Below, one piece after another: positions 1 through 64,000 of a stretch of 64,000 nucleotides of DNA. The notes beneath the pieces are model-generated. The model was not told where the DNA came from. It did no database searches and saw nothing but the letters and a program-made list of their open reading frames with translations. The position numbers and the translations under genes are program-made. The stretch's first letter is position 1. Every line of letters begins with the position of its first letter. Origin of the DNA: Natrinema amylolyticum (lineage in GTDB: Archaea > Halobacteriota > Halobacteria > Halobacteriales > Natrialbaceae); the NCBI RefSeq assembly GCF_020515625.1, contig NZ_JAIWPJ010000001.1, forward strand, positions 372,001 to 436,000, read 5' to 3'.

Positions 1-718
1 AGGAAGACCGGAGCCGGAGCCGCTCGATCCCGGTGGTCTCGTATTCGTCGGGATCGTCGTGGAAGTTCGGCGTTCGATCCTTCGGCAGGAACGCCTTCAT
101 CTCCACCGGGTAGAAGGCGGGATGGAAGCCGTGCTCGAAGGTGTGGAACATCACGCCCATCAGCATGATGACTCCGAGCAGGCCGTGGAAGGCGACGAAG
201 GCCATGACGACCGACTGAGAGTTGTAGAAGTCGATCAGCCACGTCTTCCGCCAGATCAGGAGGCCCGAAATCATCAGCAACAGCAGTTCGACGGTGAAGA
301 TCCAGACGACGCCCTTGCCGATGTAGGAGATCAGCGGCACCTCGTCGGCCTTGTAGCCCGCGAACTGGCGGGCGGCCGGGTGGCGCTCGTCGGCCCGCCC
401 GAGCGCGAACTTGATGTCCTGTACGAACGCCGAGATATCGGTTCGATTCGGCAAGACGCCGCGGAAATTCGAGCGACTCGTCGACCGCAGGAGCATGTAA
501 GACACCCAGAACCCGGTCAGGAGGATCAGCGAGAACCCCGCGAACCGATGGACCAGGAGCACGCCCTCGTTACCGCCCATCAGCTCGACCATCCACCACA
601 GCTCCGTGTTGAACGCGATGGCGTATCCCGTAAAGAACAGGAAGAACACCGTCAGCGCCAGCAGCGAGTGGAACGTGGTGGTCACTCGCGAGAACTTGCC
701 GTGGTCGAGGTTCGTCAT
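1..718 (-). CDS. Cytochrome b subunit of formate dehydrogenase (partial)
   Basis: This gene reads leftwards from an ATG at 718 and runs off the window edge, so only about 239 codons are visible. The product resembles the FdnI/FdoI cytochrome b556 subunit, the membrane anchor that passes electrons from the Fe-S subunit to quinone. Hydrophobic helices carry histidines suited to heme b: FHSLLALTVFFLFFTG near the start, LLVHRFAGFSLILL, and AFHGLLGVIMLMGVMFHTFEHG. The tail ends in an Asp/Glu/Arg-rich segment. Its ATG overlaps the stop of the upstream gene (ATGA), so it is the last visible gene of the fdh operon. The family call is firm. The true C-terminus is unknown. Confidence 0.85.
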   Translation of the reverse strand, partial: MTNLDHGKFSRVTTTFHSLLALTVFFLFFTGYAIAFNTELWWMVELMGGNEGVLLVHRFAGFSLILLTGFWVSYMLLRSTSRSNFRGVLPNRTDISAFVQDIKFALGRADERHPAARQFAGYKADEVPLISYIGKGVVWIFTVELLLLMISGLLIWRKTWLIDFYNSQSVVMAFVAFHGLLGVIMLMGVMFHTFEHGFHPAFYPVEMKAFLPKDRTPNFHDDPDEYETTGIERLRLRSS

Positions 719-1395
719 CGCGACTCACCTCCGTCGGACCGAGTCGAGTCGTCCCGTGGTGTCGATTCCGACTCCGGTTCCGCGGCGGCGCTCGAGTCCG
801 CCGACGGCCGTCCCGTGGTACTCGGCGCACCGCCGTCAGTCGCCGCGGCCGATTCCTGCCCCCGAGCCGTCGCCGCCGGCGGCCGCATCCGCGCGGCTAG
901 CCGCCGGAACGCCGCCCAGTGGACGAACACCATCAGAAGGATGAAAATTCCCATGACGACGTCCGCGAAGTGAACCACGGCGATCGCGATCTCGAGGGCC
1001 GGCGCGGTGTTTCCGAAGACCCAGTCGGCGGCGACGCCGCCGCCCTGGACGGTCGGCCGGACGCGGAGTAGGTTCTCGAAGAGCGGTGCGCGTCCGGAAA
1101 CGAGCGCGACGGCACCGCCCGCCAGCGCGAGTCCGATGAGCGCGCTGATCGCGAAGGCGATCCGATCCCAGCGACCGCCGCCGTCGCCACCGGTTCCCGT
1201 CCCCGAACCCGGGTCGCGGTCGGGAGTCGATCCTGCTTCGTCGGTCGATACCCCGCCACTCTCGTCGCGTCCGGCGGCGGTCTCAGCGGTGTCGCGATCG
1301 TCCCGGTCGACCGCGTCCGTCGTCCGGTCCCGATTCCTCGCGGCTCGGACGTCGTCGCGCTCGCGGGACTCGTCGGGTGGTCGTTCGTCGCTCAT
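715..1395 (-). CDS. Two-helix membrane protein of the formate dehydrogenase operon
   Basis: This 226-residue protein lies between the Fe-S and cytochrome b genes, with ATGA overlaps on both sides. Residues 1-75 are a charged, disordered-looking, probably cytoplasmic region. Two hydrophobic helices follow at about 79-100 and 134-162, and the tail is rich in Ser, Asp and Glu. The second helix holds two histidines (VVHFADVVMG and VFVHW). I do not recognise the family. In bacterial FdnH the C-terminal membrane helix is part of the Fe-S subunit, and the Fe-S subunit here has none, so a separate anchor or assembly role is possible. That role is inference from position. Confidence 0.7.
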   Translation of the reverse strand: MSDERPPDESRERDDVRAARNRDRTTDAVDRDDRDTAETAAGRDESGGVSTDEAGSTPDRDPGSGTGTGGDGGGRWDRIAFAISALIGLALAGGAVALVSGRAPLFENLLRVRPTVQGGGVAADWVFGNTAPALEIAIAVVHFADVVMGIFILLMVFVHWAAFRRLAARMRPPAATARGQESAAATDGGAPSTTGRPSADSSAAAEPESESTPRDDSTRSDGGESR

Positions 1396-2072
1396 TGGTC
1401 GCTGAATAGCTGGGCGTCGTCCGCCCCGAAGATGATCTCCATGGCCTCGTCGTTGAAGAAGGAGCCACTGTCTCGTTTCTCGAGTTCGTCGGCGATCTCG
1501 CCGGCGCTGCCGACCAGGATCGCGTCGGTGGCACACTCCTCGGCGCAGGCCGGTCCCTTCTGGACGTCCTGGCGCTCGCGACAGCCGGTACACTTGTCCA
1601 TGATGCCGCCGGTGCCGAAGAGCTGGGCCGTTCCCTCGTTGCTGTCCGGGAACTGCGGCGCGCCGAACGGACAGCCCGACAGGCAGTACTGACAGCCCAC
1701 ACAGAGGTCCTCGCTCACCGAGACGAACCCGTCGTCTTCCTTCTGGAGCGCGTTGGTCGGACAGACGGAGACGCAGGGCGCGTTCTCGCAGTGATAACAC
1801 TGCATCGGGAGGCTCGTCTCGCCCGGGCGCTCGCCAGCCGCCAGTCGGTCCGTCTTGTCGGCGTTCTCGCCCTGTGGCCCGGCGCGCCCTTCGGCCATCG
1901 TCGTGATGTCGATGCGCTGGTTGTGTATCTCGCGGTCCCAGGTGCGCTTACAGGCGACGACGCAGCCGCCGCAGTCGATACAGGCCTCGACGTCGGGGAA
2001 GATCCGCATCCCCTCGCCGGTGCTCATCACGCCCTGGCTCATCACCTGGCCGGACCGCTCGTCCTGTGTCAT
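1392..2072 (-). CDS. fdhB: Four-cluster iron-sulfur subunit of formate dehydrogenase
   Basis: This 226-residue protein belongs to the FdnH/DmsB/NrfC electron-transfer family. It should carry electrons from the molybdopterin subunit to cytochrome b. Four cysteine groups are visible in order: CIDCGGCVVACKR, CYHCENAPCVSVCPT, CVGCQYCLSGCPFGAP, and CTGC...CAEECATDAI, consistent with four 4Fe-4S clusters. There is no signal peptide, so it would be exported with the Tat-signal catalytic subunit. There is also no C-terminal membrane helix, unlike E. coli FdnH. Its ATG overlaps the fdhA stop (ATGA), which indicates translational coupling. Confidence 0.88.
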   Translation of the reverse strand: MTQDERSGQVMSQGVMSTGEGMRIFPDVEACIDCGGCVVACKRTWDREIHNQRIDITTMAEGRAGPQGENADKTDRLAAGERPGETSLPMQCYHCENAPCVSVCPTNALQKEDDGFVSVSEDLCVGCQYCLSGCPFGAPQFPDSNEGTAQLFGTGGIMDKCTGCRERQDVQKGPACAEECATDAILVGSAGEIADELEKRDSGSFFNDEAMEIIFGADDAQLFSDQ

Positions 2073-5000
2073 GGCGTGTCACCTCCCTCGATCATGTCCC
2101 ATTCGCGGACGTCGTATCGCTTCTGTGTGCCGAGTCCGTGCTCGTCCTGCGGGTAGTCGATGAACTCCATCTCGAGGTCGTCGACCACGCTTTGCGTGGC
2201 CTTCTGAACGTGGACGACGCCCGATTTGGTCTCCTGCATCTGGGTCTCGGCGTCGAACCCGCTCGGCGTGATGATGTTCGCGCTCTCGCCGATGGCCAGT
2301 GGCGCGGTTCCCTCGGGCCAGTTGCCCGACCTGTCTTCCCCGTGGAAGACGCCGCCCCAGTGATAGGGGAGGAAGACCTCCTCCTCGTTGACCCGGTTCG
2401 TCACGTAGGCCTTCACCAGGATCGAGCCCTTGTCGACCGAGGTGACGACGACGTGGTCGTCGCCGCCGACGACGTCGAGCTCCTCGGCGAGCGAGGGGTT
2501 GATCTCGGCGTACATGTGGGGCTGACGGTCGGCGGTGTACTCGTTGTTCCGCGTCTCGGCACCGCCGCCCTGGTGTTCGACCTGCCGGCCCGAAGTCAGA
2601 ATTACCGTTCGGCCGCTCTCGGCGTCGCTGCCGAGTTCGGTGTGGACCCGTTCGGTCGCGTCGGCCTGGACCGACGCGTTGTTCTGGTCGAGTCGCCAGA
2701 AGTTGACCTGTTCGCCGTTGGCGGGCCACTGCTCGACGAGGTCGGGCCGGGGGCTCTCGACCGGTTCCCGGTGGACGGGCACCGTGTCGAGGAAGTTCCA
2801 GACGACCGCGCGCGCCTTCCCGCGTCCCGTCGGCGGATCGGGCTGTGCGTAGTCGTACTCCTCGTAGGCCGCGGGGTCGACGTCGACCTCGTCCCCGTAC
2901 TGCTCGTCGAGCGCCTGCGCAGCGGTGTACACCGACTCAGTTTCGTCGAGTGCGTACTCGACGGGCAGTGTCTGTGTCGACGCGTTCACCGGATCGTCGG
3001 GAAGCAGCGTCGCGTAGTTCGGATACGACGGCACACCGTTGATCTCCTGCCCGTTCCACCACGGTGCCTCGAAGGACTCGGCGATCAGATCCAGTCCGTC
3101 CATCCCCTCCCGATTGTAGGTCTGCCAGAGCGGATACTGCTTGTCGATGCCGAGCTGGTTCCACTCCTCCGGCGTCGGCGCCCTGACGCCCCAGTTCTCG
3201 CGGAAGTCGTGGCCGCCATCGCGAGGGTCGGCCTCCTTCGTCCAGATAATCGGCGACCCGGGGTGATCGTCGCCCCAGTACGGCCAGGGGAGCATCCAGT
3301 AGTCCCCGTCGACGGGCAGCCCGTTGGTGTCCGCCCGCAGGTTGTCCGTGTTGAACGCCCAGTCGTACTCCTGATGTTGCTGGAGCTTCTCGGGCGACTG
3401 CTGGTAGCCGATGGATCGCGTTCCGAGGTTGATCTCCCGGAGCGTGTCCTCGTAGGAGCTCTGACCGTTGTACACCTCGGGACCGCTCCCCCAGTCGAAG
3501 TGCTCGCCGAAGCCGAGGTGATGGGCTAACTCCTGCATAATTTGGAGGTCGGGCCTGGAGTTGTGTGCCGGCGGCGCGACCCGCTCGCTCCACTGGACCG
3601 AGCGGTGGGAGTTCGTCACCGTCCGGACGTGTTCGTACTGGCTCGAGGCCGGCAGCAGGATCACGTTCGCGTCGTCTGGCAGCGTCCCGGCGACGGCCGG
3701 GAAGACGTCGACGACGACCATCAGATCCAGCTCCTCCATCGCTCGCTTCATCTTGTCCATCTCGCTGATGGAGTTCGCCGAGTGGCCCCAGAAGAACGCC
3801 ATCTTCAGCGGGTCGGACTGGTAGAGGTTCGACTCGAGCAGGCGTTGTTCCTGCTCTAAGGCCGCCTCGTACCAGCGGGCGACGGTCAGCCCGACCTGGA
3901 ACATCATCGACCGGTCGCTGACGTCGGTCGATTCCTCCTCTTCTAGGCCCTCCGATTCGTCGTCGCCCGACTGATCCTCGCCCTGCTCTTCGTCTCCCTG
4001 TCCCCCTGCGCTCTCCTCTCCTTCGCCCCCTTCGCCCTCTTGTTCCTCCTCGACGTCGACGCCGGCGCCCCCCGCCTCGACCTCGGCCGGCGTTTCCATG
4101 CCGCTCCACATGTCCTCCGGCATCATCTCGAACTTGTCGTATAGGTCCTGGAAGGAGGTACTGCCGCTGGTCCAGGGGCTCTGATCCCAGACGTCCGCCC
4201 AGTGCTCCCACGAGCCCGGCGAGTCGACGCCGTAGTAGCCCGGGAGGATGCTCGCGTCGACGCCGAGGTCGGTCGCTCCCTGGACGTTGGCGTGGCCGCG
4301 CATGACCTGCAGGCCGCCGCCAGACCGAGCCGCGCTCCCGGTCGCGAGGCTGAACAGCGCGTACGAGCGGATGTTCTGGGTCCCGTTGTTGTGCTGGGTG
4401 CCGCCCATCGCCCACTCGACCTGGATCTGGGGTCTGTTCTCGATGATCAGGTCACCGATCTCCTCGAGGTCGCCCTGATCGATCCAGGTGACGTCCGAGA
4501 CCGTCTCGAGGTCGTATTGTTCGAGTTCGGGTTCGACGTCGGGCCACCCCATCACGCGGTCCTCGAGGAAGGTGCTGTCGAGTCCGTCTTGGTCCCGAAC
4601 GTAGTTGAGTAGGCCCATGACCAGCGCCACGTCCGTGCCGGGCCGCAGCCGGTAGAAGTAGTCGGCGTGGGCCGACGTCTTCGTGTACCGGGGGTCGATC
4701 GAGACGATCGTCCCGCCGCGAGCCTGCCCCTCGAGGATGTGCTGCATCGCGATCGGGTGAGACTCCGCGGGGTTCTGCCCGAGGATGATGAGCAGGTCGA
4801 AGTTGCGGTAGTCGTTGATCGTGTTCGTCATCGCGCCGAACCCCCAGGTGTTCGCCAGTCCGGTCACGGTCGGCGAGTGACAGATCCGCGCCTGGTGGTC
4901 GACGTTGTTCGTGCCCATGAAGGCCGCGAGCTTGCGGATGGCGTAGGCCTCCTCGTTAGCGTGGTGGGCACTACCTAGTAGCATGACACTCTCGCGGCTG

Positions 5001-5431
5001 TACTCGTCGATGGTCTCCTCCCAGGTCTCGGCGATCTCGGAGTAGGCCTCGTTCCAGGAGATCTTCTGCCACTCGCCGTCGACCTTCCGCATCGGGTGTT
5101 TGAGCCGCTTGACCGAGTGCTCGGTCTCGAGAATGCCGGCCCCCTTCGAGCAGAGCGAGCCGTTGTTGATCGGGTTCTCGAACCACGGCTCCATCGCGGT
5201 AAAGGAGTTGCCGTCCTTGACGGCCTTGAAGCCGCAGCCGACGGCGCAGTAGTTACAGATCACCTTCGACGTGTCGGCGTCGTCGACGACGCCGTCCTCG
5301 CCCTCTTCCTCTTGACTGAGGACGTTCCCGGTGACGCCGCCGCCGAGGACCAGTCCGCCCGCGAGAGCGCTGGCTTTCATGAACGACCGGCGATCGAGGT
5401 CGATCGTCACCGGCTCGCCGTCCGCGCTCAT
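2069..5431 (-). CDS. fdhA: Molybdopterin formate dehydrogenase catalytic subunit, Tat-exported
   Basis: This 1120-residue protein would oxidise formate to CO2. A twin-arginine signal (DRRSFMKASALAGG) starts at about residue 13 and implies folded export. A 4Fe-4S site follows (C59-x2-C62-x3-C66, then C94). The segment ARICHSPTV places Cys184 where FdnG-type enzymes have selenocysteine, followed by the usual GAMTN, so this is the cysteine form. Residues 448-504 hold a Glu/Gly/Asp-rich insert. The C-terminal part has the GRQVEHQGGG...PHMYAEINP molydopterin-dinucleotide-binding type sequence. It is first in a four-gene operon. Another CISM-family substrate is possible, but the Cys184 context and operon favour formate. 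Confidence 0.85.
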   Translation of the reverse strand: MSADGEPVTIDLDRRSFMKASALAGGLVLGGGVTGNVLSQEEEGEDGVVDDADTSKVICNYCAVGCGFKAVKDGNSFTAMEPWFENPINNGSLCSKGAGILETEHSVKRLKHPMRKVDGEWQKISWNEAYSEIAETWEETIDEYSRESVMLLGSAHHANEEAYAIRKLAAFMGTNNVDHQARICHSPTVTGLANTWGFGAMTNTINDYRNFDLLIILGQNPAESHPIAMQHILEGQARGGTIVSIDPRYTKTSAHADYFYRLRPGTDVALVMGLLNYVRDQDGLDSTFLEDRVMGWPDVEPELEQYDLETVSDVTWIDQGDLEEIGDLIIENRPQIQVEWAMGGTQHNNGTQNIRSYALFSLATGSAARSGGGLQVMRGHANVQGATDLGVDASILPGYYGVDSPGSWEHWADVWDQSPWTSGSTSFQDLYDKFEMMPEDMWSGMETPAEVEAGGAGVDVEEEQEGEGGEGEESAGGQGDEEQGEDQSGDDESEGLEEEESTDVSDRSMMFQVGLTVARWYEAALEQEQRLLESNLYQSDPLKMAFFWGHSANSISEMDKMKRAMEELDLMVVVDVFPAVAGTLPDDANVILLPASSQYEHVRTVTNSHRSVQWSERVAPPAHNSRPDLQIMQELAHHLGFGEHFDWGSGPEVYNGQSSYEDTLREINLGTRSIGYQQSPEKLQQHQEYDWAFNTDNLRADTNGLPVDGDYWMLPWPYWGDDHPGSPIIWTKEADPRDGGHDFRENWGVRAPTPEEWNQLGIDKQYPLWQTYNREGMDGLDLIAESFEAPWWNGQEINGVPSYPNYATLLPDDPVNASTQTLPVEYALDETESVYTAAQALDEQYGDEVDVDPAAYEEYDYAQPDPPTGRGKARAVVWNFLDTVPVHREPVESPRPDLVEQWPANGEQVNFWRLDQNNASVQADATERVHTELGSDAESGRTVILTSGRQVEHQGGGAETRNNEYTADRQPHMYAEINPSLAEELDVVGGDDHVVVTSVDKGSILVKAYVTNRVNEEEVFLPYHWGGVFHGEDRSGNWPEGTAPLAIGESANIITPSGFDAETQMQETKSGVVHVQKATQSVVDDLEMEFIDYPQDEHGLGTQKRYDVREWDMIEGGDTP

Positions 5432-5689
5432 TGGACGCGGTACCCCACTACTCGGCGAACACTCGTTCGCGCTACCGTGTGTACAGTACCCATGCCCATG
5501 ACCCGCACTTTGCGGGATGGCTCTATGAATATTTGCTCTGGACGTTCTTCGGTAATTTATATTCGAGCTAGGGTTCTTCCGCCGAAGAAACGAAATACCC
5601 GATTACTCTCGAGTAGTGTTCGAACTCTGCCGAACAGTCACGGTATTTTTACGGAATACTATTGTATTGTCACAGTATACCACGACGGG
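5432..5689. promoter_or_regulatory. Divergent AT-rich control region of the fdh operon and polyferredoxin gene
   Basis: This 258-bp gap between two divergent starts is clearly AT-richer than its surroundings. TATA-like stretches include TAATTTATATTC near 5553-5565 and GGTATTTTTACGG near 5642-5654, the latter about 40 nt before the rightward ATG. A perfect inverted repeat TGTTCG/CGAACA with an 8-nt spacer lies at 5617-5636 and could be an operator. The position suggests the two transcription units are controlled together. No regulator gene is adjacent. Confidence 0.55.
5617..5636. repeat. Inverted repeat TGTTCG-N8-CGAACA (possible operator)
   Basis: Two perfect 6-bp arms separated by 8 nt lie in the divergent fdh control region, just upstream of the TATA-like stretch that serves the rightward polyferredoxin gene. 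The symmetry and the one-turn spacing would suit a dimeric regulator. This is inference from sequence only. Confidence 0.4.
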
Positions 5690-7822
5690 ATGAGAGTCGG
5701 GAGTTTCGTCTGTTCGTGTGCGGACACCTGTGACGTCGATCTCGAGGGCGTCCGCGAGGGGATCGATCACGTCGACGTCGCGGCGAGTTCGAGCCTGCTC
5801 TGTGCGGACGGCCTCCCCGCGATGGAGCAGGTCATCGACGAGTACGACCTCGATCAGCTGATCGTCACCTGTCCCGAGTCGCGGTCCCAGCGGAAGATCG
5901 AGCGGGTCGCCGAACAGCGGGGACTCCATCCGGACGCGGTCTCGTTCGTCGACCAGCGCGAGCGCGCCGGGTGGGTCCACGACGAGGCCGGTGCCACGGC
6001 GAAGACCGCCCGGATGGTCAACGCCAGATACGCCGGCCTCGAGGCCGAATCGGTCTCCCGGACGGTCTCGCAAGACGCCGGCGAGCGCGTTGCGGTCGTC
6101 GCCGATCCGGAGACCGCGGCGGCCCTGTCCGATGACGCTAACATCACGTTGATCGCCGACGGCGAGGAGTACGTCGACAGTACGGCCGAGCTCGACGACG
6201 TGACGATCGAACGCGGCCGCGTGATCGACGTCGACGGCCGGTTCGGCGAGTTCACGGTTCGCATTCGGGCACAGGTCACCGAGGACTGCGTCTCGTGTAT
6301 GAAGTGCGTCCGCGAGGGCCCCGACGGCGCGGTCACGCGCTATCCGGTCGATATCGATCCGGACGCGCCCGACGGAGCGTGGACGGACGTCTGTCCCACC
6401 GACGCGATCGAGCTGGACGGGACCGAACGGACCCTCGAGTTCGACCAGGTCGTTTACCCGGCGGCCACTCGCGCGACACGGGGCGGCCGGATCGGCTTCT
6501 ACACCGCGCCGATCGACGCGGCGACGATCTCGGCCGTGCGAACACACCTCGGCGGGATCGAGAAACCCGACCACCTCGACCTCGAGATGGACGTCTGCGC
6601 CGCGGGCGACTCGAGCCAGCGGGGCTGCAACGAGTGCGTCGAGGCCTGCCCGCACGACGCGGTCGAACGGGCGCGGATCGACGAGGTCGAGTTCCACAAG
6701 GAGGCCTGCCAGAACTGCGGGGCCTGTACCAGCGCCTGTCCGACGGGGGCGACGATGCTCCGCGAGCCCTCGAACGAGCGACTCGCCCGGGAGGTCGAGG
6801 CGCTGCTCCGGCCGACGGACGACGAGGGCGGCTGGCTCCTGAACCGCTCCGGCTCGGACATCGACGCCGCGATCGTCGCGTTCGTCTGCTCGGAGGAGGC
6901 CGACGACGCGCTCGCCGAGTACGGCCGACTGGCCGCCGCGGGGAAAGCGGACGTCGAGTACCCGCCGATCCTCCCCGTTCGCGTGAACTGCACGGACACC
7001 GTCGGCGAGGCCCACGCGATGCACGCGCTGGCCTGCGGTGCGGACGGCGTCGCGGTCGTCGGCTGCGGCGGCGACTGCCGTCACTCCGGTCCGGAGTCGA
7101 AGGCCGACCTCGTCGATCGGCTCAACCGAGCCACTGCGGACCTCGCGCTCGGCGAGCGGATCGGGTTCTTCGCGCCCGATCCCGACGAGCCGGGCCAGTT
7201 CGTCGAGGAGATTTCGACCTTCGCCGTCGAACTCGAGGGCTCGCCGATTCCGGTGGGCGATCACGAGGCCACCGGAGGGATCGACGCCGACCGGGACAAC
7301 CCCGCCTTCGACAGTCACGGTTGGACGCTCGAGAGCGTCCGCGCGATCCTCGAGCACGTCGATCCGGACCGCGAGGTGATTCGCGGGCTCAAAGATTTCG
7401 GTCGCATGGACGTCGCCGACGGCTGTACGCTCACGCCGACCTGTTCGAACCTCTGTCCCACCGACGCGATCCGCCGGAACGAGGACGAGGCCGTCCTCGA
7501 GTTCAACCACGAGAAGTGCGTCAACTGCGGGCTCTGTGAGGAGGGCTGCGTCGAGGACGTCATCGAGATGCGCGACGGCCTCGACCGGTCGCTGCTGCCG
7601 GAGAACCGCGACGACGAGGACCCCGCCTGGATCGAGGTCTTCGACGGCGAGATGCGAGAGTGTCGCCACTGTGGCAAGCCGTTCACCAGCGAGGGATCGG
7701 CACGGAAGATCCAGGCGGAAGTCGGTGACCTCGTCGCCGGCATCGCCCCGAGCGCGCAGGGGGACATCTTCGAGTACTGCGGCGACTGCCGCGCGCGACT
7801 GCTCTCCGACCGAGGTGACTGA
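5690..7822 (+). CDS. Polyferredoxin with HdrA N-terminal-like and MvhD-like domains
   Basis: This 710-residue protein has no signal peptide. Residues 1-140 begin VGSFVCSCADTC and resemble the N-terminal domain of heterodisulfide reductase HdrA, but no FAD domain follows. A cysteine cluster (C200-x2-C-x2-C) is followed by two ferredoxin motifs at about 313 and 340. Residues 393-505 look like the MvhD/hydrogenase delta subunit (IVAFVCSEE, then VNCTD and VGCGGDCRH), though the first CxxC of MvhD is missing. Two more ferredoxin motifs lie at about 578 and 610, and a CxxC...CxxC zinc ribbon lies from about 658. An in-frame reading continues upstream, but MRVGSF at 5690 starts the HdrA-like domain and follows the AT-rich promoter. 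It likely shuttles electrons; the partner is unknown. Confidence 0.8.
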   Translation: MRVGSFVCSCADTCDVDLEGVREGIDHVDVAASSSLLCADGLPAMEQVIDEYDLDQLIVTCPESRSQRKIERVAEQRGLHPDAVSFVDQRERAGWVHDEAGATAKTARMVNARYAGLEAESVSRTVSQDAGERVAVVADPETAAALSDDANITLIADGEEYVDSTAELDDVTIERGRVIDVDGRFGEFTVRIRAQVTEDCVSCMKCVREGPDGAVTRYPVDIDPDAPDGAWTDVCPTDAIELDGTERTLEFDQVVYPAATRATRGGRIGFYTAPIDAATISAVRTHLGGIEKPDHLDLEMDVCAAGDSSQRGCNECVEACPHDAVERARIDEVEFHKEACQNCGACTSACPTGATMLREPSNERLAREVEALLRPTDDEGGWLLNRSGSDIDAAIVAFVCSEEADDALAEYGRLAAAGKADVEYPPILPVRVNCTDTVGEAHAMHALACGADGVAVVGCGGDCRHSGPESKADLVDRLNRATADLALGERIGFFAPDPDEPGQFVEEISTFAVELEGSPIPVGDHEATGGIDADRDNPAFDSHGWTLESVRAILEHVDPDREVIRGLKDFGRMDVADGCTLTPTCSNLCPTDAIRRNEDEAVLEFNHEKCVNCGLCEEGCVEDVIEMRDGLDRSLLPENRDDEDPAWIEVFDGEMRECRHCGKPFTSEGSARKIQAEVGDLVAGIAPSAQGDIFEYCGDCRARLLSDRGD

Positions 7823-7824
7823 CG

Positions 7825-8457
7825 ATGAGCGTAGACCAACAGGCACTCTACGACGCCCGACTCGAGCTGGTGAACTTCCTGATCGACGCGTTCGCAGACG
7901 TCCCGACCGAATCGTTCGTCGAGACGTTGCTGTCCGGGGACGTCTCGCTCCCGGAGGAGAGCGTCAGCGAGCGCCTCGACCGGGGATTCGCGGAGCTCGA
8001 AGCCTTCATCGAGGAGAACCGGGATCGCGACCCCGACGCCGTTCGGGACGATCTGGAGAGCGAGTTCACGCGGCTGTTCGTCGGCCCGCGGCCGCCGGTC
8101 CTCCCCCACGAGACCTACTACCGAGAGGACACCGACTTTCGCGGCAGCGGGTTAGCAGAAGTCGAAGCGAGTTACGCCGCAGCGGGCTGGTCGCCGCCCG
8201 AGGAATACCCCGAGGAGAACGATTACGTCGCGGTCGAACTGGCGTTCCTCCGATACCTGATTCGCCGGCAGCGCGGCGGCGACGAAGAGACGTTCGGCTA
8301 CCAGCGGGTCTTCCACGAGGAACATCTCTCCGAGTGGATCAACGACCTCGCGGCGGACGTCCGCGAGCGGACCGACGAGCGGTTCTACGAGGCCGTCGCC
8401 GCGCTGCTCGAGGGCGACGTCGCGTTCGAGGAAGAGATCGCGATACAGATGGCCTGA
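7825..8457 (+). CDS. TorD/DmsD-family chaperone for molybdoenzyme
   Basis: This 210-residue all-helical protein has the TorD-family signature EFTRLFVGP...PHETYYRE at about residues 74-100 and a later ENDYVAVELAFLRYLIRR helix. TorD-family chaperones bind Tat signal peptides and help insert molybdopterin cofactor before export. Here the natural client is the Tat-signal formate dehydrogenase encoded divergently about 2.4 kb away. It starts 2 nt after the stop of the polyferredoxin gene, so the two are co-transcribed. Confidence 0.85.
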   Translation: MSVDQQALYDARLELVNFLIDAFADVPTESFVETLLSGDVSLPEESVSERLDRGFAELEAFIEENRDRDPDAVRDDLESEFTRLFVGPRPPVLPHETYYREDTDFRGSGLAEVEASYAAAGWSPPEEYPEENDYVAVELAFLRYLIRRQRGGDEETFGYQRVFHEEHLSEWINDLAADVRERTDERFYEAVAALLEGDVAFEEEIAIQMA

Positions 8458-8493
8458 GCGAAGCGACGGCTCGGGCCCGAGTCCGCGGCCCAG

Positions 8494-8670
8494 TTACTCC
8501 TCGCCGTCGGCTCCTTCGTCGTCGACGAACGGCTCGAGAACCTCGTCGCTGAACGAGATGTCGCCGTCGACCTCGCCGTCGTTGATATCGTGTGGCGCAG
8601 TGTGCGTCCAGACCTCCTTGTCGCGTTTCTTGTCGAGTCCCGGATCCGGTCGCCAGCTCGTGTGCGTCAT
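8494..8670 (-). CDS. Small acidic hypothetical protein, 58 aa
   Basis: The gene runs from an ATG at 8670 to TAA. The product begins MTHTSWRPDPGLDKKRDKE and ends in a strongly acidic segment (EPFVDDEGADGEE). It has no membrane segment and no cysteine. The acidic composition and codon choice fit a real haloarchaeal small protein. It lies convergent with the TorD gene, 36 nt away. Function unknown. Confidence 0.6.
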   Translation of the reverse strand: MTHTSWRPDPGLDKKRDKEVWTHTAPHDINDGEVDGDISFSDEVLEPFVDDEGADGEE

Positions 8671-8769
8671 AGTTTCATGTGTGCGATTGACAGCCTTAGG
8701 CTTTTGTTGCGATTCTCGGATACGTCTCGCCGTCGGTCGAGGGACGGCGACGAACCGACGGCGTGCGGT

Positions 8770-9129
8770 TCAGTAGGGCCGCGGATCGTCCGGGTCCGAC
8801 GCCGACGCGGACTCGGTTTCGTCGTCGAGGAACGCGCGTGCGAACAGGTCGACGTGCAGTGCCAGCACTGCATCGGGCTCGAGGCCGAACGCCTCGCCCT
8901 GTCGCTCGAGATACGCCTCGAGAGCGTCGGTCGGCTCGTGATGGATCTCGCCGTCGGCGGCGTCGACCGCGAACTCGACCTCGTTCGCGCCCGAGACGAG
9001 GTGTTCGATCTCGAGGAGGGCCTGCTCGGCCTTCGTCTCCAACGCGTCTTCCTCGTCCATGAGTCGGTCGTCGCCCCACGCCGTCGCGGCCTCGCGAAAC
9101 CGGTCGCTGACGGAAATCGTGAGGGTCAC
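8770..9129 (-). CDS. Conserved acidic hypothetical protein, GTG start
   Basis: This 119-residue soluble protein begins TLTISVSDRFREAATAWGDDRLMDEEDALETK and is mainly helical and acidic, ending in a Ser/Asp/Pro tail. The start is GTG at 9129 and overlaps the stop of the 46-residue zinc-ribbon gene upstream (GTGA), so the two are coupled. There is no transmembrane segment and no recognisable catalytic motif. I do not recognise the family. Confidence 0.65.
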   Translation of the reverse strand: MTLTISVSDRFREAATAWGDDRLMDEEDALETKAEQALLEIEHLVSGANEVEFAVDAADGEIHHEPTDALEAYLERQGEAFGLEPDAVLALHVDLFARAFLDDETESASASDPDDPRPY

Positions 9130-9266
9130 GGAGACATCCCCTCCCCGTCGAACGCCGGTTTCCAGCGCGTGTGCTCCTCGCAGCTAGCACAGGGACGATA
9201 CGCCTCGTCGGGCTCGAGGTGGCCGAACCGATTCAGGCGGCCACACCGGGTGCACTCGTAGTACAT
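9126..9266 (-). CDS. Small zinc-ribbon protein, 46 aa
   Basis: The protein starts MYYECTRCGRLNRFGHLEP and contains two CxxC pairs (CTRC at about residues 5-8 and CASC at about 30-33) separated by about 21 residues, a rubredoxin/zinc-ribbon arrangement. Such minimal zinc ribbons are frequent in haloarchaea. Its stop overlaps the GTG start of the following 119-residue gene, which supports both as real and co-translated. Function unknown; a protein- or nucleic-acid-binding adaptor is a guess. Confidence 0.65.
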   Translation of the reverse strand: MYYECTRCGRLNRFGHLEPDEAYRPCASCEEHTRWKPAFDGEGMSP

Positions 9267-9321
9267 CGTGTCTCGAAACGTGTCTCGGGTATCGAACGGA
9301 ACGCCGGGCAGACGCGGGCCG

Positions 9322-9579
9322 TTACTCGGGGGGCCACTCCTCGGGCGCCGGTTCGGGTTCGCCGAGGGCCCCGAAGGCGGCGATCACGACGCCGAGGAAG
9401 ATCGCCAGGACGATCAGTCCCATCAGCCCACCGAGACCGTGCCGTCCGACCCAGTCGCCGCCCGCGACGCTCCCCATCGCGTTGACGATCTGGAGGCCGA
9501 CCAGGACGGTCCAGCCGGCGGCGATCAGGAAGCCGAACGCGAGCAGCGGGTTGTGGTCGATCGCAGTACGGATCCCCAT
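9322..9579 (-). CDS. Small membrane protein, 85 aa
   Basis: Two hydrophobic helices are visible, LLAFGFLIAAGWTVLVGLQIV and GLMGLIVLAIFLGVVIAAFGA, joined by a short glycine-rich loop (GDWVGRHGLGG), with an acidic Pro/Glu C-terminus. I chose the start at 9579 (MGIRTAIDH); an in-frame start at 9606 would add nine residues. The gene is followed 55 nt later by the zinc-ribbon gene on the same strand. Family not recognised. Confidence 0.6.
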   Translation of the reverse strand: MGIRTAIDHNPLLAFGFLIAAGWTVLVGLQIVNAMGSVAGGDWVGRHGLGGLMGLIVLAIFLGVVIAAFGALGEPEPAPEEWPPE

Positions 9580-9677
9580 GTGCGTGCCAACAACACGCAG
9601 TGTCAAATGACTTCCCGGACCGTTCTCCTGCGCTGACTCTCACGAACGCGGAGACGACGGGACCGACCACCCGACGG

Positions 9678-10490
9678 CTACGACTCCGCCTTAAGTTCCC
9701 ACTCCGCTTTCTCGGCCGCCGTCTCGAGCGGCACGAACTCCCAGTCGGCCGCCTCGGCGATCGGTTCGTCCGCGCCCGCGATGCCGACGACGACCATCCG
9801 ATCGGCGTGAAACATCGAATTCCGGTCGATTTCGGCGAGTCGCTCACCGGGACCCGTCCCCGACCCGTTGAAGAAGTCAGCGTCGATCCCGCGCTCTCGC
9901 TGGAACTTCTGGACGACGTGGGCGGGGACGTCGCCGACGATTCCGATCCAGTCGGCCCATCCTCCGGCGTCGCCGAAGACGCGCCGCGGGCGCTCGAGGC
10001 GGCGCACGGCCCCGTAGGTGAGCGCCATCGTCATGTCGTCGGTTCCGCCGCCGTGTGGGCCGGACGCCGCGGGCGACTCGGAATCCGATCGAGCGCCCAT
10101 CGGCCGCGGCGTCTCCGGCGACCCGGTTCCGGCGGACGGCTCGCCGGCTGGGTCGCTGGCGGTTCCACCAGTATCGCCGCCTCGCGCCGGAATGCCGGCC
10201 GGGGTTTTCTCGCCCGTTTCGGGAACGTGCGGCGCGGGAGCGCGGGCGGGACTCGAGCCGTCGCCCGCCGCATCGGCGTCGTCGGCCGCGATCTCGGTCT
10301 CGGAACCGCCGTTTGCCCCCTCTCCCGTTCGGTCTCGGCCGCCGGCGGAGGCGAACCCCGACGGCGGCGACTCGGATCCCGTCTCGGAACCGCCGCGGGC
10401 GTCGTCGCGCCAGACTGGATCGCCGACGGTCCCCTCGTCCTCCTCGTCGGCGTCGGTCTTGAACTCGTCCAGATCGATTCGGTCCGTCAT
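9678..10490 (-). CDS. Haloarchaeal conserved protein with long disordered N-terminus
   Basis: In this 270-residue protein, residues 1-150 are Gly/Ser/Asp/Pro-rich low complexity. The C-terminal 120 residues are ordered: MTMALTYGAVRRLERP, GWADWIGIVGDVPAHVVQKFQRE, FHADRMVVVGIAGADEP. This looks like a conserved haloarchaeal domain of unknown function (I believe the group called DUF7124, unverified). Its ATG overlaps the stop of a 33-codon reading frame upstream (ATGA), which itself sits behind a TATA-like element. Confidence 0.65.
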   Translation of the reverse strand: MTDRIDLDEFKTDADEEDEGTVGDPVWRDDARGGSETGSESPPSGFASAGGRDRTGEGANGGSETEIAADDADAAGDGSSPARAPAPHVPETGEKTPAGIPARGGDTGGTASDPAGEPSAGTGSPETPRPMGARSDSESPAASGPHGGGTDDMTMALTYGAVRRLERPRRVFGDAGGWADWIGIVGDVPAHVVQKFQRERGIDADFFNGSGTGPGERLAEIDRNSMFHADRMVVVGIAGADEPIAEAADWEFVPLETAAEKAEWELKAES

Positions 10491-10588
10491 CGCGGGTCAC
10501 CTCCGCGGTACTCTCGAGACGACCCGGATCGCGATCGGAGCGCCGGGCGGTCGCCCCGACGGAAGCGCGCCGGTTCCTCGCGTGCCAT
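10487..10588 (-). CDS. Possible 33-aa leader peptide gene, ATGA-coupled
   Basis: The reading frame MAREEPARFRRGDRPALRSR... ends in a TGA that overlaps the ATG of the next gene. A TATA-like CTTTAAC (seen on the opposite strand) is centred about 30 nt upstream, so a leaderless transcript would begin close to this ATG. That arrangement would make it the first cistron. The composition is Arg-rich, unlike most haloarchaeal proteins, so it may act as a translated leader and not as a stable protein. Confidence 0.35.
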   Translation of the reverse strand: MAREEPARFRRGDRPALRSRSGSSREYRGGDPR

Positions 10589-10806
10589 TGACAACCACGT
10601 ACGGCGCGGGCGACCTTTAACGGTTTCCCGAAATCGTCTCTCTGCGGAAAATATCCCGGTTTGATACCAACAACAGCGGCAAACATGCCGGAAAAGACGT
10701 CGTTTCACCGTGCGCAGCGTCCGCTACCGACAAATTCACATAACAGAGCCAGAATAGCTCGATTTCCTGCAAAAATTGCTTCCCCTTCCGTGCGAATCCA
10801 TCTCGT

Positions 10807-11205
10807 ATGCGGATGGAACTCAGGGTCTGTAAACAGTGCTACGAGGGGACGCACGGAAACGACCGGAAGACGGCGATCACGAGGGACATGGTCGCGTGTG
10901 CGGAACGCGTCCGCGAGTACAAGGACCTGATCGGGCTCGACTCGCTGTACATCGCGAAAGTCGAGGAGGGCGACGTCGGCGGCGCGGAGGCGTTACCCGC
11001 GATCGTCGCGCGGATCGAGAACGAGCAGGTGACCCTCGCGGACACGCAACTCGTGATGGAAGACGGGGACGGAAACCTGCTCGTCTACCCCGAGCCCGAG
11101 GACGTGCTCGAGGTGCTGACGCGGAACATCGACCAGATCAGCGACCAGACGCGCCAGGACGTGACCGTCGAACTCTCGGCGGAAGGGACGGAACTGCTCA
11201 CGTAA
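10807..11205 (+). CDS. Hypothetical protein with N-terminal Cys pair
   Basis: The 132-residue protein starts MRMELRVCKQCYEG, a single CxxC near the N-terminus, followed by helical acidic sequence and a C-terminal beta-type stretch. Starts at 10807 and 10813 are both possible. An A-rich element (GCAAAAATTGC, about 10769-10779) lies about 30 nt upstream, within an AT-rich gap, consistent with a leaderless start. I do not recognise the family. Confidence 0.6.
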   Translation: MRMELRVCKQCYEGTHGNDRKTAITRDMVACAERVREYKDLIGLDSLYIAKVEEGDVGGAEALPAIVARIENEQVTLADTQLVMEDGDGNLLVYPEPEDVLEVLTRNIDQISDQTRQDVTVELSAEGTELLT

Positions 11206-11258
11206 CGGGTCGGCACCGAAACCGCTCCGGTCGCTGCTCGCGATCGGAGAGGACCGCC

Positions 11259-11267
11259 TATATTTTT
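11259..11267 (+). promoter_or_regulatory. TATA box of the alcohol dehydrogenase gene
   Basis: TATATTTTT is centred about 28 nt before the ATG at 11292, in an AT-rich stretch, the spacing expected for a leaderless or near-leaderless haloarchaeal transcript. Confidence 0.6.
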
Positions 11268-11291
11268 GTACCTACCATTTAATCATCAACT

Positions 11292-12353
11292 ATGCGAGCC
11301 GCCGTACTCGAAGAACATGGGGAACCGCTCTCAGTCGAAGACGTCGACTACCCGGAGCCGAAACCGGACCAGGTCATCGTCGAGACTGAAGCGTGTGGCA
11401 TCTGTCGCAGCGACTGGCACGCCTGGCAGGGCGACTGGAGCTGGATCGGCGCGGGGGTCCCGGAAGGGCAGATTCTCGGCCACGAGCCCGCGGGCGTCGT
11501 TTCGGCGGTCGGCGACGACGTCGAGACGCTCGAGGAGGGCGACCGCGTGGCGGTGCCGTTCCATCTCGGTGACGGGAGCTGTTCTCACTGCCGCGAGGGG
11601 CGAGCGAACAACTGCGAGACGGTCATCCCGCTCGGCCTCTCGGAGTTCGCACCGGGCGCGTTCGCGGAGGCCTTCCCCGTCCGCGAGGCGGACTTCAACT
11701 GCGTGAAGCTCCCCGACGAAGTCGACTTCGCCGAGATGGCCGGGCTTGGCTGTCGGTTCATGACGGCCTACCACGCGCTGGCCGACCGCGCGAACCTCCG
11801 CCCCGGCGACTGGGTCGCCGTCCACGGCTGCGGCGGCGTCGGGCTCTCGGCGATCCACATCGCGGACGCGCTGGGTGCCCATCCGATCGCGATCGACCTC
11901 GTCGACGACAAACTCGAGCGCGCCGAGGAACTCGGTGCCCGCGAGACGGTCAACGTGACTGAGGTCGACAGTTCGGCTCAGGCGGTTCAAGAGATCACCG
12001 ACGGCGGTGCCGACGTCTCCATCGATGCGTTGGGCGTCGCCGATACCTGCCAGAACTCGGTCAACAGCCTCGGCACGCGGGGCAGCCACGTCCAGGTCGG
12101 GCTGACGACCGGCGAGGAAGAGGGGCAGATCGAACTCCCCGTCGACGTCATGACGATGCAGGAGATCGACTTCCACGGCTCCTTCGGTATGCCGCTGGTC
12201 CGCTACGAGGAACTGTTCAACCTGATCGCACAGGGCACGCTCGAGCCGAGCAAGATCATCGGCGAGACCCTCTCGCTCGAGGAGGCACCGGAGACGCTCG
12301 CCTCGATGGACGACTACGAGACCGTCGGCATCCCGGTCATTACGGAGTTCTGA
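11292..12353 (+). CDS. Zinc-dependent alcohol dehydrogenase family protein
   Basis: This 353-residue medium-chain dehydrogenase/reductase would oxidise an alcohol with NAD(P). The catalytic zinc site is CGICRSDWH at about residue 36 plus GHEPAG at about 64. The nucleotide-binding motif is VHGCGGVGLSAI at about 178. The structural-zinc loop reads CSHCREGRANNC, which has three of the usual four cysteines, with Asp in place of the first. The substrate cannot be told from sequence. The gene stands alone behind its own TATA box. Confidence 0.85.
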   Translation: MRAAVLEEHGEPLSVEDVDYPEPKPDQVIVETEACGICRSDWHAWQGDWSWIGAGVPEGQILGHEPAGVVSAVGDDVETLEEGDRVAVPFHLGDGSCSHCREGRANNCETVIPLGLSEFAPGAFAEAFPVREADFNCVKLPDEVDFAEMAGLGCRFMTAYHALADRANLRPGDWVAVHGCGGVGLSAIHIADALGAHPIAIDLVDDKLERAEELGARETVNVTEVDSSAQAVQEITDGGADVSIDALGVADTCQNSVNSLGTRGSHVQVGLTTGEEEGQIELPVDVMTMQEIDFHGSFGMPLVRYEELFNLIAQGTLEPSKIIGETLSLEEAPETLASMDDYETVGIPVITEF

Positions 12354-12785
12354 ACTGAACCCGCGGCGACGACCGAACGACGGCGGTCGCTCGCCGAATC
12401 ACCGCTGCGGACATCGAAACCCGCGAGCCACCGCAGACATCGAAACCCGCGGGCCGCCGCTGTTCGGTATCGGTGTCGTGAAACCCGGGCGGGGCGGGAG
12501 CCGCCCTGGGCGTGAGAGACATGAGCGTACTCGAGGCGGGGGCGAGTCCACGTCGAGCGATCCGGGCATGAACGCACGCAATCGGCTGGTCAGCGCATCG
12601 AGTGGGCCGAGCGCGTACCCGGCGGGGCCTTTCCTCCCCGCGGGTTGGCCAATGCAAGCCCCAAGTATTGTTATGCGGCCGTTTGGGCACCGGTAGCGAC
12701 TCCGAACCGTCGACAGGGCCCGTCTACTCCGCCCGTAGCCCCGCGCTATGGCGGGTGATCGGTACGACTCGCGCCGAATCGGTTC
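12354..12785. other. 432-bp intergenic region with a tandem repeat
   Basis: This gap separates the alcohol dehydrogenase and glutaredoxin-like genes, which converge. It holds a 2 x 26-bp tandem duplication (12407-12458) and a short hairpin GCGGGG/CCCCGC (12622-12641). An AT-richer patch lies around 12662-12677. I see no convincing gene: the possible reading frames are Arg/Pro-rich and unlike haloarchaeal proteins. Confidence 0.5.
12407..12458. repeat. Tandem duplication, 2 x 26 bp
   Basis: Two adjacent 26-bp units begin GCGGACATCGAAACCCGCG and GCAGACATCGAAACCCGCG and differ at only a few positions. They lie in the 3' gap after the alcohol dehydrogenase gene. No function is evident. Confidence 0.75.
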
Positions 12786-13031
12786 TCAGGCGAGCGTCCG
12801 GTCGACGTACTCGAGAATGTTTTCGGACTCCGCCATCGTCACGCCGCGCTCGTCGTCGACGAGCACGGGGACGGCCCGCTGTCCCGATACTCGCTTGACC
12901 TCGTCCCGGCCCGAGTGGAGCGCCGGGACCTCCTCGCGTTCATACTCGATGTCTTCCGCGTCGAGGCGCTCGGTGACGGCCTCGCAGTACGGGCAGCCCT
13001 CGAGAACGTACATCGTGATGTCGGTCGCCAT
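12786..13031 (-). CDS. Glutaredoxin/GST N-terminal-like thioredoxin-fold protein
   Basis: This 81-residue protein begins MATDITMYVLEGCPYCEAV. The CPYC redox motif is at residues 13-16, the cis-proline motif is RAVPVLVDD, and the C-terminal helix is MAESENILEYVDRTLA. It would act in thiol-disulfide exchange in the cytoplasm. Haloarchaea use gamma-glutamylcysteine instead of glutathione, so the thiol partner is uncertain. It is divergent from the oxidoreductase that starts at 13169. Confidence 0.85.
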   Translation of the reverse strand: MATDITMYVLEGCPYCEAVTERLDAEDIEYEREEVPALHSGRDEVKRVSGQRAVPVLVDDERGVTMAESENILEYVDRTLA

Positions 13032-13168
13032 ACCGTCACTTCCCGGTGCAGACGGAAAGCGCTAGCGGCGCTGGGGACGGCGCGCTGGACCCGATGGCGG
13101 GACGATCGACCGGGCGCCTTGCCTGCGACGCCGCCAGAGGGATGACGCTGGCGAGCGTTCGGGCCCGT

Positions 13169-14206
13169 ATGAGCGACGGCGCTTCGCAACGCCCGATTCG
13201 GCTCGGTATCGTCGGCCTCGGTTACATCGGAACGACCGTCGGCGGCCAACTCCACCGCCACCCGGACGCGACCGTCCGGGCGGTCTGCGATCTCGACGCG
13301 GACCGACTCGCACAGGTCGGCCGGGAGTTCGACGTTCCCGACGACCGTCGGTACGCCGAGTACTCGGCGATGCTCGCGGACGGCTCTCTCGACGCGGTCC
13401 TGATCGGTACCCCCCACACGCTCCACTACGAGCAGGTCGTCGCCGCCCTCGAGCGGGACTGCCACGTCTACTGCGACAAGCCGCTGACGACCGACCTCGA
13501 GCGGGCGCGCGACCTCGCGGAGCGGGCCGAGCGGAGCGACCGGACCGTGATGGTCGGCTACCAGCGCCACCTCCAGTCGGCGTTTCGAACCGCCCGCGAG
13601 CGGTTCGTCGACCGCGAACCGACGTGGCTGACCGCCTCGATCACGCAGGACTGGATCGACGACTCGCGAGGGACCTGGCGGCTCGATCCCGACCTGTCGG
13701 GCGGCGGCTTCCTCTACGATACTGGGAGTCACGTCCTCGACGGCGTGCTCTGGACGACCGGCCTCGAGCCCGAGTCCGTCGCCGCGAGCATGGACTTCTA
13801 CGACGACGAGCGGCGCGTCGATCGACGCGCCCACCTCGACATCGAGTTCGCGAACGGCGCGAGCGGGACGGTCTCCGTCCACGGCGACGCGCCGTCGGTT
13901 CGCGAGCATATCCACCTCTGGGACGACGAGGGGGCGGTCTACCTCGAGGGAACGCAGTGGGGGTCGCGAACCGTCCGCGAGATCGATGCCGACGCCGGGG
14001 AGTACGCCCCCTACGTCGACCCCCGCGGCGAACAGTCCCGCGCCGACGCCTTCCTCGAGAGCATCAGGGAGGGCAGCGAGCCGCCGGCGACGGTCCGAGA
14101 CGCGCTCCGGGTAACGGCGCTGACCGAGGCGGCCTACGAGTCGGCGAGGACGGGAGACCGGATCGCCATCGATCTCTTGGAGGGCACCCTCGAGGGAGAG
14201 GATTGA
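13169..14206 (+). CDS. Gfo/Idh/MocA-family NAD(P)-dependent oxidoreductase
   Basis: In this 345-residue protein the N-terminal Rossmann motif is LGIVGLGYIGTTVGG. The family's EKP motif appears as CDKPLTT at about residue 102, with Asp for Glu. The C-terminal substrate domain includes GGGFLYDTGSHVLD, the usual GG...D..xH catalytic segment. Members act on sugars, inositols or biliverdin-type substrates; the substrate here is unknown. I chose MSDGASQ at 13169 over an upstream in-frame start because the Rossmann strand begins just after it. Confidence 0.85.
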   Translation: MSDGASQRPIRLGIVGLGYIGTTVGGQLHRHPDATVRAVCDLDADRLAQVGREFDVPDDRRYAEYSAMLADGSLDAVLIGTPHTLHYEQVVAALERDCHVYCDKPLTTDLERARDLAERAERSDRTVMVGYQRHLQSAFRTARERFVDREPTWLTASITQDWIDDSRGTWRLDPDLSGGGFLYDTGSHVLDGVLWTTGLEPESVAASMDFYDDERRVDRRAHLDIEFANGASGTVSVHGDAPSVREHIHLWDDEGAVYLEGTQWGSRTVREIDADAGEYAPYVDPRGEQSRADAFLESIREGSEPPATVRDALRVTALTEAAYESARTGDRIAIDLLEGTLEGED

Positions 14207-14561
14207 TAGCGAGGATCGGGCGCCGGTCGGGCGCCGGTTGGGCGCCAATTCATCGGTCACCGCCGAGTAGCGAGACCCCGGGAAACCCCGAGAAACGCCT
14301 CTCGGTAATCGTCTCATTTCATCGAGAAAGACGGTTTTTCGACGGGCGAATCGGTTCGCGAATCGCTGTCATCTATCCCGATCCTGTCCGGCGATTATGT
14401 GGTTATTACTCGCGTTCAGCCCGGCTCGAACGACGGCGAGCGTCGGGCGGGTCCGCCCGGGCCTGCGTCGCCGACTACTACCCGGGTAAGAACGTGATAG
14501 TCAGCCGGCCCTTTCGGTTACAAGCCGGATAACTACAACCGGTGACGGCTATCGAACGGGT
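14207..14561. other. 355-bp intergenic region
   Basis: This gap between the oxidoreductase and zinc-ribbon genes contains a moderately AT-rich stretch at about 14300-14410 and GGATAACTA near 14528, which could act as a TATA element for the downstream gene. No reading frame or RNA structure convinced me. Confidence 0.45.
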
Positions 14562-14777
14562 ATGATCACCTGCACTAACTGCGAGACCGCTCAGTTCCTG
14601 CAGATAACGCAGAGCCGCGTCTACTTCGAGGACGGGGAGATGATCAACGAGATCTCCGAGACCTACGAGTGTACCCTCTGCGGCGGGACCGGCCAGTACG
14701 TCTACGACGACGATAGCGACGAGGAGACCGTCACCGGCGACGTCGAACACACGACCGAACGCCCGAAGTACGCCTGA
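14562..14777 (+). CDS. Small zinc-ribbon protein, 71 aa
   Basis: The protein has CTNC at residues 4-7 and CTLCGGTG at about 37-44, a two-knuckle zinc ribbon in which the second pair resembles half of a DnaJ-type CxxCxGxG repeat. The C-terminus is acidic. It converges with gvpM, with a GC-rich hairpin between the two. Such proteins are common in haloarchaea, mostly uncharacterised. Confidence 0.75.
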   Translation: MITCTNCETAQFLQITQSRVYFEDGEMINEISETYECTLCGGTGQYVYDDDSDEETVTGDVEHTTERPKYA

Positions 14778-14783
14778 TCGGCG

Positions 14784-14799
14784 GCCCCCGTATGGGGGC
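14784..14799. terminator. GC hairpin between convergent zinc-ribbon and gvpM genes
   Basis: The perfect 6-bp stem GCCCCC/GGGGGC with the four-base loop GTAT lies 7 nt after the zinc-ribbon stop and 90 nt after the gvpM stop on the other strand. It could mark or stabilise 3' ends. It has no following T-run, so its role in termination is uncertain. Confidence 0.4.
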
Positions 14800-14888
14800 G
14801 CAGTCGATAGCGGTCGCTGTACAGCCTCGGTTCCCGGAGCGCGTCTCGTTTCTCGGCCTTGCTCTCTCCTCGAGCGCGAATCGCGCCG

Positions 14889-15212
14889 TCACTCCTCCGT
14901 TTCCTCCCGATCCGGTCGGTCCTCGTGCGAACTGCCGACGCCGATTTCGCTCAGTTCCGCGGGCTCCGAGTCCGGTTCGGAGTCGTGGTACAGGCGGCGT
15001 CCGGCGGCCGCCTTCCGGCGGTGGGCGTCCCACTCTTCGAAGAGGCCGTACTCGTTCATCGTTTCCATCCCGGCGATCGCCGCCGTGAGCTTGATACCCA
15101 CCAACGGGATGTCCGCGACCGAGACGATCACGTCCGCGCGCAGGACCGCGCCGTCCCTGAGCAACACGTCGAGGACGTCGACGAGCCCCTCGTCGTCCTT
15201 TCGCGGCCTCAT
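14889..15212 (-). CDS. gvpM: Gas vesicle protein GvpM
   Basis: This 107-residue member of the GvpA/J/M family is an accessory protein needed for early vesicle assembly. The core GLVDVLDVLLRDGAVLRADVIVSVADIPLVGIKLTAAIAGMETM (residues 9-52) aligns with the GvpA fold. The tail is hydrophilic and acidic, ending DREETEE. Its ATG overlaps the gvpL stop (ATGA). It is the last gene of the leftward gvpFGHIJKLM operon. Confidence 0.9.
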   Translation of the reverse strand: MRPRKDDEGLVDVLDVLLRDGAVLRADVIVSVADIPLVGIKLTAAIAGMETMNEYGLFEEWDAHRRKAAAGRRLYHDSEPDSEPAELSEIGVGSSHEDRPDREETEE

Positions 15213-16159
15213 GGTCGTGGGTTCGCGTGATCGGTCGCTGATTCGTTTCCGTCGCCGTCACCGCCCAGCTCCGGCGCGAAGGTGTACGGCGGCCACGGGC
15301 CGGTGAACCTGACCTCGAGCCCCTCGTTCGCCGCCACGTCGTCGAGGATCGACCCGATCGCCTCCTCGTCGTCCTCGTGAGCCAACAGCGTGAGCCGGCA
15401 GAGGGTCTCGCCGTCGTCGGTCTCTGCGTCGTCGCTCGAGTCCGAACCGCCCGCCACGTCGTCGGAGAGTTTCGCGCTCGGCGATCGCTCGAGGGCGTGG
15501 ACTTCCCGCGCTTCGGCGGCCAGTCGCTCCTCAAGGTCGGCGGTGAGCGACTCTCGGCGGGCGGCCCGGAGCTCCCGCAGTCGCTGGTCGAATCGCTTCT
15601 CGAGTAGGAAGGCCGTCCCCTCCCCGGAGTCGTCGATCTGCTCGTCGAGTTCGCGCAGCCGCTCGTCGCGCTCGATCAGCGCCTCGTCGCTGATCGGGTC
15701 GACCTCGACGACCTCGACGCGGTACTCCCAGTGGTCGGCGAGTCCGGAGAGGGCCCGCTCGAGGGTGTCGGATTCCTCGCGGAGCCACTCGCGGACGCCG
15801 TCGTCGTCGCCCCGGAGGATCGTGTCGAACTGGAACGGGATCGGCGTCCCGAAGGCCTGGCCCGCCTCGTCGACGACCGTCTGGTGGCGGACGAGCCAGC
15901 GCCTGATCTGGGCGAGATCCGCCGAGTCGTAGATGCCGTCGCAGGCGTGAACGACCGCACCGATGCCGTCCTCGACGACGACCGAGACGGGTTCGCCGTC
16001 GACGCCGGCTATCTCGAGGTCGGCGTCCTCGTCGGCCGGGACGATACAGTAGAGGTACCGCCCCTCGTCGATGTCCGGCGTCTCGCCCGCCTCACCGGTC
16101 GACTGCTCGTCGAGGTCCTCGAGGCGCTCGGCGGGAGCATCTGACTCGTTTTCGCTCAC
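15209..16159 (-). CDS. gvpL: Gas vesicle protein GvpL
   Basis: This 316-residue GvpF/GvpL-family accessory protein is required for vesicle assembly in haloarchaea. The N-terminal domain starts [16 protein letters not shown], and the second domain closes with [16 protein letters not shown], the GPWPPYxF motif shared with GvpF. The middle is helical and charged ([19 protein letters not shown]). An acidic, Ser-rich linker lies at about 238-256. It overlaps gvpK upstream and gvpM downstream by 4 nt each. Confidence 0.92.
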
Positions 16160-16500
16160 GCGTCCTCACCCCCGAACACGGAGTAGCCCGGCTCGTTCGT
16201 GGCCGTCGGCTCGCCGTGGAGCTGTTCGATCGCGTCGTTGACCAGCCCGTCCAGATCGCCCCGGAGATCGTCGACGCCGTCCTCGATCCCCTCGTCTCGT
16301 TTGAGCCGTTCGATCTCGGCCTCGATCGTCGCGAGCTGATTGCCCAGCCGTTCGATCTCCTCGTCCGAGAGGTTCCCCGACTCCATGCGGCGGACTGCCT
16401 CCCGCTCGAGGGCCTCGATCAGGATCTCGACGACGGCGATGACCAGCGTCATCAGCCCGTCGCGCGCGTCCTCGCCGTCGCCGACGTCGATCGCCGTCAC
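16156..16500 (-). CDS. gvpK: Gas vesicle protein GvpK
   Basis: This 114-residue protein has the GvpK core: [29 protein letters not shown], then [22 protein letters not shown]. It is mostly helical. GvpK is an accessory protein of vesicle assembly in halobacteria. It is coupled by ATGA overlaps to gvpJ before and gvpL after. The length is typical. Confidence 0.92.
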
Positions 16501-17117
16501 GACTCGTCACCCTCCGAGTCCGCCGCTGGCTCTGCTTCCGGCGCGGCCTCGTCCGCCGCGGATTCCTCGTCGCTCGATTCCGTCTCGTCCTCGCTCGAGG
16601 CCGCGTCCGAGTCGCCGCTCGAATCCGCGCTCGACTCCGAGTCGTCGCTGAGCAGGTCGAACCCGCCGCTGGTCGGCCGTTCCGGGTTCGGTCTGGCACC
16701 GAGGCGTTCGCTCACCAGTTCCTCGTCGCCGACGGCCAGCTCGCTCTCGCTCGACTCGCCGCTATCGCCGTCGCTTTCGCCGTCGGTCCGTTCCCCGCCG
16801 TCCGCGTCCTCGTCCGCGGTGGCGTTGACGCCGCGCGTGGGATCGATCACCGGGTTCGGCCGGTCCATCTCCGCGAGTTCGGGCTCGCCGGCCGCCTCGG
16901 CGACGCGGCGCATGTCCGTCCCCTCGGGGAACTCGAGGCCGTACTTGGCCGCCGTCTCGAAGGAGGCAATTGCGGCTCGGACCTGGACGCCAAGCAGTTG
17001 GGTGTCGCCGATCGAGACGGCGATGTCGGCGTTGATGACGATCCCCTTGTCCAGCAGCATCTCGACGACCTCGGCGAGGTCGGCCTTCTGGCGGCTGGGC
17101 TGGAAGTCATCGGGCAT
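16497..17117 (-). CDS. gvpJ: Gas vesicle protein GvpJ with long acidic Ser/Asp tail
   Basis: In this 206-residue protein, residues 10-60 ([20 protein letters not shown]..., [20 protein letters not shown]) are the GvpA-like core. From about residue 100 the chain is Ser, Asp, Glu and Ala low complexity, longer than the usual GvpJ tail. The start at 17117 is set by a full ten-base Shine-Dalgarno sequence three nucleotides upstream. An earlier in-frame start at 17168 would precede that signal and is unlikely. A 77-nt gap separates it from the gvpI-position gene. Confidence 0.9.
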
Positions 17118-17120
17118 CGC

Positions 17121-17130
17121 GATCACCTCC
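17121..17130 (-). promoter_or_regulatory. Perfect Shine-Dalgarno sequence of gvpJ
   Basis: Read on the minus strand this is GGAGGTGATC, fully complementary to the archaeal 16S rRNA 3' end, 3 nt before the ATG at 17117. It decides the gvpJ start and marks internal re-initiation within the operon at the only sizeable gap (77 nt). Confidence 0.85.
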
Positions 17131-17194
17131 GACGAGGGGCGGCCGCGGGTCGGTCGTTCGCACCGCACAGCCGGTCGGTCGCTGCAGTGGTGGG

Positions 17195-18238
17195 TCAGTC
17201 ATTGGTGTTCCTCCGGGTCTCGGTGTCGTCGGTTCGCCGCTGTCGCTCTTCCGCTGTCGCGTCGTCGTCGGTCCGCCGTTGACGCTGTTCCGTCGTCGTG
17301 TCGTCGTTCTGCCTCCGCTGTCGTTCGTTCCGCCGCTGTCGTTCTCGTTCGATCTCGAACCGCCGGCCGTAGATCCGCTTCCGCGTGGGTGCCGTCGAGA
17401 GCTTCACGCTCTGTGGCACCGTCGAGTAGCGGGCGCCGCCGCCGAGGTCGTTCCGCTCGGTGGGCATCGTCGCCGCCGCCGTCGGGTTCCGCGAGTTCGT
17501 ACTCGTGTCCTGCCGACGCATCTTCTCGCGGTTGAACTCGTAGAGTCGCTCGAACTTCTCGTGGGTCTCGAGCAGCGCCGCCCGGAACGAATCGATCCCC
17601 CGCATCGCCTGCTGCTGGATGGCGGCCTGGTAGGCCTCGGGGTCCTCGGCGACGTCGATGTCGCCCAGCGCTTCCTTCGCCGCGGAGCCGGCGTCCATCC
17701 CGGTGTCGAGAACGCCGTCCTCGTCGTCTCCGAGCAGTCCGTCGCCGTCACCGTCGTCGCCGTTCGCGACGTCCGACACCGCGTCTTCGATCATCCCGGC
17801 GTCGTCGCCGTCCTCGAGGGCGTCCAGGGCGTCGTCCAGTTCGCGTTTGTTCTCCCAGAGGTCGGTCAGATCCGCGGCGTTCCAGGCGTTCAGCAGGTCG
17901 ATCGCGTCGAACAGTTCCGTGAAGTCGACCAGTTCGGTGACGCCGTGGTCCTCGTCCGTCAGCACGTCTGGGATCTCGCCGAGTTCGATCGCGTCGAGGA
18001 GTTCGTCCCCGTCGATCGCGTCCGGCAGTTCGCTCAGATCCATCGCCTCGAGCAGTTCGCCGACCTCTTCGGCGACCCGCACGAGGTTGTCGAGGTCGCC
18101 GACGACCGTCTCGAGGGTGTCGTCGTTGAGGTCGTCGATCGCCTCGCTGTCGCCCAGCGTCTCCTCGAGCCGGCCGAGGCTCTCGGTCGCGTCCTCGAGC
18201 AGCGTTTCGAACGCGTCTTCGGACTCGGCGTCGCTCAT
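17195..18238 (-). CDS. gvpI: GvpI-position protein, greatly enlarged
   Basis: The call rests on operon position between gvpH and gvpJ. At 347 residues it is much longer than the roughly 150-residue GvpI known from Halobacterium. Residues 1-200 are very acidic and helical, rich in leucine (LEETLGDSEAIDDLNDD..., DELLDAIELGEIPDVL). The last 110 residues are strongly basic, as expected for GvpI, and contain several QRR(N/T)DD repeats after KRIYGRRFEIER. It could be a GvpI fused to an extra acidic domain. Its ATG overlaps the gvpH stop. Confidence 0.65.
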   Translation of the reverse strand: MSDAESEDAFETLLEDATESLGRLEETLGDSEAIDDLNDDTLETVVGDLDNLVRVAEEVGELLEAMDLSELPDAIDGDELLDAIELGEIPDVLTDEDHGVTELVDFTELFDAIDLLNAWNAADLTDLWENKRELDDALDALEDGDDAGMIEDAVSDVANGDDGDGDGLLGDDEDGVLDTGMDAGSAAKEALGDIDVAEDPEAYQAAIQQQAMRGIDSFRAALLETHEKFERLYEFNREKMRRQDTSTNSRNPTAAATMPTERNDLGGGARYSTVPQSVKLSTAPTRKRIYGRRFEIERERQRRNERQRRQNDDTTTEQRQRRTDDDATAEERQRRTDDTETRRNTND

Positions 18239-18819
18239 TCGTTCTCCTCCGGCGCGTCGCTATCCCCACCCCCCGCGGGATCGGGGGAGAGCCGGACGGT
18301 GAGCACCCCGTTCTTGATCGTCGCTCTCGAGTCCGGCTCCTGCCAGGGGGCCTCGATGCGATCCAGTTCGGATCCCTCGACGGCGATGACGAGCATCGAG
18401 TCGTCGAAGCCGACCGTGACCTCGTCCGGATCGGCACCGGCGACGTCGACGGTGACGATCAGTTCGTCGTCGTAGGTTCGGGTCGCCACGTTGTGTTCGC
18501 TCGAGGGCCCCGACGATCGGACGCGGCGCTTCCGCGATCGATCGCCGTCCCTGCCCTGCGACCCGTCGCCGCCGAACCGCTCCCGATCGAGCGGCGAGTC
18601 GTCCGCGAGATCGTCGACCGATCGGATCGAGATGTCGTAATCGAAGACCGACCGATCGCTCCGTCGCCGTCCCGAGGTCGACGTCGGACCGCTCTCGAGC
18701 GATTCCAACGCGGACAGCAGGCTCGAGAGCCAGTGGTCGCTCTCGTCGGTGAACCGATCGTCGGTGCTGTGGTCATCGTCCGATTCGTCGCGGTCGTCGT
18801 GCGGGGCACTGTCGCTCAT
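18235..18819 (-). CDS. gvpH: Gas vesicle protein GvpH (Hsp20-like)
   Basis: In this 194-residue protein, residues 1-90 are acidic and disordered. The C-terminal part is an alpha-crystallin/Hsp20 fold: NVATRTYDDELIVTVDVAGADPDEVTVGF, then [12 protein letters not shown], the G-x-L motif strand. GvpH is an accessory chaperone-like protein of haloarchaeal gas vesicles. Its ATG shares one base with the gvpG stop (TAATG), and its own stop overlaps the next gene by 4 nt. Confidence 0.88.
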   Translation of the reverse strand: MSDSAPHDDRDESDDDHSTDDRFTDESDHWLSSLLSALESLESGPTSTSGRRRSDRSVFDYDISIRSVDDLADDSPLDRERFGGDGSQGRDGDRSRKRRVRSSGPSSEHNVATRTYDDELIVTVDVAGADPDEVTVGFDDSMLVIAVEGSELDRIEAPWQEPDSRATIKNGVLTVRLSPDPAGGGDSDAPEENE

Positions 18820-19073
18820 TATCGTTTCACCTCTACGCGGCCGCTCGAGAGCCGTTCGTGAACCTCGCGGGCGGTCTCGAGCTCCGCCTCGAGTTCTTCC
18901 TTGCGGCGCCGGTACTCCGACTCGGAGCGCTCGCCGAGTTCGTACAGCAGCTGGTTCTCTTTGAGTTCGTCCTCGATCGCCTCCACGTCGTACATCTCGT
19001 CGAGCGCGATCGAGTGAAGCGCGTCGACGATGCCGACGAACGGCCGAAACAGGAGGTCATCGAGGATGAACAT
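18819..19073 (-). CDS. gvpG: Gas vesicle protein GvpG
   Basis: This 84-residue protein begins MFILDDLLFRPFVGIVDALHSIA, and a long charged helix follows (DEYxRRKEELEAELETAREVHERL type), typical of GvpG. GvpG is part of the accessory complex with GvpF/L/M. It starts 2 nt after the gvpF stop and overlaps gvpH. Confidence 0.9.
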   Translation of the reverse strand: MFILDDLLFRPFVGIVDALHSIALDEMYDVEAIEDELKENQLLYELGERSESEYRRRKEELEAELETAREVHERLSSGRVEVKR

Positions 19074-19075
19074 GG

Positions 19076-19699
19076 TTACTGTTGGGCTCCGATTTTCACG
19101 TCGACGAAGCTGTAGGGGGCGAACGGCCCGGTGTACTGGACCATGAGGTCGTCGTGCTCGTCCTCGAAGTCGGCGACCGCCTCGTCGAACGCCTCGCGCT
19201 CGTCCTCGTCGACGAGATACGAGCGGTTGAGCACGAGTCGATCGCTGAACAGGTCGTTCTCGACGGACTGTGCGGCGATCGGGTCGAAGCGGTCCGCGAC
19301 CTCGGCCTCGAGCGCCTCCCGGTCGATCTCGGCGTCTTCCTCGCGAACGAGTTTGAGGCCGAGTTCGATCTTCCCCTCGATGTCGTTCATCGCGCGTCGG
19401 AACGCCGGTCGCGCCCCGCGCAGGACGTTCTTCAGCTCTCGGTCGCCCTCGAAGGCCATGCCGAACTGCATGGGAACGATCGTCGTTCCGCCGTCGTACT
19501 CCATGATCTCCCGGAGGACCTCGTCGTGGATCTGGGCGTCCTCGTCGGTCTCCTCGGGGTCGGTCGTGTCGATATCGGAGACGACGGCACCGAGCCGCCG
19601 ATGGGAGATCGTGTAGACGCGCTCGGCACCGGCGACGGCCTCGGTCTCGAACTCGACGGTGTCGGACTCGACGACGCCGTAGACGTACCGGTTACTCAT
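19076..19699 (-). CDS. gvpF: Gas vesicle protein GvpF
   Basis: This 207-residue protein opens MSNRYVYGVVES and closes with LMVQYTGPFAPYSFVDVKIG, the two conserved ends of the GvpF/L family, with the middle motif TTIVPMQFGMAFEGD. GvpF binds GvpA and is thought to prevent premature aggregation. It is the first gene of the leftward operon. A Shine-Dalgarno GGTGAT lies 5 nt upstream of its ATG. Confidence 0.93.
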   Translation of the reverse strand: MSNRYVYGVVESDTVEFETEAVAGAERVYTISHRRLGAVVSDIDTTDPEETDEDAQIHDEVLREIMEYDGGTTIVPMQFGMAFEGDRELKNVLRGARPAFRRAMNDIEGKIELGLKLVREEDAEIDREALEAEVADRFDPIAAQSVENDLFSDRLVLNRSYLVDEDEREAFDEAVADFEDEHDDLMVQYTGPFAPYSFVDVKIGAQQ

Positions 19700-20082
19700 C
19701 GGGAATCACCCGCTGGATAGTCATGACGTGGTCGTACCTCCCTCGCACTCATTAGTCGCCGCCCGTTACGAATCCGTAGCCGAGACCCACGGGTCGATAA
19801 ACGCGTGCGTAATTCGTCGTCTCGAGCGATGATGGGGCGGCTGAATGACATGAGTGTCGATAACGGTGCTCTCAACGACCGACGCTGGCCGCCGGAGCGC
19901 ACTCGAGTATCGTCACAGACGATTGGTCGCGCCGGCGGGTTATCGTAGTGCTTGCAGTCGCAGCCCGTCGTCTCGTTTGTGCCGTAACGCTCCCCTGACG
20001 GCAGTAACGACGGTCGCGGCCCGCTCTGCTTGCAATAGCAGCGCGAGCCGTGTTACGAGCAGACGCTCAAACAGGAGTGTCT
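19700..20082. promoter_or_regulatory. Divergent gvpF / gvpA control region
   Basis: This 383-bp gap separates the two gas-vesicle operons. Leftward, GGTGAT (19705-19710 on the minus strand) is the gvpF ribosome site. Rightward, GGAG at 20074-20077 precedes the gvpA ATG by 5 nt. No strong TATA box stands out; GCAATAGC near 20032 is a weak candidate for gvpA. In Halobacterium and Haloferax this type of region is bound by GvpE, but no gvpE is in the window. Confidence 0.55.
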
Positions 20083-20364
20083 ATGGCACAACGAACACCG
20101 AATTCCTCGAGCCTGGCAGAAGTACTCGACCGCGTCCTCGACAAGGGCGTCGTCATCGACGTCTGGGCGCGAATCTCGGTCGTCGGAATCGAGTTGCTGA
20201 CGATCGAAGCCCGCGTCGTCGTCGCCTCGGTCGACACCTTCCTGCACTACGCGGAGGAGATCGCGAAAATTGAGCAGGCCACGGCGGAGGGCGACCTCGA
20301 CGAACTCGAGGAACTCGAGGTCGAGCCGCGTCCCGAATCGTCACCGAAGTCGACCTCGCAGTAA
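20083..20364 (+). CDS. gvpA: Major gas vesicle structural protein GvpA
   Basis: The 93-residue protein forms the ribbed wall of the vesicle. The core [58 protein letters not shown] matches the very conserved GvpA helix-strand-strand-helix fold (residues 9-66). The C-terminal tail is acidic and somewhat longer than the usual 75-80-residue total. An in-frame start at 20050 is rejected because MAQ is the conserved N-terminus and a GGAG ribosome site precedes it. Confidence 0.96.
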
Positions 20365-20370
20365 CTCCCA

Positions 20371-21405
20371 ATGGCCGACGAGACTTCGCGCAAGCGCAAG
20401 GTCCGTGGCAGGAAGATCACAGCCGATCGCGAGCAGAAGGAGGGTCGCAGAGCGAAGAAAAAGCTCGCGCGAAGGGCACCGAGCGACGGCGACCGAAACG
20501 GCGACAGTCCTCTCTCCGATCCGGCGGACATCGTCCCCGAGCCGTTCGTCGAGACGGACGCCGTCGAATCGCTTCGGGGCCGGATCAACGGCTGGCTCGA
20601 AGCGGATCAGCCGGTGCACCTGATCGGGCCGACGGGCTGTGGGAAGACGGCCCTCGCGCTGTCGGCCGCTGCCGAACGCGACCGGCCGGTCGTCTGGCTC
20701 AACGGTGACGAAGCGATCGACACCGCCGCGCTCGTCGGCTCCCACGCCGGCGGCGAACGCTACGAGGAGAACGACCAGTTCGTCAGCGGGGTCAGCAAGA
20801 AGACCGAGATCGTCCGCGAACGCTGGGTCGACAACCCGCTGTCGGTCGCAGTCCGAGAGGGCGCGACGCTCGTCTACAACGAGTTCTCGCGCAGCGATCC
20901 CGCCGCCCACAACGTGCTCCTCTCGGTCTTCGAGGAGGGCGTCCTCGAGCGACCGGGCAAGCGCGGCGAGGATCGGACGATCGACGTCCACCCCGAATTT
21001 CGGGCGATCTTCACGTCGAACGACGTGGAGTACGCCGGCGTCCACGAGCAACAGGACGCGCTGCTCGACCGGTTCATCGGCGTCCACGTCGACTACTACG
21101 ACGCGGAGACCGAACGTGAAATCGTCGACGCACACGTCGACCTCTCCGCGGACGACATCGCGTCCGTCGTCGAGACGACGCGGGCGCTCCGCGACGAACT
21201 CGAGATCGTCGTCGGCACGCGCGCGGCGATCACCGCCGCGAAGGGACTGACAGTCTTCGACGGCCACGCCGACTCCGAGGAGGACGGCGAGTTCGACGAC
21301 GAGATGGTGACGAACGTCTTCACGGACGTGCTCGCCCCGAAGATCGCCGGCGAAGACGGCGGCGACATCGACGATCTGCGATCGCAGATCAACGAAACGG
21401 TTTAA
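20371..21405 (+). CDS. gvpN: Gas vesicle AAA+ ATPase GvpN
   Basis: This 344-residue MoxR-type AAA+ protein has Walker A GPTGCGKT at residues 86-93, a Walker B-type segment GATLVYNEFSRSDP, and a sensor region RAIFTSNDVEYAG. The first 45 residues are very basic. GvpN enhances vesicle enlargement and is usually encoded next to gvpA, gvpC and gvpO. Here it follows gvpA by 6 nt, with no gvpC between. Confidence 0.93.
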   Translation: MADETSRKRKVRGRKITADREQKEGRRAKKKLARRAPSDGDRNGDSPLSDPADIVPEPFVETDAVESLRGRINGWLEADQPVHLIGPTGCGKTALALSAAAERDRPVVWLNGDEAIDTAALVGSHAGGERYEENDQFVSGVSKKTEIVRERWVDNPLSVAVREGATLVYNEFSRSDPAAHNVLLSVFEEGVLERPGKRGEDRTIDVHPEFRAIFTSNDVEYAGVHEQQDALLDRFIGVHVDYYDAETEREIVDAHVDLSADDIASVVETTRALRDELEIVVGTRAAITAAKGLTVFDGHADSEEDGEFDDEMVTNVFTDVLAPKIAGEDGGDIDDLRSQINETV

Positions 21406-21459
21406 CCACACGGAGGCGATCCCACCGGGACGACCCACGACCGAACCGAATCCAGACCA

Positions 21460-22002
21460 ATGGCCGAAGCCGACACGCAATCACAGGAGCAGTGCAAGGC
21501 TCTCACCGCGGACGGCGAGCGCTGCTCACGGCCGGCCCGAGACGACGGCTTCTGCTACCAACACGACGAGAGTGATCCAACAGTGAGCGACAGTCAGACA
21601 GCCCAAGAGGAAGAACAGGCCGACGAACAGGCCGAGGACGAGGTCGACCAGCCGCAGTCGCGCGGGACGACGACCATGACCGCGGAGGAGGTGACCGATC
21701 CCGACGAGGTCGAGAAGGACGTCGACATCGAGCAGGACGAAATCGCGGGCATTCTAGCGATCCGACAGACCGTCCAGTCGACCGCCGGCCAACTCATCGG
21801 TCACGAGTTCGACGGCGTCAGCGAGATCTCGCCGACCGACGACGGCTGGCGCGCCGTCGTCGAGGTCGTCGAACGCCGCGCCGTCCCCGACACGCAAGAC
21901 ATCATCGGCCGCTACGAAATCGAACTCGACACCGAGGCGACCGTCCACGGCTACCGCCGACTCGACCGCTACCGCCGCGGCGACACCACCGAGTTCGAGT
22001 AA
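21460..22002 (+). CDS. gvpO: Gas vesicle protein GvpO with N-terminal zinc knuckle
   Basis: In this 180-residue protein the conserved GvpO domain fills residues 75-178 (IRQTVQSTAGQLIGHEFDGVSEISPTDDGWRAVVEVVERR..., IGRYEIELD, YRRLDRYRRG). GvpO is essential for vesicle formation in haloarchaea. The N-terminus carries C12, C22, C32 and H35 (CKALTADGERC...GFCYQH), a small zinc-binding type motif, then an acidic linker. It lies 54 nt after gvpN. Confidence 0.9.
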   Translation: MAEADTQSQEQCKALTADGERCSRPARDDGFCYQHDESDPTVSDSQTAQEEEQADEQAEDEVDQPQSRGTTTMTAEEVTDPDEVEKDVDIEQDEIAGILAIRQTVQSTAGQLIGHEFDGVSEISPTDDGWRAVVEVVERRAVPDTQDIIGRYEIELDTEATVHGYRRLDRYRRGDTTEFE

Positions 22003-22067
22003 CGAAGTCGCGCTCGAGCGCCGGTTCGAGCCGGGGCCGAGATGCCGCTCGCCCGAGGCTCGAGTGG

Positions 22068-22135
22068 TGACGCTGTCACCGCGTCGACACTGTCACCGCG
22101 TCGACACTGTCACCGCGTCGACACTGTCACCGCAT
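22068..22135. repeat. Tandem repeat, 4 x 17 bp
   Basis: Units 2 and 3 are identical (CGACACTGTCACCGCGT); unit 4 ends CAT and unit 1 begins TGACG. Each unit carries GTGTC/GTCAC-type half symmetry. The array lies between gvpO and the CHY zinc-finger gene. With no spacers it is not a CRISPR array. Confidence 0.85.
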
Positions 22136-22231
22136 CGCTCACTGCAACCGGTTCCGGTTCGGTTCTCCCCTCCTGATTCGCCGATCGCAACGTCGAAGGC
22201 ATGACCGGTCGTGACGTCGATTCGAACGGCT

Positions 22232-22573
22232 ATGTCGGAGCACCAAGTTCGCGGCGTCGACGTCGGTCCGGAAACCCGGTGTGCCCACTACGACACCGAC
22301 CGCGACGTCGTCGCGTTCAAATTCGCCTGCTGCGAGGACTACTACCCCTGTTATCGCTGCCACGAGGAAACGGCGGACCACGAGGCCGTCCCGTGGCCTC
22401 GAGCCCGGTTCGACGAGCCGTCCGTGCTGTGCGGCGTCTGTGACACTGTACTCACCGTCCCCGACTACCTCGAGTGTGACTACCGCTGTCCGGCCTGCGA
22501 CGCCCCGTTCAATCCCGGCTGTGCGAACCACGCGGCGCTGTACTTCGAGACGGCCGATTCGAACTCGGAGTGA
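22232..22573 (+). CDS. CHY zinc-finger protein
   Basis: This 113-residue protein contains the CHY domain pattern: CAHYDTDRDVVAFKFACCEDYYPCYRCHEE (residues 17-46), then CGVCDTVLTVPDYL, CPAC and the closing CANHAALYF. The Cys/His set binds three zinc ions in relatives. Its role in archaea is not known. I chose MSEHQ at 22232; an in-frame start seven codons earlier is possible. It converges with the membrane HTH gene. Confidence 0.85.
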   Translation: MSEHQVRGVDVGPETRCAHYDTDRDVVAFKFACCEDYYPCYRCHEETADHEAVPWPRARFDEPSVLCGVCDTVLTVPDYLECDYRCPACDAPFNPGCANHAALYFETADSNSE

Positions 22574-22610
22574 AAACTGGCTCGAGACTGCACACGACGA
22601 CCGACGGCGC

Positions 22611-24140
22611 TCAGTCGTCGGCCGGCACCGCTCGCGGGTCGGCGTCCGGTTCGGGGTCGTCGACCAGTGCCGCTTCGACTCGGGGCGGCAGTTCGTTGAC
22701 GATCGAGCGGCCGTCCTTTTCGCGCACGACCAGCTCGTCGTCCTCGAGCGCGGAGAGGTGGTGCGAGACCGTACTGGGATCCCGATCGAGCGCCTCGGCC
22801 AGTCGGCCATTGGGTGCTCGCTCGAGGTCGGCCAGCGTCTCGAGCACCTCGCGTTTGGCCGGTTCCGCGAGAGCGGCCTGCAGTTCGGCGCCCTCGGTCT
22901 CGAGGAAGTACCGACGCTTCCCGTTGAGTTTGATCGGCGTCACCATATCCTCGTCTTCCAGGATCCGGACGTGGTATCGAACCGTCGAGAGGGGGATATC
23001 GGCCCGGTCGCTGACCTGCGAGAGGTAACAGCCGGGCTCGTCCGCGATCGTCTCGTAGATCGCCCGGCGGCGGTCGTGCTCGAGCGGGTCGGAATCGTCG
23101 TACTGGCTGTACCGGAAGAGGGGGAAGAGCTTCCAGAGGTCCGTTCCCGCCCGCCGGAGGGAGTCCGCGTTACGGAGTTGGCTCAGCCAGCCGGCCGTCG
23201 CGGTGCTCGCGCCCCCGGCGGTCCCGGACGCGCTGGCACCGCCCGCCGCCGCGCCGGAGGCGGTGACCGCTCCTAACAGTCCGACCAGCACGGCGTCGGT
23301 CGCCGTCTCGGCAGTTCCGGGCACCGCGGACGAGTCGGCTCCGTCGCCCTCGCTCTCGGCGCTCGCGTTGTCGGCCGTCGATTCGTCGTCGCTCACGCCG
23401 GTGTCGTCGGCGCTCGAGTCCTGTGTTTCCGTCCCGGCCTCGGCCTCGAGAGCGGCGTCGACCCCCGTCTCGTTGGCGGTCGTCTCGACGGCCGGTTCCG
23501 TCCCGTTGACCGCCGCGTCGACCGCATCTTCCGTTCGGTCGGCCGTCGCGTCGACCGCGTCTCCCGTTTCGTCGACCGTCGTATCGACGGCGTCGCCCGT
23601 TTCGCTGACGGTATCGTGGGCCGTTTCGGACGTCTCAGTGCCCGTCGCATCGATCACACCGTCGGAGCCGTCCGAATCGGACGTCTCGTTCTCGACGGTG
23701 TCGGTCGTGCTGTCGGCGGTGTTTCCGACCGTCTCGGTCGTGTTGGTCGTGTCGTCGACGGTCTCGGTCGTATTGTCGGAGGTGTCATCGTCGGAATCGG
23801 CCGTCTCCTCGACGCTATCCGCGGTGCTATCGGTGGTGTCGTCGACGGTATCGGTTGTGTCGTCCGTCGTGTCCTCGCCAGTGTCAGTCGTGTCCTCGCC
23901 GGTGTCGGTCGTGGTATCGGTGGTATTCTCGACAGTGTCGGTCGTACTGTCGGTCCCGTTCTCGAGCGTCGTCTCGTCGCTCTCGAGGTGGGAGTCGTTG
24001 GTCGAGAGCGTGGCCGAACTCGTCAGCGTCGAGTCGTCGCTCGAGACCGCGGCCGCGCCGCTCGCGACGACGCCGGCGAGCACCGCGGTGACGACGAGAC
24101 ACGCGAGCACACGCGTCACGATCGACGAATCCCGTTTCAT
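22611..24140 (-). CDS. Predicted membrane-anchored winged-helix regulator with Thr/Asp-rich stalk
   Basis: In this 509-residue protein, residues 10-32 are a hydrophobic signal (VTRVLACLVVTAVLAGVVAS). Residues 35-290 are low complexity, dominated by Asp, Thr, Glu and Ser with repeats such as DTTDTVDDTT and many N-x-T/S sites. A Gly/Ala-rich hydrophobic helix at about 295-330 (AVLVGLLGAVTASGAAAG) follows. The C-terminal 140 residues hold two winged-helix DNA-binding domains (LSQVSDRADIPLSTVRYHVRIL and GRLAEALDRDPSTVSHHLSAL). The start MKRDSS at 24140 precedes the signal; longer in-frame versions lack sense. A one-component sensor that binds DNA from the membrane is the inference. Confidence 0.75.
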   Translation of the reverse strand: MKRDSSIVTRVLACLVVTAVLAGVVASGAAAVSSDDSTLTSSATLSTNDSHLESDETTLENGTDSTTDTVENTTDTTTDTGEDTTDTGEDTTDDTTDTVDDTTDSTADSVEETADSDDDTSDNTTETVDDTTNTTETVGNTADSTTDTVENETSDSDGSDGVIDATGTETSETAHDTVSETGDAVDTTVDETGDAVDATADRTEDAVDAAVNGTEPAVETTANETGVDAALEAEAGTETQDSSADDTGVSDDESTADNASAESEGDGADSSAVPGTAETATDAVLVGLLGAVTASGAAAGGASASGTAGGASTATAGWLSQLRNADSLRRAGTDLWKLFPLFRYSQYDDSDPLEHDRRRAIYETIADEPGCYLSQVSDRADIPLSTVRYHVRILEDEDMVTPIKLNGKRRYFLETEGAELQAALAEPAKREVLETLADLERAPNGRLAEALDRDPSTVSHHLSALEDDELVVREKDGRSIVNELPPRVEAALVDDPEPDADPRAVPADD

Positions 24141-24250
24141 ACCGGTCGGACGATTATGTGCGGTCGATCGTAATACGTTTTCCCGTTCGTGACAGTACGA
24201 GAATCCGATAGACGGGGTCTCGAGCCGCCGGTGGGGCGGATCCAGCAAGG

Positions 24251-24257
24251 TATTTGA
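24251..24257 (+). promoter_or_regulatory. TATA box of mutS
   Basis: TATTTGA is centred 27 nt before the ATG at 24281, the spacing expected for a leaderless transcript. It supports the 24281 start over a GTG 27 nt upstream. Confidence 0.6.
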
Positions 24258-24280
24258 GCGTCGGGCGGCCGAATTCGGGT

Positions 24281-27010
24281 ATGGATTCGGCGCTTGGCCC
24301 TCCGGAGGCGATGGCCGAGAAACGCGACGAGCTGACGCCCATGATGGCGCAGTATCACGACCTCTGTGCGCGCTACGACGACGCGATCGTGCTCTTTCAG
24401 GTGGGGGACTTCTACGAGACGTTCTGTGGCGCGGCCGAGCGCACCGCGCGGCTGCTCGAGATCGCGCTGACCAGCCGCGAGGACAGCACCGGCGAGTACC
24501 CGATGGCCGGCATCCCGATCGACAACGCCGAGTCGTACATCGAGGAACTGCTCGAGGCCGGCTACCGGGTCGCGGTGGCCGATCAGGTCGAGGAGCCCGG
24601 CGAGACGTCTGGGGTGGTCGAACGGGCGGTCACGCGCGTGATCACGCCCGGGACGCTCACCGAGGACGAACTGCTCGCGAGCGACGACAACAACTTCGTA
24701 GCGGCGGTCGCCCGCGGCGATGCGTCTCCCGGCGAGGACGCGCCGCTCGCGCTGGCCCTGCTCGACGTCTCCACGGGCGATTTCCTCGCGACGAGTTCGA
24801 CCTCACGGGAGTCAATCGCCGACGAAGTGAGCCGGTTCGCGCCCGCGGAGGCCGTCGTCGGGCCGGCCGCGCCCGACGATCTCCTTCCGGCGGACTGCAT
24901 GGTCACGCCGTACGACGAGGCGGTGTTCGACCGTGAGCGAGCCGGCGAGAAGCTCTCGAGGTACTTCCGAAACCCCGACGCCCTGCTGGCGAGCGACGCC
25001 GAGATTCGGGCCTGCGGCGCGCTGCTCTCCTACGCGGAGTACGTCCGCGGCGGGGCACACGAGGGCGAGCGCGGTGAGACGGACGCCGACGACGCCAGCG
25101 AAGACGAGGCCACGAGCGACGACGCTCACCTCGAGTATCTCACCCATCTCACGCGGTACGATCCCCGGGAGTACCTCCTGTTGGACGCCGTCGCCCTGCG
25201 GAGCCTCGAGCTGTTCGAGCCCCGGGCCGTCGACGGGCGGGACGACGCGACGCTCGTCGGCGTCCTCGACGAGACCGCCAGCGCGCTCGGCGGGCGGAAG
25301 CTCCGCGACTGGCTCCGGCGGCCGCTACTCGAGCCCGATCGCATCGAGGCGCGGCTGGACGCCGTCGAGGAACTCACGAGCGCGGTCCGGACGCGCGAAC
25401 GACTGCACGAGCACCTGCGGGACGTCTACGACCTCGAGCGACTGATCGGGCGGATCTCCCGCGAGCGAGCGAACGCGCGGGACCTGCGGTCGCTGCGGGA
25501 CACCCTCGCCGTGGTGCCCGACGTCCGCGAGGAACTCGCCGACGCCGACTGCGACCGGCTCGAGCGGCTGCACGACGATCTCGATCCGCTGGTAGACGTC
25601 CGCGAGCTGCTCGACGACGCGATCGTCTCGGACCCGCCGATCGAGATCACCGAGGGCGGGATCATCGCCGAGGACTACGACGAGGACCTCGATACCCTGC
25701 GTCGGACGGCTCGAGACGGCAAGCAGTGGATCGACGAGCTCGAAGAGCGAGAGCGCGAGCGGACCGGGATCGGTTCGCTCAAGGTCGGCTACAACTCGGT
25801 CCACGGCTACTACATCGAGGTGACGAACCCGAACCTCGAGTCGGTGCCCGAGGACTATCAGCGCCGCCAGACGCTGAAGAACTCCGAACGGTTCGTCACG
25901 CCGGAACTCAAGGAGCGCGAGGACGAGATCGTCGGCGCGGAAGAGCGCGCCGACGAGCGCGAGTACGAACTCTTCCGCGACGTGCGCCGCGAGATCGGCG
26001 ACGAGGTCGAGCGCGTCCAGGGACTCGCCGAGGCGCTCGCGACGCTGGACGCGCTCGTCTCGCTGGCGACGGCCGCCGCCCAGTACGACTACTGTCGGCC
26101 CGAGATCCTCGAGCGAGACGGGAGTCAGACCCTCGAGATCGAGGGGGGACGCCACCCCGTCGTCGAGCGCACCCAGGAGTCGTTCGTCCCGAACGACGCC
26201 CGCTTCGCGAGCGATCGGCGGCTGGCGGTGATTACGGGACCGAATATGTCCGGTAAGTCGACCTACATGCGGCAGGTCGCCCAGATCGTTCTGTTAGCAC
26301 AGGTCGGCAGCTTCGTTCCGGCCAGCGCCGCCCGAATCACGCCCGTCGACCGAATCTTCACCCGCGTCGGTGCCAGCGACGACATCGCTGGCGGGCGCTC
26401 GACGTTCATGGTCGAGATGGACGAACTCGCGACCATCCTGCAGGAGGCCGACGAGCACTCGCTGGTCTTGCTCGACGAAGTGGGCCGGGGCACCTCGACG
26501 GCCGACGGGATGGCCATCGCGCAGGCGATCACCGAACACCTCCACGATCGGGTCGGCGCAACGACTCTCTTCGCCACGCATCACCACCCGCTGACCGACC
26601 TCGCGGACGACCTCGCGGCCGCGTTCACGCTGCACTTCGAGGTCGACCAAGAAGACGACGAGGTGGTCTTCCACCACGAGATCGCCGCCGGCGCGGCGAC
26701 GGGCTCCTACGGCGTCGAGGTGGCGACCGCCGCCGGCGTTCCCGAGTCCGTGGTCGAGCGGTCGCGGGAGCTGGTCGCGGACGCGGACGACGAGGGGCTC
26801 GAGTCGATCGACGAGGAAGCGACGAACGTCGACACCGACTCGAGTACCGCTCCGACCCACGAGACGGAGGCGACTGGGACCGCGACGGCGGACGGGGGCG
26901 ATATTCCCGCTGACGTCGCCGCCGAACTCCGCGCGCTCGATCTCGCCCACCTCACGCCCGTCGAGGCGCTGACGGAACTCGATCGGCTGAAGCGCTCGCT
27001 CGAGGAGTGA
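24281..27010 (+). CDS. mutS: DNA mismatch repair protein MutS
   Basis: In this 909-residue protein the mismatch-reading Phe-x-Glu is in VGDFYETF (F44, E46). The ATPase has Walker [10 protein letters not shown] at about 652-660 and Walker [17 protein letters not shown] at about 728-743, followed by [12 protein letters not shown] long acidic insert sits near residue 265, and an acidic Thr-rich linker precedes the C-terminal helical part ([23 protein letters not shown]). No mutL is adjacent. The next gene converges, only 6 nt away. Confidence 0.96.
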
Positions 27011-27016
27011 CGGCCG

Positions 27017-27544
27017 TCACGCGTCGCTGTCGGTCAGCGATTTCCGATAGATGACCAGTTCGAAGGGATCGTCGAACGCCTCGATCCGTTCGCGGTGCAC
27101 CTCCTCGAACCCGACCGACTCGTACAGTCGACGCGCCGGGGTCTGTTTCGCCATCGTGTCGAGTACGATCTGGGTCGCGTCTCGCGACCGAGCGCGTCGC
27201 TCGAGTTCCTCGTACGTCCGTCGGCCGTATCCCCGTCGGTGATAGTCGGGGTCGACGCGCAGCCGCGTCAGCTCGACCGTCGACTCCGGCCGATCGGGAA
27301 CGAACGTCGCGACGGAATCGGTCTCGTCGATCGGTCGAAACGCGCCCATCGCGACGATTTGATCGTCGACTTCGCCGACGAGAAATTCGCCGCCGGCCTC
27401 GAGAATCGTCTCGGTGACGGTCTCGAGGTCGCCGGGAACGTCTTCGACGTAGGCGTCGGCGTCTCGCATGGCCGTCTCGTGGAGTTCTCGGACGCGCGGA
27501 CCGTCGTTCGGTCGGTATCGTCGGAGCGTCAGGGCACTCTCCAT
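27017..27544 (-). CDS. GNAT-family N-acetyltransferase
   Basis: This 175-residue protein contains LTRLRVDPDYHRRGYGRRTYEELE at about 92-115, the acetyl-CoA-binding R/Q-x-x-G-x-G/A loop of GNAT enzymes, followed by TPARRLYESVGFEEVHRER, the typical C-terminal strand-helix. The acceptor substrate cannot be inferred. A TATA-like TCTTACGG lies about 30 nt before the ATG, suggesting a leaderless transcript. Confidence 0.88.
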   Translation of the reverse strand: MESALTLRRYRPNDGPRVRELHETAMRDADAYVEDVPGDLETVTETILEAGGEFLVGEVDDQIVAMGAFRPIDETDSVATFVPDRPESTVELTRLRVDPDYHRRGYGRRTYEELERRARSRDATQIVLDTMAKQTPARRLYESVGFEEVHRERIEAFDDPFELVIYRKSLTDSDA

Positions 27545-27649
27545 AGTCGACTAGCGGTTTCGACCGCCGAACCGTAAGAGTGGGCGGGCGGACGGTCGGG
27601 CTGCGAGGACCGGCACAACGTACAACTATCGCGCCCACCATATAGTGAT

Positions 27650-27793
27650 ATGACATATCGATCGACGATCGGCTGGTCGCTCATCACGTCGGGGATCGTT
27701 ACGCTGTTGCTCGCCTTTCTCCCGGGCGATTCGCTGTGGTGGGGGATCGGGCTCTTGGTCCTCGGAATCGTCATCTTCGTGGGTCGTCGGTAG
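27650..27793 (+). CDS. Small membrane protein, 47 aa
   Basis: The reading frame encodes MTYRSTIGWSLITSGIVTLL... with two hydrophobic segments (LITSGIVTLLLAFLPG and WWGIGLLVLGIVIFVG) and a basic end (RR). Two short helices with a tight turn are typical of small haloarchaeal membrane proteins. AT-rich sequence with TATAGTG lies immediately upstream. Function unknown. Confidence 0.5.
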   Translation: MTYRSTIGWSLITSGIVTLLLAFLPGDSLWWGIGLLVLGIVIFVGRR

Positions 27794-27889
27794 CCGACCG
27801 CTCCCCGTCTCGTCGACGCGGGGTCCGTACCGCCTGCAAGTTTATTCTATCTGGCGGGCGAAGTCCGATCCGCTGACCCGCGCGGAGGC

Positions 27890-27896
27890 GGTGATC
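27890..27896 (+). promoter_or_regulatory. Shine-Dalgarno sequence of the PEBP-like gene
   Basis: GGTGATC, preceded by GGAGG at 27884-27888, lies 3 nt before the ATG at 27900. It decides that start over a GTG at 27891 that would fall inside the signal. A TATA-like TTTATTCTA at 27841-27849 would give a short leader. Confidence 0.65.
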
Positions 27897-27899
27897 GAC

Positions 27900-28358
27900 A
27901 TGGGAGACCTGACACTCGAGAGCCCCGAGTTCGACGACGGGGAACGGATCCCCGAGGAGTACGGCTACACGGAAACGAACGTCAATCCGCCCCTCGAGAT
28001 CGACGGCGTTCCGGACGACGCCGAATCGCTCGCGCTGGTCGTCGACGACCCCGACGCGAGAGAGCCCGCCGGCAAGGTCTGGGACCACTGGATCGTCTGG
28101 AACGTTCCGCCGGGGACGACGACGATTCCGGAGGACTGGGACGCCGACGACGCGACCGAGGGAACGAACGACTACGGCGACCACGGCTACGGCGGTCCGA
28201 ACCCGCCGGACAGGGAACATACCTACCGATTTAAACTGTTCGCCCTGGATACGACGCTCGACCTCGGACCCGACGCGAGCGCGGACGACCTCGAGTCGGC
28301 GGCGGAAGGACACGTCCTCGAGCGGACGCATCTCGAGGGAACGTACCCGACGGAATAG
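27900..28358 (+). CDS. YbhB/YbcL-type PEBP family protein
   Basis: This 152-residue protein is homologous to phosphatidylethanolamine-binding/Raf-kinase-inhibitor-like proteins. Conserved blocks are LALVVDDPDAREPAGKVWDHWIVWNVPP (the DPDAP...H motif, residues 45-72), GYGGPNPPDREHTYRFKLFAL, and the closing HVLERTHLEGTYPTE. The family has a ligand-binding pocket, but its role in prokaryotes is unclear. It stands alone. Confidence 0.88.
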   Translation: MGDLTLESPEFDDGERIPEEYGYTETNVNPPLEIDGVPDDAESLALVVDDPDAREPAGKVWDHWIVWNVPPGTTTIPEDWDADDATEGTNDYGDHGYGGPNPPDREHTYRFKLFALDTTLDLGPDASADDLESAAEGHVLERTHLEGTYPTE

Positions 28359-28426
28359 TCAGTTCGGCTATCGTTAGGAAAAACGCTTACTGATAGTCGG
28401 AGAATTCGTCGAACAGACGAGACACG

Positions 28427-30934
28427 ATGACCGAGGGCCCGGCCCGTCCGCTCCTCGTTGGTGATAGTTCGACCCTCGAGACCGTCGTCTCCGGCCTTCC
28501 CGACGACGAACCGATCGACGTCAGGACGGCCGCGACGAGCGCCGCGGCGCTCGAGGCGCTCGACGAGAGTGAGCGACTCGACTGCGTCGTCAGCGCCTAC
28601 GAACTGCCGGACACCGACGGGATTTCGTTGGTGTCGACCGTCCGCGAGCGACGGCCCGATATCCCCGTCCTCCTCTACGTGGACGACGGGAGCGAGGAGA
28701 TCGCGAGCGAGGCGATCTCGGTCGGCGTCACGGAGTACGTTCCGACCGAACTGGCGGCCGAACGGCCCGACGTGCTGGCGAACCGAATCGAGAACGTCGT
28801 CACGCACCACCGAACCGAGACCGAACTCGAGGAGCGGGAACGGCAGCTGACGACGCTTATCGGTAATCTGCCGGGGATCGTCTACCGGTGTCGACCCAAA
28901 TCCGACTGGGCGATGACGGTCCTTCGCGGCGACTGCGAGCCGTTGGTCGGCTACGATCCGGACCGGATCGTCGGCGGCGACGTCTCGTGGGGGGACGATA
29001 TCGTCCATCCCGACGACCGCGTGGACGCCCTCGAGTCGATCCGCTGGCAGCTCGAACGGGACGATCGCTTCAGGGTGACCTACCGGATTCGAACGCAGAG
29101 CGGCAGCCGAAGATGGGTCGAAGAACGGGGATCGGCCGTCTACGCGACGGCCGACGGGGGCGATCGAGCCGTGGATTCGTCGGCCACATCGATGGACAGT
29201 GACCTCGGTAGTGTCGAAAGCGATCATCGAGCTGACGACGACCTGGTCGCTCTCGAGGGGTTCATCATGGACGTCACTGAGCGTGAGCAGCGCAAACAGG
29301 AACTCGAGCGCTACGAGACGGTCCTCGAGACGATCCCCGATGGCGCGTACGTCCTCGACGAGTCCTACTGCTTCCGGCTGGTCAACGATGCGCTGGTTTC
29401 GATGACGGGACGGAACCGCGAGGAACTGCTCGGAACGCACATCTCGGTGATCGATGACGAGGCGATGAGTAACGTCGAGCGACTCCGATCCGAACTGGCG
29501 GCCGGGAGTCGCGACGTCGCGACGATGGAAACGCGGATCCGGCAGTCCGACGGCGAGACGTTCCCTGCAGAGGTCAGGTTCACGACGCTACCGCCGGCCG
29601 ACGGCGATTCCGGTGAAGAGACCGACGACCGCGACACCGACGGGTTCCGCGGAACTGCCGGCGTGGTCCGGGACACGACCGAGCGAAAGGCCCGAAAACG
29701 CCAACTCGAGTACCAGCGAGAGCAGCTCGCGGCCATCAACCAGCTCTATCGAGTGCAGGAAGACATCACCCAGTCGGTGATCGAGCTCTCCTCGCGCGAG
29801 GAGATGGAACAGCGGGTCTGCGAACGGCTCGCGGAGACGGACTCCTATCGGTTCGCCTGGATCGGCGGGATCGATCGGGGCTCGAAGACGGTTGAGCCGC
29901 GAGCGACCGCCGGCGTCGAGGACGGCTATCTCGAATCGGTTACCATCACGGTCGACGAGAGCGACACCGGCCAGGGGCCGACGGGCGAAGCGATCCGGAC
30001 CGGTGAGTTACAGATTCAGACGGATATCCTGACGGATCCCGACTACGAACCGTGGCGCGAGCCGGCGATCGAACGGGGGTATCGATCCAGCGCCGCGATC
30101 CCGATCGAACACGGTGACTCCACCTACGGCGTCCTCAACGTCTACACCGAACGAGAGGACGCGTTCGACGGCTACGAACGGGAGATCCTCGCGGGACTCG
30201 GCGAGATCATCGGTCACGCGATCAGCGCTCGCCAGCGGGAAAAGACGCTCCTGAGCGACGTCGTCCGGGAACTGCAGTTCCGGACGACCGACGTCGAGTC
30301 ACCGCTCGTCGACGCGTCCGCCGGTCGCGACTGTACGATCCGGATCGAACGAGTGGTACCCGCCGACGGGGACGCGTTCGTCCACTTCCTCTCGGTCGAC
30401 GGGATCGATCCCGACGAGTTCGAAGACGACATCGCGACCGTCGACGGCGTCACCGACGTCTCCGCGATCACGCCGACCGACGACGCGTACCTGTTCGAGG
30501 TCACCATCCGCGATCCGCCGCTGACACGGCTGTTCGCGGACCGGGGCGGTCGGCTCCGATCGGTTCGGATCGACGACGGCGAACTCTATTGTACCGCCGA
30601 GTTCCCCCCCGACGTCGACGTCCGCGGGGCGATCGACGCGATCCAGAACGCGTATCCCGACCTCGAGGTACTCGCCCAGCGAACCCGCCGGGTCGAGGAT
30701 CGGACCGTCGAGGAATTCCAGACCCGCGTGCTCGAGTCGCTGACCGAGAAACAGCGCCGGACGCTCGAGACGGCCTACAGCGCCGGCTTTTTCGACTGGC
30801 CGCGAGAACAGAGCGGCGAAGACGTCGCGGAGATGCTAGACATCTCGCCGGCGACCTTCTCCCAACACCTTCGAACGGCTCAGCGAAAGGTCATGGAGGC
30901 GCTGCTCGCCGAGGGGGAAGACGCAGATACCTGA
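28427..30934 (+). CDS. Bat-type sensor-regulator: receiver-like, PAS, PAS, GAF, HTH
   Basis: This 835-residue cytoplasmic protein has, in order: a receiver-like domain (about 5-120) in which Ala57 stands at the usual phosphoacceptor Asp position (CVVSAYELPDTDG); a PAS domain (about 140-280) ending in DVTERE; a second PAS (about 290-415); a GAF domain (about 450-605, WIGGIDRGS..., AIPIEHGDSTYGVLNVYT); and a bacterioopsin-activator domain with a C-terminal HTH (LTEKQRRTLETAYSAGFFDWPREQSGEDVAEMLDISPATFSQHLRTA). It likely senses a redox or ligand signal and activates transcription. It has no kinase domain. Confidence 0.9.
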   Translation: MTEGPARPLLVGDSSTLETVVSGLPDDEPIDVRTAATSAAALEALDESERLDCVVSAYELPDTDGISLVSTVRERRPDIPVLLYVDDGSEEIASEAISVGVTEYVPTELAAERPDVLANRIENVVTHHRTETELEERERQLTTLIGNLPGIVYRCRPKSDWAMTVLRGDCEPLVGYDPDRIVGGDVSWGDDIVHPDDRVDALESIRWQLERDDRFRVTYRIRTQSGSRRWVEERGSAVYATADGGDRAVDSSATSMDSDLGSVESDHRADDDLVALEGFIMDVTEREQRKQELERYETVLETIPDGAYVLDESYCFRLVNDALVSMTGRNREELLGTHISVIDDEAMSNVERLRSELAAGSRDVATMETRIRQSDGETFPAEVRFTTLPPADGDSGEETDDRDTDGFRGTAGVVRDTTERKARKRQLEYQREQLAAINQLYRVQEDITQSVIELSSREEMEQRVCERLAETDSYRFAWIGGIDRGSKTVEPRATAGVEDGYLESVTITVDESDTGQGPTGEAIRTGELQIQTDILTDPDYEPWREPAIERGYRSSAAIPIEHGDSTYGVLNVYTEREDAFDGYEREILAGLGEIIGHAISARQREKTLLSDVVRELQFRTTDVESPLVDASAGRDCTIRIERVVPADGDAFVHFLSVDGIDPDEFEDDIATVDGVTDVSAITPTDDAYLFEVTIRDPPLTRLFADRGGRLRSVRIDDGELYCTAEFPPDVDVRGAIDAIQNAYPDLEVLAQRTRRVEDRTVEEFQTRVLESLTEKQRRTLETAYSAGFFDWPREQSGEDVAEMLDISPATFSQHLRTAQRKVMEALLAEGEDADT

Positions 30935-30966
30935 CCCCGATTTTCCTCGGAGGGTCTCGAGGCCGT

Positions 30967-31710
30967 TCACTCGGCCGGGGGCTCGAGCGAGACGAACTCG
31001 AGGCCGTGTTCGGTCAGGAGCCGGCCCGCGCGGTCGGTCACCGAGGGGGCGACTAGGATCCCGCGAACGGCAGCGTCAGCGTGGAGGTCGCGCTCGAGGG
31101 CGTCGACGTAGCGCCGGAGCTGACTCACCGCGTCGGGCCCGACCCGACGACGCTTTAGTTCGACTACGACCGCCCGGCCGGCCGAATCCTCGCCGTAGAT
31201 GTCGACCGCACCCGCGGGCGTGTCGCGCTCGGTCGCCAGCGGCGTGAAGTCGGTCTCGAGCAGGGAAGGGTTCTCGAGGATCCGCTGGCGGAGGTCCTCC
31301 TCGGTGCCGACGAGGGCGAGTTCGTTCTCGTCGGACCCGGAGAACGCCGAGACCTGCAGCACCTCCCGGAACCTGACGCGGAGCCGCTCGTCCGGCGTCG
31401 ATCGGACACTGTCGAGGACGAGCGCGCCGTCCTCGCAGGAGACGTCGTGGTCACAGCCCGGCGGCTGCCAGTTGACCGGCTGCTGGCCCTCGTCGGTGTG
31501 GACCAGCGCCGCGCCGTCGGGCTTGAGCATGACGTGGCGATCGCCCGCCTCGAGGCGGCTCGAGGCCCGACCCTCGTAGTCGACGGTGCAGCGACCGTAG
31601 ACGGTCACGATCGCGCCGCGATCGATCCCGCGGGCGACGACGTCGCGAGCGGCCGGTAGCGTCGGCTCCTGGAGGGTTTCCGTTCGCGTCCCATCCTCTG
31701 AATCCGTCAC
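30967..31710 (-). CDS. nucS: Endonuclease NucS (EndoMS family)
   Basis: In this 247-residue protein the C-terminal nuclease has AGAVDIYGEDSAGRAVVVELKRRRVGPDAVSQLRRYV, with the Asp and the Glu-x-Lys of the RecB-like active site, and LLTEHGLEFVSLEPP at the end. NucS/EndoMS cuts both strands at mismatches and works with PCNA. The start is GTG at 31710, with CTTTTATCC centred 27 nt upstream, so the mRNA is leaderless. It converges with the Bat-type gene. Confidence 0.92.
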   Translation of the reverse strand: MTDSEDGTRTETLQEPTLPAARDVVARGIDRGAIVTVYGRCTVDYEGRASSRLEAGDRHVMLKPDGAALVHTDEGQQPVNWQPPGCDHDVSCEDGALVLDSVRSTPDERLRVRFREVLQVSAFSGSDENELALVGTEEDLRQRILENPSLLETDFTPLATERDTPAGAVDIYGEDSAGRAVVVELKRRRVGPDAVSQLRRYVDALERDLHADAAVRGILVAPSVTDRAGRLLTEHGLEFVSLEPPAE

Positions 31711-31732
31711 TGGACCGTGGTAGTGGGGGAAC

Positions 31733-31741
31733 GGATAAAAG
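31733..31741 (-). promoter_or_regulatory. TATA box of nucS
   Basis: On the minus strand CTTTTATCC is centred 27 nt upstream of the GTG at 31710. This decides the start: a longer in-frame version from 31827 would have to cross this promoter. Confidence 0.7.
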
Positions 31742-31845
31742 GTGCCCGCTGTCGGGCGGATTTCGCGTCCGATCGGCCGACTGCGACCGGACGCTGGACC
31801 CAACGCAGAAGGTATATTTTCCCTCATCCCCGCGTGTCAGAGACA

Positions 31846-32442
31846 ATGTCGAACCTTCTGACCCGTCGGAGCTTCCTCGCGCTTACCGGTGCCGGTGCGA
31901 CCGCGTCGCTGGCCGGCTGCTCCCAGCTCGAATCGATCGGCCAATCGGACTCGTCGGGCGACGCGACTAACGCGGTCACGCTCCAAGTGAGACCGGCCGA
32001 GAAGGAGGTCTCGAGTCTCGGGGAGGAGATCCAAGCGGACGTCGAGAGCGGCAATCTCAGTCGGCAGGAGGCGCAACTGGAGTACCAGAGACGACAGCGC
32101 GAGTTAGTCGAAGCGGCTGCAACCGACTTCGAGGAATCGGTTTCCGCGAAGCTCACGATCGAAAAGTCGGAGACTGCGTACGGGCTCTTCCTCGTCTCCG
32201 GCTCCGACGAGGCGATCCTGCAATCGCTTCGCGAGGGTGCCGTCGGGGCGATCTATCCCGGCGAGGAGTACGATTCGCTCGTCCGACAGCAACAACAGCG
32301 GGCACAACAGCTCGAACAGCAACAGTCGCTACTCGAGCAACAGCAGCAAGCAGGGGCAGACGGCGAGACGAACGAGTCCGGTGCCGCGAACGAAACGGAC
32401 GCCGGGAACGAATCGACTTCGGGGAACGAGACGGACAGCTGA
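31846..32442 (+). CDS. Tat lipoprotein with glutamine-rich coiled coil
   Basis: This 198-residue protein carries the leader LTRRSFLALTGAGATASLAGCS, a twin-arginine signal and lipobox with Cys25 as the lipid-anchored residue. The mature part is acidic. Residues 147-168 are almost all Gln, Leu, Glu and Arg (RQQQQRAQQLEQQQSLLEQQ), a likely coiled coil, then an Asn/Glu/Thr/Ser tail. TATATTTT at 31813-31820 fits a leaderless start at 31846. Family not recognised; surface-anchored. Confidence 0.75.
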   Translation: MSNLLTRRSFLALTGAGATASLAGCSQLESIGQSDSSGDATNAVTLQVRPAEKEVSSLGEEIQADVESGNLSRQEAQLEYQRRQRELVEAAATDFEESVSAKLTIEKSETAYGLFLVSGSDEAILQSLREGAVGAIYPGEEYDSLVRQQQQRAQQLEQQQSLLEQQQQAGADGETNESGAANETDAGNESTSGNETDS

Positions 32443-32487
32443 GGCGAGAGTGACTGCCGTCTTCCGGCCGTCCCCATCGGTGACCGC

Positions 32488-32973
32488 TCACCGCTCGAGG
32501 GCGAACGGACTCTCTCGTTCGGTCCAGTTCCAGCCCGGCAGCCGCTCTTGGAAGCCGGCGGCGAGGGCCGCCTCGCAGTCGTCGACGCCGGCGTTTTCGT
32601 CTTCGTCGCCGTGGACGCGAAGGTCGGCGTAGTGAAAGGTCGCTTCGCCGAGCGTCCGCAGCGGCTGCGGGCCGGCAATCGTCGCGGCCAGTTCGCGCCC
32701 GAGGAGTTCGTCGACGACGAACCCCGGATAATCGCCCTCGACGTCGAGTTCTCTGAGGATCGCGACCATCGCGGCGACGTTGACCGCCAGATCGCCGTCG
32801 GCGAAGACGGTGTCGACTTCCTCGCGATACTGTGACTCGGTGATCGCGTCGACATCGGTGCCGAAGGCGTCGCCGAGATCGGCCCGAACGTCGTTGACGA
32901 GGGGAACGACCGTATTGGCTCGGTTCGCGATCCAATCGCGCTCCTCGCGGACTCGGGTAGGGGTAACGTACAT
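32488..32973 (-). CDS. Conserved haloarchaeal hypothetical protein, 161 aa
   Basis: The protein starts MYVTPTRVREERDWIANRANTVVPLVND and is soluble and acidic, ending ERLPGWNWTERESPFALER. I do not recognise a motif. On the minus strand GTATAAAAG (33023-33031) lies about 54 nt upstream of the ATG, and GGGGGTGAT (32989-32997) is a good ribosome site 15 nt before it, so this gene has a true leader. It converges with the lipoprotein gene. Confidence 0.6.
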   Translation of the reverse strand: MYVTPTRVREERDWIANRANTVVPLVNDVRADLGDAFGTDVDAITESQYREEVDTVFADGDLAVNVAAMVAILRELDVEGDYPGFVVDELLGRELAATIAGPQPLRTLGEATFHYADLRVHGDEDENAGVDDCEAALAAGFQERLPGWNWTERESPFALER

Positions 32974-33333
32974 ACCGTACTGACAGGTATCACCCCCACG
33001 GCCCTGATTTTTGCGAAGGCTTTTATACCACGCAAAGAATAGCGTCGAGTAAGCGGGTTCTCCCTGGAATTGTCCCGCACGGACCAGGATAACCGATCCG
33101 GGAGCGTGTTCGTCAGGTACGGAGTAGGATACGATGAATCGGGAGACGAGACGGAAGACGAGCGACGTTGACCCGCGCGGGCGGCGACGCTCGCAGTCGG
33201 TTCCGACGCGACGGACGCCGTTCGGCACCCCTCGCGAAACCGAACTTCGTTCTCCGTTCCCGAGACTCTCTCCCCGACCCGATGCCGCGTTCGATCCCGG
33301 ACGGCGAGTTCACGCAAGCCACATTGGCGACCT
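32974..33333. other. 360-bp divergent upstream region of aCPSF1
   Basis: The palindromic-looking TATA element CTTTTATACC (33020-33029) can serve the leftward gene and possibly the rightward transcript too. Rightward, the remaining 300 bp to the aCPSF1 start is GC-rich with only basic, Arg-rich reading frames that do not look real. A long leader for the termination-factor mRNA is possible. Confidence 0.45.
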
Positions 33334-35268
33334 ATGAGCACTGTAGAGCAGCAACTCGACGATCTCAAAGCACAGATCACGAGCGAGTTACCGAGCGATA
33401 TCTCGGTCTCCTCGGTGAAATACGAAGGCCCCGAACTGGTGGTCTACACGCGCGATCCGAAGAAGTTCGCCCAGCAGGGCGATCTCATTCGGCAACTCGC
33501 GAGCAAGCTTCGCAAGCGAATCACCGTCCGGCCCGACCCCAGCGTCCTCTCGCGGCCCGAACAGGCCCGCGAGGAGATCATGAACGTCATCCCCGAGGAC
33601 GCTGGCGTCACTGACCTCGACTTCCACGCCGACACCGGCGAGGTCGTCATCGAGGCCGAAAAACCCGGCATGGTCATCGGCCGTCACGGGTCCACGCTCC
33701 GCGAAATAACGAAGACCGTCGGCTGGACGCCCGAAGTCGTCCGCACGCCGCCGATCGAATCCTCGACCGTCTCGAACGTCCGGAGCTTCCTCAAGCAGGA
33801 ACGCGACGAGCGCCGCGACATCTTAGAGAAGGTCGGCCGACAGATCCACCGCGAGGAGATGTCCGACGACGAGTACGTCCGCATCACCACGCTGGGCTGC
33901 TGTCGCGAGGTCGGGCGCGCGTCGTTCATCCTCTCGACCCCCGAGACGCGGATCCTCATCGACTGCGGCGACAAACCCGGCGCGGAGGGCGAAGTGCCGT
34001 ACCTCCACGCGCCCGAGGCGCTCGGCGCGGGCCCGCAGACCATCGACGCGGTCGTCCTGACCCACGCCCACCTCGACCACTCCGCGCTGATCCCGCTGCT
34101 GTTCAAGTACGGCTACGACGGCCCGATCTACTGTACCGAGCCGACGCGGGATCTGATGGGCCTGCTGACGCTCGACTACCTCGACGTTGCGGCCAAGGAA
34201 GGCCGGAGTCCGCCCTACGAGAGCGAGCAGGTCCGCGAAGCGATCAAACACTGCATCCCGCTCGAGTACGGTGACGTCACCGACATCGCGCCGGACGTCA
34301 AACTCACCTTCCACAACGCCGGCCACATTCTCGGCTCGGCCGTCTCGCACTTCCACATCGGCGACGGCCTCTACAACGTGGCCTTCTCCGGTGACATCCA
34401 CTACGACGACACCCGCCTGTTCAACGGCGCGGTCAACGACTTCCCGCGCGTCGAGACGCTCGTCCTCGAGTCGACCTACGGCGGTCGCAACGACTACCAG
34501 ACCGATCAGGCCGACTCGGAGCGAAACCTCAAGGAGGTCATTCAGGAGACCTACGAGAGGGATGGGAAAGTCGTCATTCCGGCGTTCGCGGTCGGCCGGT
34601 CCCAGGAGATCATGCTCGTCTTGGAGGAGGCGATGCGCAGCGGCGACATCCCCACGATGCCGGTCCACTTGGACGGCATGATCTGGGAGGCGACGGCGAT
34701 CCACACCACCTATCCCGAGTACCTCCGGGACGACCTGCGGGACCGCATCTTCCACGACGACGAGAACCCGTTCCTCGCCGAGCAGTTCAACCACATCGAC
34801 GGCGGCGAGGAGGAGCGACAGGACGTCGCCGACGGCGAACCCTGTATCGTCCTCTCGACCTCCGGGATGGTCACCGGCGGGCCGATCATGTCCTGGCTCA
34901 GTCATCTCGGTCCCGATCCGGACTCGTCGCTCGTCTTCGTCGGCTATCAGGCCCAGGGAACCCTCGGTCGGCGCATCCAGAACGGCTGGGACGAGATCCC
35001 GACCAGCGAGGTCGGTGCCATGGGCGGCGGCGACGGCCGCGGCACCCTCTCGCTGAACATGAACGTCGAAACCGTCGACGGCTTCTCCGGCCACGCAGAC
35101 CGCGCCGGCCTCGAGAACTTCGTCAAGACGATGAATCCCCGGCCCGAGAAGGTCCTCTGCGTTCACGGCGACGAGCGGTCCACGCAGGACCTCTCGAGCG
35201 CGCTCTACCACGACTTCGACATGCGCACCTTCGCGCCGAAGAACCTCGAGACCTTCCGCTTCTTATAA
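33334..35268 (+). CDS. KH-domain beta-CASP ribonuclease aCPSF1 (FttA)
   Basis: In this 644-residue protein two N-terminal KH-type RNA-binding domains fill residues 1-150 (PGMVIGRHGSTLREI is the GxxG loop). The metallo-beta-lactamase core has THAHLDHSA at about residue 248, FSGDIHYDD and LESTYGGR. The beta-CASP part has VIPAFAVGRSQEIM, STSGMVTGGP and SGHAD. The archaeal orthologue cuts RNA 3' ends and acts as the main transcription-termination factor. The gene is essential and highly conserved. Its own 3' end is followed by four strong hairpins. Confidence 0.95.
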   Translation: MSTVEQQLDDLKAQITSELPSDISVSSVKYEGPELVVYTRDPKKFAQQGDLIRQLASKLRKRITVRPDPSVLSRPEQAREEIMNVIPEDAGVTDLDFHADTGEVVIEAEKPGMVIGRHGSTLREITKTVGWTPEVVRTPPIESSTVSNVRSFLKQERDERRDILEKVGRQIHREEMSDDEYVRITTLGCCREVGRASFILSTPETRILIDCGDKPGAEGEVPYLHAPEALGAGPQTIDAVVLTHAHLDHSALIPLLFKYGYDGPIYCTEPTRDLMGLLTLDYLDVAAKEGRSPPYESEQVREAIKHCIPLEYGDVTDIAPDVKLTFHNAGHILGSAVSHFHIGDGLYNVAFSGDIHYDDTRLFNGAVNDFPRVETLVLESTYGGRNDYQTDQADSERNLKEVIQETYERDGKVVIPAFAVGRSQEIMLVLEEAMRSGDIPTMPVHLDGMIWEATAIHTTYPEYLRDDLRDRIFHDDENPFLAEQFNHIDGGEEERQDVADGEPCIVLSTSGMVTGGPIMSWLSHLGPDPDSSLVFVGYQAQGTLGRRIQNGWDEIPTSEVGAMGGGDGRGTLSLNMNVETVDGFSGHADRAGLENFVKTMNPRPEKVLCVHGDERSTQDLSSALYHDFDMRTFAPKNLETFRFL

Positions 35269-35275
35269 AGCCCTC

Positions 35276-35297
35276 GGCGTGCCCTGGCGGGCACGCC
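35276..35297. repeat. Perfect hairpin 1 after aCPSF1 (9-bp stem)
   Basis: GGCGTGCCC and GGGCACGCC pair exactly around the loop TGGC, 8 nt after the aCPSF1 stop. It is followed by CCCTTTC, a weak pyrimidine tract. It may mark the 3' end of the aCPSF1 transcript. Confidence 0.75.
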
Positions 35298-35327
35298 TCG
35301 CCCTTTCAGTCCGCCAGGAGATCCGGG

Positions 35328-35355
35328 GCGCGGCGCGCGGATCTGCGCGCCGCGC
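35328..35355. repeat. Perfect hairpin 2 (11-bp GC stem)
   Basis: GCGCGGCGCGC pairs with GCGCGCCGCGC around the loop GGATCT. All stem pairs are G-C. It lies between the convergent aCPSF1 gene and ABC importer operon. Confidence 0.8.
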
Positions 35356-35378
35356 GGTCGGCCTGCCCTCCCCCGTGA

Positions 35379-35416
35379 CTCGAGCGCTCGCCTCGACGAT
35401 GAGGCGAGCGCTCGAG
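35379..35416. repeat. Perfect hairpin 3 (16-bp stem)
   Basis: CTCGAGCGCTCGCCTC pairs with GAGGCGAGCGCTCGAG without a mismatch around the loop GACGAT. It is the longest inverted repeat I saw in the window. Confidence 0.85.
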
Positions 35417-35450
35417 ACGGCCACTGCACTGTTTCTGTCGGGTTTCGGGA

Positions 35451-35476
35451 TCGCTGCGGTCACTTCATCGCAGCGA
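35451..35476. repeat. Perfect hairpin 4 (8-bp stem)
   Basis: TCGCTGCG pairs with CGCAGCGA around a 10-nt loop. It is the fourth in a row between the two convergent transcription units, closest to the T-run that follows the ABC operon. Confidence 0.7.
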
Positions 35477-35518
35477 CGAGTGCTCGAGTTACTGCTGAGC
35501 CGTGACGGCTGTCGATCG

Positions 35519-35524
35519 AAAAAA
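35519..35524 (-). terminator. T6 tract ending the ABC importer operon
   Basis: On the minus strand six T residues follow the stop of the last permease gene by about 20 nt, preceded by GC-rich sequence. A T-run in this position is the usual archaeal termination signal. Confidence 0.55.
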
Positions 35525-35544
35525 GAGCGGACCGCGACGGCCGA

Positions 35545-36348
35545 TCAGGAGAGCTGTTTCGAGAGCCAATCCAGGTTCGTCGCGATCGTCGCGATCACGA
35601 TGGCAATCACCGAGATGAGGATGAGGAACGTCGAGACGACGCTCACCATCGGATCCAGCGACTGACGCAGCGCTTCCCAGGCCACCACCGGGATGGTCTT
35701 CGTGCTGTGACTTGAGAGGAACAGCGCCATCACGAACTCTTGGAGGCTGACGATGAAGGCGAGCAGCGCGCCGACGAAGATCCCGTGTTTGACGTTCGGG
35801 AGGACGGCGTAGACGAACGACTGGATCGGTCCCGCACCGAGGTCTTTCGCGGCGTCGAGCAACTGCCAGTCGAACCGGCTGAACACCGACCGCATCACGA
35901 AGTAGACGAGCGGCGTCGCCCACAGCGTGTGTGCGAGGATGATACTCAGGTAGGAGGCGTCCATCCCGGCCCTGACGAAGTAGACGCGCATCGAGATCCC
36001 GAGGATAATCGGCGGGATCAGCAGCGGCACGAGGACGAGCGGCGCGAGCAGCTGTCCGGCTCGGCCGTCGTCGAGTTCGTGGCCGAAGGCGGCCGTGACG
36101 CCCAGCATCGTCGCGACGACGGTCGTCCCGACGCCGACGAGGAGGCTGTTGTCGAACGCCGAGAGCCAGCGCGTCTCCTCGAGGAACGCGCGATAGTGGA
36201 CCAGCGAGTAGTTCTCGGGCGGGAAGACGAGATTCCCCGACTCCGCGAAGGAGGTCACGACGACCACGACGAGCGGCAACAGCATGAACGCCAGGATCGC
36301 CAGATAGCCCGCGCGAAACAGGGCGTTCTCGACGGTCTCTCTATGCAT
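35545..36348 (-). CDS. ABC importer permease (PotC-like)
   Basis: This 267-residue inner-membrane permease has about six hydrophobic helices and the coupling motif DAAKDLGAGPIQSFVYAVLPNVKHGI (the EAA loop), near residues 165-190. It belongs to the PotC group of spermidine/putrescine or related importers. I chose MHRETVENAL at 36348; its start overlaps the end of the first permease gene by 8 nt. Last gene of the operon. Confidence 0.88.
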   Translation of the reverse strand: MHRETVENALFRAGYLAILAFMLLPLVVVVVTSFAESGNLVFPPENYSLVHYRAFLEETRWLSAFDNSLLVGVGTTVVATMLGVTAAFGHELDDGRAGQLLAPLVLVPLLIPPIILGISMRVYFVRAGMDASYLSIILAHTLWATPLVYFVMRSVFSRFDWQLLDAAKDLGAGPIQSFVYAVLPNVKHGIFVGALLAFIVSLQEFVMALFLSSHSTKTIPVVAWEALRQSLDPMVSVVSTFLILISVIAIVIATIATNLDWLSKQLS

Positions 36349-37264
36349 ACTCGACCTCACCTCCGAAGCGGCCGAGCGCGAGGGTGAGAACGGCGACGCT
36401 CGCGAGCATCAACACCAGCATGACGACCGAGTACGCGGTCGCGATCTCCCACTGGAGATTCGACAGCAACCGCTTCTCGACCTCGATCGCGAACGCCTGG
36501 TCTCGAGCGCCGAGGAGCCCCGGCGCGGCGTACGCGCCGACGCTCCAGGCGAAGGAGATCACCGTCGCGACGATGATCCCGGGCATCGCCTGCGGGATGA
36601 CGACCTCGAGGAACGAGCGCGGACGGCTCGCGCCGAGGTCGCGGGCGGCCTCGACGAGTCCCCAGTCCATCGTCGACAGAACGCTGTAGATCGCCAGCAC
36701 GGCGTAGGGGAGGACGATGTAGATCTGACCGACGATCACGCCGACCGTTCCGGGGGCAAACTGGATCGGCTCCGAGACCAGATTCAACGCCAGGAGGACG
36801 TCGTTGAGCGTCCCGTTCGGCGAGAGGAGCGGCCGGAACGCGTACGTCTTGATGACGAGGGTCGTCAGGAGGGGCAGGATCACCGAGAACAGCAGGAGGG
36901 ATTTGATCGGACCATCGGCTCGCCAGATCGCGTAGGCGTAAAACAGCGCGATCACGACCGTGATCCCCGTGGCGGCCACCCCCAGTTTGAACGAGTAGAT
37001 GATGGGTTCGAGCAACACGCCGTTAGTGAACACCTCGACGTAGCCGTCCAGCGACCACGTTCCGTCGGCGTACCGGAGGTCCGGCGACCCTTCCATGAGG
37101 CTGATCCGGAGCAGGATCAGGAACGGGGCGACGAAGAGCAGTAACTCGAATACCAGCAGCGGGGCCATCAGCAACAGCGCCCGTTTCGAGCGCGATCGCT
37201 CTCGGAGCGGCTCCCAGAGCCGAGTGACCGGTGCCGGCAGCGACGATTGCGTGCCCGACATCAT
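36341..37264 (-). CDS. ABC importer permease (PotB-like)
   Basis: This 307-residue permease has an N-terminal cytoplasmic segment, a first helix LLLMAPLLVFELLLFVAPFLILL, and an EAA loop VEAARDLGASRPRSFLEVVIPQAMPGI at about 215-240. It pairs with the PotC-like permease. Starts at 37264 and 37261 are both possible, and the first overlaps the ATPase stop codon (TAATG). Substrate unknown. Confidence 0.88.
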   Translation of the reverse strand: MMSGTQSSLPAPVTRLWEPLRERSRSKRALLLMAPLLVFELLLFVAPFLILLRISLMEGSPDLRYADGTWSLDGYVEVFTNGVLLEPIIYSFKLGVAATGITVVIALFYAYAIWRADGPIKSLLLFSVILPLLTTLVIKTYAFRPLLSPNGTLNDVLLALNLVSEPIQFAPGTVGVIVGQIYIVLPYAVLAIYSVLSTMDWGLVEAARDLGASRPRSFLEVVIPQAMPGIIVATVISFAWSVGAYAAPGLLGARDQAFAIEVEKRLLSNLQWEIATAYSVVMLVLMLASVAVLTLALGRFGGEVEYA

Positions 37265-38412
37265 TACAGATCGACCCTCGAGCCGTCGTCCCGGAACACG
37301 AGGAGGTCCGCGCCGTCCCAGCTAATCCTGATCTCGTCGCCGGCGTCGAACTCACCGGAGTCCGAGACGGTGCGTTCGGCGAACACCGACGTGCCCTCGA
37401 CGTCGACGGAGTACCGAACCGTCGAACCTCGGTAGAGCACGTTCTCGACCGTGCCGACGACGGAGTTCGTCGTACTCCCGTCGGCGCGAACGGCCTGGGC
37501 CGTCTCCTCGGCTTCGGATCCCGCCGACTCCGCCGGTTCGATCGAGAGGACCTCGGGACGAAGCGACAGCGTCACCGAGTCGCCGTCCGTGAGCGCGTCC
37601 GCGTCGCCGTTCGCTGTCGGGATGACGACCTCCCGACCCAGTTCCGTGTCGACGTGGACGGAGTCCGACGTCGTCCGCCTCACGGTGCCCTCGACGAAGT
37701 TCGTATCGCCGAGGAAGCCCTCGATGAACCGGTTCTTCGGGTTCCGGTAGACCTCGTTCGGTTCGCCGACCTGGACGAGGTTTCCGTCGGCCATGATGCC
37801 GATCCGATCGGCGAGGGTGAAAGCCTCGTCCTGATCGTGGGTCACGTGGACGAACGTCTCCTCGAGTTCCGCGTGGATCTCGCGGAGTTCGATCTGCATG
37901 TCCTCGCTGAGCCGCTTGTCGAGGTTCGACAGCGGCTCGTCGAGCAACAACACGTCAGGGTTGACGGCGAGCGACCGCGCGAGCGCGACCCGCTGTTTCT
38001 GACCGCCGCTCAGGTTCATCGGATCGTCGTCGGCGTACTCCGCCATTCGGACGCGCTCGAGCATCTCGCGGGCCCGCTCGCGGCGTTCGTCTTTCCCGAC
38101 GCCCTGCATCTTCAGCCCGAAGGCGACGTTCTCGAGGACCGTCTTGTGGGGGAACAGCGCCCAGTCCTGAAACACCGTCGCGGTGGTGCGTTCGTAGGCC
38201 GGGCGATCGGTCACGTCCTCGTCGCCGATGCGTATTTCGCCATCGGTCGGCGTCTCGAGGCCGGCGAGCATCCGCAGCGTCGTGGACTTGCCGCTCCCGC
38301 TGGGCCCGAGCAGACAGAGCAGTTCGCCGTCGTCGATCGTCACCGAGACGTCCTCGACGGCGAGCTCGTCGCCGTACCGTTTCTCGAGTCCGGAAAGCGT
38401 GATTTCAGACAT
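37264..38412 (-). CDS. ABC importer ATPase (PotA-like)
   Basis: This 382-residue protein has Walker A GPSGSGKST at about 36-44, signature LSGGQKQRVALARSL at about 133-147, Walker B VLLLDEPLSNLD at about 153-164, and the switch histidine in VHVTHDQDEA. The C-terminal half is a TOBE domain (LSLRPEVLSIEP, LYRGSTVRYSVDVEG) typical of PotA, FbpC and MalK relatives. It energises the two permeases encoded downstream. Confidence 0.92.
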   Translation of the reverse strand: MSEITLSGLEKRYGDELAVEDVSVTIDDGELLCLLGPSGSGKSTTLRMLAGLETPTDGEIRIGDEDVTDRPAYERTTATVFQDWALFPHKTVLENVAFGLKMQGVGKDERRERAREMLERVRMAEYADDDPMNLSGGQKQRVALARSLAVNPDVLLLDEPLSNLDKRLSEDMQIELREIHAELEETFVHVTHDQDEAFTLADRIGIMADGNLVQVGEPNEVYRNPKNRFIEGFLGDTNFVEGTVRRTTSDSVHVDTELGREVVIPTANGDADALTDGDSVTLSLRPEVLSIEPAESAGSEAEETAQAVRADGSTTNSVVGTVENVLYRGSTVRYSVDVEGTSVFAERTVSDSGEFDAGDEIRISWDGADLLVFRDDGSRVDL

Positions 38413-38432
38413 GAATATCGTATCGCGACCCG

Positions 38433-39584
38433 TTAGGAGCTCCGCTGTATCTCGGTGAACTCGTCGGAGAGGTCGCCCTGGTGATCCGCGAGGAACTCCC
38501 AGTCGGGGAAGGCGATGGTTTCGGCTTCCTCGCTGTTGCTCGGCAGATCCTCGGCCAGGTCGCCGGCGTACTCGGTGTTCTCGTTACAGAACAGCGTGGG
38601 CATCTCCTCGGACCAGGCCGTCTGGACCTCGGCGTCCATGAGGAAGTTGATGAACTCCTCGGCCCGGTCGCGCTTGTCGGTGCCCTTGACGACGCACCAG
38701 TGGTTCAGGTAGCCGGTCGTCTCGTCCGGCATCGTGTGGGTCAGGCCGTCGTAGCTGTCGATGTCGTACGCCGTCTGCTCGTAGTACCACTGTGCGACGT
38801 CGATGACGTCGTTCTGGAAGGCCTGCCAGACGTCCTCGCCGGAGCTCGCCCAGCTCTCGATCGGCCAGTCGCGGACCGTCTCAAGGACGTCGTCGTGGAG
38901 GTCGGCGTCGTGCATCTCCTCGCCGAGTTCCGCGTCGTCCATCCCGACTGCGGCGGCGTACATCGGATACCACCAGAAGCCGGTATCGACGCCGATACCG
39001 TTGCTCTCTTCGACGGCCGTCGAGGAGAGGTCGGCCCAGGAGTCCGGATCGAAGTCCATGTCCTCGCGGTGGACGATCGTACAGGGAGCGCCGTCGACCG
39101 GCATTCCGTACTCCGTGGTCCGGAACTCCGCGTAGTGATCGATGAGTTCGTCGGCGTTGGGGACGTTCTCCGTCCTGATTTCGTGGAAGAGGTCGTCTTG
39201 CCGACCGTAGTAGTAGAAGTTCCCCTCCGTGATCGTCACGTCGTACGGCGGATCGTCGTCCGGTGCCGTCTGAATGTTGCTGAGAATATCGTTCCAGCCG
39301 CGCTGGATCTCGATCTCCGCGTCGAACTCGTCTTCGTATCTGGGGACGACCGACTCTTCGAACCGGTCCGCGTAGTTCCCGCTCCAGACGCTGACGCGCA
39401 GCGGATCGCCGCCACCGCCGCTGGAGAGCAGTTCCGTACAGCCGGCGAGAGCGGTCACCGATCCGGCCGCCGTCGCCGACAACACCCGTCGACGCGAGGC
39501 TGACGTCTCCGCTCGCTCGCTCACCGACGGTGACTCCGACTCGCACTCGCTCGTCTCTGCAACCCGATCTGGGTCTGCAGGCAT
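38433..39584 (-). CDS. ABC importer substrate-binding Tat lipoprotein (PotD-like)
   Basis: This 383-residue protein carries a late twin-arginine lipoprotein leader, SRRRVLSATAAGSVTALAGCTEL (Cys49), after a 30-residue acidic N-terminus. The mature protein resembles PotD/PotF-type periplasmic binding proteins: LRVSVWSGNYADRFEESVVPRYEDEF, MPVDGAPCTIVHRED, and LNHWCVVKGTDKRDRAEEFINFL. The ligand may be a polyamine or another small cation or organic compound. First gene of a four-gene operon; CATAAAAC-type TATA sequence lies about 30 nt upstream. Confidence 0.88.
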   Translation of the reverse strand: MPADPDRVAETSECESESPSVSERAETSASRRRVLSATAAGSVTALAGCTELLSSGGGGDPLRVSVWSGNYADRFEESVVPRYEDEFDAEIEIQRGWNDILSNIQTAPDDDPPYDVTITEGNFYYYGRQDDLFHEIRTENVPNADELIDHYAEFRTTEYGMPVDGAPCTIVHREDMDFDPDSWADLSSTAVEESNGIGVDTGFWWYPMYAAAVGMDDAELGEEMHDADLHDDVLETVRDWPIESWASSGEDVWQAFQNDVIDVAQWYYEQTAYDIDSYDGLTHTMPDETTGYLNHWCVVKGTDKRDRAEEFINFLMDAEVQTAWSEEMPTLFCNENTEYAGDLAEDLPSNSEEAETIAFPDWEFLADHQGDLSDEFTEIQRSS

Positions 39585-39612
39585 TGGTACCCCGGGTCTA
39601 CCCCGACACCGA

Positions 39613-39620
39613 CATAAAAC
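39613..39620 (-). promoter_or_regulatory. TATA box of the ABC importer operon
   Basis: On the minus strand GTTTTATG is centred about 32 nt before the ATG at 39584, giving a leaderless or very short-leader transcript for the whole Pot-like operon. Confidence 0.5.
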
Positions 39621-39759
39621 CGTTGTGGAGTCGAAAGAAACCGTTACTAGACACTCATGTCGTCTCGAATACTCCGACGCGCTGAGTTTCGACTCTCCGC
39701 CGCATCGTCGACTCGTCGAAATCGGACTGCGAACGCCTCGATGTCGAGAGTCGACGGCC

Positions 39760-40590
39760 TCAGTCGTCCGCCGCGACCGCCTCCGGCGCGTCTGCGGGAT
39801 CGACTACCTCGCCCGTTTCGGGGTAGACCCCGATCTGATCGCACAGGTCCGCCATCGGGCAGGCGTCGGGATCCTCGAGACAGGCGGGCTTGCGCGCCGT
39901 ACAGTACTCGCGACCGAACTGAATCGTCGCCGTGTGGCCGAACCCGCACTTCGCGGCGGGCACGTCGCGCTCGAGGACCGCACGCACCGCCTCGTGGTCG
40001 GCGTCGGCCGGCGCGACCCCCATCCGACGGTAGATTCGGTGGACGTGCGTGTCGACGGGGAAGACGCCGCCGCGACCGCCCGCGAACAGCAGGACGCAGT
40101 CGGCGGTCTTCGGGCCGACGCCGCGGACCGAGAGCAGCGTCTCGCGGACCGTTTCGGGGTCCTCGCCCTTGACGAACGCGTCGAACGCCGCGGCGGAGCC
40201 GAACTCCTCGAGGACCCACTCGGCGGTGTCGATGATGGTCTCGGACTTCTGGTTGTAGAGTCCCGCCCCGCTGATCGTCTCGGCGAGCGTCGACCGTTCG
40301 GCGGCCGCGAGCGATTCCGCGAGGTCGGTATCGGGGCCGTCATACCGATCGATCAGCGCGTCATGAGCCGGCTGGCTGGCCTTGTCGCTGGTATTCTGGC
40401 TCAGGATCGTCCGGACGAGACAGGTGAAGGCGTCTCGGCCGCCGTACTCCTTCTGCCAGAACAACTCGCCCAGCCGATCGACGACCGTCTCCGCGCGAGT
40501 CGCCGCGGTCGCCGGATCGAACTCGGCCGCCGCACCGCCGCCCGTCGCGCCACCGCTGATGTTGACCGCAGGCTCCGGATCGTCGCTCAT
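39760..40590 (-). CDS. nth: Endonuclease III
   Basis: This 276-residue DNA glycosylase/AP lyase acts on oxidised pyrimidines. Visible are ILSQNTSDKAS, the helix-hairpin-helix with catalytic lysine (LLSVRGVGPKTADCVLLF), the catalytic Asp in FPVDTHVHRI, and the 4Fe-4S cysteines YCTARKPAC...CPMADLC. The cluster spacing is C-x6-C-x6-C-x5-C, four residues longer in the middle than usual. I chose MSDDPEP at 40590 as start. It is transcribed toward the ABC operon start. Confidence 0.93.
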   Translation of the reverse strand: MSDDPEPAVNISGGATGGGAAAEFDPATAATRAETVVDRLGELFWQKEYGGRDAFTCLVRTILSQNTSDKASQPAHDALIDRYDGPDTDLAESLAAAERSTLAETISGAGLYNQKSETIIDTAEWVLEEFGSAAAFDAFVKGEDPETVRETLLSVRGVGPKTADCVLLFAGGRGGVFPVDTHVHRIYRRMGVAPADADHEAVRAVLERDVPAAKCGFGHTATIQFGREYCTARKPACLEDPDACPMADLCDQIGVYPETGEVVDPADAPEAVAADD

Positions 40591-40675
40591 ACGGTCGTCT
40601 TCGGGCTTGCAGGACAAAACCGCGACGGAATCCGCGGCGGCTCGAGGCCTCGCCGCGCGACACTGCCGCTGGCGA

Positions 40676-41089
40676 TCACTCGACGCTAATCGTTACCGTT
40701 GCCTCGCTCCCCTCGGCCAGCGCGGCGACGAGGTCGCGATCGAACCCCTCGGCCGCGAATTCGGCGTCGTTCACGATCGTCCGGTCGTCTACGTAGTCGC
40801 TCGTCCGCCCTACGGCGCTGCGCTCGTTAGTAAACTCGAGGTCGGGGTCACCACGACCCTCGACGGTCTCCGTATAGCCGCCCGCTTCGATCGTGACCGT
40901 GATCGTCGCATCGGTGTCCCGGCAGGCCGCGACGAATTCGGGATCGAAGTCAGCGGGCGCACGGTCGGCCTCGATCGCGAGAATGCAGTCGCCCGCGGGG
41001 GTGAGATAGTCGTCGGTCGTCACCTCGAACGTACTCGCGTGCTCGGCAGTGACGTTTTCGTGTCCTCGAGCGCGAATGACTTCGTCCAT
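40676..41089 (-). CDS. DUF371 family protein
   Basis: This 137-residue protein starts MDEVIRARGHENVTAEHASTFEVTTDDYLTPAGDCILAIEAD, the conserved opening of the archaeal DUF371 family, and continues with ERSAVGRTSDYVDDRTIVNDAEFAA. The family is widespread in archaea but has no assigned function. I chose 41089 as start because the family begins at this Met. It precedes nth on the same strand by 85 nt. Confidence 0.85.
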   Translation of the reverse strand: MDEVIRARGHENVTAEHASTFEVTTDDYLTPAGDCILAIEADRAPADFDPEFVAACRDTDATITVTIEAGGYTETVEGRGDPDLEFTNERSAVGRTSDYVDDRTIVNDAEFAAEGFDRDLVAALAEGSEATVTISVE

Positions 41090-41150
41090 GGACGGCGGTT
41101 CGTTGCCGGGCGGAAAACGGGATCGAATCGGATCGGGCGCGGCGGTGGGA

Positions 41151-41525
41151 TTACGATCGTGACGACGACTGGTACCCCGCACGGAACTCGCGAACACCGG
41201 CACCGAGGACGGTTCCGAGAACGATGACGAACAGGATCGCGACGAGCCCGCCGCTCCACTCGGCGTTCGGGGATCCAGTCGCGACGCTCGCGATCACGAC
41301 GAACGCCGCGGCGGCGGCCGCGAGACTCGCCAGGCCGAGTCGAAGCGTCGAGCCGTACCGACGCGCCAGGAGGAACTGTGGCAGCGCGACGCCGACGCTC
41401 AGGTAGATCGCGATGCCGACCGGCGTGACACCGAGTACGGCCGGGCTCTCGGTGACGACAGTAGCGAGACCGGCGAGCAGGAACGCGACGACGAGGCTAC
41501 CGCCGACGAGTCGGGCGTCTCTCAT
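41151..41525 (-). CDS. Small integral membrane protein, 124 aa
   Basis: Four hydrophobic segments are visible: LVGGSLVVAFLLAGLATVV, LGVTPVGIAIYLSVGVAL, LGLASLAAAAAAFVVIASVA and GGLVAILFVIVLGTVLGAGV, with a basic, Ser-rich C-terminus. It does not match a family I know. It lies upstream of the DUF371 gene on the same strand, 61 nt away. Confidence 0.65.
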   Translation of the reverse strand: MRDARLVGGSLVVAFLLAGLATVVTESPAVLGVTPVGIAIYLSVGVALPQFLLARRYGSTLRLGLASLAAAAAAFVVIASVATGSPNAEWSGGLVAILFVIVLGTVLGAGVREFRAGYQSSSRS

Positions 41526-41592
41526 ATCAATCGATCGAACGCAGGCGAGAATATACCTACCGACGGTTCGGTCGGCGCTACTCAGACGCTGC

Positions 41593-42936
41593 TCAGATGA
41601 GGCTTGCGCCGTCGAAGTCGCCGCGGCTGTACTCGATGTCCATCAGATCGAGGATCGTCGGCGTGATGTCGAAGAGGTCGGCGTCGTCGATCGTCGCGTC
41701 GGGGTGGTCGATGTACAGCGACGTGTCGTCGAAGCTGTGCATCCCGTTACGCGGTCCGGTATCGAAGATTTCCGCGTCGCCCTTGAAGCCGGACTTCAGA
41801 TCGAAGCCGTTGTTCGGGATCGCGACCAAATCCGGCGCGATGTCGTCGTGGTCGCCGCGGAAGGCTTCCTCCTTCTCGACGACGCGGTCGACGACCGCGT
41901 TGCCGTCCGGCCCCTCGAGCGCCTCGAGGTCGGCCTTGAGTTCGTCTCGGACCTGATCGTACTCGTCCTCGGGGACGGAACCGCGCGGTTCCCGCCCCTC
42001 GACGTTGATGTAGAACCGACCGGGAATGAACGAGTACGCCTTCGTGTCGTCGGAGATGTCGTTCAGTTCCTCGGGGTCGTCGGTCCGGAAGGAGAGCCAG
42101 CCCTCCTCTCGGAGCCACTCGTTGAAGTGGACCTCGTAGTCGAGGCTCGTGAAGCCGTGGTCGGAGGCGACGACCATGGTGACGTCGTCGGGCAGCGACT
42201 CCCGGAGGCGGCCGATGTAGTCGTCGACCTTCTTGTAGAACTCGATGAACGCCTCCCTGTTCTCGCCGTCGCGTTCGTAGTCTTTGAACAGGAAGTGGTT
42301 GACTCGATCGGTCGTCATGAAGACGCCGAAGAACAGGTCCCAGTCGTCCTCCTCGATGTAGTGCTGGAAGGCCTCGTACTGGGCGTCGATCGTCGCGTGG
42401 GCGTCCTCGATGAACTCCGACTTGTCCTCCTGGTGGCCGAGTTTCGGGTTGACGTCGATCCGGTAATCGAGCGTCTCGAGGTAGTCCCGGACGTCGTCGG
42501 GGTAGGCGGCCTTGTCGAGGCCGGGCGAGAGAAAGCCCGAGACCATCCGCTGGACGTCGCGCTGGGGCGGGAAGGTGACGGGGACGTTCATCACCGTCGC
42601 CTTGCGGCCGTTCTCCTGGACGCGATCCCAGACGCGGTCGGCCTGGACGTCACGGCCCATCGGGACGTAGGTGTCGTAAGTGCCGACTTCTCGGTCCTGG
42701 AAGCCGTAGACGCCCGTCTCGCCGGGGTTCATCCCGGTCGTCAGCGACGGCCAGCAGGCGCTGGATTCCGGCGGGACGATGCTCGAGATCTCCGCGGCAG
42801 TCCCGTCGGCAGCGATGGCGGCAAAGTTCGGGAACAGTTCCTCGTTGTCCGATAGGAGACTATACGGCACGCCGTCGACCCCGATAAATGCGACCCGGGG
42901 ATCGCCGTCGCCCCGTAATCGGTCGAACAGACCCAT
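41593..42936 (-). CDS. Alkaline phosphatase superfamily, type I phosphodiesterase/nucleotide pyrophosphatase-like
   Basis: This 447-residue protein has VAFIGVDGVPYSLL (metal Asp), SACWPSLTTGMNPGETGVYGF with the nucleophile Thr at about residue 65, MTTDRVNHFLF and MVVASDHGFTSL (metal Asp-His). These are the metal and nucleophile sites of the superfamily. Members hydrolyse phosphate mono- or diesters, and the substrate is unknown. There is no signal peptide, so it acts in the cytoplasm. Start at 42936 (MGLFDRL). Confidence 0.88.
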   Translation of the reverse strand: MGLFDRLRGDGDPRVAFIGVDGVPYSLLSDNEELFPNFAAIAADGTAAEISSIVPPESSACWPSLTTGMNPGETGVYGFQDREVGTYDTYVPMGRDVQADRVWDRVQENGRKATVMNVPVTFPPQRDVQRMVSGFLSPGLDKAAYPDDVRDYLETLDYRIDVNPKLGHQEDKSEFIEDAHATIDAQYEAFQHYIEEDDWDLFFGVFMTTDRVNHFLFKDYERDGENREAFIEFYKKVDDYIGRLRESLPDDVTMVVASDHGFTSLDYEVHFNEWLREEGWLSFRTDDPEELNDISDDTKAYSFIPGRFYINVEGREPRGSVPEDEYDQVRDELKADLEALEGPDGNAVVDRVVEKEEAFRGDHDDIAPDLVAIPNNGFDLKSGFKGDAEIFDTGPRNGMHSFDDTSLYIDHPDATIDDADLFDITPTILDLMDIEYSRGDFDGASLI

Positions 42937-43134
42937 GGGCGGACGTAGTTCGACCGCATACAAGAAGGTTCGTTTCGAGACAGTGTGTTGCGAATGGCTG
43001 ACACTCCGTGCATCGGTTTGACAGACACCCGCCGCGAACCGCGGCGACGGGCGAGCGACCGATGCAGATGGCGACGGGCAAGTCCCCGGAGTCAGTCCAG
43101 TCGAGGACCATCGAGCGGACTCGAGGGCAGGCGG

Positions 43135-43269
43135 CTACGAGTCGCGGTCGCTCGAGTCCTCGGGATCGAAGTTGGTCGGGACGACCGTGGGGTGGGCCAT
43201 GCCGGCGGCGGATTCGGCCGCGTCGTCGACCGACGATGCCGTTTCCGGACCGGAATCGGATGCTGCCAT
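43135..43269 (-). CDS. Small acidic hypothetical protein, 44 aa
   Basis: The reading frame starts MAASDSGPETASSVDDAAE and ends FDPEDSSDRDS, acidic and Ser/Ala-rich. On the minus strand TTTTATCC (43296-43303) lies about 30 nt upstream of the ATG, which supports leaderless expression. It is divergent from another low-complexity small gene. Function unknown. Confidence 0.45.
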   Translation of the reverse strand: MAASDSGPETASSVDDAAESAAGMAHPTVVPTNFDPEDSSDRDS

Positions 43270-43295
43270 ACGGGAACGACTACGGCGGGATCAGG

Positions 43296-43310
43296 GATAA
43301 AATTACCCAT
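43296..43310. promoter_or_regulatory. Shared TATA-like element between two small divergent genes
   Basis: GGGATAAAATTACCC is a near-palindrome that offers TTTTATCC leftward (about 30 nt before the ATG at 43269) and ATAAAATT rightward (about 22 nt before the ATG at 43322). Confidence 0.4.
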
Positions 43311-43321
43311 GCTCATAACGT

Positions 43322-43480
43322 ATGTTCCGGTCGGGCGCGGATTACTCTCGGGAATCCGCTCGCGGCGACGGCGATAGAAGCGATGGCAACAGTAGTGACG
43401 GCGACGGGGGCGACGGCAATAGCGGCGATAAAAGCGATGATAACAGAAGCGACGGCGAGAACAGCACACCACAAACGTAG
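43322..43480 (+). CDS. Possible Asp/Ser/Gly/Asn-rich small protein, 52 aa
   Basis: The reading frame begins MFRSGADYSRESARGDGDRSDGN and continues as Asp, Ser, Gly and Asn low complexity to a TAG. This composition is normal for haloarchaeal disordered regions, while the other five frames give hydrophobic or Arg-rich nonsense. A TATA-like element lies just upstream. It could also be a decayed linker or repeat. Confidence 0.35.
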   Translation: MFRSGADYSRESARGDGDRSDGNSSDGDGGDGNSGDKSDDNRSDGENSTPQT

Positions 43481-43542
43481 TGGAGTCGTCGGCAACCGCG
43501 CCGCCGTCGGTCGGCTCGAGAGTTCTCCGCGTCGCGTCGGCT

Positions 43543-44073
43543 CTAGAAGTTCTCGTCGTAGAGGTCCTGGGCGTGTTCGATCGCGTCGTAGGCGGCCTGC
43601 TTGTCCTCCCAGCCCTGCGTCTCGACTTCCTTGCCTTCCTCGAGGTTCTTGTAGGTCGCGAAGAACTCGTCGATCTCGTCGAGTTGCTGCTGTGGGATGT
43701 CGTCGAGATCCTCGATGTGATCGTAACGCGGGTCCTCCGAGGGGACCGCGATGACCTTATCGTCCTGCTCGCCGTCGTCGTCCATCTTCATCAGGGCGAC
43801 GGGACGGGCCTCGATGATGCAGCCGGGGAACGTCTGGTCCTCGACGAGGACGAGCACGTCGAAGGGGTCCTCGTCGTCGTAATAGGACTGCGGGATGAAG
43901 CCGTAGTCGCTCGGATAGTGGACGTTGCTGTGGAGCACGCGGTCCAAAACGACGCCGGGCACGTCCTTGTCGTACTCGTACTTGTTTCGCTCGCCCTTGA
44001 GACACTCCACGACGGCGTAGATCTCTTCTGGCGGATTCGGTCCAGTTTCGAGGTCTTCCCAGAGGTTGACCAT
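43543..44073 (-). CDS. ppa: Inorganic pyrophosphatase
   Basis: This 176-residue family I pyrophosphatase hydrolyses PPi to phosphate and drives biosynthesis. Conserved blocks are ECLKGERNKYEYDKD, HYPSDYGFIPQSYYDDEDPFDVLVLVED, the metal-binding DDDGEQDDKVIAVPSEDPRY, and FFATYKNLEEGKEVETQGW. The length is typical. It stands alone, with an AT-rich upstream region (AAAAAGTACTTTCG) that could hold its promoter. Confidence 0.96.
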   Translation of the reverse strand: MVNLWEDLETGPNPPEEIYAVVECLKGERNKYEYDKDVPGVVLDRVLHSNVHYPSDYGFIPQSYYDDEDPFDVLVLVEDQTFPGCIIEARPVALMKMDDDGEQDDKVIAVPSEDPRYDHIEDLDDIPQQQLDEIDEFFATYKNLEEGKEVETQGWEDKQAAYDAIEHAQDLYDENF

Positions 44074-44247
44074 GTACCTGAGAATCCACGGTCGATCAAA
44101 AAGTACTTTCGTAATCGAGTGTCACTATCTACGTGACGGTTGCCAGATCTCAAACAGACTCGAATCGGACACGTACACCAGTGTCCGGCGGTGTTGCCGT
44201 CGGTAGCGGTTGTATTACCGACTGATACGAAGGAATAGTTGACAAGT

Positions 44248-44255
44248 CTTAAATA
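44248..44255 (+). promoter_or_regulatory. TATA box of the PadR-family gene
   Basis: CTTAAATA is centred 26 nt before the ATG at 44278, matching a leaderless start. The extended sequence AAGTCTTAAATAG is identical to the promoter of the CDC48 operon at 58592-58604. Confidence 0.65.
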
Positions 44256-44277
44256 GTCTGGTGACATTTACACACGT

Positions 44278-44637
44278 ATGTCAGAGGCACAATCAATCAC
44301 CGGCGAACAGAGTATTGCACGCGAACTCACAGCCTTCCAGAACAACATCCTCGTCATCCTGGCCAAGGAACCGATGTACGGCCTGGCGATCAAGCGCGAA
44401 CTCGAGGACTACTACGGCACGGAAGTCAACCACGGTCGACTCTACCCCAACCTCGACGAACTCGTCGATCTGGGTCTGGTCGAGAAGAGCGAACTCGACA
44501 AGCGAACCAACCAGTACTCGCTGACTGACGACGGCTACGACGCCGTCCTCGACGGCATCAAGTGGTCCCTCTCGAAGATCGTCACGGGCGACGACCGCGC
44601 CGACGAGATCCGCCAGATCGTCGACGAAAGCTACTAG
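44278..44637 (+). CDS. PadR-family winged-helix regulator
   Basis: In this 119-residue protein the PadR domain covers residues 15-100: LTAFQNNILVILAKEPMYGLAIKRELEDYYGTEVNHGRLYPNLDELVDLGLVEKSELDKRTNQYSLTDDGYDAV. The motif HGRLYPNLDEL is the recognition helix region. It is probably a dimeric repressor; targets are unknown. Its stop codon overlaps the stop codon of the convergent gene (CTAG). Confidence 0.9.
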   Translation: MSEAQSITGEQSIARELTAFQNNILVILAKEPMYGLAIKRELEDYYGTEVNHGRLYPNLDELVDLGLVEKSELDKRTNQYSLTDDGYDAVLDGIKWSLSKIVTGDDRADEIRQIVDESY

Positions 44638-45275
44638 AACTGGATCTCCGGGACCCGCTCGTCGGCCGTCTCGAAGACCAGTTTCACCGACTCCGCGATC
44701 ATTTCCTGTTGTTTTTCCGACGGCCAGGCGTTCCGAACCACGTAGTCGGTTCCGAACTCCGCGAGTTCGTCGCTCGTCAGCGAGTCCATCGGCTTCGCGT
44801 AGTGGTTGCCGGCGAAGTCGGCGAGCAACGCCGCGTTGTCGCCGTGAACGTCGCCGTGAGCCTCCCTGACCGCCGCGACGAGGTCCCGGTTGTATTCGTC
44901 GACCGACTCCCAGTCGTCCGGATCCTCGGTCCCCTCGAGGGGGATCTCGACCGCCCGGTCGATGTCCTCGATGCGATCGGTCCGGATGACGCCGTCCTCG
45001 TGCCACTCCTCGGGATGGCACACGAGCACGTCGTCGCCGTCGTCGTCGCGGATGCGGGCGGTGAAGTCGTGGTCGTCGAGTAACTCGTCGCGCCGGTCTT
45101 CGTAGGCCTCGATCTCGTTTTCGTCGATCGCGGTGCGCTCGAGTCGCGTCAGCCGTTCGACTTCGTCGACGGTCTCCGTGGGGAGGTCCCCGCTTCTGTT
45201 CTCACGATCGGTGGCGGGGTCTGCGTCCCGCTCGTCGGCCACACCGTCGGCGTCGACTGCGTTCGAATCGGTCAT
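44634..45275 (-). CDS. Conserved acidic haloarchaeal protein
   Basis: This 213-residue soluble protein has an acidic disordered N-terminus, then a conserved-looking core: VERLTRLERTAIDENEIEAYEDRRDELLDDHDFTARIRDDDGDDVLVCHPEEW, and FAGNHYAKPMDSLTSDELAEFGTDYVVRNAWPSEKQQ. I do not recognise a function. It reads toward PadR, and the stops overlap. Upstream lies the GC-rich, palindrome-bearing gap. Confidence 0.7.
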   Translation of the reverse strand: MTDSNAVDADGVADERDADPATDRENRSGDLPTETVDEVERLTRLERTAIDENEIEAYEDRRDELLDDHDFTARIRDDDGDDVLVCHPEEWHEDGVIRTDRIEDIDRAVEIPLEGTEDPDDWESVDEYNRDLVAAVREAHGDVHGDNAALLADFAGNHYAKPMDSLTSDELAEFGTDYVVRNAWPSEKQQEMIAESVKLVFETADERVPEIQF

Positions 45276-45711
45276 ACGAACACGTATGCACTCGAGCGGT
45301 TTTCCGCTTGCCGATCCGCTTTCCTCTTTCCCAGCGGGCTCGCTCGAGTCGGTCCGGCGATCAGTTAGGATCGTGAACTGGTAGATCAACGTAGAAGAAC
45401 CGGACTATCGCGGAGCGTCCTGCCCATCCTGACGGCACGGAGGGCCTCGCCCTCCCCACCCGATTGCGGTCCTCGCTCCCGTGGGTCGCTGCGGTCCGCA
45501 TCCCTCGCACGACATCATCAGCCGCCCTCGCTAGCGCTCGGGCGACTGATAGCGCGCGCCACCGCACGCCGGTTGATTGGTCCGAAGTGGGATATCGCTC
45601 TCTCCACTGAGCGAATTTAGCAGTAGTTAGTAGCGCTATTTCTTTATCCAGATATGCCCTTGAATTTAACCTGACGATTCAGTGAGTATGGGTGCGAATG
45701 TTTCGACAATG
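45276..45711. other. 436-bp intergenic region with GC-rich palindromic block and AT-rich tail
   Basis: The first part (to about 45560) is very GC-rich with repeated GCGGTCC words and an imperfect palindrome at 45517-45550. From about 45590 base composition falls sharply and stays AT-rich into the lipoprotein gene. No gene is convincing here. It may be a degraded repeat element at the border of a transferred islet. Confidence 0.5.
45517..45550. repeat. Imperfect palindrome, 11-bp arms with one mismatch
   Basis: ATCAG-C-CGCCC pairs with GGGCG-A-CTGAT around a 12-nt loop that itself contains the palindrome CGCTAGCG. It looks like the hairpin of a small intergenic repeat. Confidence 0.65.
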
Positions 45712-46176
45712 TTAGGAATTTCCCCACGAGGGATTATCGTCTCTGAAAAGAATATCCGTAACTTCCTCTTCACACGTCAGAGAGATATCGATACAATCAC
45801 TGGGTTCGCTCTGCTGATCTTCATAATCTTCCGGCAGAGAGAACTGCTCTATCCGTTCCGTCCCCTGGGCGGCGAATAGAATCGTGTATTGAGCGGGATC
45901 AGACGGCCACGATTGCTCAATGAGTTCGTAAGCGCCACGGTTTGATCCGTCATCGCTGTACCCGTCTAATTCGATCGTGTTCTGATACACCGTCGTTCCG
46001 TCTCGGTCAAGTCGAAGTGTGAGTGCTACAGGGTCCCTCTGCCAATTCTCGATCTCGATGTTCCCCACTTGGATTCCTGTTTCAGAATTGAACGGAAGTT
46101 TCCCGGCACACCCAGCTACGCCGGAGATTCCCAGTGTTGCAAGAAGATGACGACGGGACGCAGAGGTATATCTCAC
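45712..46176 (-). CDS. Tat lipoprotein in an AT-rich islet
   Basis: This 154-residue protein has the leader SASRRHLLATLGISGVAGCAGK, a twin-arginine signal with lipobox. The mature part looks like a beta-rich, acidic extracellular domain (GNIEIENWQRDPVALTLRLDRDGTTVYQNTIELDG). Codons use A and T far more than those of its neighbours. I chose the GTG at 46176 because the TATA box is centred 26 nt upstream; an ATG at 46200 would lie inside the promoter. Function unknown, recent acquisition likely. Confidence 0.7.
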   Translation of the reverse strand: MRYTSASRRHLLATLGISGVAGCAGKLPFNSETGIQVGNIEIENWQRDPVALTLRLDRDGTTVYQNTIELDGYSDDGSNRGAYELIEQSWPSDPAQYTILFAAQGTERIEQFSLPEDYEDQQSEPSDCIDISLTCEEEVTDILFRDDNPSWGNS

Positions 46177-46198
46177 ATGAATAGTCCGTGAGATATAC
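46166..46198. repeat. Perfect 11-bp inverted repeat at the lipoprotein promoter
   Basis: GTATATCTCAC pairs with GTGAGATATAC around an 11-nt loop. One arm sits on the predicted transcription start, the other between start and TATA box, so a bound protein would block initiation. It is a candidate operator. Confidence 0.7.
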
Positions 46199-46199
46199 A

Positions 46200-46207
46200 T
46201 ATAAACG
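46200..46207 (-). promoter_or_regulatory. TATA box of the islet lipoprotein gene
   Basis: On the minus strand TTTATATG is centred about 27 nt before the GTG at 46176, which favours a leaderless GTG start. Confidence 0.6.
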
Positions 46208-46295
46208 TACTGCTGAGATTATTACGTGCATAACCTGTACTTGCCGTAAGTTTCGTACTGAAATCTGAATAAAGAAACCGTATTACCAACTACTG

Positions 46296-46889
46296 TTAGG
46301 CTTGGTCCAGCGCCTCGTTCACGAGACCGTCCGCACGATCGTTGACCTCCCGCGGGACGTACTCGAGGGTCCACTCGTCGAACTCACGGAGCAGTTCGTG
46401 GACGGTCACGCGCTTCTCGCGGAGTTCGGGATCGTTGGTGTCGTACTCGCCGCGGACCTGTTTGACGATGAGTTCGGAGTCGCCGCGGACGTGGACCTCG
46501 TCGTAGCCGTAGTCGCGCGCGGCCTCGAGCGCGGTGATCAGGGCCTCGTACTCGGCCTGGTTGTTCGTCGCCGTCCCGATCGTCTCGCCGCCCTCGGCGA
46601 CGATGCCGTCGCCGGTGACGATCACCCAGCCGATCGCGGCCGGGCCGGGATTACCCCGGGAGCCGCCGTCGAAATAGACGTGGGCGCGGCCGCCGCCCTC
46701 GCGGAGCAGCGCCTCGATGTCGCGCGGGTCCGATCCCTGGATGACGATCTTGTCGTCGTACGCGACGGCGGTCGCGTCGCCGCGACTCGCCCGCCAGCGC
46801 TCGTGGTCAGTGTTTCCCGAATCGACGGCGACGCCCGCCGCCTCGAGTCGTTCGCGAGCCGCCTCGACGTCGCACTCGATGACCGGCAT
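46296..46889 (-). CDS. rnhA: Ribonuclease HI, archaeal type
   Basis: This 197-residue protein has an N-terminal 65-residue extension followed by the RNase H fold: AHVYFDGGSRGNPGPAAIGWVI (first catalytic Asp), ATNNQAEYEALITALEAA (catalytic Glu), VHVRGDSELIVKQVRGEY (Asp) and YVPREVNDRADGLVNEAL (last Asp). It removes RNA from RNA-DNA hybrids. The start at 46889 begins MPVIECD; longer in-frame versions run into the tfb promoter. It is divergent from tfb. Confidence 0.93.
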   Translation of the reverse strand: MPVIECDVEAARERLEAAGVAVDSGNTDHERWRASRGDATAVAYDDKIVIQGSDPRDIEALLREGGGRAHVYFDGGSRGNPGPAAIGWVIVTGDGIVAEGGETIGTATNNQAEYEALITALEAARDYGYDEVHVRGDSELIVKQVRGEYDTNDPELREKRVTVHELLREFDEWTLEYVPREVNDRADGLVNEALDQA

Positions 46890-47013
46890 TCGTCCGTCTG
46901 ATCCGCTGGTCCCAGATAAAGGCTTTCCGGTTCTGAATCGTAAACTTCCACTTTCAACTCTCCTAATGGCCGTTTTCGGCAGATTAGATCCAGTGACCGA
47001 AACACCCTGCCAA

Positions 47014-47023
47014 ATATTTATAT
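47014..47023 (+). promoter_or_regulatory. TATA box of tfb
   Basis: TATTTATATA lies about 33 nt before the ATG at 47052, in a 160-bp AT-rich region shared with the divergent rnhA gene. GGTGAT at 47029-47034 is a possible ribosome site or chance. Confidence 0.55.
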
Positions 47024-47051
47024 AGCATGGTGATACTACTATAAAAGTGCG

Positions 47052-48014
47052 ATGACACGGTCCACCCGCCAGCGGGAGCGAACGCGCGAGACGGACGAGA
47101 CCGAGGATCAGGAGGGGGTACGTGCCTGCCCCGAGTGTGAATCGGATAATCTCGTTAAGGACTCCGACCGAGGGGAGCTCATCTGTGAAGACTGTGGGCT
47201 CGTCGTGGAGGAAGAACAAATCGATCCTGGCCCGGAGTGGCGGGCGTTCAACCACCAGGAACGACAGGAGAAGTCCCGCGTCGGCGCGCCGACGACCCAG
47301 ACGATGCACGACAAGGGACTGACGACGACCATCGACTGGAAGGACAAGGACGCCTACGGCCGCTCGATTTCATCGAAGAAGCGCAGTCAGATGCACCGAC
47401 TGCGCAAGTGGCAGGAACGCATCCGCACGAAAGACGCCGGCGAGCGCAATCTGCAGTTCGCACTCAGCGAAATCGACCGGATGGCCTCCGCACTGGGCGT
47501 CCCGCGCTCGGTTCGGGAGGTCGCCTCGGTGATCTACCGCCGCGCGCTCAAGGAAGACCTCATCCGCGGGCGCTCGATCGAAGGCGTCGCGACGTCCGCG
47601 CTGTACGCCGCCTGTCGAAAGGAAGGGATTCCCCGCTCGCTCGAGGAAATCTCGGAAGTCTCCCGCGTCGAACGCAAAGAGATCGGTCGCACGTATCGAT
47701 ACATCTCGCAGGAACTCGGCCTCGAGATGCGTCCCGTCGACCCGAAAAAGTACGTCCCGCGCTTCTGTTCTGAACTCGAACTGTCCGAAGAGGTCCAGAC
47801 CAAGGCCAACGAGATCATCGAGAAGACGGCCGAGGAAGGGTTGCTATCGGGCAAGTCACCGACGGGGTACGCCGCGGCCGCGATCTACGCTGCGTCACTG
47901 CTGTGCAACGAGAAGAAGACCCAGCGCGAGGTCGCCGATGTCGCACAGGTGACCGAGGTGACGATCCGGAACCGATACCAGGAACAGATCGAAGCGATGG
48001 GCATTCACGGCTAA
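47052..48014 (+). CDS. tfb: Transcription initiation factor TFB
   Basis: This 320-residue TFIIB homologue recruits RNA polymerase to TBP-bound promoters. The zinc ribbon is [24 protein letters not shown] (residues 26-49). The B-reader follows with [13 protein letters not shown], and two cyclin-like repeats fill residues 120-318 ([20 protein letters not shown]..., [39 protein letters not shown]). Haloarchaea have several TFBs; which paralogue this is cannot be told here. Confidence 0.95.
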
Positions 48015-48039
48015 ACGCCGCTCACCGACGCCGCTCGAC

Positions 48040-48046
48040 TTTTTTT
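48040..48046 (+). terminator. T7 tract after tfb
   Basis: Seven T residues lie 25 nt after the tfb stop, following GC-rich sequence. This is a typical archaeal intrinsic termination signal and lies between convergent tfb and esterase genes. Confidence 0.65.
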
Positions 48047-48128
48047 ATCGCAGAGATCGTCTCCCGCAGCGCTCGCACTCGAGCGCGAGCGAGCGACGGC
48101 ACTGACCGAGCACGGTACTCGGCCGCTG

Positions 48129-49124
48129 TCAGGCGAGCGTCCGCTCGAGGAACCGTTCGATCGCGTCCGGACCCGCCGGCGGGATACGTCCGAACAGATC
48201 GTCCGTCTCGCCGCCTTCCTCGAGGCGGGCGGTCGCGGTGACCGTTTGCGCGGGCCGCGGGTCCGCGGTGAGTCGCTCCATCGCCGTCCGTTCCGACTCC
48301 GCGTCGAACGCGTGGCCCAGCCCGTGTAGTTCGTACGTGGTCGTGTCGGTGCCGGACGCGTTCAGCGCATCGGCCAGCAGCCGGCTCTGCCGAATCGAGA
48401 CGACCTGGTCCTCGCGGCCGTGCATGAGGAGAAACGGTGGCGTCTCGGGACCGACGTAAGTCGTCGGACTCGCACGCCTGGCCCTCTCCCGGTTCTCCGA
48501 GACGTCCCCGCCGAGGAGGAACGATTCGAGTCCCTCCGGTCGACTCGGGAGTTCGAGGAGGTCGTTGATGCCGTACCAGTCGACGACCGCCTGCACGGTA
48601 CCCGACTGGTCGGGGGCGACGACTTTCGAAACGGCGTCGTCCGGATAGGCGTCGCCGGGGAGGGCGTCGATATCCTCGAGGGTGCCGGCGAGGGCCGCCA
48701 GGTGACCGCCGGCCGACGCGCCCCAGGCCGCGACGCGGTCGGCGTCGAAGCCGTACTCGTCGGCGTTCGCTCGGAGCCACCTGATCGCGGCCTTCACGTC
48801 GACGATCTGGTCCGGGAAGACGCCTCTCGGCGTCGGATTGTCCGCGATGTCCTCGGACGGGACGTCGGCGTCGTCCGGTATCGGCGCTAATCGGTAACTC
48901 ACACTGGCCATCGCACACCCCCACTCCGCGGCGTACCGCGCCAGGTCCGGCGCGTTCTTTCGGGTTTCGAAGACCCACCCGCCGCCGTGAATATAGACGA
49001 CGAGCGGCGGAGTTCCGTCCGTTTCCGGGACGTACAGGTCGAGTTTCATCTCGCCCGCGTCGCGCACTGCGTACGTGACGTCTTCGTGAACTGAAACCGA
49101 CGCCGAACAGTCTGTATCGCTCAT
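48129..49124 (-). CDS. Alpha/beta-hydrolase esterase (hormone-sensitive-lipase type)
   Basis: This 331-residue enzyme shows the oxyanion motif VVYIHGGGWVF at about 42-52, the nucleophile in AAWGASAGGHLAAL at about 132, the acid in LMHGREDQVVS, and the histidine in LHGLGHAF. This is a full catalytic set for an acyl-ester hydrolase of the BD-FAE/HSL group. Cytoplasmic; substrate unknown. Single gene between tfb and gfcR. Confidence 0.9.
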   Translation of the reverse strand: MSDTDCSASVSVHEDVTYAVRDAGEMKLDLYVPETDGTPPLVVYIHGGGWVFETRKNAPDLARYAAEWGCAMASVSYRLAPIPDDADVPSEDIADNPTPRGVFPDQIVDVKAAIRWLRANADEYGFDADRVAAWGASAGGHLAALAGTLEDIDALPGDAYPDDAVSKVVAPDQSGTVQAVVDWYGINDLLELPSRPEGLESFLLGGDVSENRERARRASPTTYVGPETPPFLLMHGREDQVVSIRQSRLLADALNASGTDTTTYELHGLGHAFDAESERTAMERLTADPRPAQTVTATARLEEGGETDDLFGRIPPAGPDAIERFLERTLA

Positions 49125-49259
49125 GAGAGGGTTCTCGAGCGATATTCTTTTCGACGGACTATATCAGTGCTGGAACGATTCGCCGGGACGGAGAGTTCCC
49201 TGTCGACGGTGACTGCGCGACTTCCATCGAGAACCGGCAGGCGACCGCCGCGCGAGCGA

Positions 49260-49913
49260 TCAGTCGTCCTTGCCGACGCTGATGACCTGCAACAGCGAGT
49301 AGACCGGGACGCCCTCGATTTCCTCGAGACCCTGCTTGTCGGCGAGGACGACGCAGGCGAGGGGTTTCCCGCCCTCGGCGCGGATGGCCTCGATGGTCTC
49401 GCGCATGGTGGTGCCGCTGGTGATGGTGTCGTCGACGACGTAACACTCGCGGTCGCGGATGCCGGCGAAGTTCCGGCTGAACGTGCCGCCGAGCTCCTCG
49501 ATGTCGCCCTCCTCCCACTGGTGTTTCGCGGGGGTGTAGGTTCCGAGATCGGTCTCGAGTTCGCGCGCGACGAGGGTGGCGATGGGGCCGCCAGCCTTCT
49601 CGATCCCGATCGTGAGGTCGATGTCGTCGCCGTGTTTGGCGAGCATGTCGGCCATCGCCGAGGCGATGGCGCTCATTCGCTTGCTGTCCCGGCCGATCGC
49701 GGACCAGTCGACGTGGATGTCCTGTGGCCCGCCGCCGCCGTTTTCCGGCGGGGCGGACGACTGATCGGTCGGCTGCGGAGTCGTACTGCTGCGCTCGACG
49801 AGCCAGCTCGCGGTCTCTCGGGAGACGTTCAGCTCGTCCGCGATTTCGCCCTTCGAGAGACCGCGGGCCGCGAGTTCGGCCGCGCTCTCGATGAGGTCGT
49901 CGACGTTTTTCAT
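49260..49913 (-). CDS. gfcR: Sugar-metabolism regulator GfcR (HTH plus PRTase-like domain)
   Basis: In this 217-residue protein, residues 5-40 form a helix-turn-helix (AARGLSKGEIADELNVSRETASWLV). A Pro/Gly/Ser linker leads to an orotate phosphoribosyltransferase-like domain with the PRPP loop VVDDTITSGTT at 159-169. In Haloferax volcanii GfcR activates glucose and fructose degradation genes. Here its ATG overlaps the stop of the glucose dehydrogenase gene by 4 nt, so regulator and enzyme form one transcript. Confidence 0.9.
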   Translation of the reverse strand: MKNVDDLIESAAELAARGLSKGEIADELNVSRETASWLVERSSTTPQPTDQSSAPPENGGGGPQDIHVDWSAIGRDSKRMSAIASAMADMLAKHGDDIDLTIGIEKAGGPIATLVARELETDLGTYTPAKHQWEEGDIEELGGTFSRNFAGIRDRECYVVDDTITSGTTMRETIEAIRAEGGKPLACVVLADKQGLEEIEGVPVYSLLQVISVGKDD

Positions 49914-51034
49914 ATGTCTTCGAATTCGACCGCCGTTTTTATAGTCGTGTCGTCATCCGAGCCGGCCGTCGAGCCGGGTCCGGGCGTCGCGACGGGGGCG
50001 GTCGCCTCCGGAAACGCCCGGTCGAGTTCCGAGAGGCCGTAGACGCCGGAGACGATCTCCGCGAGCGCCCAGTCGGGAAGCGCGGAGAGGGTGTCGATGG
50101 CGGCTTCGAAGTGCCGACGGTTGGAGTTGACGCTGCCGACGAGGGACTTGTTGTGGAGCACGAGTTCCCGGTGGAGACGACCGCCCTCGACCTCGAACTC
50201 CCAGTCGCCGGGGACGCCCAGCAGGGCGGCGACGCCGTTCGGCGCGAGAGCGTCGATCGATTCGAAGGCGTGCTTCGCGTAGCCGGTCGCCTCGTAGACG
50301 ACGTCCATCGGCTCGTAGGCGGTCGCTATCTCGGAGACCAGCGTCTCTCGAGAGTCGATGTAGGTCGCGCCGAGTCGCTCGACGATATCGATCGTCGGAT
50401 GCGGCCGATCCTTTCGGCCGAGACAGTAGACGCGGTCGTACTCGAGGGTCTCGGTGAACATCGCAGCGGTCAACAGTCCCAGTGAGCCGGTCCCGAGGAC
50501 GAGCGCGGATTCGGGTCTCCAATCGAACGCCGAGCGGGTCGCGCGGGCGTGTTCGATCGCTTTCTCGGTGATGCTGATCGGTTCGACGAGAAAGCCCAAC
50601 GGAGCCAGCTCGGTCGGGATCGGAACGAGGCAGTCGGCCGGGCTCGTGACGTACTCCGCCATGAATCCGTGGGCCCCGACGATCCCGCGTTCGACGTACT
50701 CGCCCTCGGGTGCCATATCGGGCTCACCGCGCTCGAAATACTCGTTGGTCTCGACGCCGGGTGGCGGTCGTCGCACCGTCGGGACGACGTACTGCCCTTC
50801 CTCGAGGGGCGTTCCGTTCGCATCCTCGACGATACCGACGGCCTCGTGACCGAGAACCAAACGGTCGTCGCCGTCGGGAACGCCGCCGTGGCTCCCCTCG
50901 ATGACCTCGTAATCGGTCCCGTCGACGCCCACGCGGCAGATCCGAACGAGCGCCTCGCCGGGAGACGGCTCGGGAACGGGCCGCTCGACGACTTCCGGGA
51001 CGCCCGCTCCGGGCGCAACTGCGATGGCTTTCAT
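49910..51034 (-). CDS. gdh: Glucose 1-dehydrogenase
   Basis: This 374-residue medium-chain dehydrogenase is like the halophilic glucose dehydrogenase and would feed glucose into the semi-phosphorylative Entner-Doudoroff pathway. Visible are VGVDGTDYEVIEG (Asp instead of a zinc Cys, as in archaeal GDHs), LVLGHEAVG, VLGTGSLGLLTAAMF at about 180 and VYEATGYAKHAFESI. I chose MKAIAVAPG at 51034; the TATA element ATAAATATTT is centred 28 nt upstream, so the mRNA is leaderless. Confidence 0.9.
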   Translation of the reverse strand: MKAIAVAPGAGVPEVVERPVPEPSPGEALVRICRVGVDGTDYEVIEGSHGGVPDGDDRLVLGHEAVGIVEDANGTPLEEGQYVVPTVRRPPPGVETNEYFERGEPDMAPEGEYVERGIVGAHGFMAEYVTSPADCLVPIPTELAPLGFLVEPISITEKAIEHARATRSAFDWRPESALVLGTGSLGLLTAAMFTETLEYDRVYCLGRKDRPHPTIDIVERLGATYIDSRETLVSEIATAYEPMDVVYEATGYAKHAFESIDALAPNGVAALLGVPGDWEFEVEGGRLHRELVLHNKSLVGSVNSNRRHFEAAIDTLSALPDWALAEIVSGVYGLSELDRAFPEATAPVATPGPGSTAGSDDDTTIKTAVEFEDI

Positions 51035-51057
51035 ACGCCCCACTAGAGACCATGAGG

Positions 51058-51067
51058 ATAAATATTT
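51058..51067 (-). promoter_or_regulatory. TATA box of the gdh-gfcR operon
   Basis: The AT-rich element AAATATTTAT (minus strand) is centred about 28 nt before the gdh ATG at 51034. It fixes that start and marks one promoter for gdh and gfcR. Confidence 0.65.
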
Positions 51068-51197
51068 ATTCCTATTCGAGTAAATGCCCGAAGTATCGAA
51101 CGGGCGGACTATCGCCGAGACGAGAACGACTCGAGCTCGCGGACCGACGCGACCGTCACTGGAAACGATTATCCGCCTGCCCACGCCTGTAGTTCAC

Positions 51198-52520
51198 ATG
51201 GAACGGTACGACCTCGTCTATCAGCTCTACGACGAGTACGACACGAAGACGTTGCGGGAGTATCAGGAGTTCGTCGACGTCTTTCCCGCCGTCGACTCGC
51301 GGGTCGCCCTTGAGCACTGGCAGGGGGCGACCGAGGAACTCGAGGAGCGCAAAGACGAGATCCGGTCGTCGTTCGCGGCCGGGGAGACGTTCGCGGAGAT
51401 CGCCGCGCGAGCGACCCGCGATCAGGCGTTTACGGCGCTCGATCTCGAGGCGAAGTACGGCCGCGCGGTCAACGTTCTCGTGTTGGACGTCGACGAGACG
51501 CTGCGTTCCGCGGGCGGGACCGACAACGAGATTCCGCGAGAGACGCTCCACCTCCTGACCGAGTTCTACGACGCCGGCGTCCCGATCGTCATCTGTACGG
51601 GCCAGACCCTGGAGAACGTCAAGGGGTTCGCGATTCAGGGACTGGGCAGCGAGATCGTCCACTCGGGGTCCCTCTCGATCGTCTACGAGGCGGGGACGGG
51701 CGTGTTCACGCCGGGCCACGGTGCGGAGACGAAGCAACTGCTCTACGAGGACCTAGAGGAGTCGATCCGGACCGTCTTCGACGACGTGCGCTCGCGGGTG
51801 CTGCCCGAAGCTCCCGAGGACCTCCGCCGGGGCTGTCACCTCCAGGGCAACGAGTTCAACGTCACGATGAAGCCCAACTACGAGACCGGTTCCGCGGACG
51901 CCCGCGAGATCATCGACGAGGCGCTGGTCTATCTCATCGACCTGCTCGCCGACGCCGTCGGCGCGACGCTCGCCGGAGACGAGAGCGACGCGGGTGATGC
52001 GGGCAGTGAGGCGACGGACGACGAGGCGGAGGGAGACAACGGCGAGACGAAACTGGCCGGCGAGACGGTCGTCAACTGGACCCGCGCCTTCTACGCCGCA
52101 CAGGACCCCGAAATCAGGGGCGTGCTCGAGGGCGAGGGCGCGTATCCGGCCCTCGACGCCGCGGACGTGCCCGACTCGCTCGCTGCCGTCCTCGACCGCA
52201 TCGACGTCGCCTACTACGAGGCCGACGCGGCCGAGATCGGCAGTCTCGAGTTGAACAAGGTCGTCGGCGTCGAGCGCGCGCTGGACGTCCTCGGGGTCGA
52301 CGACCCGTTCGCGCTCGTGATGGGCGACTCCAAGAGCGATCTGCGGGTGATGGAGTGGGTCGCCGACAACGACGCCGGAATCGCGGCGGCCCCGGAACAC
52401 GCCTCCCGAGACACCTTGGAACACGTCCTCGAGACTGACGAACTCGTCTTCGATCGCGGAAAGAGCGTCGACGTGCTCCAGACGGTGTACGCGCTCAATC
52501 GGCTGGCTCGGCTCGGATGA
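51198..52520 (+). CDS. HAD-superfamily phosphatase-like protein, 440 aa
   Basis: The protein opens MERYDLVYQLYDEYDTKTLREYQEFVDVFP, a helical region to about residue 90. The HAD core follows: LVLDVDETLRSAGG (DxDxT nucleophile, about 97), VIVCTGQTLENVKGF-like motif II, and ALVMGDSKSDLRVMEWV for the acidic motif near 375. An acidic linker lies at about 265-285. It probably dephosphorylates a small molecule; the substrate is unknown. The upstream in-frame start at 51084 adds a basic, unlikely segment. Confidence 0.8.
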   Translation: MERYDLVYQLYDEYDTKTLREYQEFVDVFPAVDSRVALEHWQGATEELEERKDEIRSSFAAGETFAEIAARATRDQAFTALDLEAKYGRAVNVLVLDVDETLRSAGGTDNEIPRETLHLLTEFYDAGVPIVICTGQTLENVKGFAIQGLGSEIVHSGSLSIVYEAGTGVFTPGHGAETKQLLYEDLEESIRTVFDDVRSRVLPEAPEDLRRGCHLQGNEFNVTMKPNYETGSADAREIIDEALVYLIDLLADAVGATLAGDESDAGDAGSEATDDEAEGDNGETKLAGETVVNWTRAFYAAQDPEIRGVLEGEGAYPALDAADVPDSLAAVLDRIDVAYYEADAAEIGSLELNKVVGVERALDVLGVDDPFALVMGDSKSDLRVMEWVADNDAGIAAAPEHASRDTLEHVLETDELVFDRGKSVDVLQTVYALNRLARLG

Positions 52521-52801
52521 AGCGGGTCGTTCGACCGCCGATCCGTCGCTATTGCCGGTCTTCCACGCGATTCTGACCGTCACTGGGGACGACGGTCTCA
52601 CTTAAACGGCCAGAACACAAAGGCCCGCTCATCAACCGTATTCGAGTCCTCCCTTCTATCAGCACGATCCGACCGAACGCGGTCTGACGACACCGAGCGG
52701 ATCGGCTGGATACTTATGAGACGATTCGAGTCCACGCCCCTCCACGACAGCGGTATCGTTCGCCGACCGGACTCGAGTCAGCGCTCCGAGGTGACCTTCC
52801 A

Positions 52802-53482
52802 ATGACGACGATCGCAGAACTCTCGCTTTCGACGGACGAGTTCGCACTCGCAGAGACCTTCCAGCAACTACCGGCCCTCGAGGTCCGCGTCGAGAGCGTC
52901 GTCGCGGAGGGGCCGGTCCGAACGGTGCCGCTCGTCTGGTTCTCGAACGTCGGCCGCGACGACCTCGAGACGGCCCTCGAGACGGATCCGACCGTCGAGG
53001 AATATCGCCAGTTACTCGGCGATACCGAGGACGGCGAACTGTTCTACCGACTCACGTACACGGAGGAGGTCGCCTCCGTCTGTTGTTGTGTCTACAGACA
53101 CGGCGGCACAGTGCTCGACGCACAGGTATCGGACGGCCAGTGGACGCTCCGTCTCCTCTTCCCTCACCGCGAGGAACTCTCGAGCGCCGTCTCGGACGTC
53201 GAGGAACGCGGCGTCCGGATCGACGTCAAGCGCATGGTCGAGGCCGGCCAGGACGAGGACCTCGAGACGACGGCCGCGCTGACCGAGCCCCAGCAGGAAG
53301 CCATCGCCGAGGCCTATCGACAGGGCTACTACGACGTCCCCCGGGAAATCTCGCTCGAGGAACTCGCGAACGAACTCGACATCTCCCATCAGGCGCTCTC
53401 CGAGCGGCTCCGCCGGGCGAACCGCGTGCTCGCGGGTGAACAACTGGACGATCCGACGGGCGAGATGGCGACTCCGGACTGA
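52802..53482 (+). CDS. Bacterioopsin-activator-like HTH regulator
   Basis: In this 226-residue protein the N-terminal 150 residues form the Bat-type ligand-like domain (LALAETFQQLP..., RTVPLVWFSN, HREELSSAVSDVEERGVRIDVKRM). The C-terminal HTH_10 is LTEPQQEAIAEAYRQGYYDVPREISLEELANELDISHQALSERLRRAN. It likely regulates transcription without a sensor PAS domain. GAGGTGA lies 7 nt before the ATG and is a good ribosome site; a TATA-like GATACTTATG near 52709 gives a leader. Confidence 0.9.
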   Translation: MTTIAELSLSTDEFALAETFQQLPALEVRVESVVAEGPVRTVPLVWFSNVGRDDLETALETDPTVEEYRQLLGDTEDGELFYRLTYTEEVASVCCCVYRHGGTVLDAQVSDGQWTLRLLFPHREELSSAVSDVEERGVRIDVKRMVEAGQDEDLETTAALTEPQQEAIAEAYRQGYYDVPREISLEELANELDISHQALSERLRRANRVLAGEQLDDPTGEMATPD

Positions 53483-53540
53483 CGCGAGCGCGACGACGGT
53501 CCGTCGGTGACCGGTAGCGGCGCGAGGCCGACAACAGGCG

Positions 53541-53546
53541 TTTTTT
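53541..53546 (+). terminator. T6 tract after the Bat-like HTH gene
   Basis: Six T residues follow the stop at 53482 by 58 nt. The same GTTTTTTCAC segment lies about 28 nt before the aldolase ATG at 53572, so it could equally serve as that gene's TATA element. Confidence 0.45.
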
Positions 53547-53571
53547 CACCGTCCCCGGCGGAGGATCGTCC

Positions 53572-54489
53572 ATGGCGAATCACGATCCCGGTAGTGCCGA
53601 TCCCTTGTCGCTTCGCGGCGTCGTCCCGCCGACCGTCACCGCGTTTCACGAAGACGAGTCCGTCGACTACGAGACGACGGCGGACCACGCCCGGTTCGTC
53701 GTCGACCGCGGCGCCCACGGCGTCTTCCCGCTCGGGACCAACGGTGAGTTCCCGCTCCTTTCGGGCGCGGAGCGCGACCGAGTCGTCGAGGCCGTCGTCG
53801 ACGAAGTCGGCGACGAGGTCCCGGTCATCGCCGGCGTCGGCGCGCCGAGTACCCACCAGACCGTCGCTCACGCCGAACACGCCGAATCGGTCGGTGCGGA
53901 CGGCATCGTCGTCGTCACACCCTACTACTACCCGCTGGATCACGAGGGGGCCCTCGAGCACTACCGACGAGTCGCCGAGGCCGTCGACCGCCCGGTCTAC
54001 GTCTACCACATCCCGAGCAAGACCGGGAACGAACTGTCCCTCGAGACCCTCGCCGATCTCGCGGCCATCGACAACGTCGCGGGCGTCAAGGACTCGAGCA
54101 AGGACGTCCCCTGGCTCGCACAGGCGATCGACGCCCATCCCGACCTGTCCTTCCTCGCGGGATCGGACTCGCTGCTCTTTACCGGGCTCGAGATCGGCTG
54201 CTCGGGGCTGGTCAGCGCGGTCGCGAACGCGTTCCCGGAACTCGTCGTCGACTGCTACGAGGCCTACGACGCGGGCGACGAGGACCGCGCACGCGAACTG
54301 CAGAGCGAGGTCTTCCAGGTTCGAAACGCGTTCAAGAGCGGCGGCGCGTACATGTCCGGCGTCAAGACCGCGCTCCGATTGCGCGACTTCGACGCCGGTC
54401 CGCTGCGCAGTCCGCTCAGACTGAAAGACGACGAGTCGGCGGAGGAGATGCGCGAGACGCTTCGAGCGCTCGATCTCGACGGGATTTAA
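53572..54489 (+). CDS. DHDPS-family aldolase, possibly KDG/KDPG aldolase
   Basis: This 305-residue TIM-barrel lyase has the Schiff-base lysine K173 in GVKDSSKD, the catalytic tyrosine in YVYHIPSKTGNE (Tyr145), and the substrate loop PLGTNGEFPLLS. Archaeal 2-keto-3-deoxy-gluconate/phosphogluconate aldolases (KdgA) belong to this family. The nearby gdh and gfcR make that activity likely. A dihydrodipicolinate synthase or other family lyase cannot be excluded. Confidence 0.8.
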   Translation: MANHDPGSADPLSLRGVVPPTVTAFHEDESVDYETTADHARFVVDRGAHGVFPLGTNGEFPLLSGAERDRVVEAVVDEVGDEVPVIAGVGAPSTHQTVAHAEHAESVGADGIVVVTPYYYPLDHEGALEHYRRVAEAVDRPVYVYHIPSKTGNELSLETLADLAAIDNVAGVKDSSKDVPWLAQAIDAHPDLSFLAGSDSLLFTGLEIGCSGLVSAVANAFPELVVDCYEAYDAGDEDRARELQSEVFQVRNAFKSGGAYMSGVKTALRLRDFDAGPLRSPLRLKDDESAEEMRETLRALDLDGI

Positions 54490-54552
54490 ATTCCCGCCGG
54501 TTGCGGCCGATTCCGACGTGGGGACTTTTGCCGCGGCCGTCGAATGGCCGCC

Positions 54553-55677
54553 ATGGAACTCACCGCGGAACAGGAAGCGGTCCGCGACGTCGTCCGGGAG
54601 TTCGCCAGCGAGGAGATCAGGCCGACCGCACTTGAGGCCGACGAGGAGCAGGCGTTCCCCGAAGACGTCTGGGACGGGCTCGCCGACCTCGACCTGACTG
54701 GGTTGACGGTGCCCGAGGAGTACGGCGGCTACGACGCGGATCCGGTCACGGCGGCCGTGGTCAACGAGGAAGTCGCCTACGGGATGTTGGCCGTCGCGAC
54801 GGCGCTGTCGGTCCACTCGCTGGCGACCTCCTGCATCGCGGAGTTCGGGAGCGAGGACCAGCGAGAGCGCTGGCTGCCCGAGATGGCCGAGGGACGGCCG
54901 GTCGGTGCCTTCGCGCTCTCGGAGCCCCACGCGGGATCGAATCCGGCGGAGATGAGCACGGAGGCTTCTCGAGACGGCGACGAGTACGTCATCAACGGCG
55001 AGAAGCAGTGGATCACGAACGGCGAGCGCGCCGGCGTTTACGTCCTCTTCGCGAAGACCGACCGCGACGACCCCTCGACGGTCACGCAGTTTCTCGTTCC
55101 GGGCGACGTCGACGGGCTGACCGTCGGCGAGACGGAGGACAAACTCGGCCTGCGCGCGAGCGACACCACGAGCCTGACCTTCGACGACGTTCGGATCCCG
55201 GCCGAGAATCGGCTCACCGAGGAAGGGAAGGGGCTCTCGGCCGCGTTTCACATCCTCACCGGTGGCCGGATCGCTATCGCGGCCCAGTCGGTCGGACTCG
55301 CACAGTGTGCGCTCGACGAAGCGATGGCGTACAGTCGGGAGCGCGAGCAGTTCGGCGGCCCCATTTCGGACATCCAGACGATTCGACACAAACTCGCCGA
55401 GATGGCCACCCGCGTCCGGGCCGCGCGGCTGCTGACCCGGGACGCCGCCCGGAAGCGAGCGGCGGGCGGTGCAGCGCTCGAGGCGAGCATGGCGAAGTAC
55501 TTCGCGAGCGAGGCGGCGATGTTTACGACGAACGAGGCGGTCCAGATCCACGGCGGCTACGGCTACGTCACCGAAGGCGAGGTCGAGCGCCTCTATCGCG
55601 ACGCCAAGATCACCGAGATCTACGAAGGGACGACGGAGATCCAGAAGACAGTGATCGCGCGGGAACTGCTCGACTGA
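54553..55677 (+). CDS. Acyl-CoA dehydrogenase
   Basis: This 374-residue flavoprotein has FALSEPHAGSNPAEM and YVINGEKQWITNG (FAD and substrate contacts), LGLRASDTTSLTFDDVRIP, AFHILTGGRIAIAAQSVGLAQ, and near the C-terminus ITEIYEGTTEIQKTVIAREL with the catalytic Glu. It introduces the alpha-beta double bond of acyl-CoA. A TATA-like ACTTTTG is centred about 26 nt before 54553; an ATG nine bases earlier is the alternative. It lies 63 nt after the aldolase gene. Confidence 0.93.
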   Translation: MELTAEQEAVRDVVREFASEEIRPTALEADEEQAFPEDVWDGLADLDLTGLTVPEEYGGYDADPVTAAVVNEEVAYGMLAVATALSVHSLATSCIAEFGSEDQRERWLPEMAEGRPVGAFALSEPHAGSNPAEMSTEASRDGDEYVINGEKQWITNGERAGVYVLFAKTDRDDPSTVTQFLVPGDVDGLTVGETEDKLGLRASDTTSLTFDDVRIPAENRLTEEGKGLSAAFHILTGGRIAIAAQSVGLAQCALDEAMAYSREREQFGGPISDIQTIRHKLAEMATRVRAARLLTRDAARKRAAGGAALEASMAKYFASEAAMFTTNEAVQIHGGYGYVTEGEVERLYRDAKITEIYEGTTEIQKTVIARELLD

Positions 55678-55761
55678 GCGACGGCGGTCGGACGGCGATC
55701 ACCCGGCTCGGCGGCTGCCGTGACCGAAGTCCCTATTCTGCTGCCGCTCGTATCAGCGGCC

Positions 55762-56301
55762 GTGACCGAGTACGACGCCGTCGTCTACGATCTGGATGGG
55801 ACCCTCGTCGACCTCGACGTCGACTGGAACGCCGTCGCCGTCGACGTCCGCGAGGTGTACGACAGCGCGAACGTCGACCCGCCGAGCGACGGCCTCTGGG
55901 ACATGCTCGAGGCCGCGGCGGACGTCGGACTGGCCGCCGAGGTGGAGTCGGCCATCGCGGCCCACGAACACGATGGCGCGCGAACCTCGAATCGACTGGC
56001 CCACGCCGACGAGTTGCTCGAGCGGTCGCTGCCGGCGGGCGTCTGTTCGCTGAACTGCGAGCGGGCCTGTCGGATCGCGCTCGAGGAGCACGCGCTGACG
56101 ACGGCGGTCGACGCCGTCGTCGGCCGCGATACGGTCGCGACGTGGAAGCCGGATCCGGAACCGCTGCTCGCGACCGTCCGCGAACTGGGAGCCGAGCCCG
56201 AGCGGGCGCTGTTCATCGGTGACTCCGCGCGTGATCAGCGGACGGCAGAACGTGCGGGCGTGGACTTCGAGTACGTCGGCGAGGGACCGTCCGGTGTCTG
56301 A
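55762..56301 (+). CDS. HAD-superfamily phosphatase, GTG start
   Basis: This 179-residue protein begins TEYDAVVYDLDGTLVDLDVDWNAV, with the DxDGT nucleophile motif. KPDPEPLLATVRELG carries the lysine motif, and ALFIGDSARDQRTAERAGV the acidic motif. It resembles phosphoglycolate-phosphatase-type enzymes, substrate unknown. The start is GTG at 55762; CTATTCT about 28 nt upstream suggests a leaderless transcript. A longer frame from a GTG at 55720 lacks family support. Confidence 0.85.
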   Translation: MTEYDAVVYDLDGTLVDLDVDWNAVAVDVREVYDSANVDPPSDGLWDMLEAAADVGLAAEVESAIAAHEHDGARTSNRLAHADELLERSLPAGVCSLNCERACRIALEEHALTTAVDAVVGRDTVATWKPDPEPLLATVRELGAEPERALFIGDSARDQRTAERAGVDFEYVGEGPSGV

Positions 56302-56332
56302 GTCCGAACTCCGGCTCGCGTAACCGAGTCGA

Positions 56333-56566
56333 CTACGTCTGGTTTCGTTTGGCGTACGCGAAGACGACGACTGACGTGACCAGCCAGACGGGAGCGCCGA
56401 CCCGGATCGCGAACTCGACGCGGTCGGCCCACGTGGGGAGGGTCGCGGTCGTCGACAGGACGGCGACCAGCGGCGCTCCGACGAGGATGGTGGCGACGAA
56501 CGTCGTCTGCATTACCCAGCCGTAGTCGACCCCGTCGGGCGAGGTCGTTCCGACGCGTTCAGGCAC
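56333..56566 (-). CDS. Small two-helix membrane protein, GTG start
   Basis: This 77-residue protein begins PERVGTTSPDGVDYGWVMQTTFVATILVGAPLVAVLS, with one helix there and a second at FAIRVGAPVWLVTSVVVFAYA, ending in KRNQT. I believe it belongs to the haloarchaeal family called DUF5822 (unverified). The start at 56566 is chosen because the conserved segment begins there. It converges with the HAD gene. Confidence 0.65.
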   Translation of the reverse strand: MPERVGTTSPDGVDYGWVMQTTFVATILVGAPLVAVLSTTATLPTWADRVEFAIRVGAPVWLVTSVVVFAYAKRNQT

Positions 56567-56676
56567 GCGTGAGTATGGCGACCGATCCCTCTTAAGCGCG
56601 CCGGGTCCGCGCGAGAGACGCGGGAACGGTTGCCGAAGCACAATGAGGTTTAATCGTGGGGGGCCAACCTGTGCGT

Positions 56677-57489
56677 ATGCCTAGCGTACGGGATCTCCGA
56701 TCGAAGGCGGGCGAGGAATCGATCACGATGCTGACGGCCTACGACGCGCCCACGGCGTCGATCGTCGACGAGGCCGGCGTCGACGTCATTCTCGTCGGAG
56801 ACAGCCTCGGAAACGCTAGCCTGGGCTACGAGAACACCCTCCCAGTGACCGTCGACGACATGGCTCGCCACACGGGCGCGGTCGCGAGAGCAACCGACGA
56901 GGCCCTCGTCGTCGCCGATATGCCGTTCCTCTCGGTCGGCGTCGACGAGTCGGCGAGCGTCGAGAACGCGGGCCGGATGCTCAAGGAGGAAGACGCCCAC
57001 GCGGTCAAACTCGAGTGTGGCCCTCACACCGTCGATCTCACGGAAAAGCTCGTTCAGCTCGGGATTCCGGTGATGGCCCACCTCGGACTGACGCCACAGC
57101 ACGTCAACCAGTACGGCGGCTATCCCCGACAGGGGACGGACCAGGTGGCCGCGGAACGCATCCTCGAGCTGGCCCGGTCCCACGAGGAGGCCGGCGCGTT
57201 CTCGCTGGTCTTGGAGCACGTCCCGTCGAACCTCGCCGCCGACGTGACGGCGGCGCTGGACATCCCGACGATCGGAATCGGTGCCGGGCCGGACTGCGAC
57301 GGGCAGGTACTCGTGGTCGACGACGCGATCGGGTTGAGCGAGTGGTCTCCCTCGTTCTCGAAGCAGTTCGGGAACGTCCGCGCAGAGATGGAATCCGCTA
57401 TCGACGGGTACGTCTCGGCGGTCGAGTCCGGCGAGTTCCCCGCCCCGGAACACAGCCACGAGGAGAGCGACCTCGAGGACATCTACTGA
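56677..57489 (+). CDS. panB: 3-methyl-2-oxobutanoate hydroxymethyltransferase
   Basis: This 270-residue protein makes ketopantoate from 2-oxoisovalerate and methylene-tetrahydrofolate or its analogue, the first step to pantothenate and CoA. Conserved segments are MLTAYDAPTASIVDEAGVDVILVGDSLGN, VADMPFLSVG, AHAVKLECG, PVMAHLGLTPQHVNQYGGY and TIGIGAGPDCDGQVLVVDDAIGL. Start at MPSVRDLRSKAG. Length typical. Confidence 0.95.
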   Translation: MPSVRDLRSKAGEESITMLTAYDAPTASIVDEAGVDVILVGDSLGNASLGYENTLPVTVDDMARHTGAVARATDEALVVADMPFLSVGVDESASVENAGRMLKEEDAHAVKLECGPHTVDLTEKLVQLGIPVMAHLGLTPQHVNQYGGYPRQGTDQVAAERILELARSHEEAGAFSLVLEHVPSNLAADVTAALDIPTIGIGAGPDCDGQVLVVDDAIGLSEWSPSFSKQFGNVRAEMESAIDGYVSAVESGEFPAPEHSHEESDLEDIY

Positions 57490-57600
57490 TCGTCGACGCG
57501 GTGGAGTATCGCTACTCCGATTCGTTCGGTTCCCTCGAGCGCCGCGGAGGCCGCGGCGGTCGGATCACTGCCTCGTCGAAACGGTCGCGTTTCCCTCCGC

Positions 57601-58398
57601 TCAGTACCAGTCTCGATTCCTATCCCCAGCGATTCCCCCCAGGAACTCCTCGACGACGCCGTTGAACGCGGTCGGCCGCTCGGCCATCGCCAGGTGAGCG
57701 GCGTCCTCGATCTCGGCGAGGCCGGCCCCGTCGATTTCGTCTGCGAGATACTCATGGAACCACGGCGGTGTCAGTTGGTCGTACTCACCGTACACCGCGA
57801 GAGTCGGAGCGTCGATCTCGGCGACGCGATCGCGGACGTCGAACTCGTGGCAGGTCAGGAAGTCCCGGCGCGTGACCGCCTGTCCGGTGTCGTACATTCG
57901 TTCCATCGATCGCTCTCGGAGCTCGGGATCGGAGTCGTGAAAGAGCCGATCCTGCCCGTGGAGGAACTCGACCGCCCGCTCGAAGTCTGACCTGAGCCAC
58001 GCCAGCAGATCCTCGAGCACGCCGAGTCGCGCGCCGGTCCCCGTCAGCACGGTGGCTTCGGGATCGAACTCGCGCTCGAGTAGGATCTGGAGGACGACGG
58101 CACCGCCCAGCGAGTTGCCGACGAGGATTTCCGAATCCGTCGCTTCAGCGACGGCCAGCACGTCGTCGGCGTAGGCCGACAGCGTCGAGTAGCCGGCGCT
58201 CGCATCGATATCGTCCGAGTCACCGTGGCCACTGAGGTCGATCGTGACGACCGGATGGTCCGTCGCCAGCGGCCGCTGACCCGCCCAGACGTCGCGCGAT
58301 CCCCCGCTCCCGTGGACGAAACAGATCGGCGGACCGTCCCCGCCTCGGTCGACGACGTCGTACGCCGTCTCTCGACCGTGGTGTGGTACCGTTTCCAT
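57601..58398 (-). CDS. Alpha/beta-fold hydrolase
   Basis: This 265-residue protein has PICFVHGSGGSRDVW (oxyanion loop), VTIDLSGHGDSDD, the nucleophile elbow LVGNSLGGAVVLQIL at about 100, the acid in VYGEYDQLTPP and the histidine in EDAAHLAMAERP, a complete catalytic triad. The substrate is unknown. A TATA element (GTCTTTATG read on the minus strand) lies about 30 nt upstream of the ATG at 58398, supporting this start over one nine codons earlier. Confidence 0.88.
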   Translation of the reverse strand: METVPHHGRETAYDVVDRGGDGPPICFVHGSGGSRDVWAGQRPLATDHPVVTIDLSGHGDSDDIDASAGYSTLSAYADDVLAVAEATDSEILVGNSLGGAVVLQILLEREFDPEATVLTGTGARLGVLEDLLAWLRSDFERAVEFLHGQDRLFHDSDPELRERSMERMYDTGQAVTRRDFLTCHEFDVRDRVAEIDAPTLAVYGEYDQLTPPWFHEYLADEIDGAGLAEIEDAAHLAMAERPTAFNGVVEEFLGGIAGDRNRDWY

Positions 58399-58595
58399 AC
58401 GGAACGCCACATCGGGGACGGGCATAAAGACTCGACTCGACGACGACCGGAGAACGCCGGCAACGGGGCTATGATCAGTCCGGCCTAACTCTCGGTACCG
58501 TCTCCAGACGAATATTCGCGGTGATATCGCTGTGAACTGCGAACAATCACTTCATCTCTCACCCCTTCGCCCTCCTGCGGTTATCCGGCGAAAGT

Positions 58596-58603
58596 CTTAA
58601 ATA
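58596..58603 (+). promoter_or_regulatory. TATA box of the CDC48 operon
   Basis: CTTAAATA is centred about 35 nt before the ATG at 58635, giving a leader of about 8 nt. AAGTCTTAAATAG is shared exactly with the PadR gene promoter. Confidence 0.6.
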
Positions 58604-58634
58604 GCAGGAGTGCTTACCTTGGGTTAGTTACAGC

Positions 58635-58883
58635 ATGACTCTCGACCAATTCACCCCCGAAGAGGGACAGGTGGCCCGTCGGTACGAATACGACGACAGC
58701 ACGGTGATGGCTGTCGACTTCGGTACCGAGGAGGCCGACGCGTCGGTCGACGTCGTCGACGACACGGTTATCGTCGTCCTCGCCGACGACCAGTACGAGA
58801 TCGAACTCCCTGCAAACGCCGAGAACCCGCACACGTTTATCAAAAACGGCGTTCTCACTGTCGAACTGGAGGAGGAACGATGA
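58635..58883 (+). CDS. Small Hsp20-fold-like protein coupled to CDC48
   Basis: This 82-residue protein is mostly beta strand: [29 protein letters not shown], then [17 protein letters not shown]. The closing IKNGVLTV is identical to the corresponding strand of GvpH in this window, the alpha-crystallin signature. Its stop overlaps the cdc48 start (ATGA), so the two are translated together. A substrate adaptor or holdase for the unfoldase is a reasonable guess. Confidence 0.75.
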
Positions 58884-61141
58884 AACTTACTGTCAAACCA
58901 CTCAAACAAAAGGACGCCGGTCGCGGACTGGCCGCGATCGATCGCGTCTCCATGAACGAACTCGACCTCGAGAACGGGGACTACATCGTCATCGAGGGCA
59001 AGAGCGACAGTCAAGCCGTCGCTCGCGTTTGGCCCGGCTACCCCGAAGACGAGGGACGCGGTATCGTCCGAATCGACGGCCGCCTGCGCCAGGAGGCCGA
59101 CGTCGGGATCGACGACAACGTCTCCATCGAACCCGCCGACGTCAAACCGGCCAAATCGGTCACCGTCGCACTGCCCCAGAACCTGCGGATCCGCGGTGAC
59201 ATCGGGCCGCTCGTCCGTGACAAGCTGTCCGGTCAGGCCGTCACCGAGGGCCAGACGGTACCGTTCTCGCTCTCGTTCGGCCCGATGGCCAGCTCCGGCC
59301 AATCGGTGCCGCTGAAGATCGCGAGCACCTCGCCGTCGGGCACCGTCGTCATCACGGACTCGACGAGCATCGAGATCTCCGAGACTCCCGCCGAACAGGT
59401 CCAGTCCGGCGGCGGCGCGTCCGCGGAGGGTGTCCCGAACGTCGCCTACGAGGACATCGGCGGCCTGGACGACGAACTCGACCAGGTCCGCGAGATGATC
59501 GAACTGCCGATGCGCCACCCCGAGCTGTTCCAGCAGCTGGGGATCGAACCGCCGAAGGGCGTCCTCCTGCACGGCCCGCCGGGCACGGGGAAGACCCTGA
59601 TGGCCAAGGCCGTCGCCAACGAGATCGACGCCCACTTCGAGACGATCTCCGGCCCGGAGATCATGTCGAAGTACTACGGTGAGTCCGAAGAGCAGCTCCG
59701 CGAAGTCTTCGAGGAGGCCGAGGAGAACGCCCCCTCGATCATCTTCATCGACGAACTCGACTCCATCGCGGCCAAGCGCGAGGAGGCCGGCGGTGATGTC
59801 GAACGACGCGTCGTCGCCCAACTCCTCAGCCTGATGGACGGTCTCGAGGAGCGGGGCCGCGTCACGGTCATCGCCGCGACCAACCGCGTCGACGCGATCG
59901 ATCCCGCGCTCCGGCGCGGCGGTCGCTTCGACCGCGAGATCGAGATCGGCGTCCCCGACAAGGGAGGCCGCAAGGAGATCCTGCAGGTCCACACCCGCGG
60001 GATGCCCCTCGACGAGGGAATCGACCTCGATCAGTACGCCGAGAGCACGCACGGCTTCGTCGGTGCCGACCTCGAGTCGCTGGCCCGCGAGAGCGCGATG
60101 AACGCGCTCCGTCGCATCCGCCCCGAACTCGACCTCGAGTCCGAGGAGATCGACGCCGACGTGCTCGACTCGCTGGAAGTGAGCGAGCGCGACTTCAAGG
60201 AGGCGCTCAAGGGCATCCAGCCCTCCGCGATGCGCGAGGTCTTCGTCGAGGTCCCCGACGTCACGTGGAACGACGTCGGCGGACTGGGCGATACCAAAGA
60301 GCAGCTCCGCGAGACGATTCAGTGGCCGCTCGACTACCCCGAGGTGTTCGAGCAGATGGACATGCAGGCCGCCAAGGGCGTCCTCATGTACGGCCCGCCG
60401 GGCACGGGGAAGACCCTGCTCGCCAAGGCCGTCGCCAACGAGGCCCAGTCGAACTTCATCTCGATCAAGGGCCCCGAACTGCTGAACAAGTACGTCGGCG
60501 AGTCCGAGAAGGGCGTCCGCGAGGTCTTCGAGAAGGCGCGGTCGAACGCACCGACCGTGATCTTCTTCGACGAGATCGACTCGATCGCGGGCGAACGCGG
60601 CCAGCGCCAGGGTGACTCCGGCGTCGGCGAACGCGTCGTCTCCCAGCTGCTGACCGAACTCGACGGCCTCGAGGAGCTCGAGGACGTCGTCGTCGTCGCC
60701 ACGACCAACCGACCGGACCTGATCGACAGCGCCCTGCTCCGTCCGGGTCGCCTCGACCGCCACGTCCACGTGCCGGTCCCCGACGAGGACGCTCGCAAGG
60801 CGATCTTCGAGGTCCACACCCGCAACAAGCCCCTGGCCGAATCGGTCGACCTCGAGTGGCTCGCGGGCGAGACGGAGGGCTACGTCGGTGCCGACATCGA
60901 AGCGGTCTGCCGCGAGGCCTCCATGGCCGCCAGCCGCGAGTTCATCAACTCGGTCGATCCCGAGGAGATGGGTGACACTATCGGGAACGTTCGAATCAGT
61001 CGCGAGCACTTCGAACACGCGCTCGGCGAGGTCAACCCGAGCGTCTCCCCCGACACCCGCGAGCAGTACGAGGAGCTCGAAGACGAGTTCCAGCAGGCCG
61101 AGCCCGGACAGGACGAACAGCTCGGTCGCACCTTCCAGTAA
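58880..61141 (+). CDS. cdc48: CDC48/VAT-family AAA+ ATPase
   Basis: This 753-residue protein has an N-terminal double-psi barrel domain (residues 1-180: [41 protein letters not shown]), then two ATPase rings: Walker A GPPGTGKT at about 232 and 505, Walker [12 protein letters not shown] and [15 protein letters not shown]. The C-terminal tail is acidic and lacks an HbYX ending. It unfolds proteins, probably with the proteasome. Second gene of an operon with the Hsp20-like protein. Confidence 0.96.
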
Positions 61142-61198
61142 GGTCGCCGACCGCGGCACGCGCGCTGATCGCTGACTCGTCGATCGCGACCGCACCGC

Positions 61199-62035
61199 TC
61201 ATTCTTCGCACGCCGTCCACTCCGCGTTCGGATCGCACGGCTCAGTCGCGTCGCCGGTTTCGAACTCGAGCGCCGCCAGTCGTCCCTCGAGAGTGTACTG
61301 GAGCCAGACGACGAGTCCGTGCCCGCGCTCGCTGGACCAGACCCCCGTTTCGGTCGTTTCGCTCGGGACGAGTCCCTCCGTCAGCGCGCTCAGGACGACC
61401 GTTTTCCGATCGACTAACAGCAGTCGACCGAGCGTCCGGTCCGGTTCGCTGTACGAATCGAACTCGAAATCGGTGATCGCGACGTTCGCCGCCGGGAGCG
61501 TATCGTGGACCGTCCGTCGCACCGAGACGGTCGGCACCTCGACGAAGACCGAAACGTCGCGCTCGCGGGCCGCGGCGAGCCGCTCGAGCAGTGACCGTTC
61601 GAGCAGGTCCGCGTCCGCGACGAGCAGATAGATCTCGCTCGCGGCGTCCTCGATGGCTGCCTCCGCCCGGTTGCGGATATCTCGATCGCTGGCGATCTTC
61701 CAGACCCCGTCCTCGTCGGTCGTCCGTTGCTCGAGTTCCCGGAGGTTCGTCGTCGCCGTCTCGAGGTGGCCGCGGTACTCCTGTCGGAGCCGCTTTCGGG
61801 CGACGTCCACGGGGACGACGCTGTATCTGCGCGGCTCCGATTCTTGAACGTCGACGAGGCCGAGTCGGTGTAACTGCTCGACGACGTCGTAGACGCGCGA
61901 TTGGGGGACGTCGGCGACCTGACTGATCTCCTTCGCTGTCCCGTCCGAGAGTTGTGTGAGCGCGACGAAACACTGCGCCTCGTACGTGCGAAGCCCCAGC
62001 TCCACCAGTGCATCGACGGCATCGGCTTCAGACAT
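61199..62035 (-). CDS. TrmB-family transcriptional regulator
   Basis: This 278-residue protein has an N-terminal winged helix: ALVELGLRTYEAQCFVALTQLSDGTAKEISQVADVPQSRVYDVVEQLHRLGLVDVQE, then a helical linker and a regulatory domain with a PLD-like segment (ASEIYLLVADADLLERSLLERLAAARERDVSVFVEVP). It resembles TrmB-type sugar or metabolite regulators, though the effector is unknown. Start chosen at MSEADAVDAL (62035). It converges with cdc48. Confidence 0.85.
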   Translation of the reverse strand: MSEADAVDALVELGLRTYEAQCFVALTQLSDGTAKEISQVADVPQSRVYDVVEQLHRLGLVDVQESEPRRYSVVPVDVARKRLRQEYRGHLETATTNLRELEQRTTDEDGVWKIASDRDIRNRAEAAIEDAASEIYLLVADADLLERSLLERLAAARERDVSVFVEVPTVSVRRTVHDTLPAANVAITDFEFDSYSEPDRTLGRLLLVDRKTVVLSALTEGLVPSETTETGVWSSERGHGLVVWLQYTLEGRLAALEFETGDATEPCDPNAEWTACEE

Positions 62036-62265
62036 GATCGCTTCGACCCTTCGTTGCGGGAGCCATCGTGTGCGAGGAATGGTCACGAAATGTGGAAAAG
62101 CTGTCCCACTTCTTCACTCCGTAGGAACGAATCAGTAAGGACTGCATACTCGAGTCACGGGGCGGTTCACGTGAGTGCAACTACCATCGTGACGGGGCCG
62201 GTACGTCGATCGAACTCTCCTATTCAAGGCAAAGCTTCGTAGTGGATGCTCGGGAACCACTGGTA

Positions 62266-62340
62266 ATGGTCGGATCACTGATCGACTGGGACGAGGAAAT
62301 CGACGATCGACGATCGAGACGCAGGAGGGCGAGCGACTGA
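62266..62340 (+). CDS. Possible 24-aa leader peptide, coupled to HalOD1 gene
   Basis: MVGSLIDWDEEIDDRRSRRR... ends in TGA that overlaps the ATG of the HalOD1 gene (TGATG). It also carries that gene's ribosome site (GGAGGG at 62323-62328). It may only be a coupling leader. Confidence 0.3.
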   Translation: MVGSLIDWDEEIDDRRSRRRRASD

Positions 62341-62654
62341 TGCCCGGCTCCGATCGCGATCCCCCAGACGAACGACCCCTCCTCGCCGAACGGACGTACG
62401 ACGAGACGACGCCGGCCAGTATCGCCGTCGTCTACGCGATTTCGGCCGCGCTCGAGACCGATCCGATCGACTGTTCGACCGAACACGGATTCACGCTGTA
62501 CGACCACCTCGACCCGGAAGCCCTCGACGCGCTCGTGACCGACGATCGACGGGACGGAACGGTCACTGTCGAACTCTCGGTAAACGATCATCTGCTCCGA
62601 ATTACGGACGGCGGTCGCGTCCGCGTGCTCGGCCCGTCCGAACCCGACTCGTAA
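62340..62654 (+). CDS. HalOD1 output-domain protein
   Basis: The 104-residue protein consists of the haloarchaeal HalOD1 domain, found at the end of many sensor proteins: ASIAVVYAISAALETDPIDCS, YDHLDPEALDALV, and VTVELSVNDHLLRITDGGRVRV. Stand-alone copies are common in haloarchaea, function unknown. GGAGGG lies 12 nt upstream of the ATG. It converges with the peroxiredoxin gene. Confidence 0.88.
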   Translation: MPGSDRDPPDERPLLAERTYDETTPASIAVVYAISAALETDPIDCSTEHGFTLYDHLDPEALDALVTDDRRDGTVTVELSVNDHLLRITDGGRVRVLGPSEPDS

Positions 62655-62701
62655 GCGGACCCGGGCGAGTGAAACCCGCGTATCGATGGAACCCACCTGC
62701 G

Positions 62702-63175
62702 TCAGTGTGTAACGTCTGCCGGCTCGAGATCGGCGAGCACCTCGTCGGCGTGGCCGTCCGGCGAGACGCCCTCGTAGACCGCCTCGATCCGGCCGTCCGG
62801 GCCGACGACGTAGGTGTTCCGGAAGACGCCGTCGAAAGTATTTCCGAACATGTGCTTCTCACCGTAGGAGTCGTACAGTGTCGCGACCTCGCCGAACTCG
62901 TCCGACAGGAGGTCGAACTCAAGGTCGTAGTCCGCCGCGAAGTCGGCGATATCGTCGACGGGGTCGTCGCTAATGCCGACGACCGCAGCGTCGCGGTCCG
63001 CGAGTTGCGAGAGTGCGTCGTTGAACCCGCAGGCTTCGGTCGTACAGCCCTCCGTGTTCGCGCGCGGATAGAAGTAGACGACGAGCCGCTGCCCCTCGAA
63101 GTCGGACCGCTTGACAGTCTCGCCGTATTGGTTTTGCAGTTCGAACTCTGGTGCCTCGTCGCCGACATCGAGCAT
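62702..63175 (-). CDS. bcp: Peroxiredoxin (BCP/AhpC-TSA family)
   Basis: In this 157-residue thiol peroxidase the peroxidatic Cys44 and the resolving-type Cys49 lie in YFYPRANTEGCTTEACGF, typical of bacterioferritin-comigratory protein. VGISDDPVDDIADFA and FDGVFRNTYVVGPDGRI are further family segments. It reduces hydrogen peroxide and organic peroxides in the cytoplasm. Length typical. Confidence 0.94.
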   Translation of the reverse strand: MLDVGDEAPEFELQNQYGETVKRSDFEGQRLVVYFYPRANTEGCTTEACGFNDALSQLADRDAAVVGISDDPVDDIADFAADYDLEFDLLSDEFGEVATLYDSYGEKHMFGNTFDGVFRNTYVVGPDGRIEAVYEGVSPDGHADEVLADLEPADVTH

Positions 63176-63307
63176 GCATGCGAGTTAGCGACCGGTGGTG
63201 TATACGTTACGGTTTCTCACGGCATCGGATCGGCGGTGAGAACGAGGCGAACCGATAGGAAAACGAGAGACCGGCGGGCGAGAACGCAGTGGACCACCGA
63301 GGCCGAC

Positions 63308-64000
63308 TCACTCGAGCCGCTCAGCGGCCTCTCGCTCGACGAGCGGGGCGGCGTTTTGTTCCGGCAGCGTGACGACGTCGTCGCTCGTCAGGGTGTACTC
63401 CCGATCGTCGACGCCGAGAATGGAGCCGATGTCGCTGGTGATCCGAACGGTCGTGCGGTCGACGTCGGCGGCCGCGTCCCGAGCCTCGCCGGTCGCCGGG
63501 GCGGCGTCGCCGTCCGCGGCCGGTGAGTCGACGGCGCGGTCGGTACCGGAGTCGGACTCCGACGAAGTCGCGTTCCCGTCGCGAGCACCGGGGCTTTCGT
63601 TCGGCGGTTGGTCCGACGGCCCGTCCGATCGGCCGCTCGACGGTCCGCTGTCATCGGTTCGTTCGGCCGTATCCCCGCCGTCGGTCGCTCCGACCGACGG
63701 CTCGTCCCCGCCCATGACGTCCGCGGGGGAGACGCCGCTCGAGTCGTCCGTTCCCGCGGCCGCGTCGGCTGCAGGGTCGACGTTCGACGACGGTGCGTCG
63801 GGCGGTGCCGGCGGTACGTCGTCCGCGGCCGCGTCGCCGGACGGCGGATTCTCGGCTCGCGGCTCGATCTCACCGGGCTCACCGTTCGATGGGGAATCGG
63901 ACGCAGCCGTCGAGCCAGCGCCCGCGCCCGAACCGGAGACCGGGTCCTCGACGCCCTCGAGGACGTCGAGGACGCGGGACTTGTTCGAGCCGATCCGCTC
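63308..64000 (-). CDS. gins51: GINS complex subunit Gins51 (partial, C-terminal half)
   Basis: The reading frame enters from beyond the right edge. The visible 230 residues begin ERIGSNKSRVLDVLEGVED, pass through about 140 residues of Ser/Asp/Pro/Ala low complexity, and end VRITSDIGSILGVDDREYTLTSDDVVTLPEQNAAPLVEREAAERLE, the small C-terminal domain of archaeal Gins51. Gins51 belongs to the CMG-like replicative helicase with MCM and a RecJ-type protein. The N-terminal domain lies outside the window. Confidence 0.85.
   Translation of the reverse strand, partial: ERIGSNKSRVLDVLEGVEDPVSGSGAGAGSTAASDSPSNGEPGEIEPRAENPPSGDAAADDVPPAPPDAPSSNVDPAADAAAGTDDSSGVSPADVMGGDEPSVGATDGGDTAERTDDSGPSSGRSDGPSDQPPNESPGARDGNATSSESDSGTDRAVDSPAADGDAAPATGEARDAAADVDRTTVRITSDIGSILGVDDREYTLTSDDVVTLPEQNAAPLVEREAAERLE

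Follow-up and report, generated by a model that had tools for sequence, protein, structure and literature searches.

A cross-domain family of polyferredoxins with HdrA- and MvhD-like parts, linked to TorD and Tat-exported molybdenum enzymes and probably to their maturation

Introduction

During cofactor insertion, chaperones of the TorD family bind the signal and the core of exported molybdoenzymes, and two cytoplasmic iron-sulfur or iron proteins have been tied to this step: NapF of Rhodobacter sphaeroides, required to rebuild the NapA cluster in vitro ahead of Tat export, and FdhE, described as an iron-binding rubredoxin for periplasmic formate dehydrogenases (FDHs) (PMC10609526). A published operon survey lists a '4Fe-4S binding' gene, together with DUF3305/3306, among the neighbours of NarJ-family chaperones and gives no function for it (PMC4464133), and in Shewanella oneidensis the iron-sulfur cluster-binding protein SO_4506 is known from expression data to be co-regulated with fdhT and fdhA. 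In Halodesulfurarchaeum, formate oxidation is established, the membrane-bound FDH operon is HTSR_1573-1576, and its FdhA (HTSR_1576) has been measured by proteomics (PMC5437934).

Here we analyse a window of 64,000 nucleotides from Natrinema amylolyticum (NZ_JAIWPJ010000001.1, positions 372,001 to 436,000, forward strand), in which a gene for a polyferredoxin, P1, lies beside an FDH locus. An earlier note on this DNA had taken P1 for methanogen-type HdrA and MvhD parts stranded in haloarchaea, and had proposed domain profile searches and a gene-neighbourhood survey as checks. Our results shift that reading: in place of a methanogen electron path left over in haloarchaea, we see an accessory family that spans two domains of life and is probably related to enzyme maturation. 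Database names for the family are limited to 'hydrogenase iron-sulfur subunit' or '4Fe-4S binding protein'. The searchable literature yielded no experiments on any of its members. What follows is a working hypothesis for a widespread, vaguely annotated gene family that spans archaea and bacteria.

Results

The P1 locus and its neighbours

P1 is a real gene rather than a chance open reading frame, since its homologues across haloarchaea are full length and 55-86% identical, and it is present in single copy in its own genome (4.7 Mb, 99.98% complete). Together with the adjoining TorD gene it is divergent from fdhA-fdhB (Table 1), a layout that recurs in nearly all FDH-type haloarchaea. The neighbouring enzyme is, as had been claimed, a formate dehydrogenase of the Tat-exported type: FdhA carries an RR motif, with a weak match to Pfam TAT_signal (E 0.0086, below cut-off). 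No signal sequence is evident in P1, so the topological puzzle of a protein inside the cell beside an exported enzyme stands. The candidate small membrane subunit had no Pfam match (partial query).

Other features of the window were observed alongside. Residues ~450-505 of FdhA form an acidic, low-complexity insertion rich in Gly, Glu and Asp, at which alignments with many haloarchaeal FdhA break. In most FDH-type haloarchaea the P1-TorD-FDH locus is followed by genes for a small haloarchaeal protein (8770-9129, minus strand, in the window) and a DUF7124 protein (9678-10490, minus strand), and putative gas vesicle genes of the GvpF/L type were seen by eye downstream, at ~14889-19699.

Table 1 Features of the P1 locus and parts of P1 (window coordinates)
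Feature	Coordinates	Strand	Basis
Cytochrome b-type membrane anchor, putative, truncated by window end	1..718	-	ORF; Haladaptatus orthologous position annotated cytochrome b/b6
Small membrane subunit candidate, two hydrophobic segments	715..1395	-	Sequence; small ORF in same place in Haladaptatus
FdhB, four-cluster iron-sulfur subunit, nearest model FDH3 beta	1392..2072	-	NF038355 9.6e-38, below cut-off
fdhA, formate dehydrogenase catalytic subunit, RR export signal, Cys active site ARICHSPTVTG	2069..5431	-	TIGR01591 4.6e-131 (below its cut-off); Pfam molybdopterin domains
Divergent intergenic region, fdhA/P1	5432..5689	.	Sequence; divergent layout kept in FDH-type haloarchaea
P1 polyferredoxin, 710 aa	5690..7822	+	ORF, Pfam, homologues, AlphaFold2 model, PDB fold matches
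P1 residues 1-120, HdrA N-terminal-like domain, C8/C10/C38/C61 common to HdrA	5690..6049	+	
P1 residues 125-258, shortened HdrA Rossmann remnant without GxGxxG, and ferredoxin group C200/203/206/235	6062..6463	+	
P1 residues 300-356, ferredoxin dicluster I, HdrA C-terminal type	6587..6757	+	
P1 residues 394-516, MvhD/FlpD-like domain, C400/C434/C459/C463	6869..7237	+	
P1 residues 575-628, ferredoxin dicluster II, HycF-like, seven cysteines, Thr at 582 instead of Cys	7412..7573	+	
P1 residues 655-703, terminal zinc ribbon CxxC...CxxC, HycF-like	7652..7798	+	
TorD/NarJ-family chaperone, start 2 bp past P1 stop	7825..8457	+	Pfam Nitrate_red_del 7.3e-29; TorD models 5e-11

Domain composition of P1

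The proposed profile searches do find both HdrA and MvhD similarity in P1. Residues 395-516 match Pfam FlpD (MvhD) with an E-value of 2.8e-18 (66.6 bits against a gathering score of 22.3), and Pfam places ferredoxin domains at ~312-355 and ~585-628; the top NCBIfam model is HdrA2, with an E-value of 2.5e-29, yet at 101.9 bits against a cut-off of 1100. Among solved chains searched with phmmer, HdrA matches at both ends of P1 (residues 2-114 and 298-373), and MvhB polyferredoxin and MvhD are likewise matched. A profile of 33 P1 relatives aligned residues 1-212 with HdrA (1.1e-34), bearing out the HdrA N-terminal-like domain of the earlier note, and residues 567-697 with HycF of formate hydrogenlyase (8.1e-16). 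The Pfam and NCBIfam matches include none to a DNA-binding or signalling domain. Structurally, the AlphaFold2 model of P1 (pLDDT 83, pTM 0.80) has HdrA as its best PDB match (2e-19) and matches MvhD with a TM of 0.69 by target length; the whole chain superposes loosely on HdrA, at a TM of 0.26-0.34 by query length, which its several domains would lead one to expect.

The flavin domain, which the earlier note had described as missing, is only partly so. ADPETA stands in P1 at the position of the HdrA motif GGGIAG, the FAD motif is gone from nearly all relatives, and the second half of the HdrA FAD domain is absent. However, residues 1-261 align by hhalign with residues 1-324 of Ignisphaera HdrA at 99.5% probability, so the domain was not cleanly removed: a condensed Rossmann half with an inserted ferredoxin is kept.

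Conserved cysteine groups

All five ferredoxin-type cysteine groups that had been read from the sequence were located (C200/203/206/235, C303-320, C340-350, C579-589 and C610-620), and we scored their conservation on an alignment of 44 P1 sequences. Dicluster I is invariant in its eight cysteines, in archaea and bacteria, and dicluster II in its seven; the first half of dicluster II, the fourth ferredoxin group, reads CTLTPTC in the main haloarchaeal family, one cysteine fewer than the bacterial CTLCxxC. The terminal zinc ribbon (C658/C661/C697/C700), likewise recognized before, is invariant in 44/44 aligned members and matches HycF together with the dicluster that precedes it. Within the same alignment, the HdrA N-terminal cysteines are mostly retained and the central ferredoxin group is absent from several lineages.

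The MvhD cysteine set comprises five residues. The earlier note had the first CxxC of the MvhD-like domain lost; its second cysteine is indeed gone, but the first is kept, leaving four of the five in P1. These four are present in most archaeal copies and in Entotheonella. They are lost in the other proteobacterial copies and in L048, L050 and L083 (loci are given by L numbers), and wholly or partly lost in L066, L074, L075 and L081; Pfam FlpD is no longer detected in P1 of L048 and L050. The pattern of conservation therefore places the core of P1 in its two diclusters and metal site, and not in the HdrA flavin or the MvhD electron entry. We also considered that the MvhD cysteines might track the loss of FdhD, and rejected it, the FdhD-less type of L048, L050 and L083 also being without them.

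Distribution and phylogeny

Of 242 Halobacteria, 66 carry P1, and these represent 27 of 74 genera; an alignment-based search of the phylum Halobacteriota returned it in 52/295 genomes, including families outside Halobacteria. Full-length relatives are also encoded in the FDH3 clusters of Alpha- and Betaproteobacteria, and tblastn located plasmid copies in Diaphorobacter, Bradyrhizobium, Sagittula, Microvirga, Variovorax and others. A scan of a genome collection with the haloarchaeal P1 alignment as query, which reached proteobacterial copies too, added Haloarcula, Natrialba, Halorubrum, Halobacterium and other named haloarchaea, along with Ods01 and Ods02 MAGs, Burkholderiales and an Entotheonella. 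P1 relatives were absent from the viral contigs searched, and PADLOC gave no match.

Haloarchaeal and bacterial copies align over their full length by blastp at 24-28% identity (E ~1e-24 to 1e-44). Evolutionarily, a maximum-likelihood tree sets two HdrA sequences apart from P1 on a branch of 2.4 changes per column, groups the bacterial copies together (99/93), and holds all haloarchaeal and Ods copies together (99/99); we make no claim on the deeper branching order because of the tree's warnings on long branches and composition. The family is not peculiar to haloarchaea, and the notion of a methanogen feature stranded there finds no support, with members in proteobacteria and in clusters without a formate dehydrogenase.

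Linkage to TorD and to molybdenum enzymes

Linkage was surveyed over 92 distinct P1 loci, 75 of them flanked by 4.5 kb or more in both directions. Among these 75, TorD lies on the same strand and within 350 bp of P1 in 63, a TorD gene is present within 4.1 kb in 69, and a molybdopterin oxidoreductase lies within 8 kb in 70; no nearby TorD was seen in L074 and L102. In some loci other than the window's, the P1 and TorD genes overlap. The neighbourhood is conserved in relatives, with TorD beside nearly every copy of P1, and the idea missing from the earlier note is maturation. A NUBPL/Mrp iron-sulfur ATPase gene is found within 1.5 kb of P1 in 13/75 loci, from haloarchaeal/Ods and proteobacterial lineages (the Psr/Phs/Arr-like archaeal loci described below, Sagittula and seven Burkholderiales loci), and overlaps P1 by four bases in L112. 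MobA is often near P1, and tat genes adjoin it in L063 and L074. The genes fdhA-fdhB-cytb-TorD-P1 all run in one direction in L048 and L049, and P1 is co-directional within an operon in other Halobacteriota and many bacteria.

We paired the searches for P1 and FdhA assuming that the 234 genomes of the FdhA search are genomes G000-G233, whereby 60 Halobacteria carry P1 and FdhA, two P1 only, two FdhA only and 170 neither, as raw counts that ignore kinship. One of the two FdhA-only genomes (L083) has a divergent P1 beside TorD, and the other (L082) has a Tat FDH with TorD and no P1, so P1 is not strictly required. As side observations, an aldehyde:ferredoxin oxidoreductase near P1 or FDH is annotated at L051:14994-16772 and was seen by eye in L046 and L050. 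In L050 (756-3103; genome G052), fdhA is split by a transposase-like ORF and the adjoining P1 has diverged, which suggests a decaying system.

A changing partner enzyme

The enzyme beside P1 is not always a formate dehydrogenase. In Natronorubrum bangense (L052), two other haloarchaea (L045 and L085) and the Ods MAGs L112 and L114, P1-TorD comes after genes for a Tat molybdopterin enzyme, its four-cluster partner and an NrfD anchor. Upstream of them, L045, L052 and L085 encode an ArsR regulator, and Natronorubrum has arsD and arsA nearby as well. PhsA is the best model for the catalytic subunit (8e-57), ArrA scores lower (1e-31), and ArrB is best for the four-cluster partner (4e-43); since all of these scores fall below cut-offs, we term the enzyme Psr/Phs/Arr-like. 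P1 of these operons forms one clade nested within FDH-type haloarchaeal P1. In L084 (8245-10122; genome G159), a P1 without its first ~90 residues persists beside NUBPL with the molybdoenzyme gone, and is apparently a remnant of such an operon.

Elsewhere, P1 adjoins tatA and a Tat [NiFe] hydrogenase in L074, a stretch with no TorD or FDH, and P1-TorD lies beside putative hypA/C/D/F (by eye) in L066. Neighbours of bacterial P1 comprise DUF3305, DUF3306, TorD, fdhABC, and FdhD or MobA; DUF3305/3306 are not annotated in the two annotated haloarchaeal loci.

Formate dehydrogenases without FdhD

FdhD sulfurates the FDH cofactor. Its Pfam model (PF02634) has no match in 234/234 Halobacteria or in the window's own genome, while 62 of the 234 carry this Tat FdhA. 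The same model is matched in 215/295 Halobacteriota genomes, the haloarchaeal genomes listed there being without a match. A second profile, built from four FdhD proteins, found FdhD absent in 12 haloarchaeal genomes, with one marginal match (12.6 bits, E 0.05) and 4/4 positive controls recovered. FdhE was not found in the window's genome with a Pfam model that matched only one control genome. The absence of FdhD is not wholly new, since some FDH-bearing organisms are noted to lack fdhD (PMC10609526), although its class-wide extent is striking. How FDH becomes active without FdhD, and in the window's genome also without a detectable FdhE, is testable in culturable haloarchaea.

We regard it as very unlikely that haloarchaeal FDH is matured without FdhD in such a way that the HdrA/MvhD-derived polyferredoxin, acting with TorD, instead carries out the activation of the cofactor, by sulfur or by electrons, for which FdhD is used elsewhere.

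Discussion

A proposed role in maturation

Functionally, we posit, with a probability of roughly 0.6, that P1 is a cytoplasmic, NapF-like maturation factor that works with TorD for Tat-exported molybdenum enzymes, here FdhAB. Linkage to TorD across two domains of life, the co-occurrence of P1 and FdhA, the changing enzyme, the linkage to NUBPL, and the invariant diclusters and zinc ribbon all speak for maturation. P1 is proposed as the donor of electrons or clusters because it has no evident signal, TorD is co-encoded, the exported enzymes vary, and an iron-sulfur ATPase and MobA are linked to it. TorD would keep hold of the catalytic subunit in its apo form, Tat signal included, while P1, with its five ferredoxin-type groups and zinc ribbon, would dock on immature FdhA/FdhB and supply it with electrons or iron-sulfur clusters, such that the [4Fe-4S] and Mo/W-bisPGD sites could be loaded and reduced ahead of export. 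We infer that P1 acts in the cytoplasm, that it partners TorD physically, and that it delivers electrons or, instead, whole clusters. As to origin, we take P1 to descend from an electron-transfer protein of the HdrA-MvhD type, through loss of the flavin site and acquisition of a C-terminus like that of HycF. Apparently, a methanogen-type electron-bifurcation scaffold was given a new use after losing its flavin site, and that use is probably enzyme maturation.

Alternative readings

Gene linkage fits maturation and electron-transfer roles alike, and the conservation of many redox clusters in P1 would also fit a true electron carrier. The methanogen-type formate-to-heterodisulfide path can nonetheless be rejected as the main reading, because the partner enzyme changes, the flavin site is lost, the MvhD cysteines are dispensable in the family, and the window's genome has no second FlpD/MvhD gene. 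A broader version, in which P1 carries electrons in the cytoplasm from FDH (before export, or from a non-exported fraction) to a soluble acceptor, its HdrA/MvhD chemistry being a relic, would draw on the same homology and conserved clusters, and on a C-terminus like that of HycF in formate hydrogenlyase. We consider this unlikely, though the strongest of the alternatives: FdhA carries a Tat motif and, judging from synteny, comes with a membrane cytochrome b, P1 also accompanies non-formate enzymes, and the losses at the flavin site and, in several lineages, of the MvhD cysteines weigh against it, as do the lack of a second FlpD gene and the confinement of CCG (HdrB-type) matches in the window's genome to open frames of 698 aa or more. 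The tight coupling of P1 and TorD, 2 bp apart in the window and overlapping elsewhere, could instead reflect redox proofreading, in which TorD-bound FdhAB would pass electrons to P1 only with complete cofactors and then be released for Tat export; tat genes are adjacent in L063 and L074, and the enzymes identified beside P1 are of Tat-exported types. Linkage of this kind fits cofactor loading equally, however, and to our knowledge there is no example of proofreading by electron transfer, such that we hold this to be quite improbable.

It is more doubtful still that P1, with TorD, also replaces FdhD in haloarchaea by delivering the sulfido ligand to the FDH cofactor. The lack of FdhD in 234 Halobacteria, 62 of them with FdhA, and the agreement of the second profile in 12 genomes would suit such a role, but P1 and FdhD stand side by side in bacteria and in other Halobacteriota, which argues against a simple replacement and against this being the general role of P1, and no set of P1 cysteines is common to all FdhD-less lineages yet missing elsewhere. 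Regulation of the neighbouring enzyme's expression by P1 as a redox or metal sensor, which the upstream region shared divergently with fdhA might suggest, is extremely improbable given the domain matches, none of which is of a DNA-binding or signalling type, and the operons in other Halobacteriota and many bacteria in which P1 is co-directional.

Comparison with known systems

HdrA and HdrA2-MvhD share with P1 the N-terminal domain, the Rossmann region with its ferredoxin (shortened in P1), the C-terminal ferredoxins and MvhD, in the same order, whereas P1 is without the FAD motif and the second FAD half, scores far below HdrA cut-offs, and has an extra HycF-like C-terminus; HdrBC-type neighbours were not seen beside P1. 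Its C-terminal dicluster and zinc ribbon resemble HycF (formate hydrogenlyase subunit 6), but HycF is a 180-aa membrane hydrogenlyase subunit and only the last 140 residues of P1 match it. The likeness to NapF is one of working, that of a multi-cluster ferredoxin, presumably cytoplasmic in the case of P1, tied to a Tat-exported molybdoenzyme; architecture and size differ, and the napF model, whose cut-off is 102.2 bits, scores 41.7 bits and covers no more than a part of the ferredoxin region. Closest of all is the '4Fe-4S binding protein' of FDH3 clusters (DUF3305-DUF3306-4Fe-4S-TorD-fdhABC; 'fer4' in PMC4464133), a full-length P1 homologue with the same invariant diclusters and zinc ribbon, in the same neighbourhood of TorD and a Tat FDH. 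The bacterial copies differ from P1 in having no MvhD cysteines (except in Entotheonella), a full CxxCxxC in dicluster II, and DUF3305/3306 and FdhD as neighbours. Shewanella SO_4506 is probably this same FDH3-cluster protein. If our proposal is right, P1 would belong to a kind that is already known, the cytoplasmic polyferredoxin helpers of Tat molybdoenzymes, with an origin that is unexpected.
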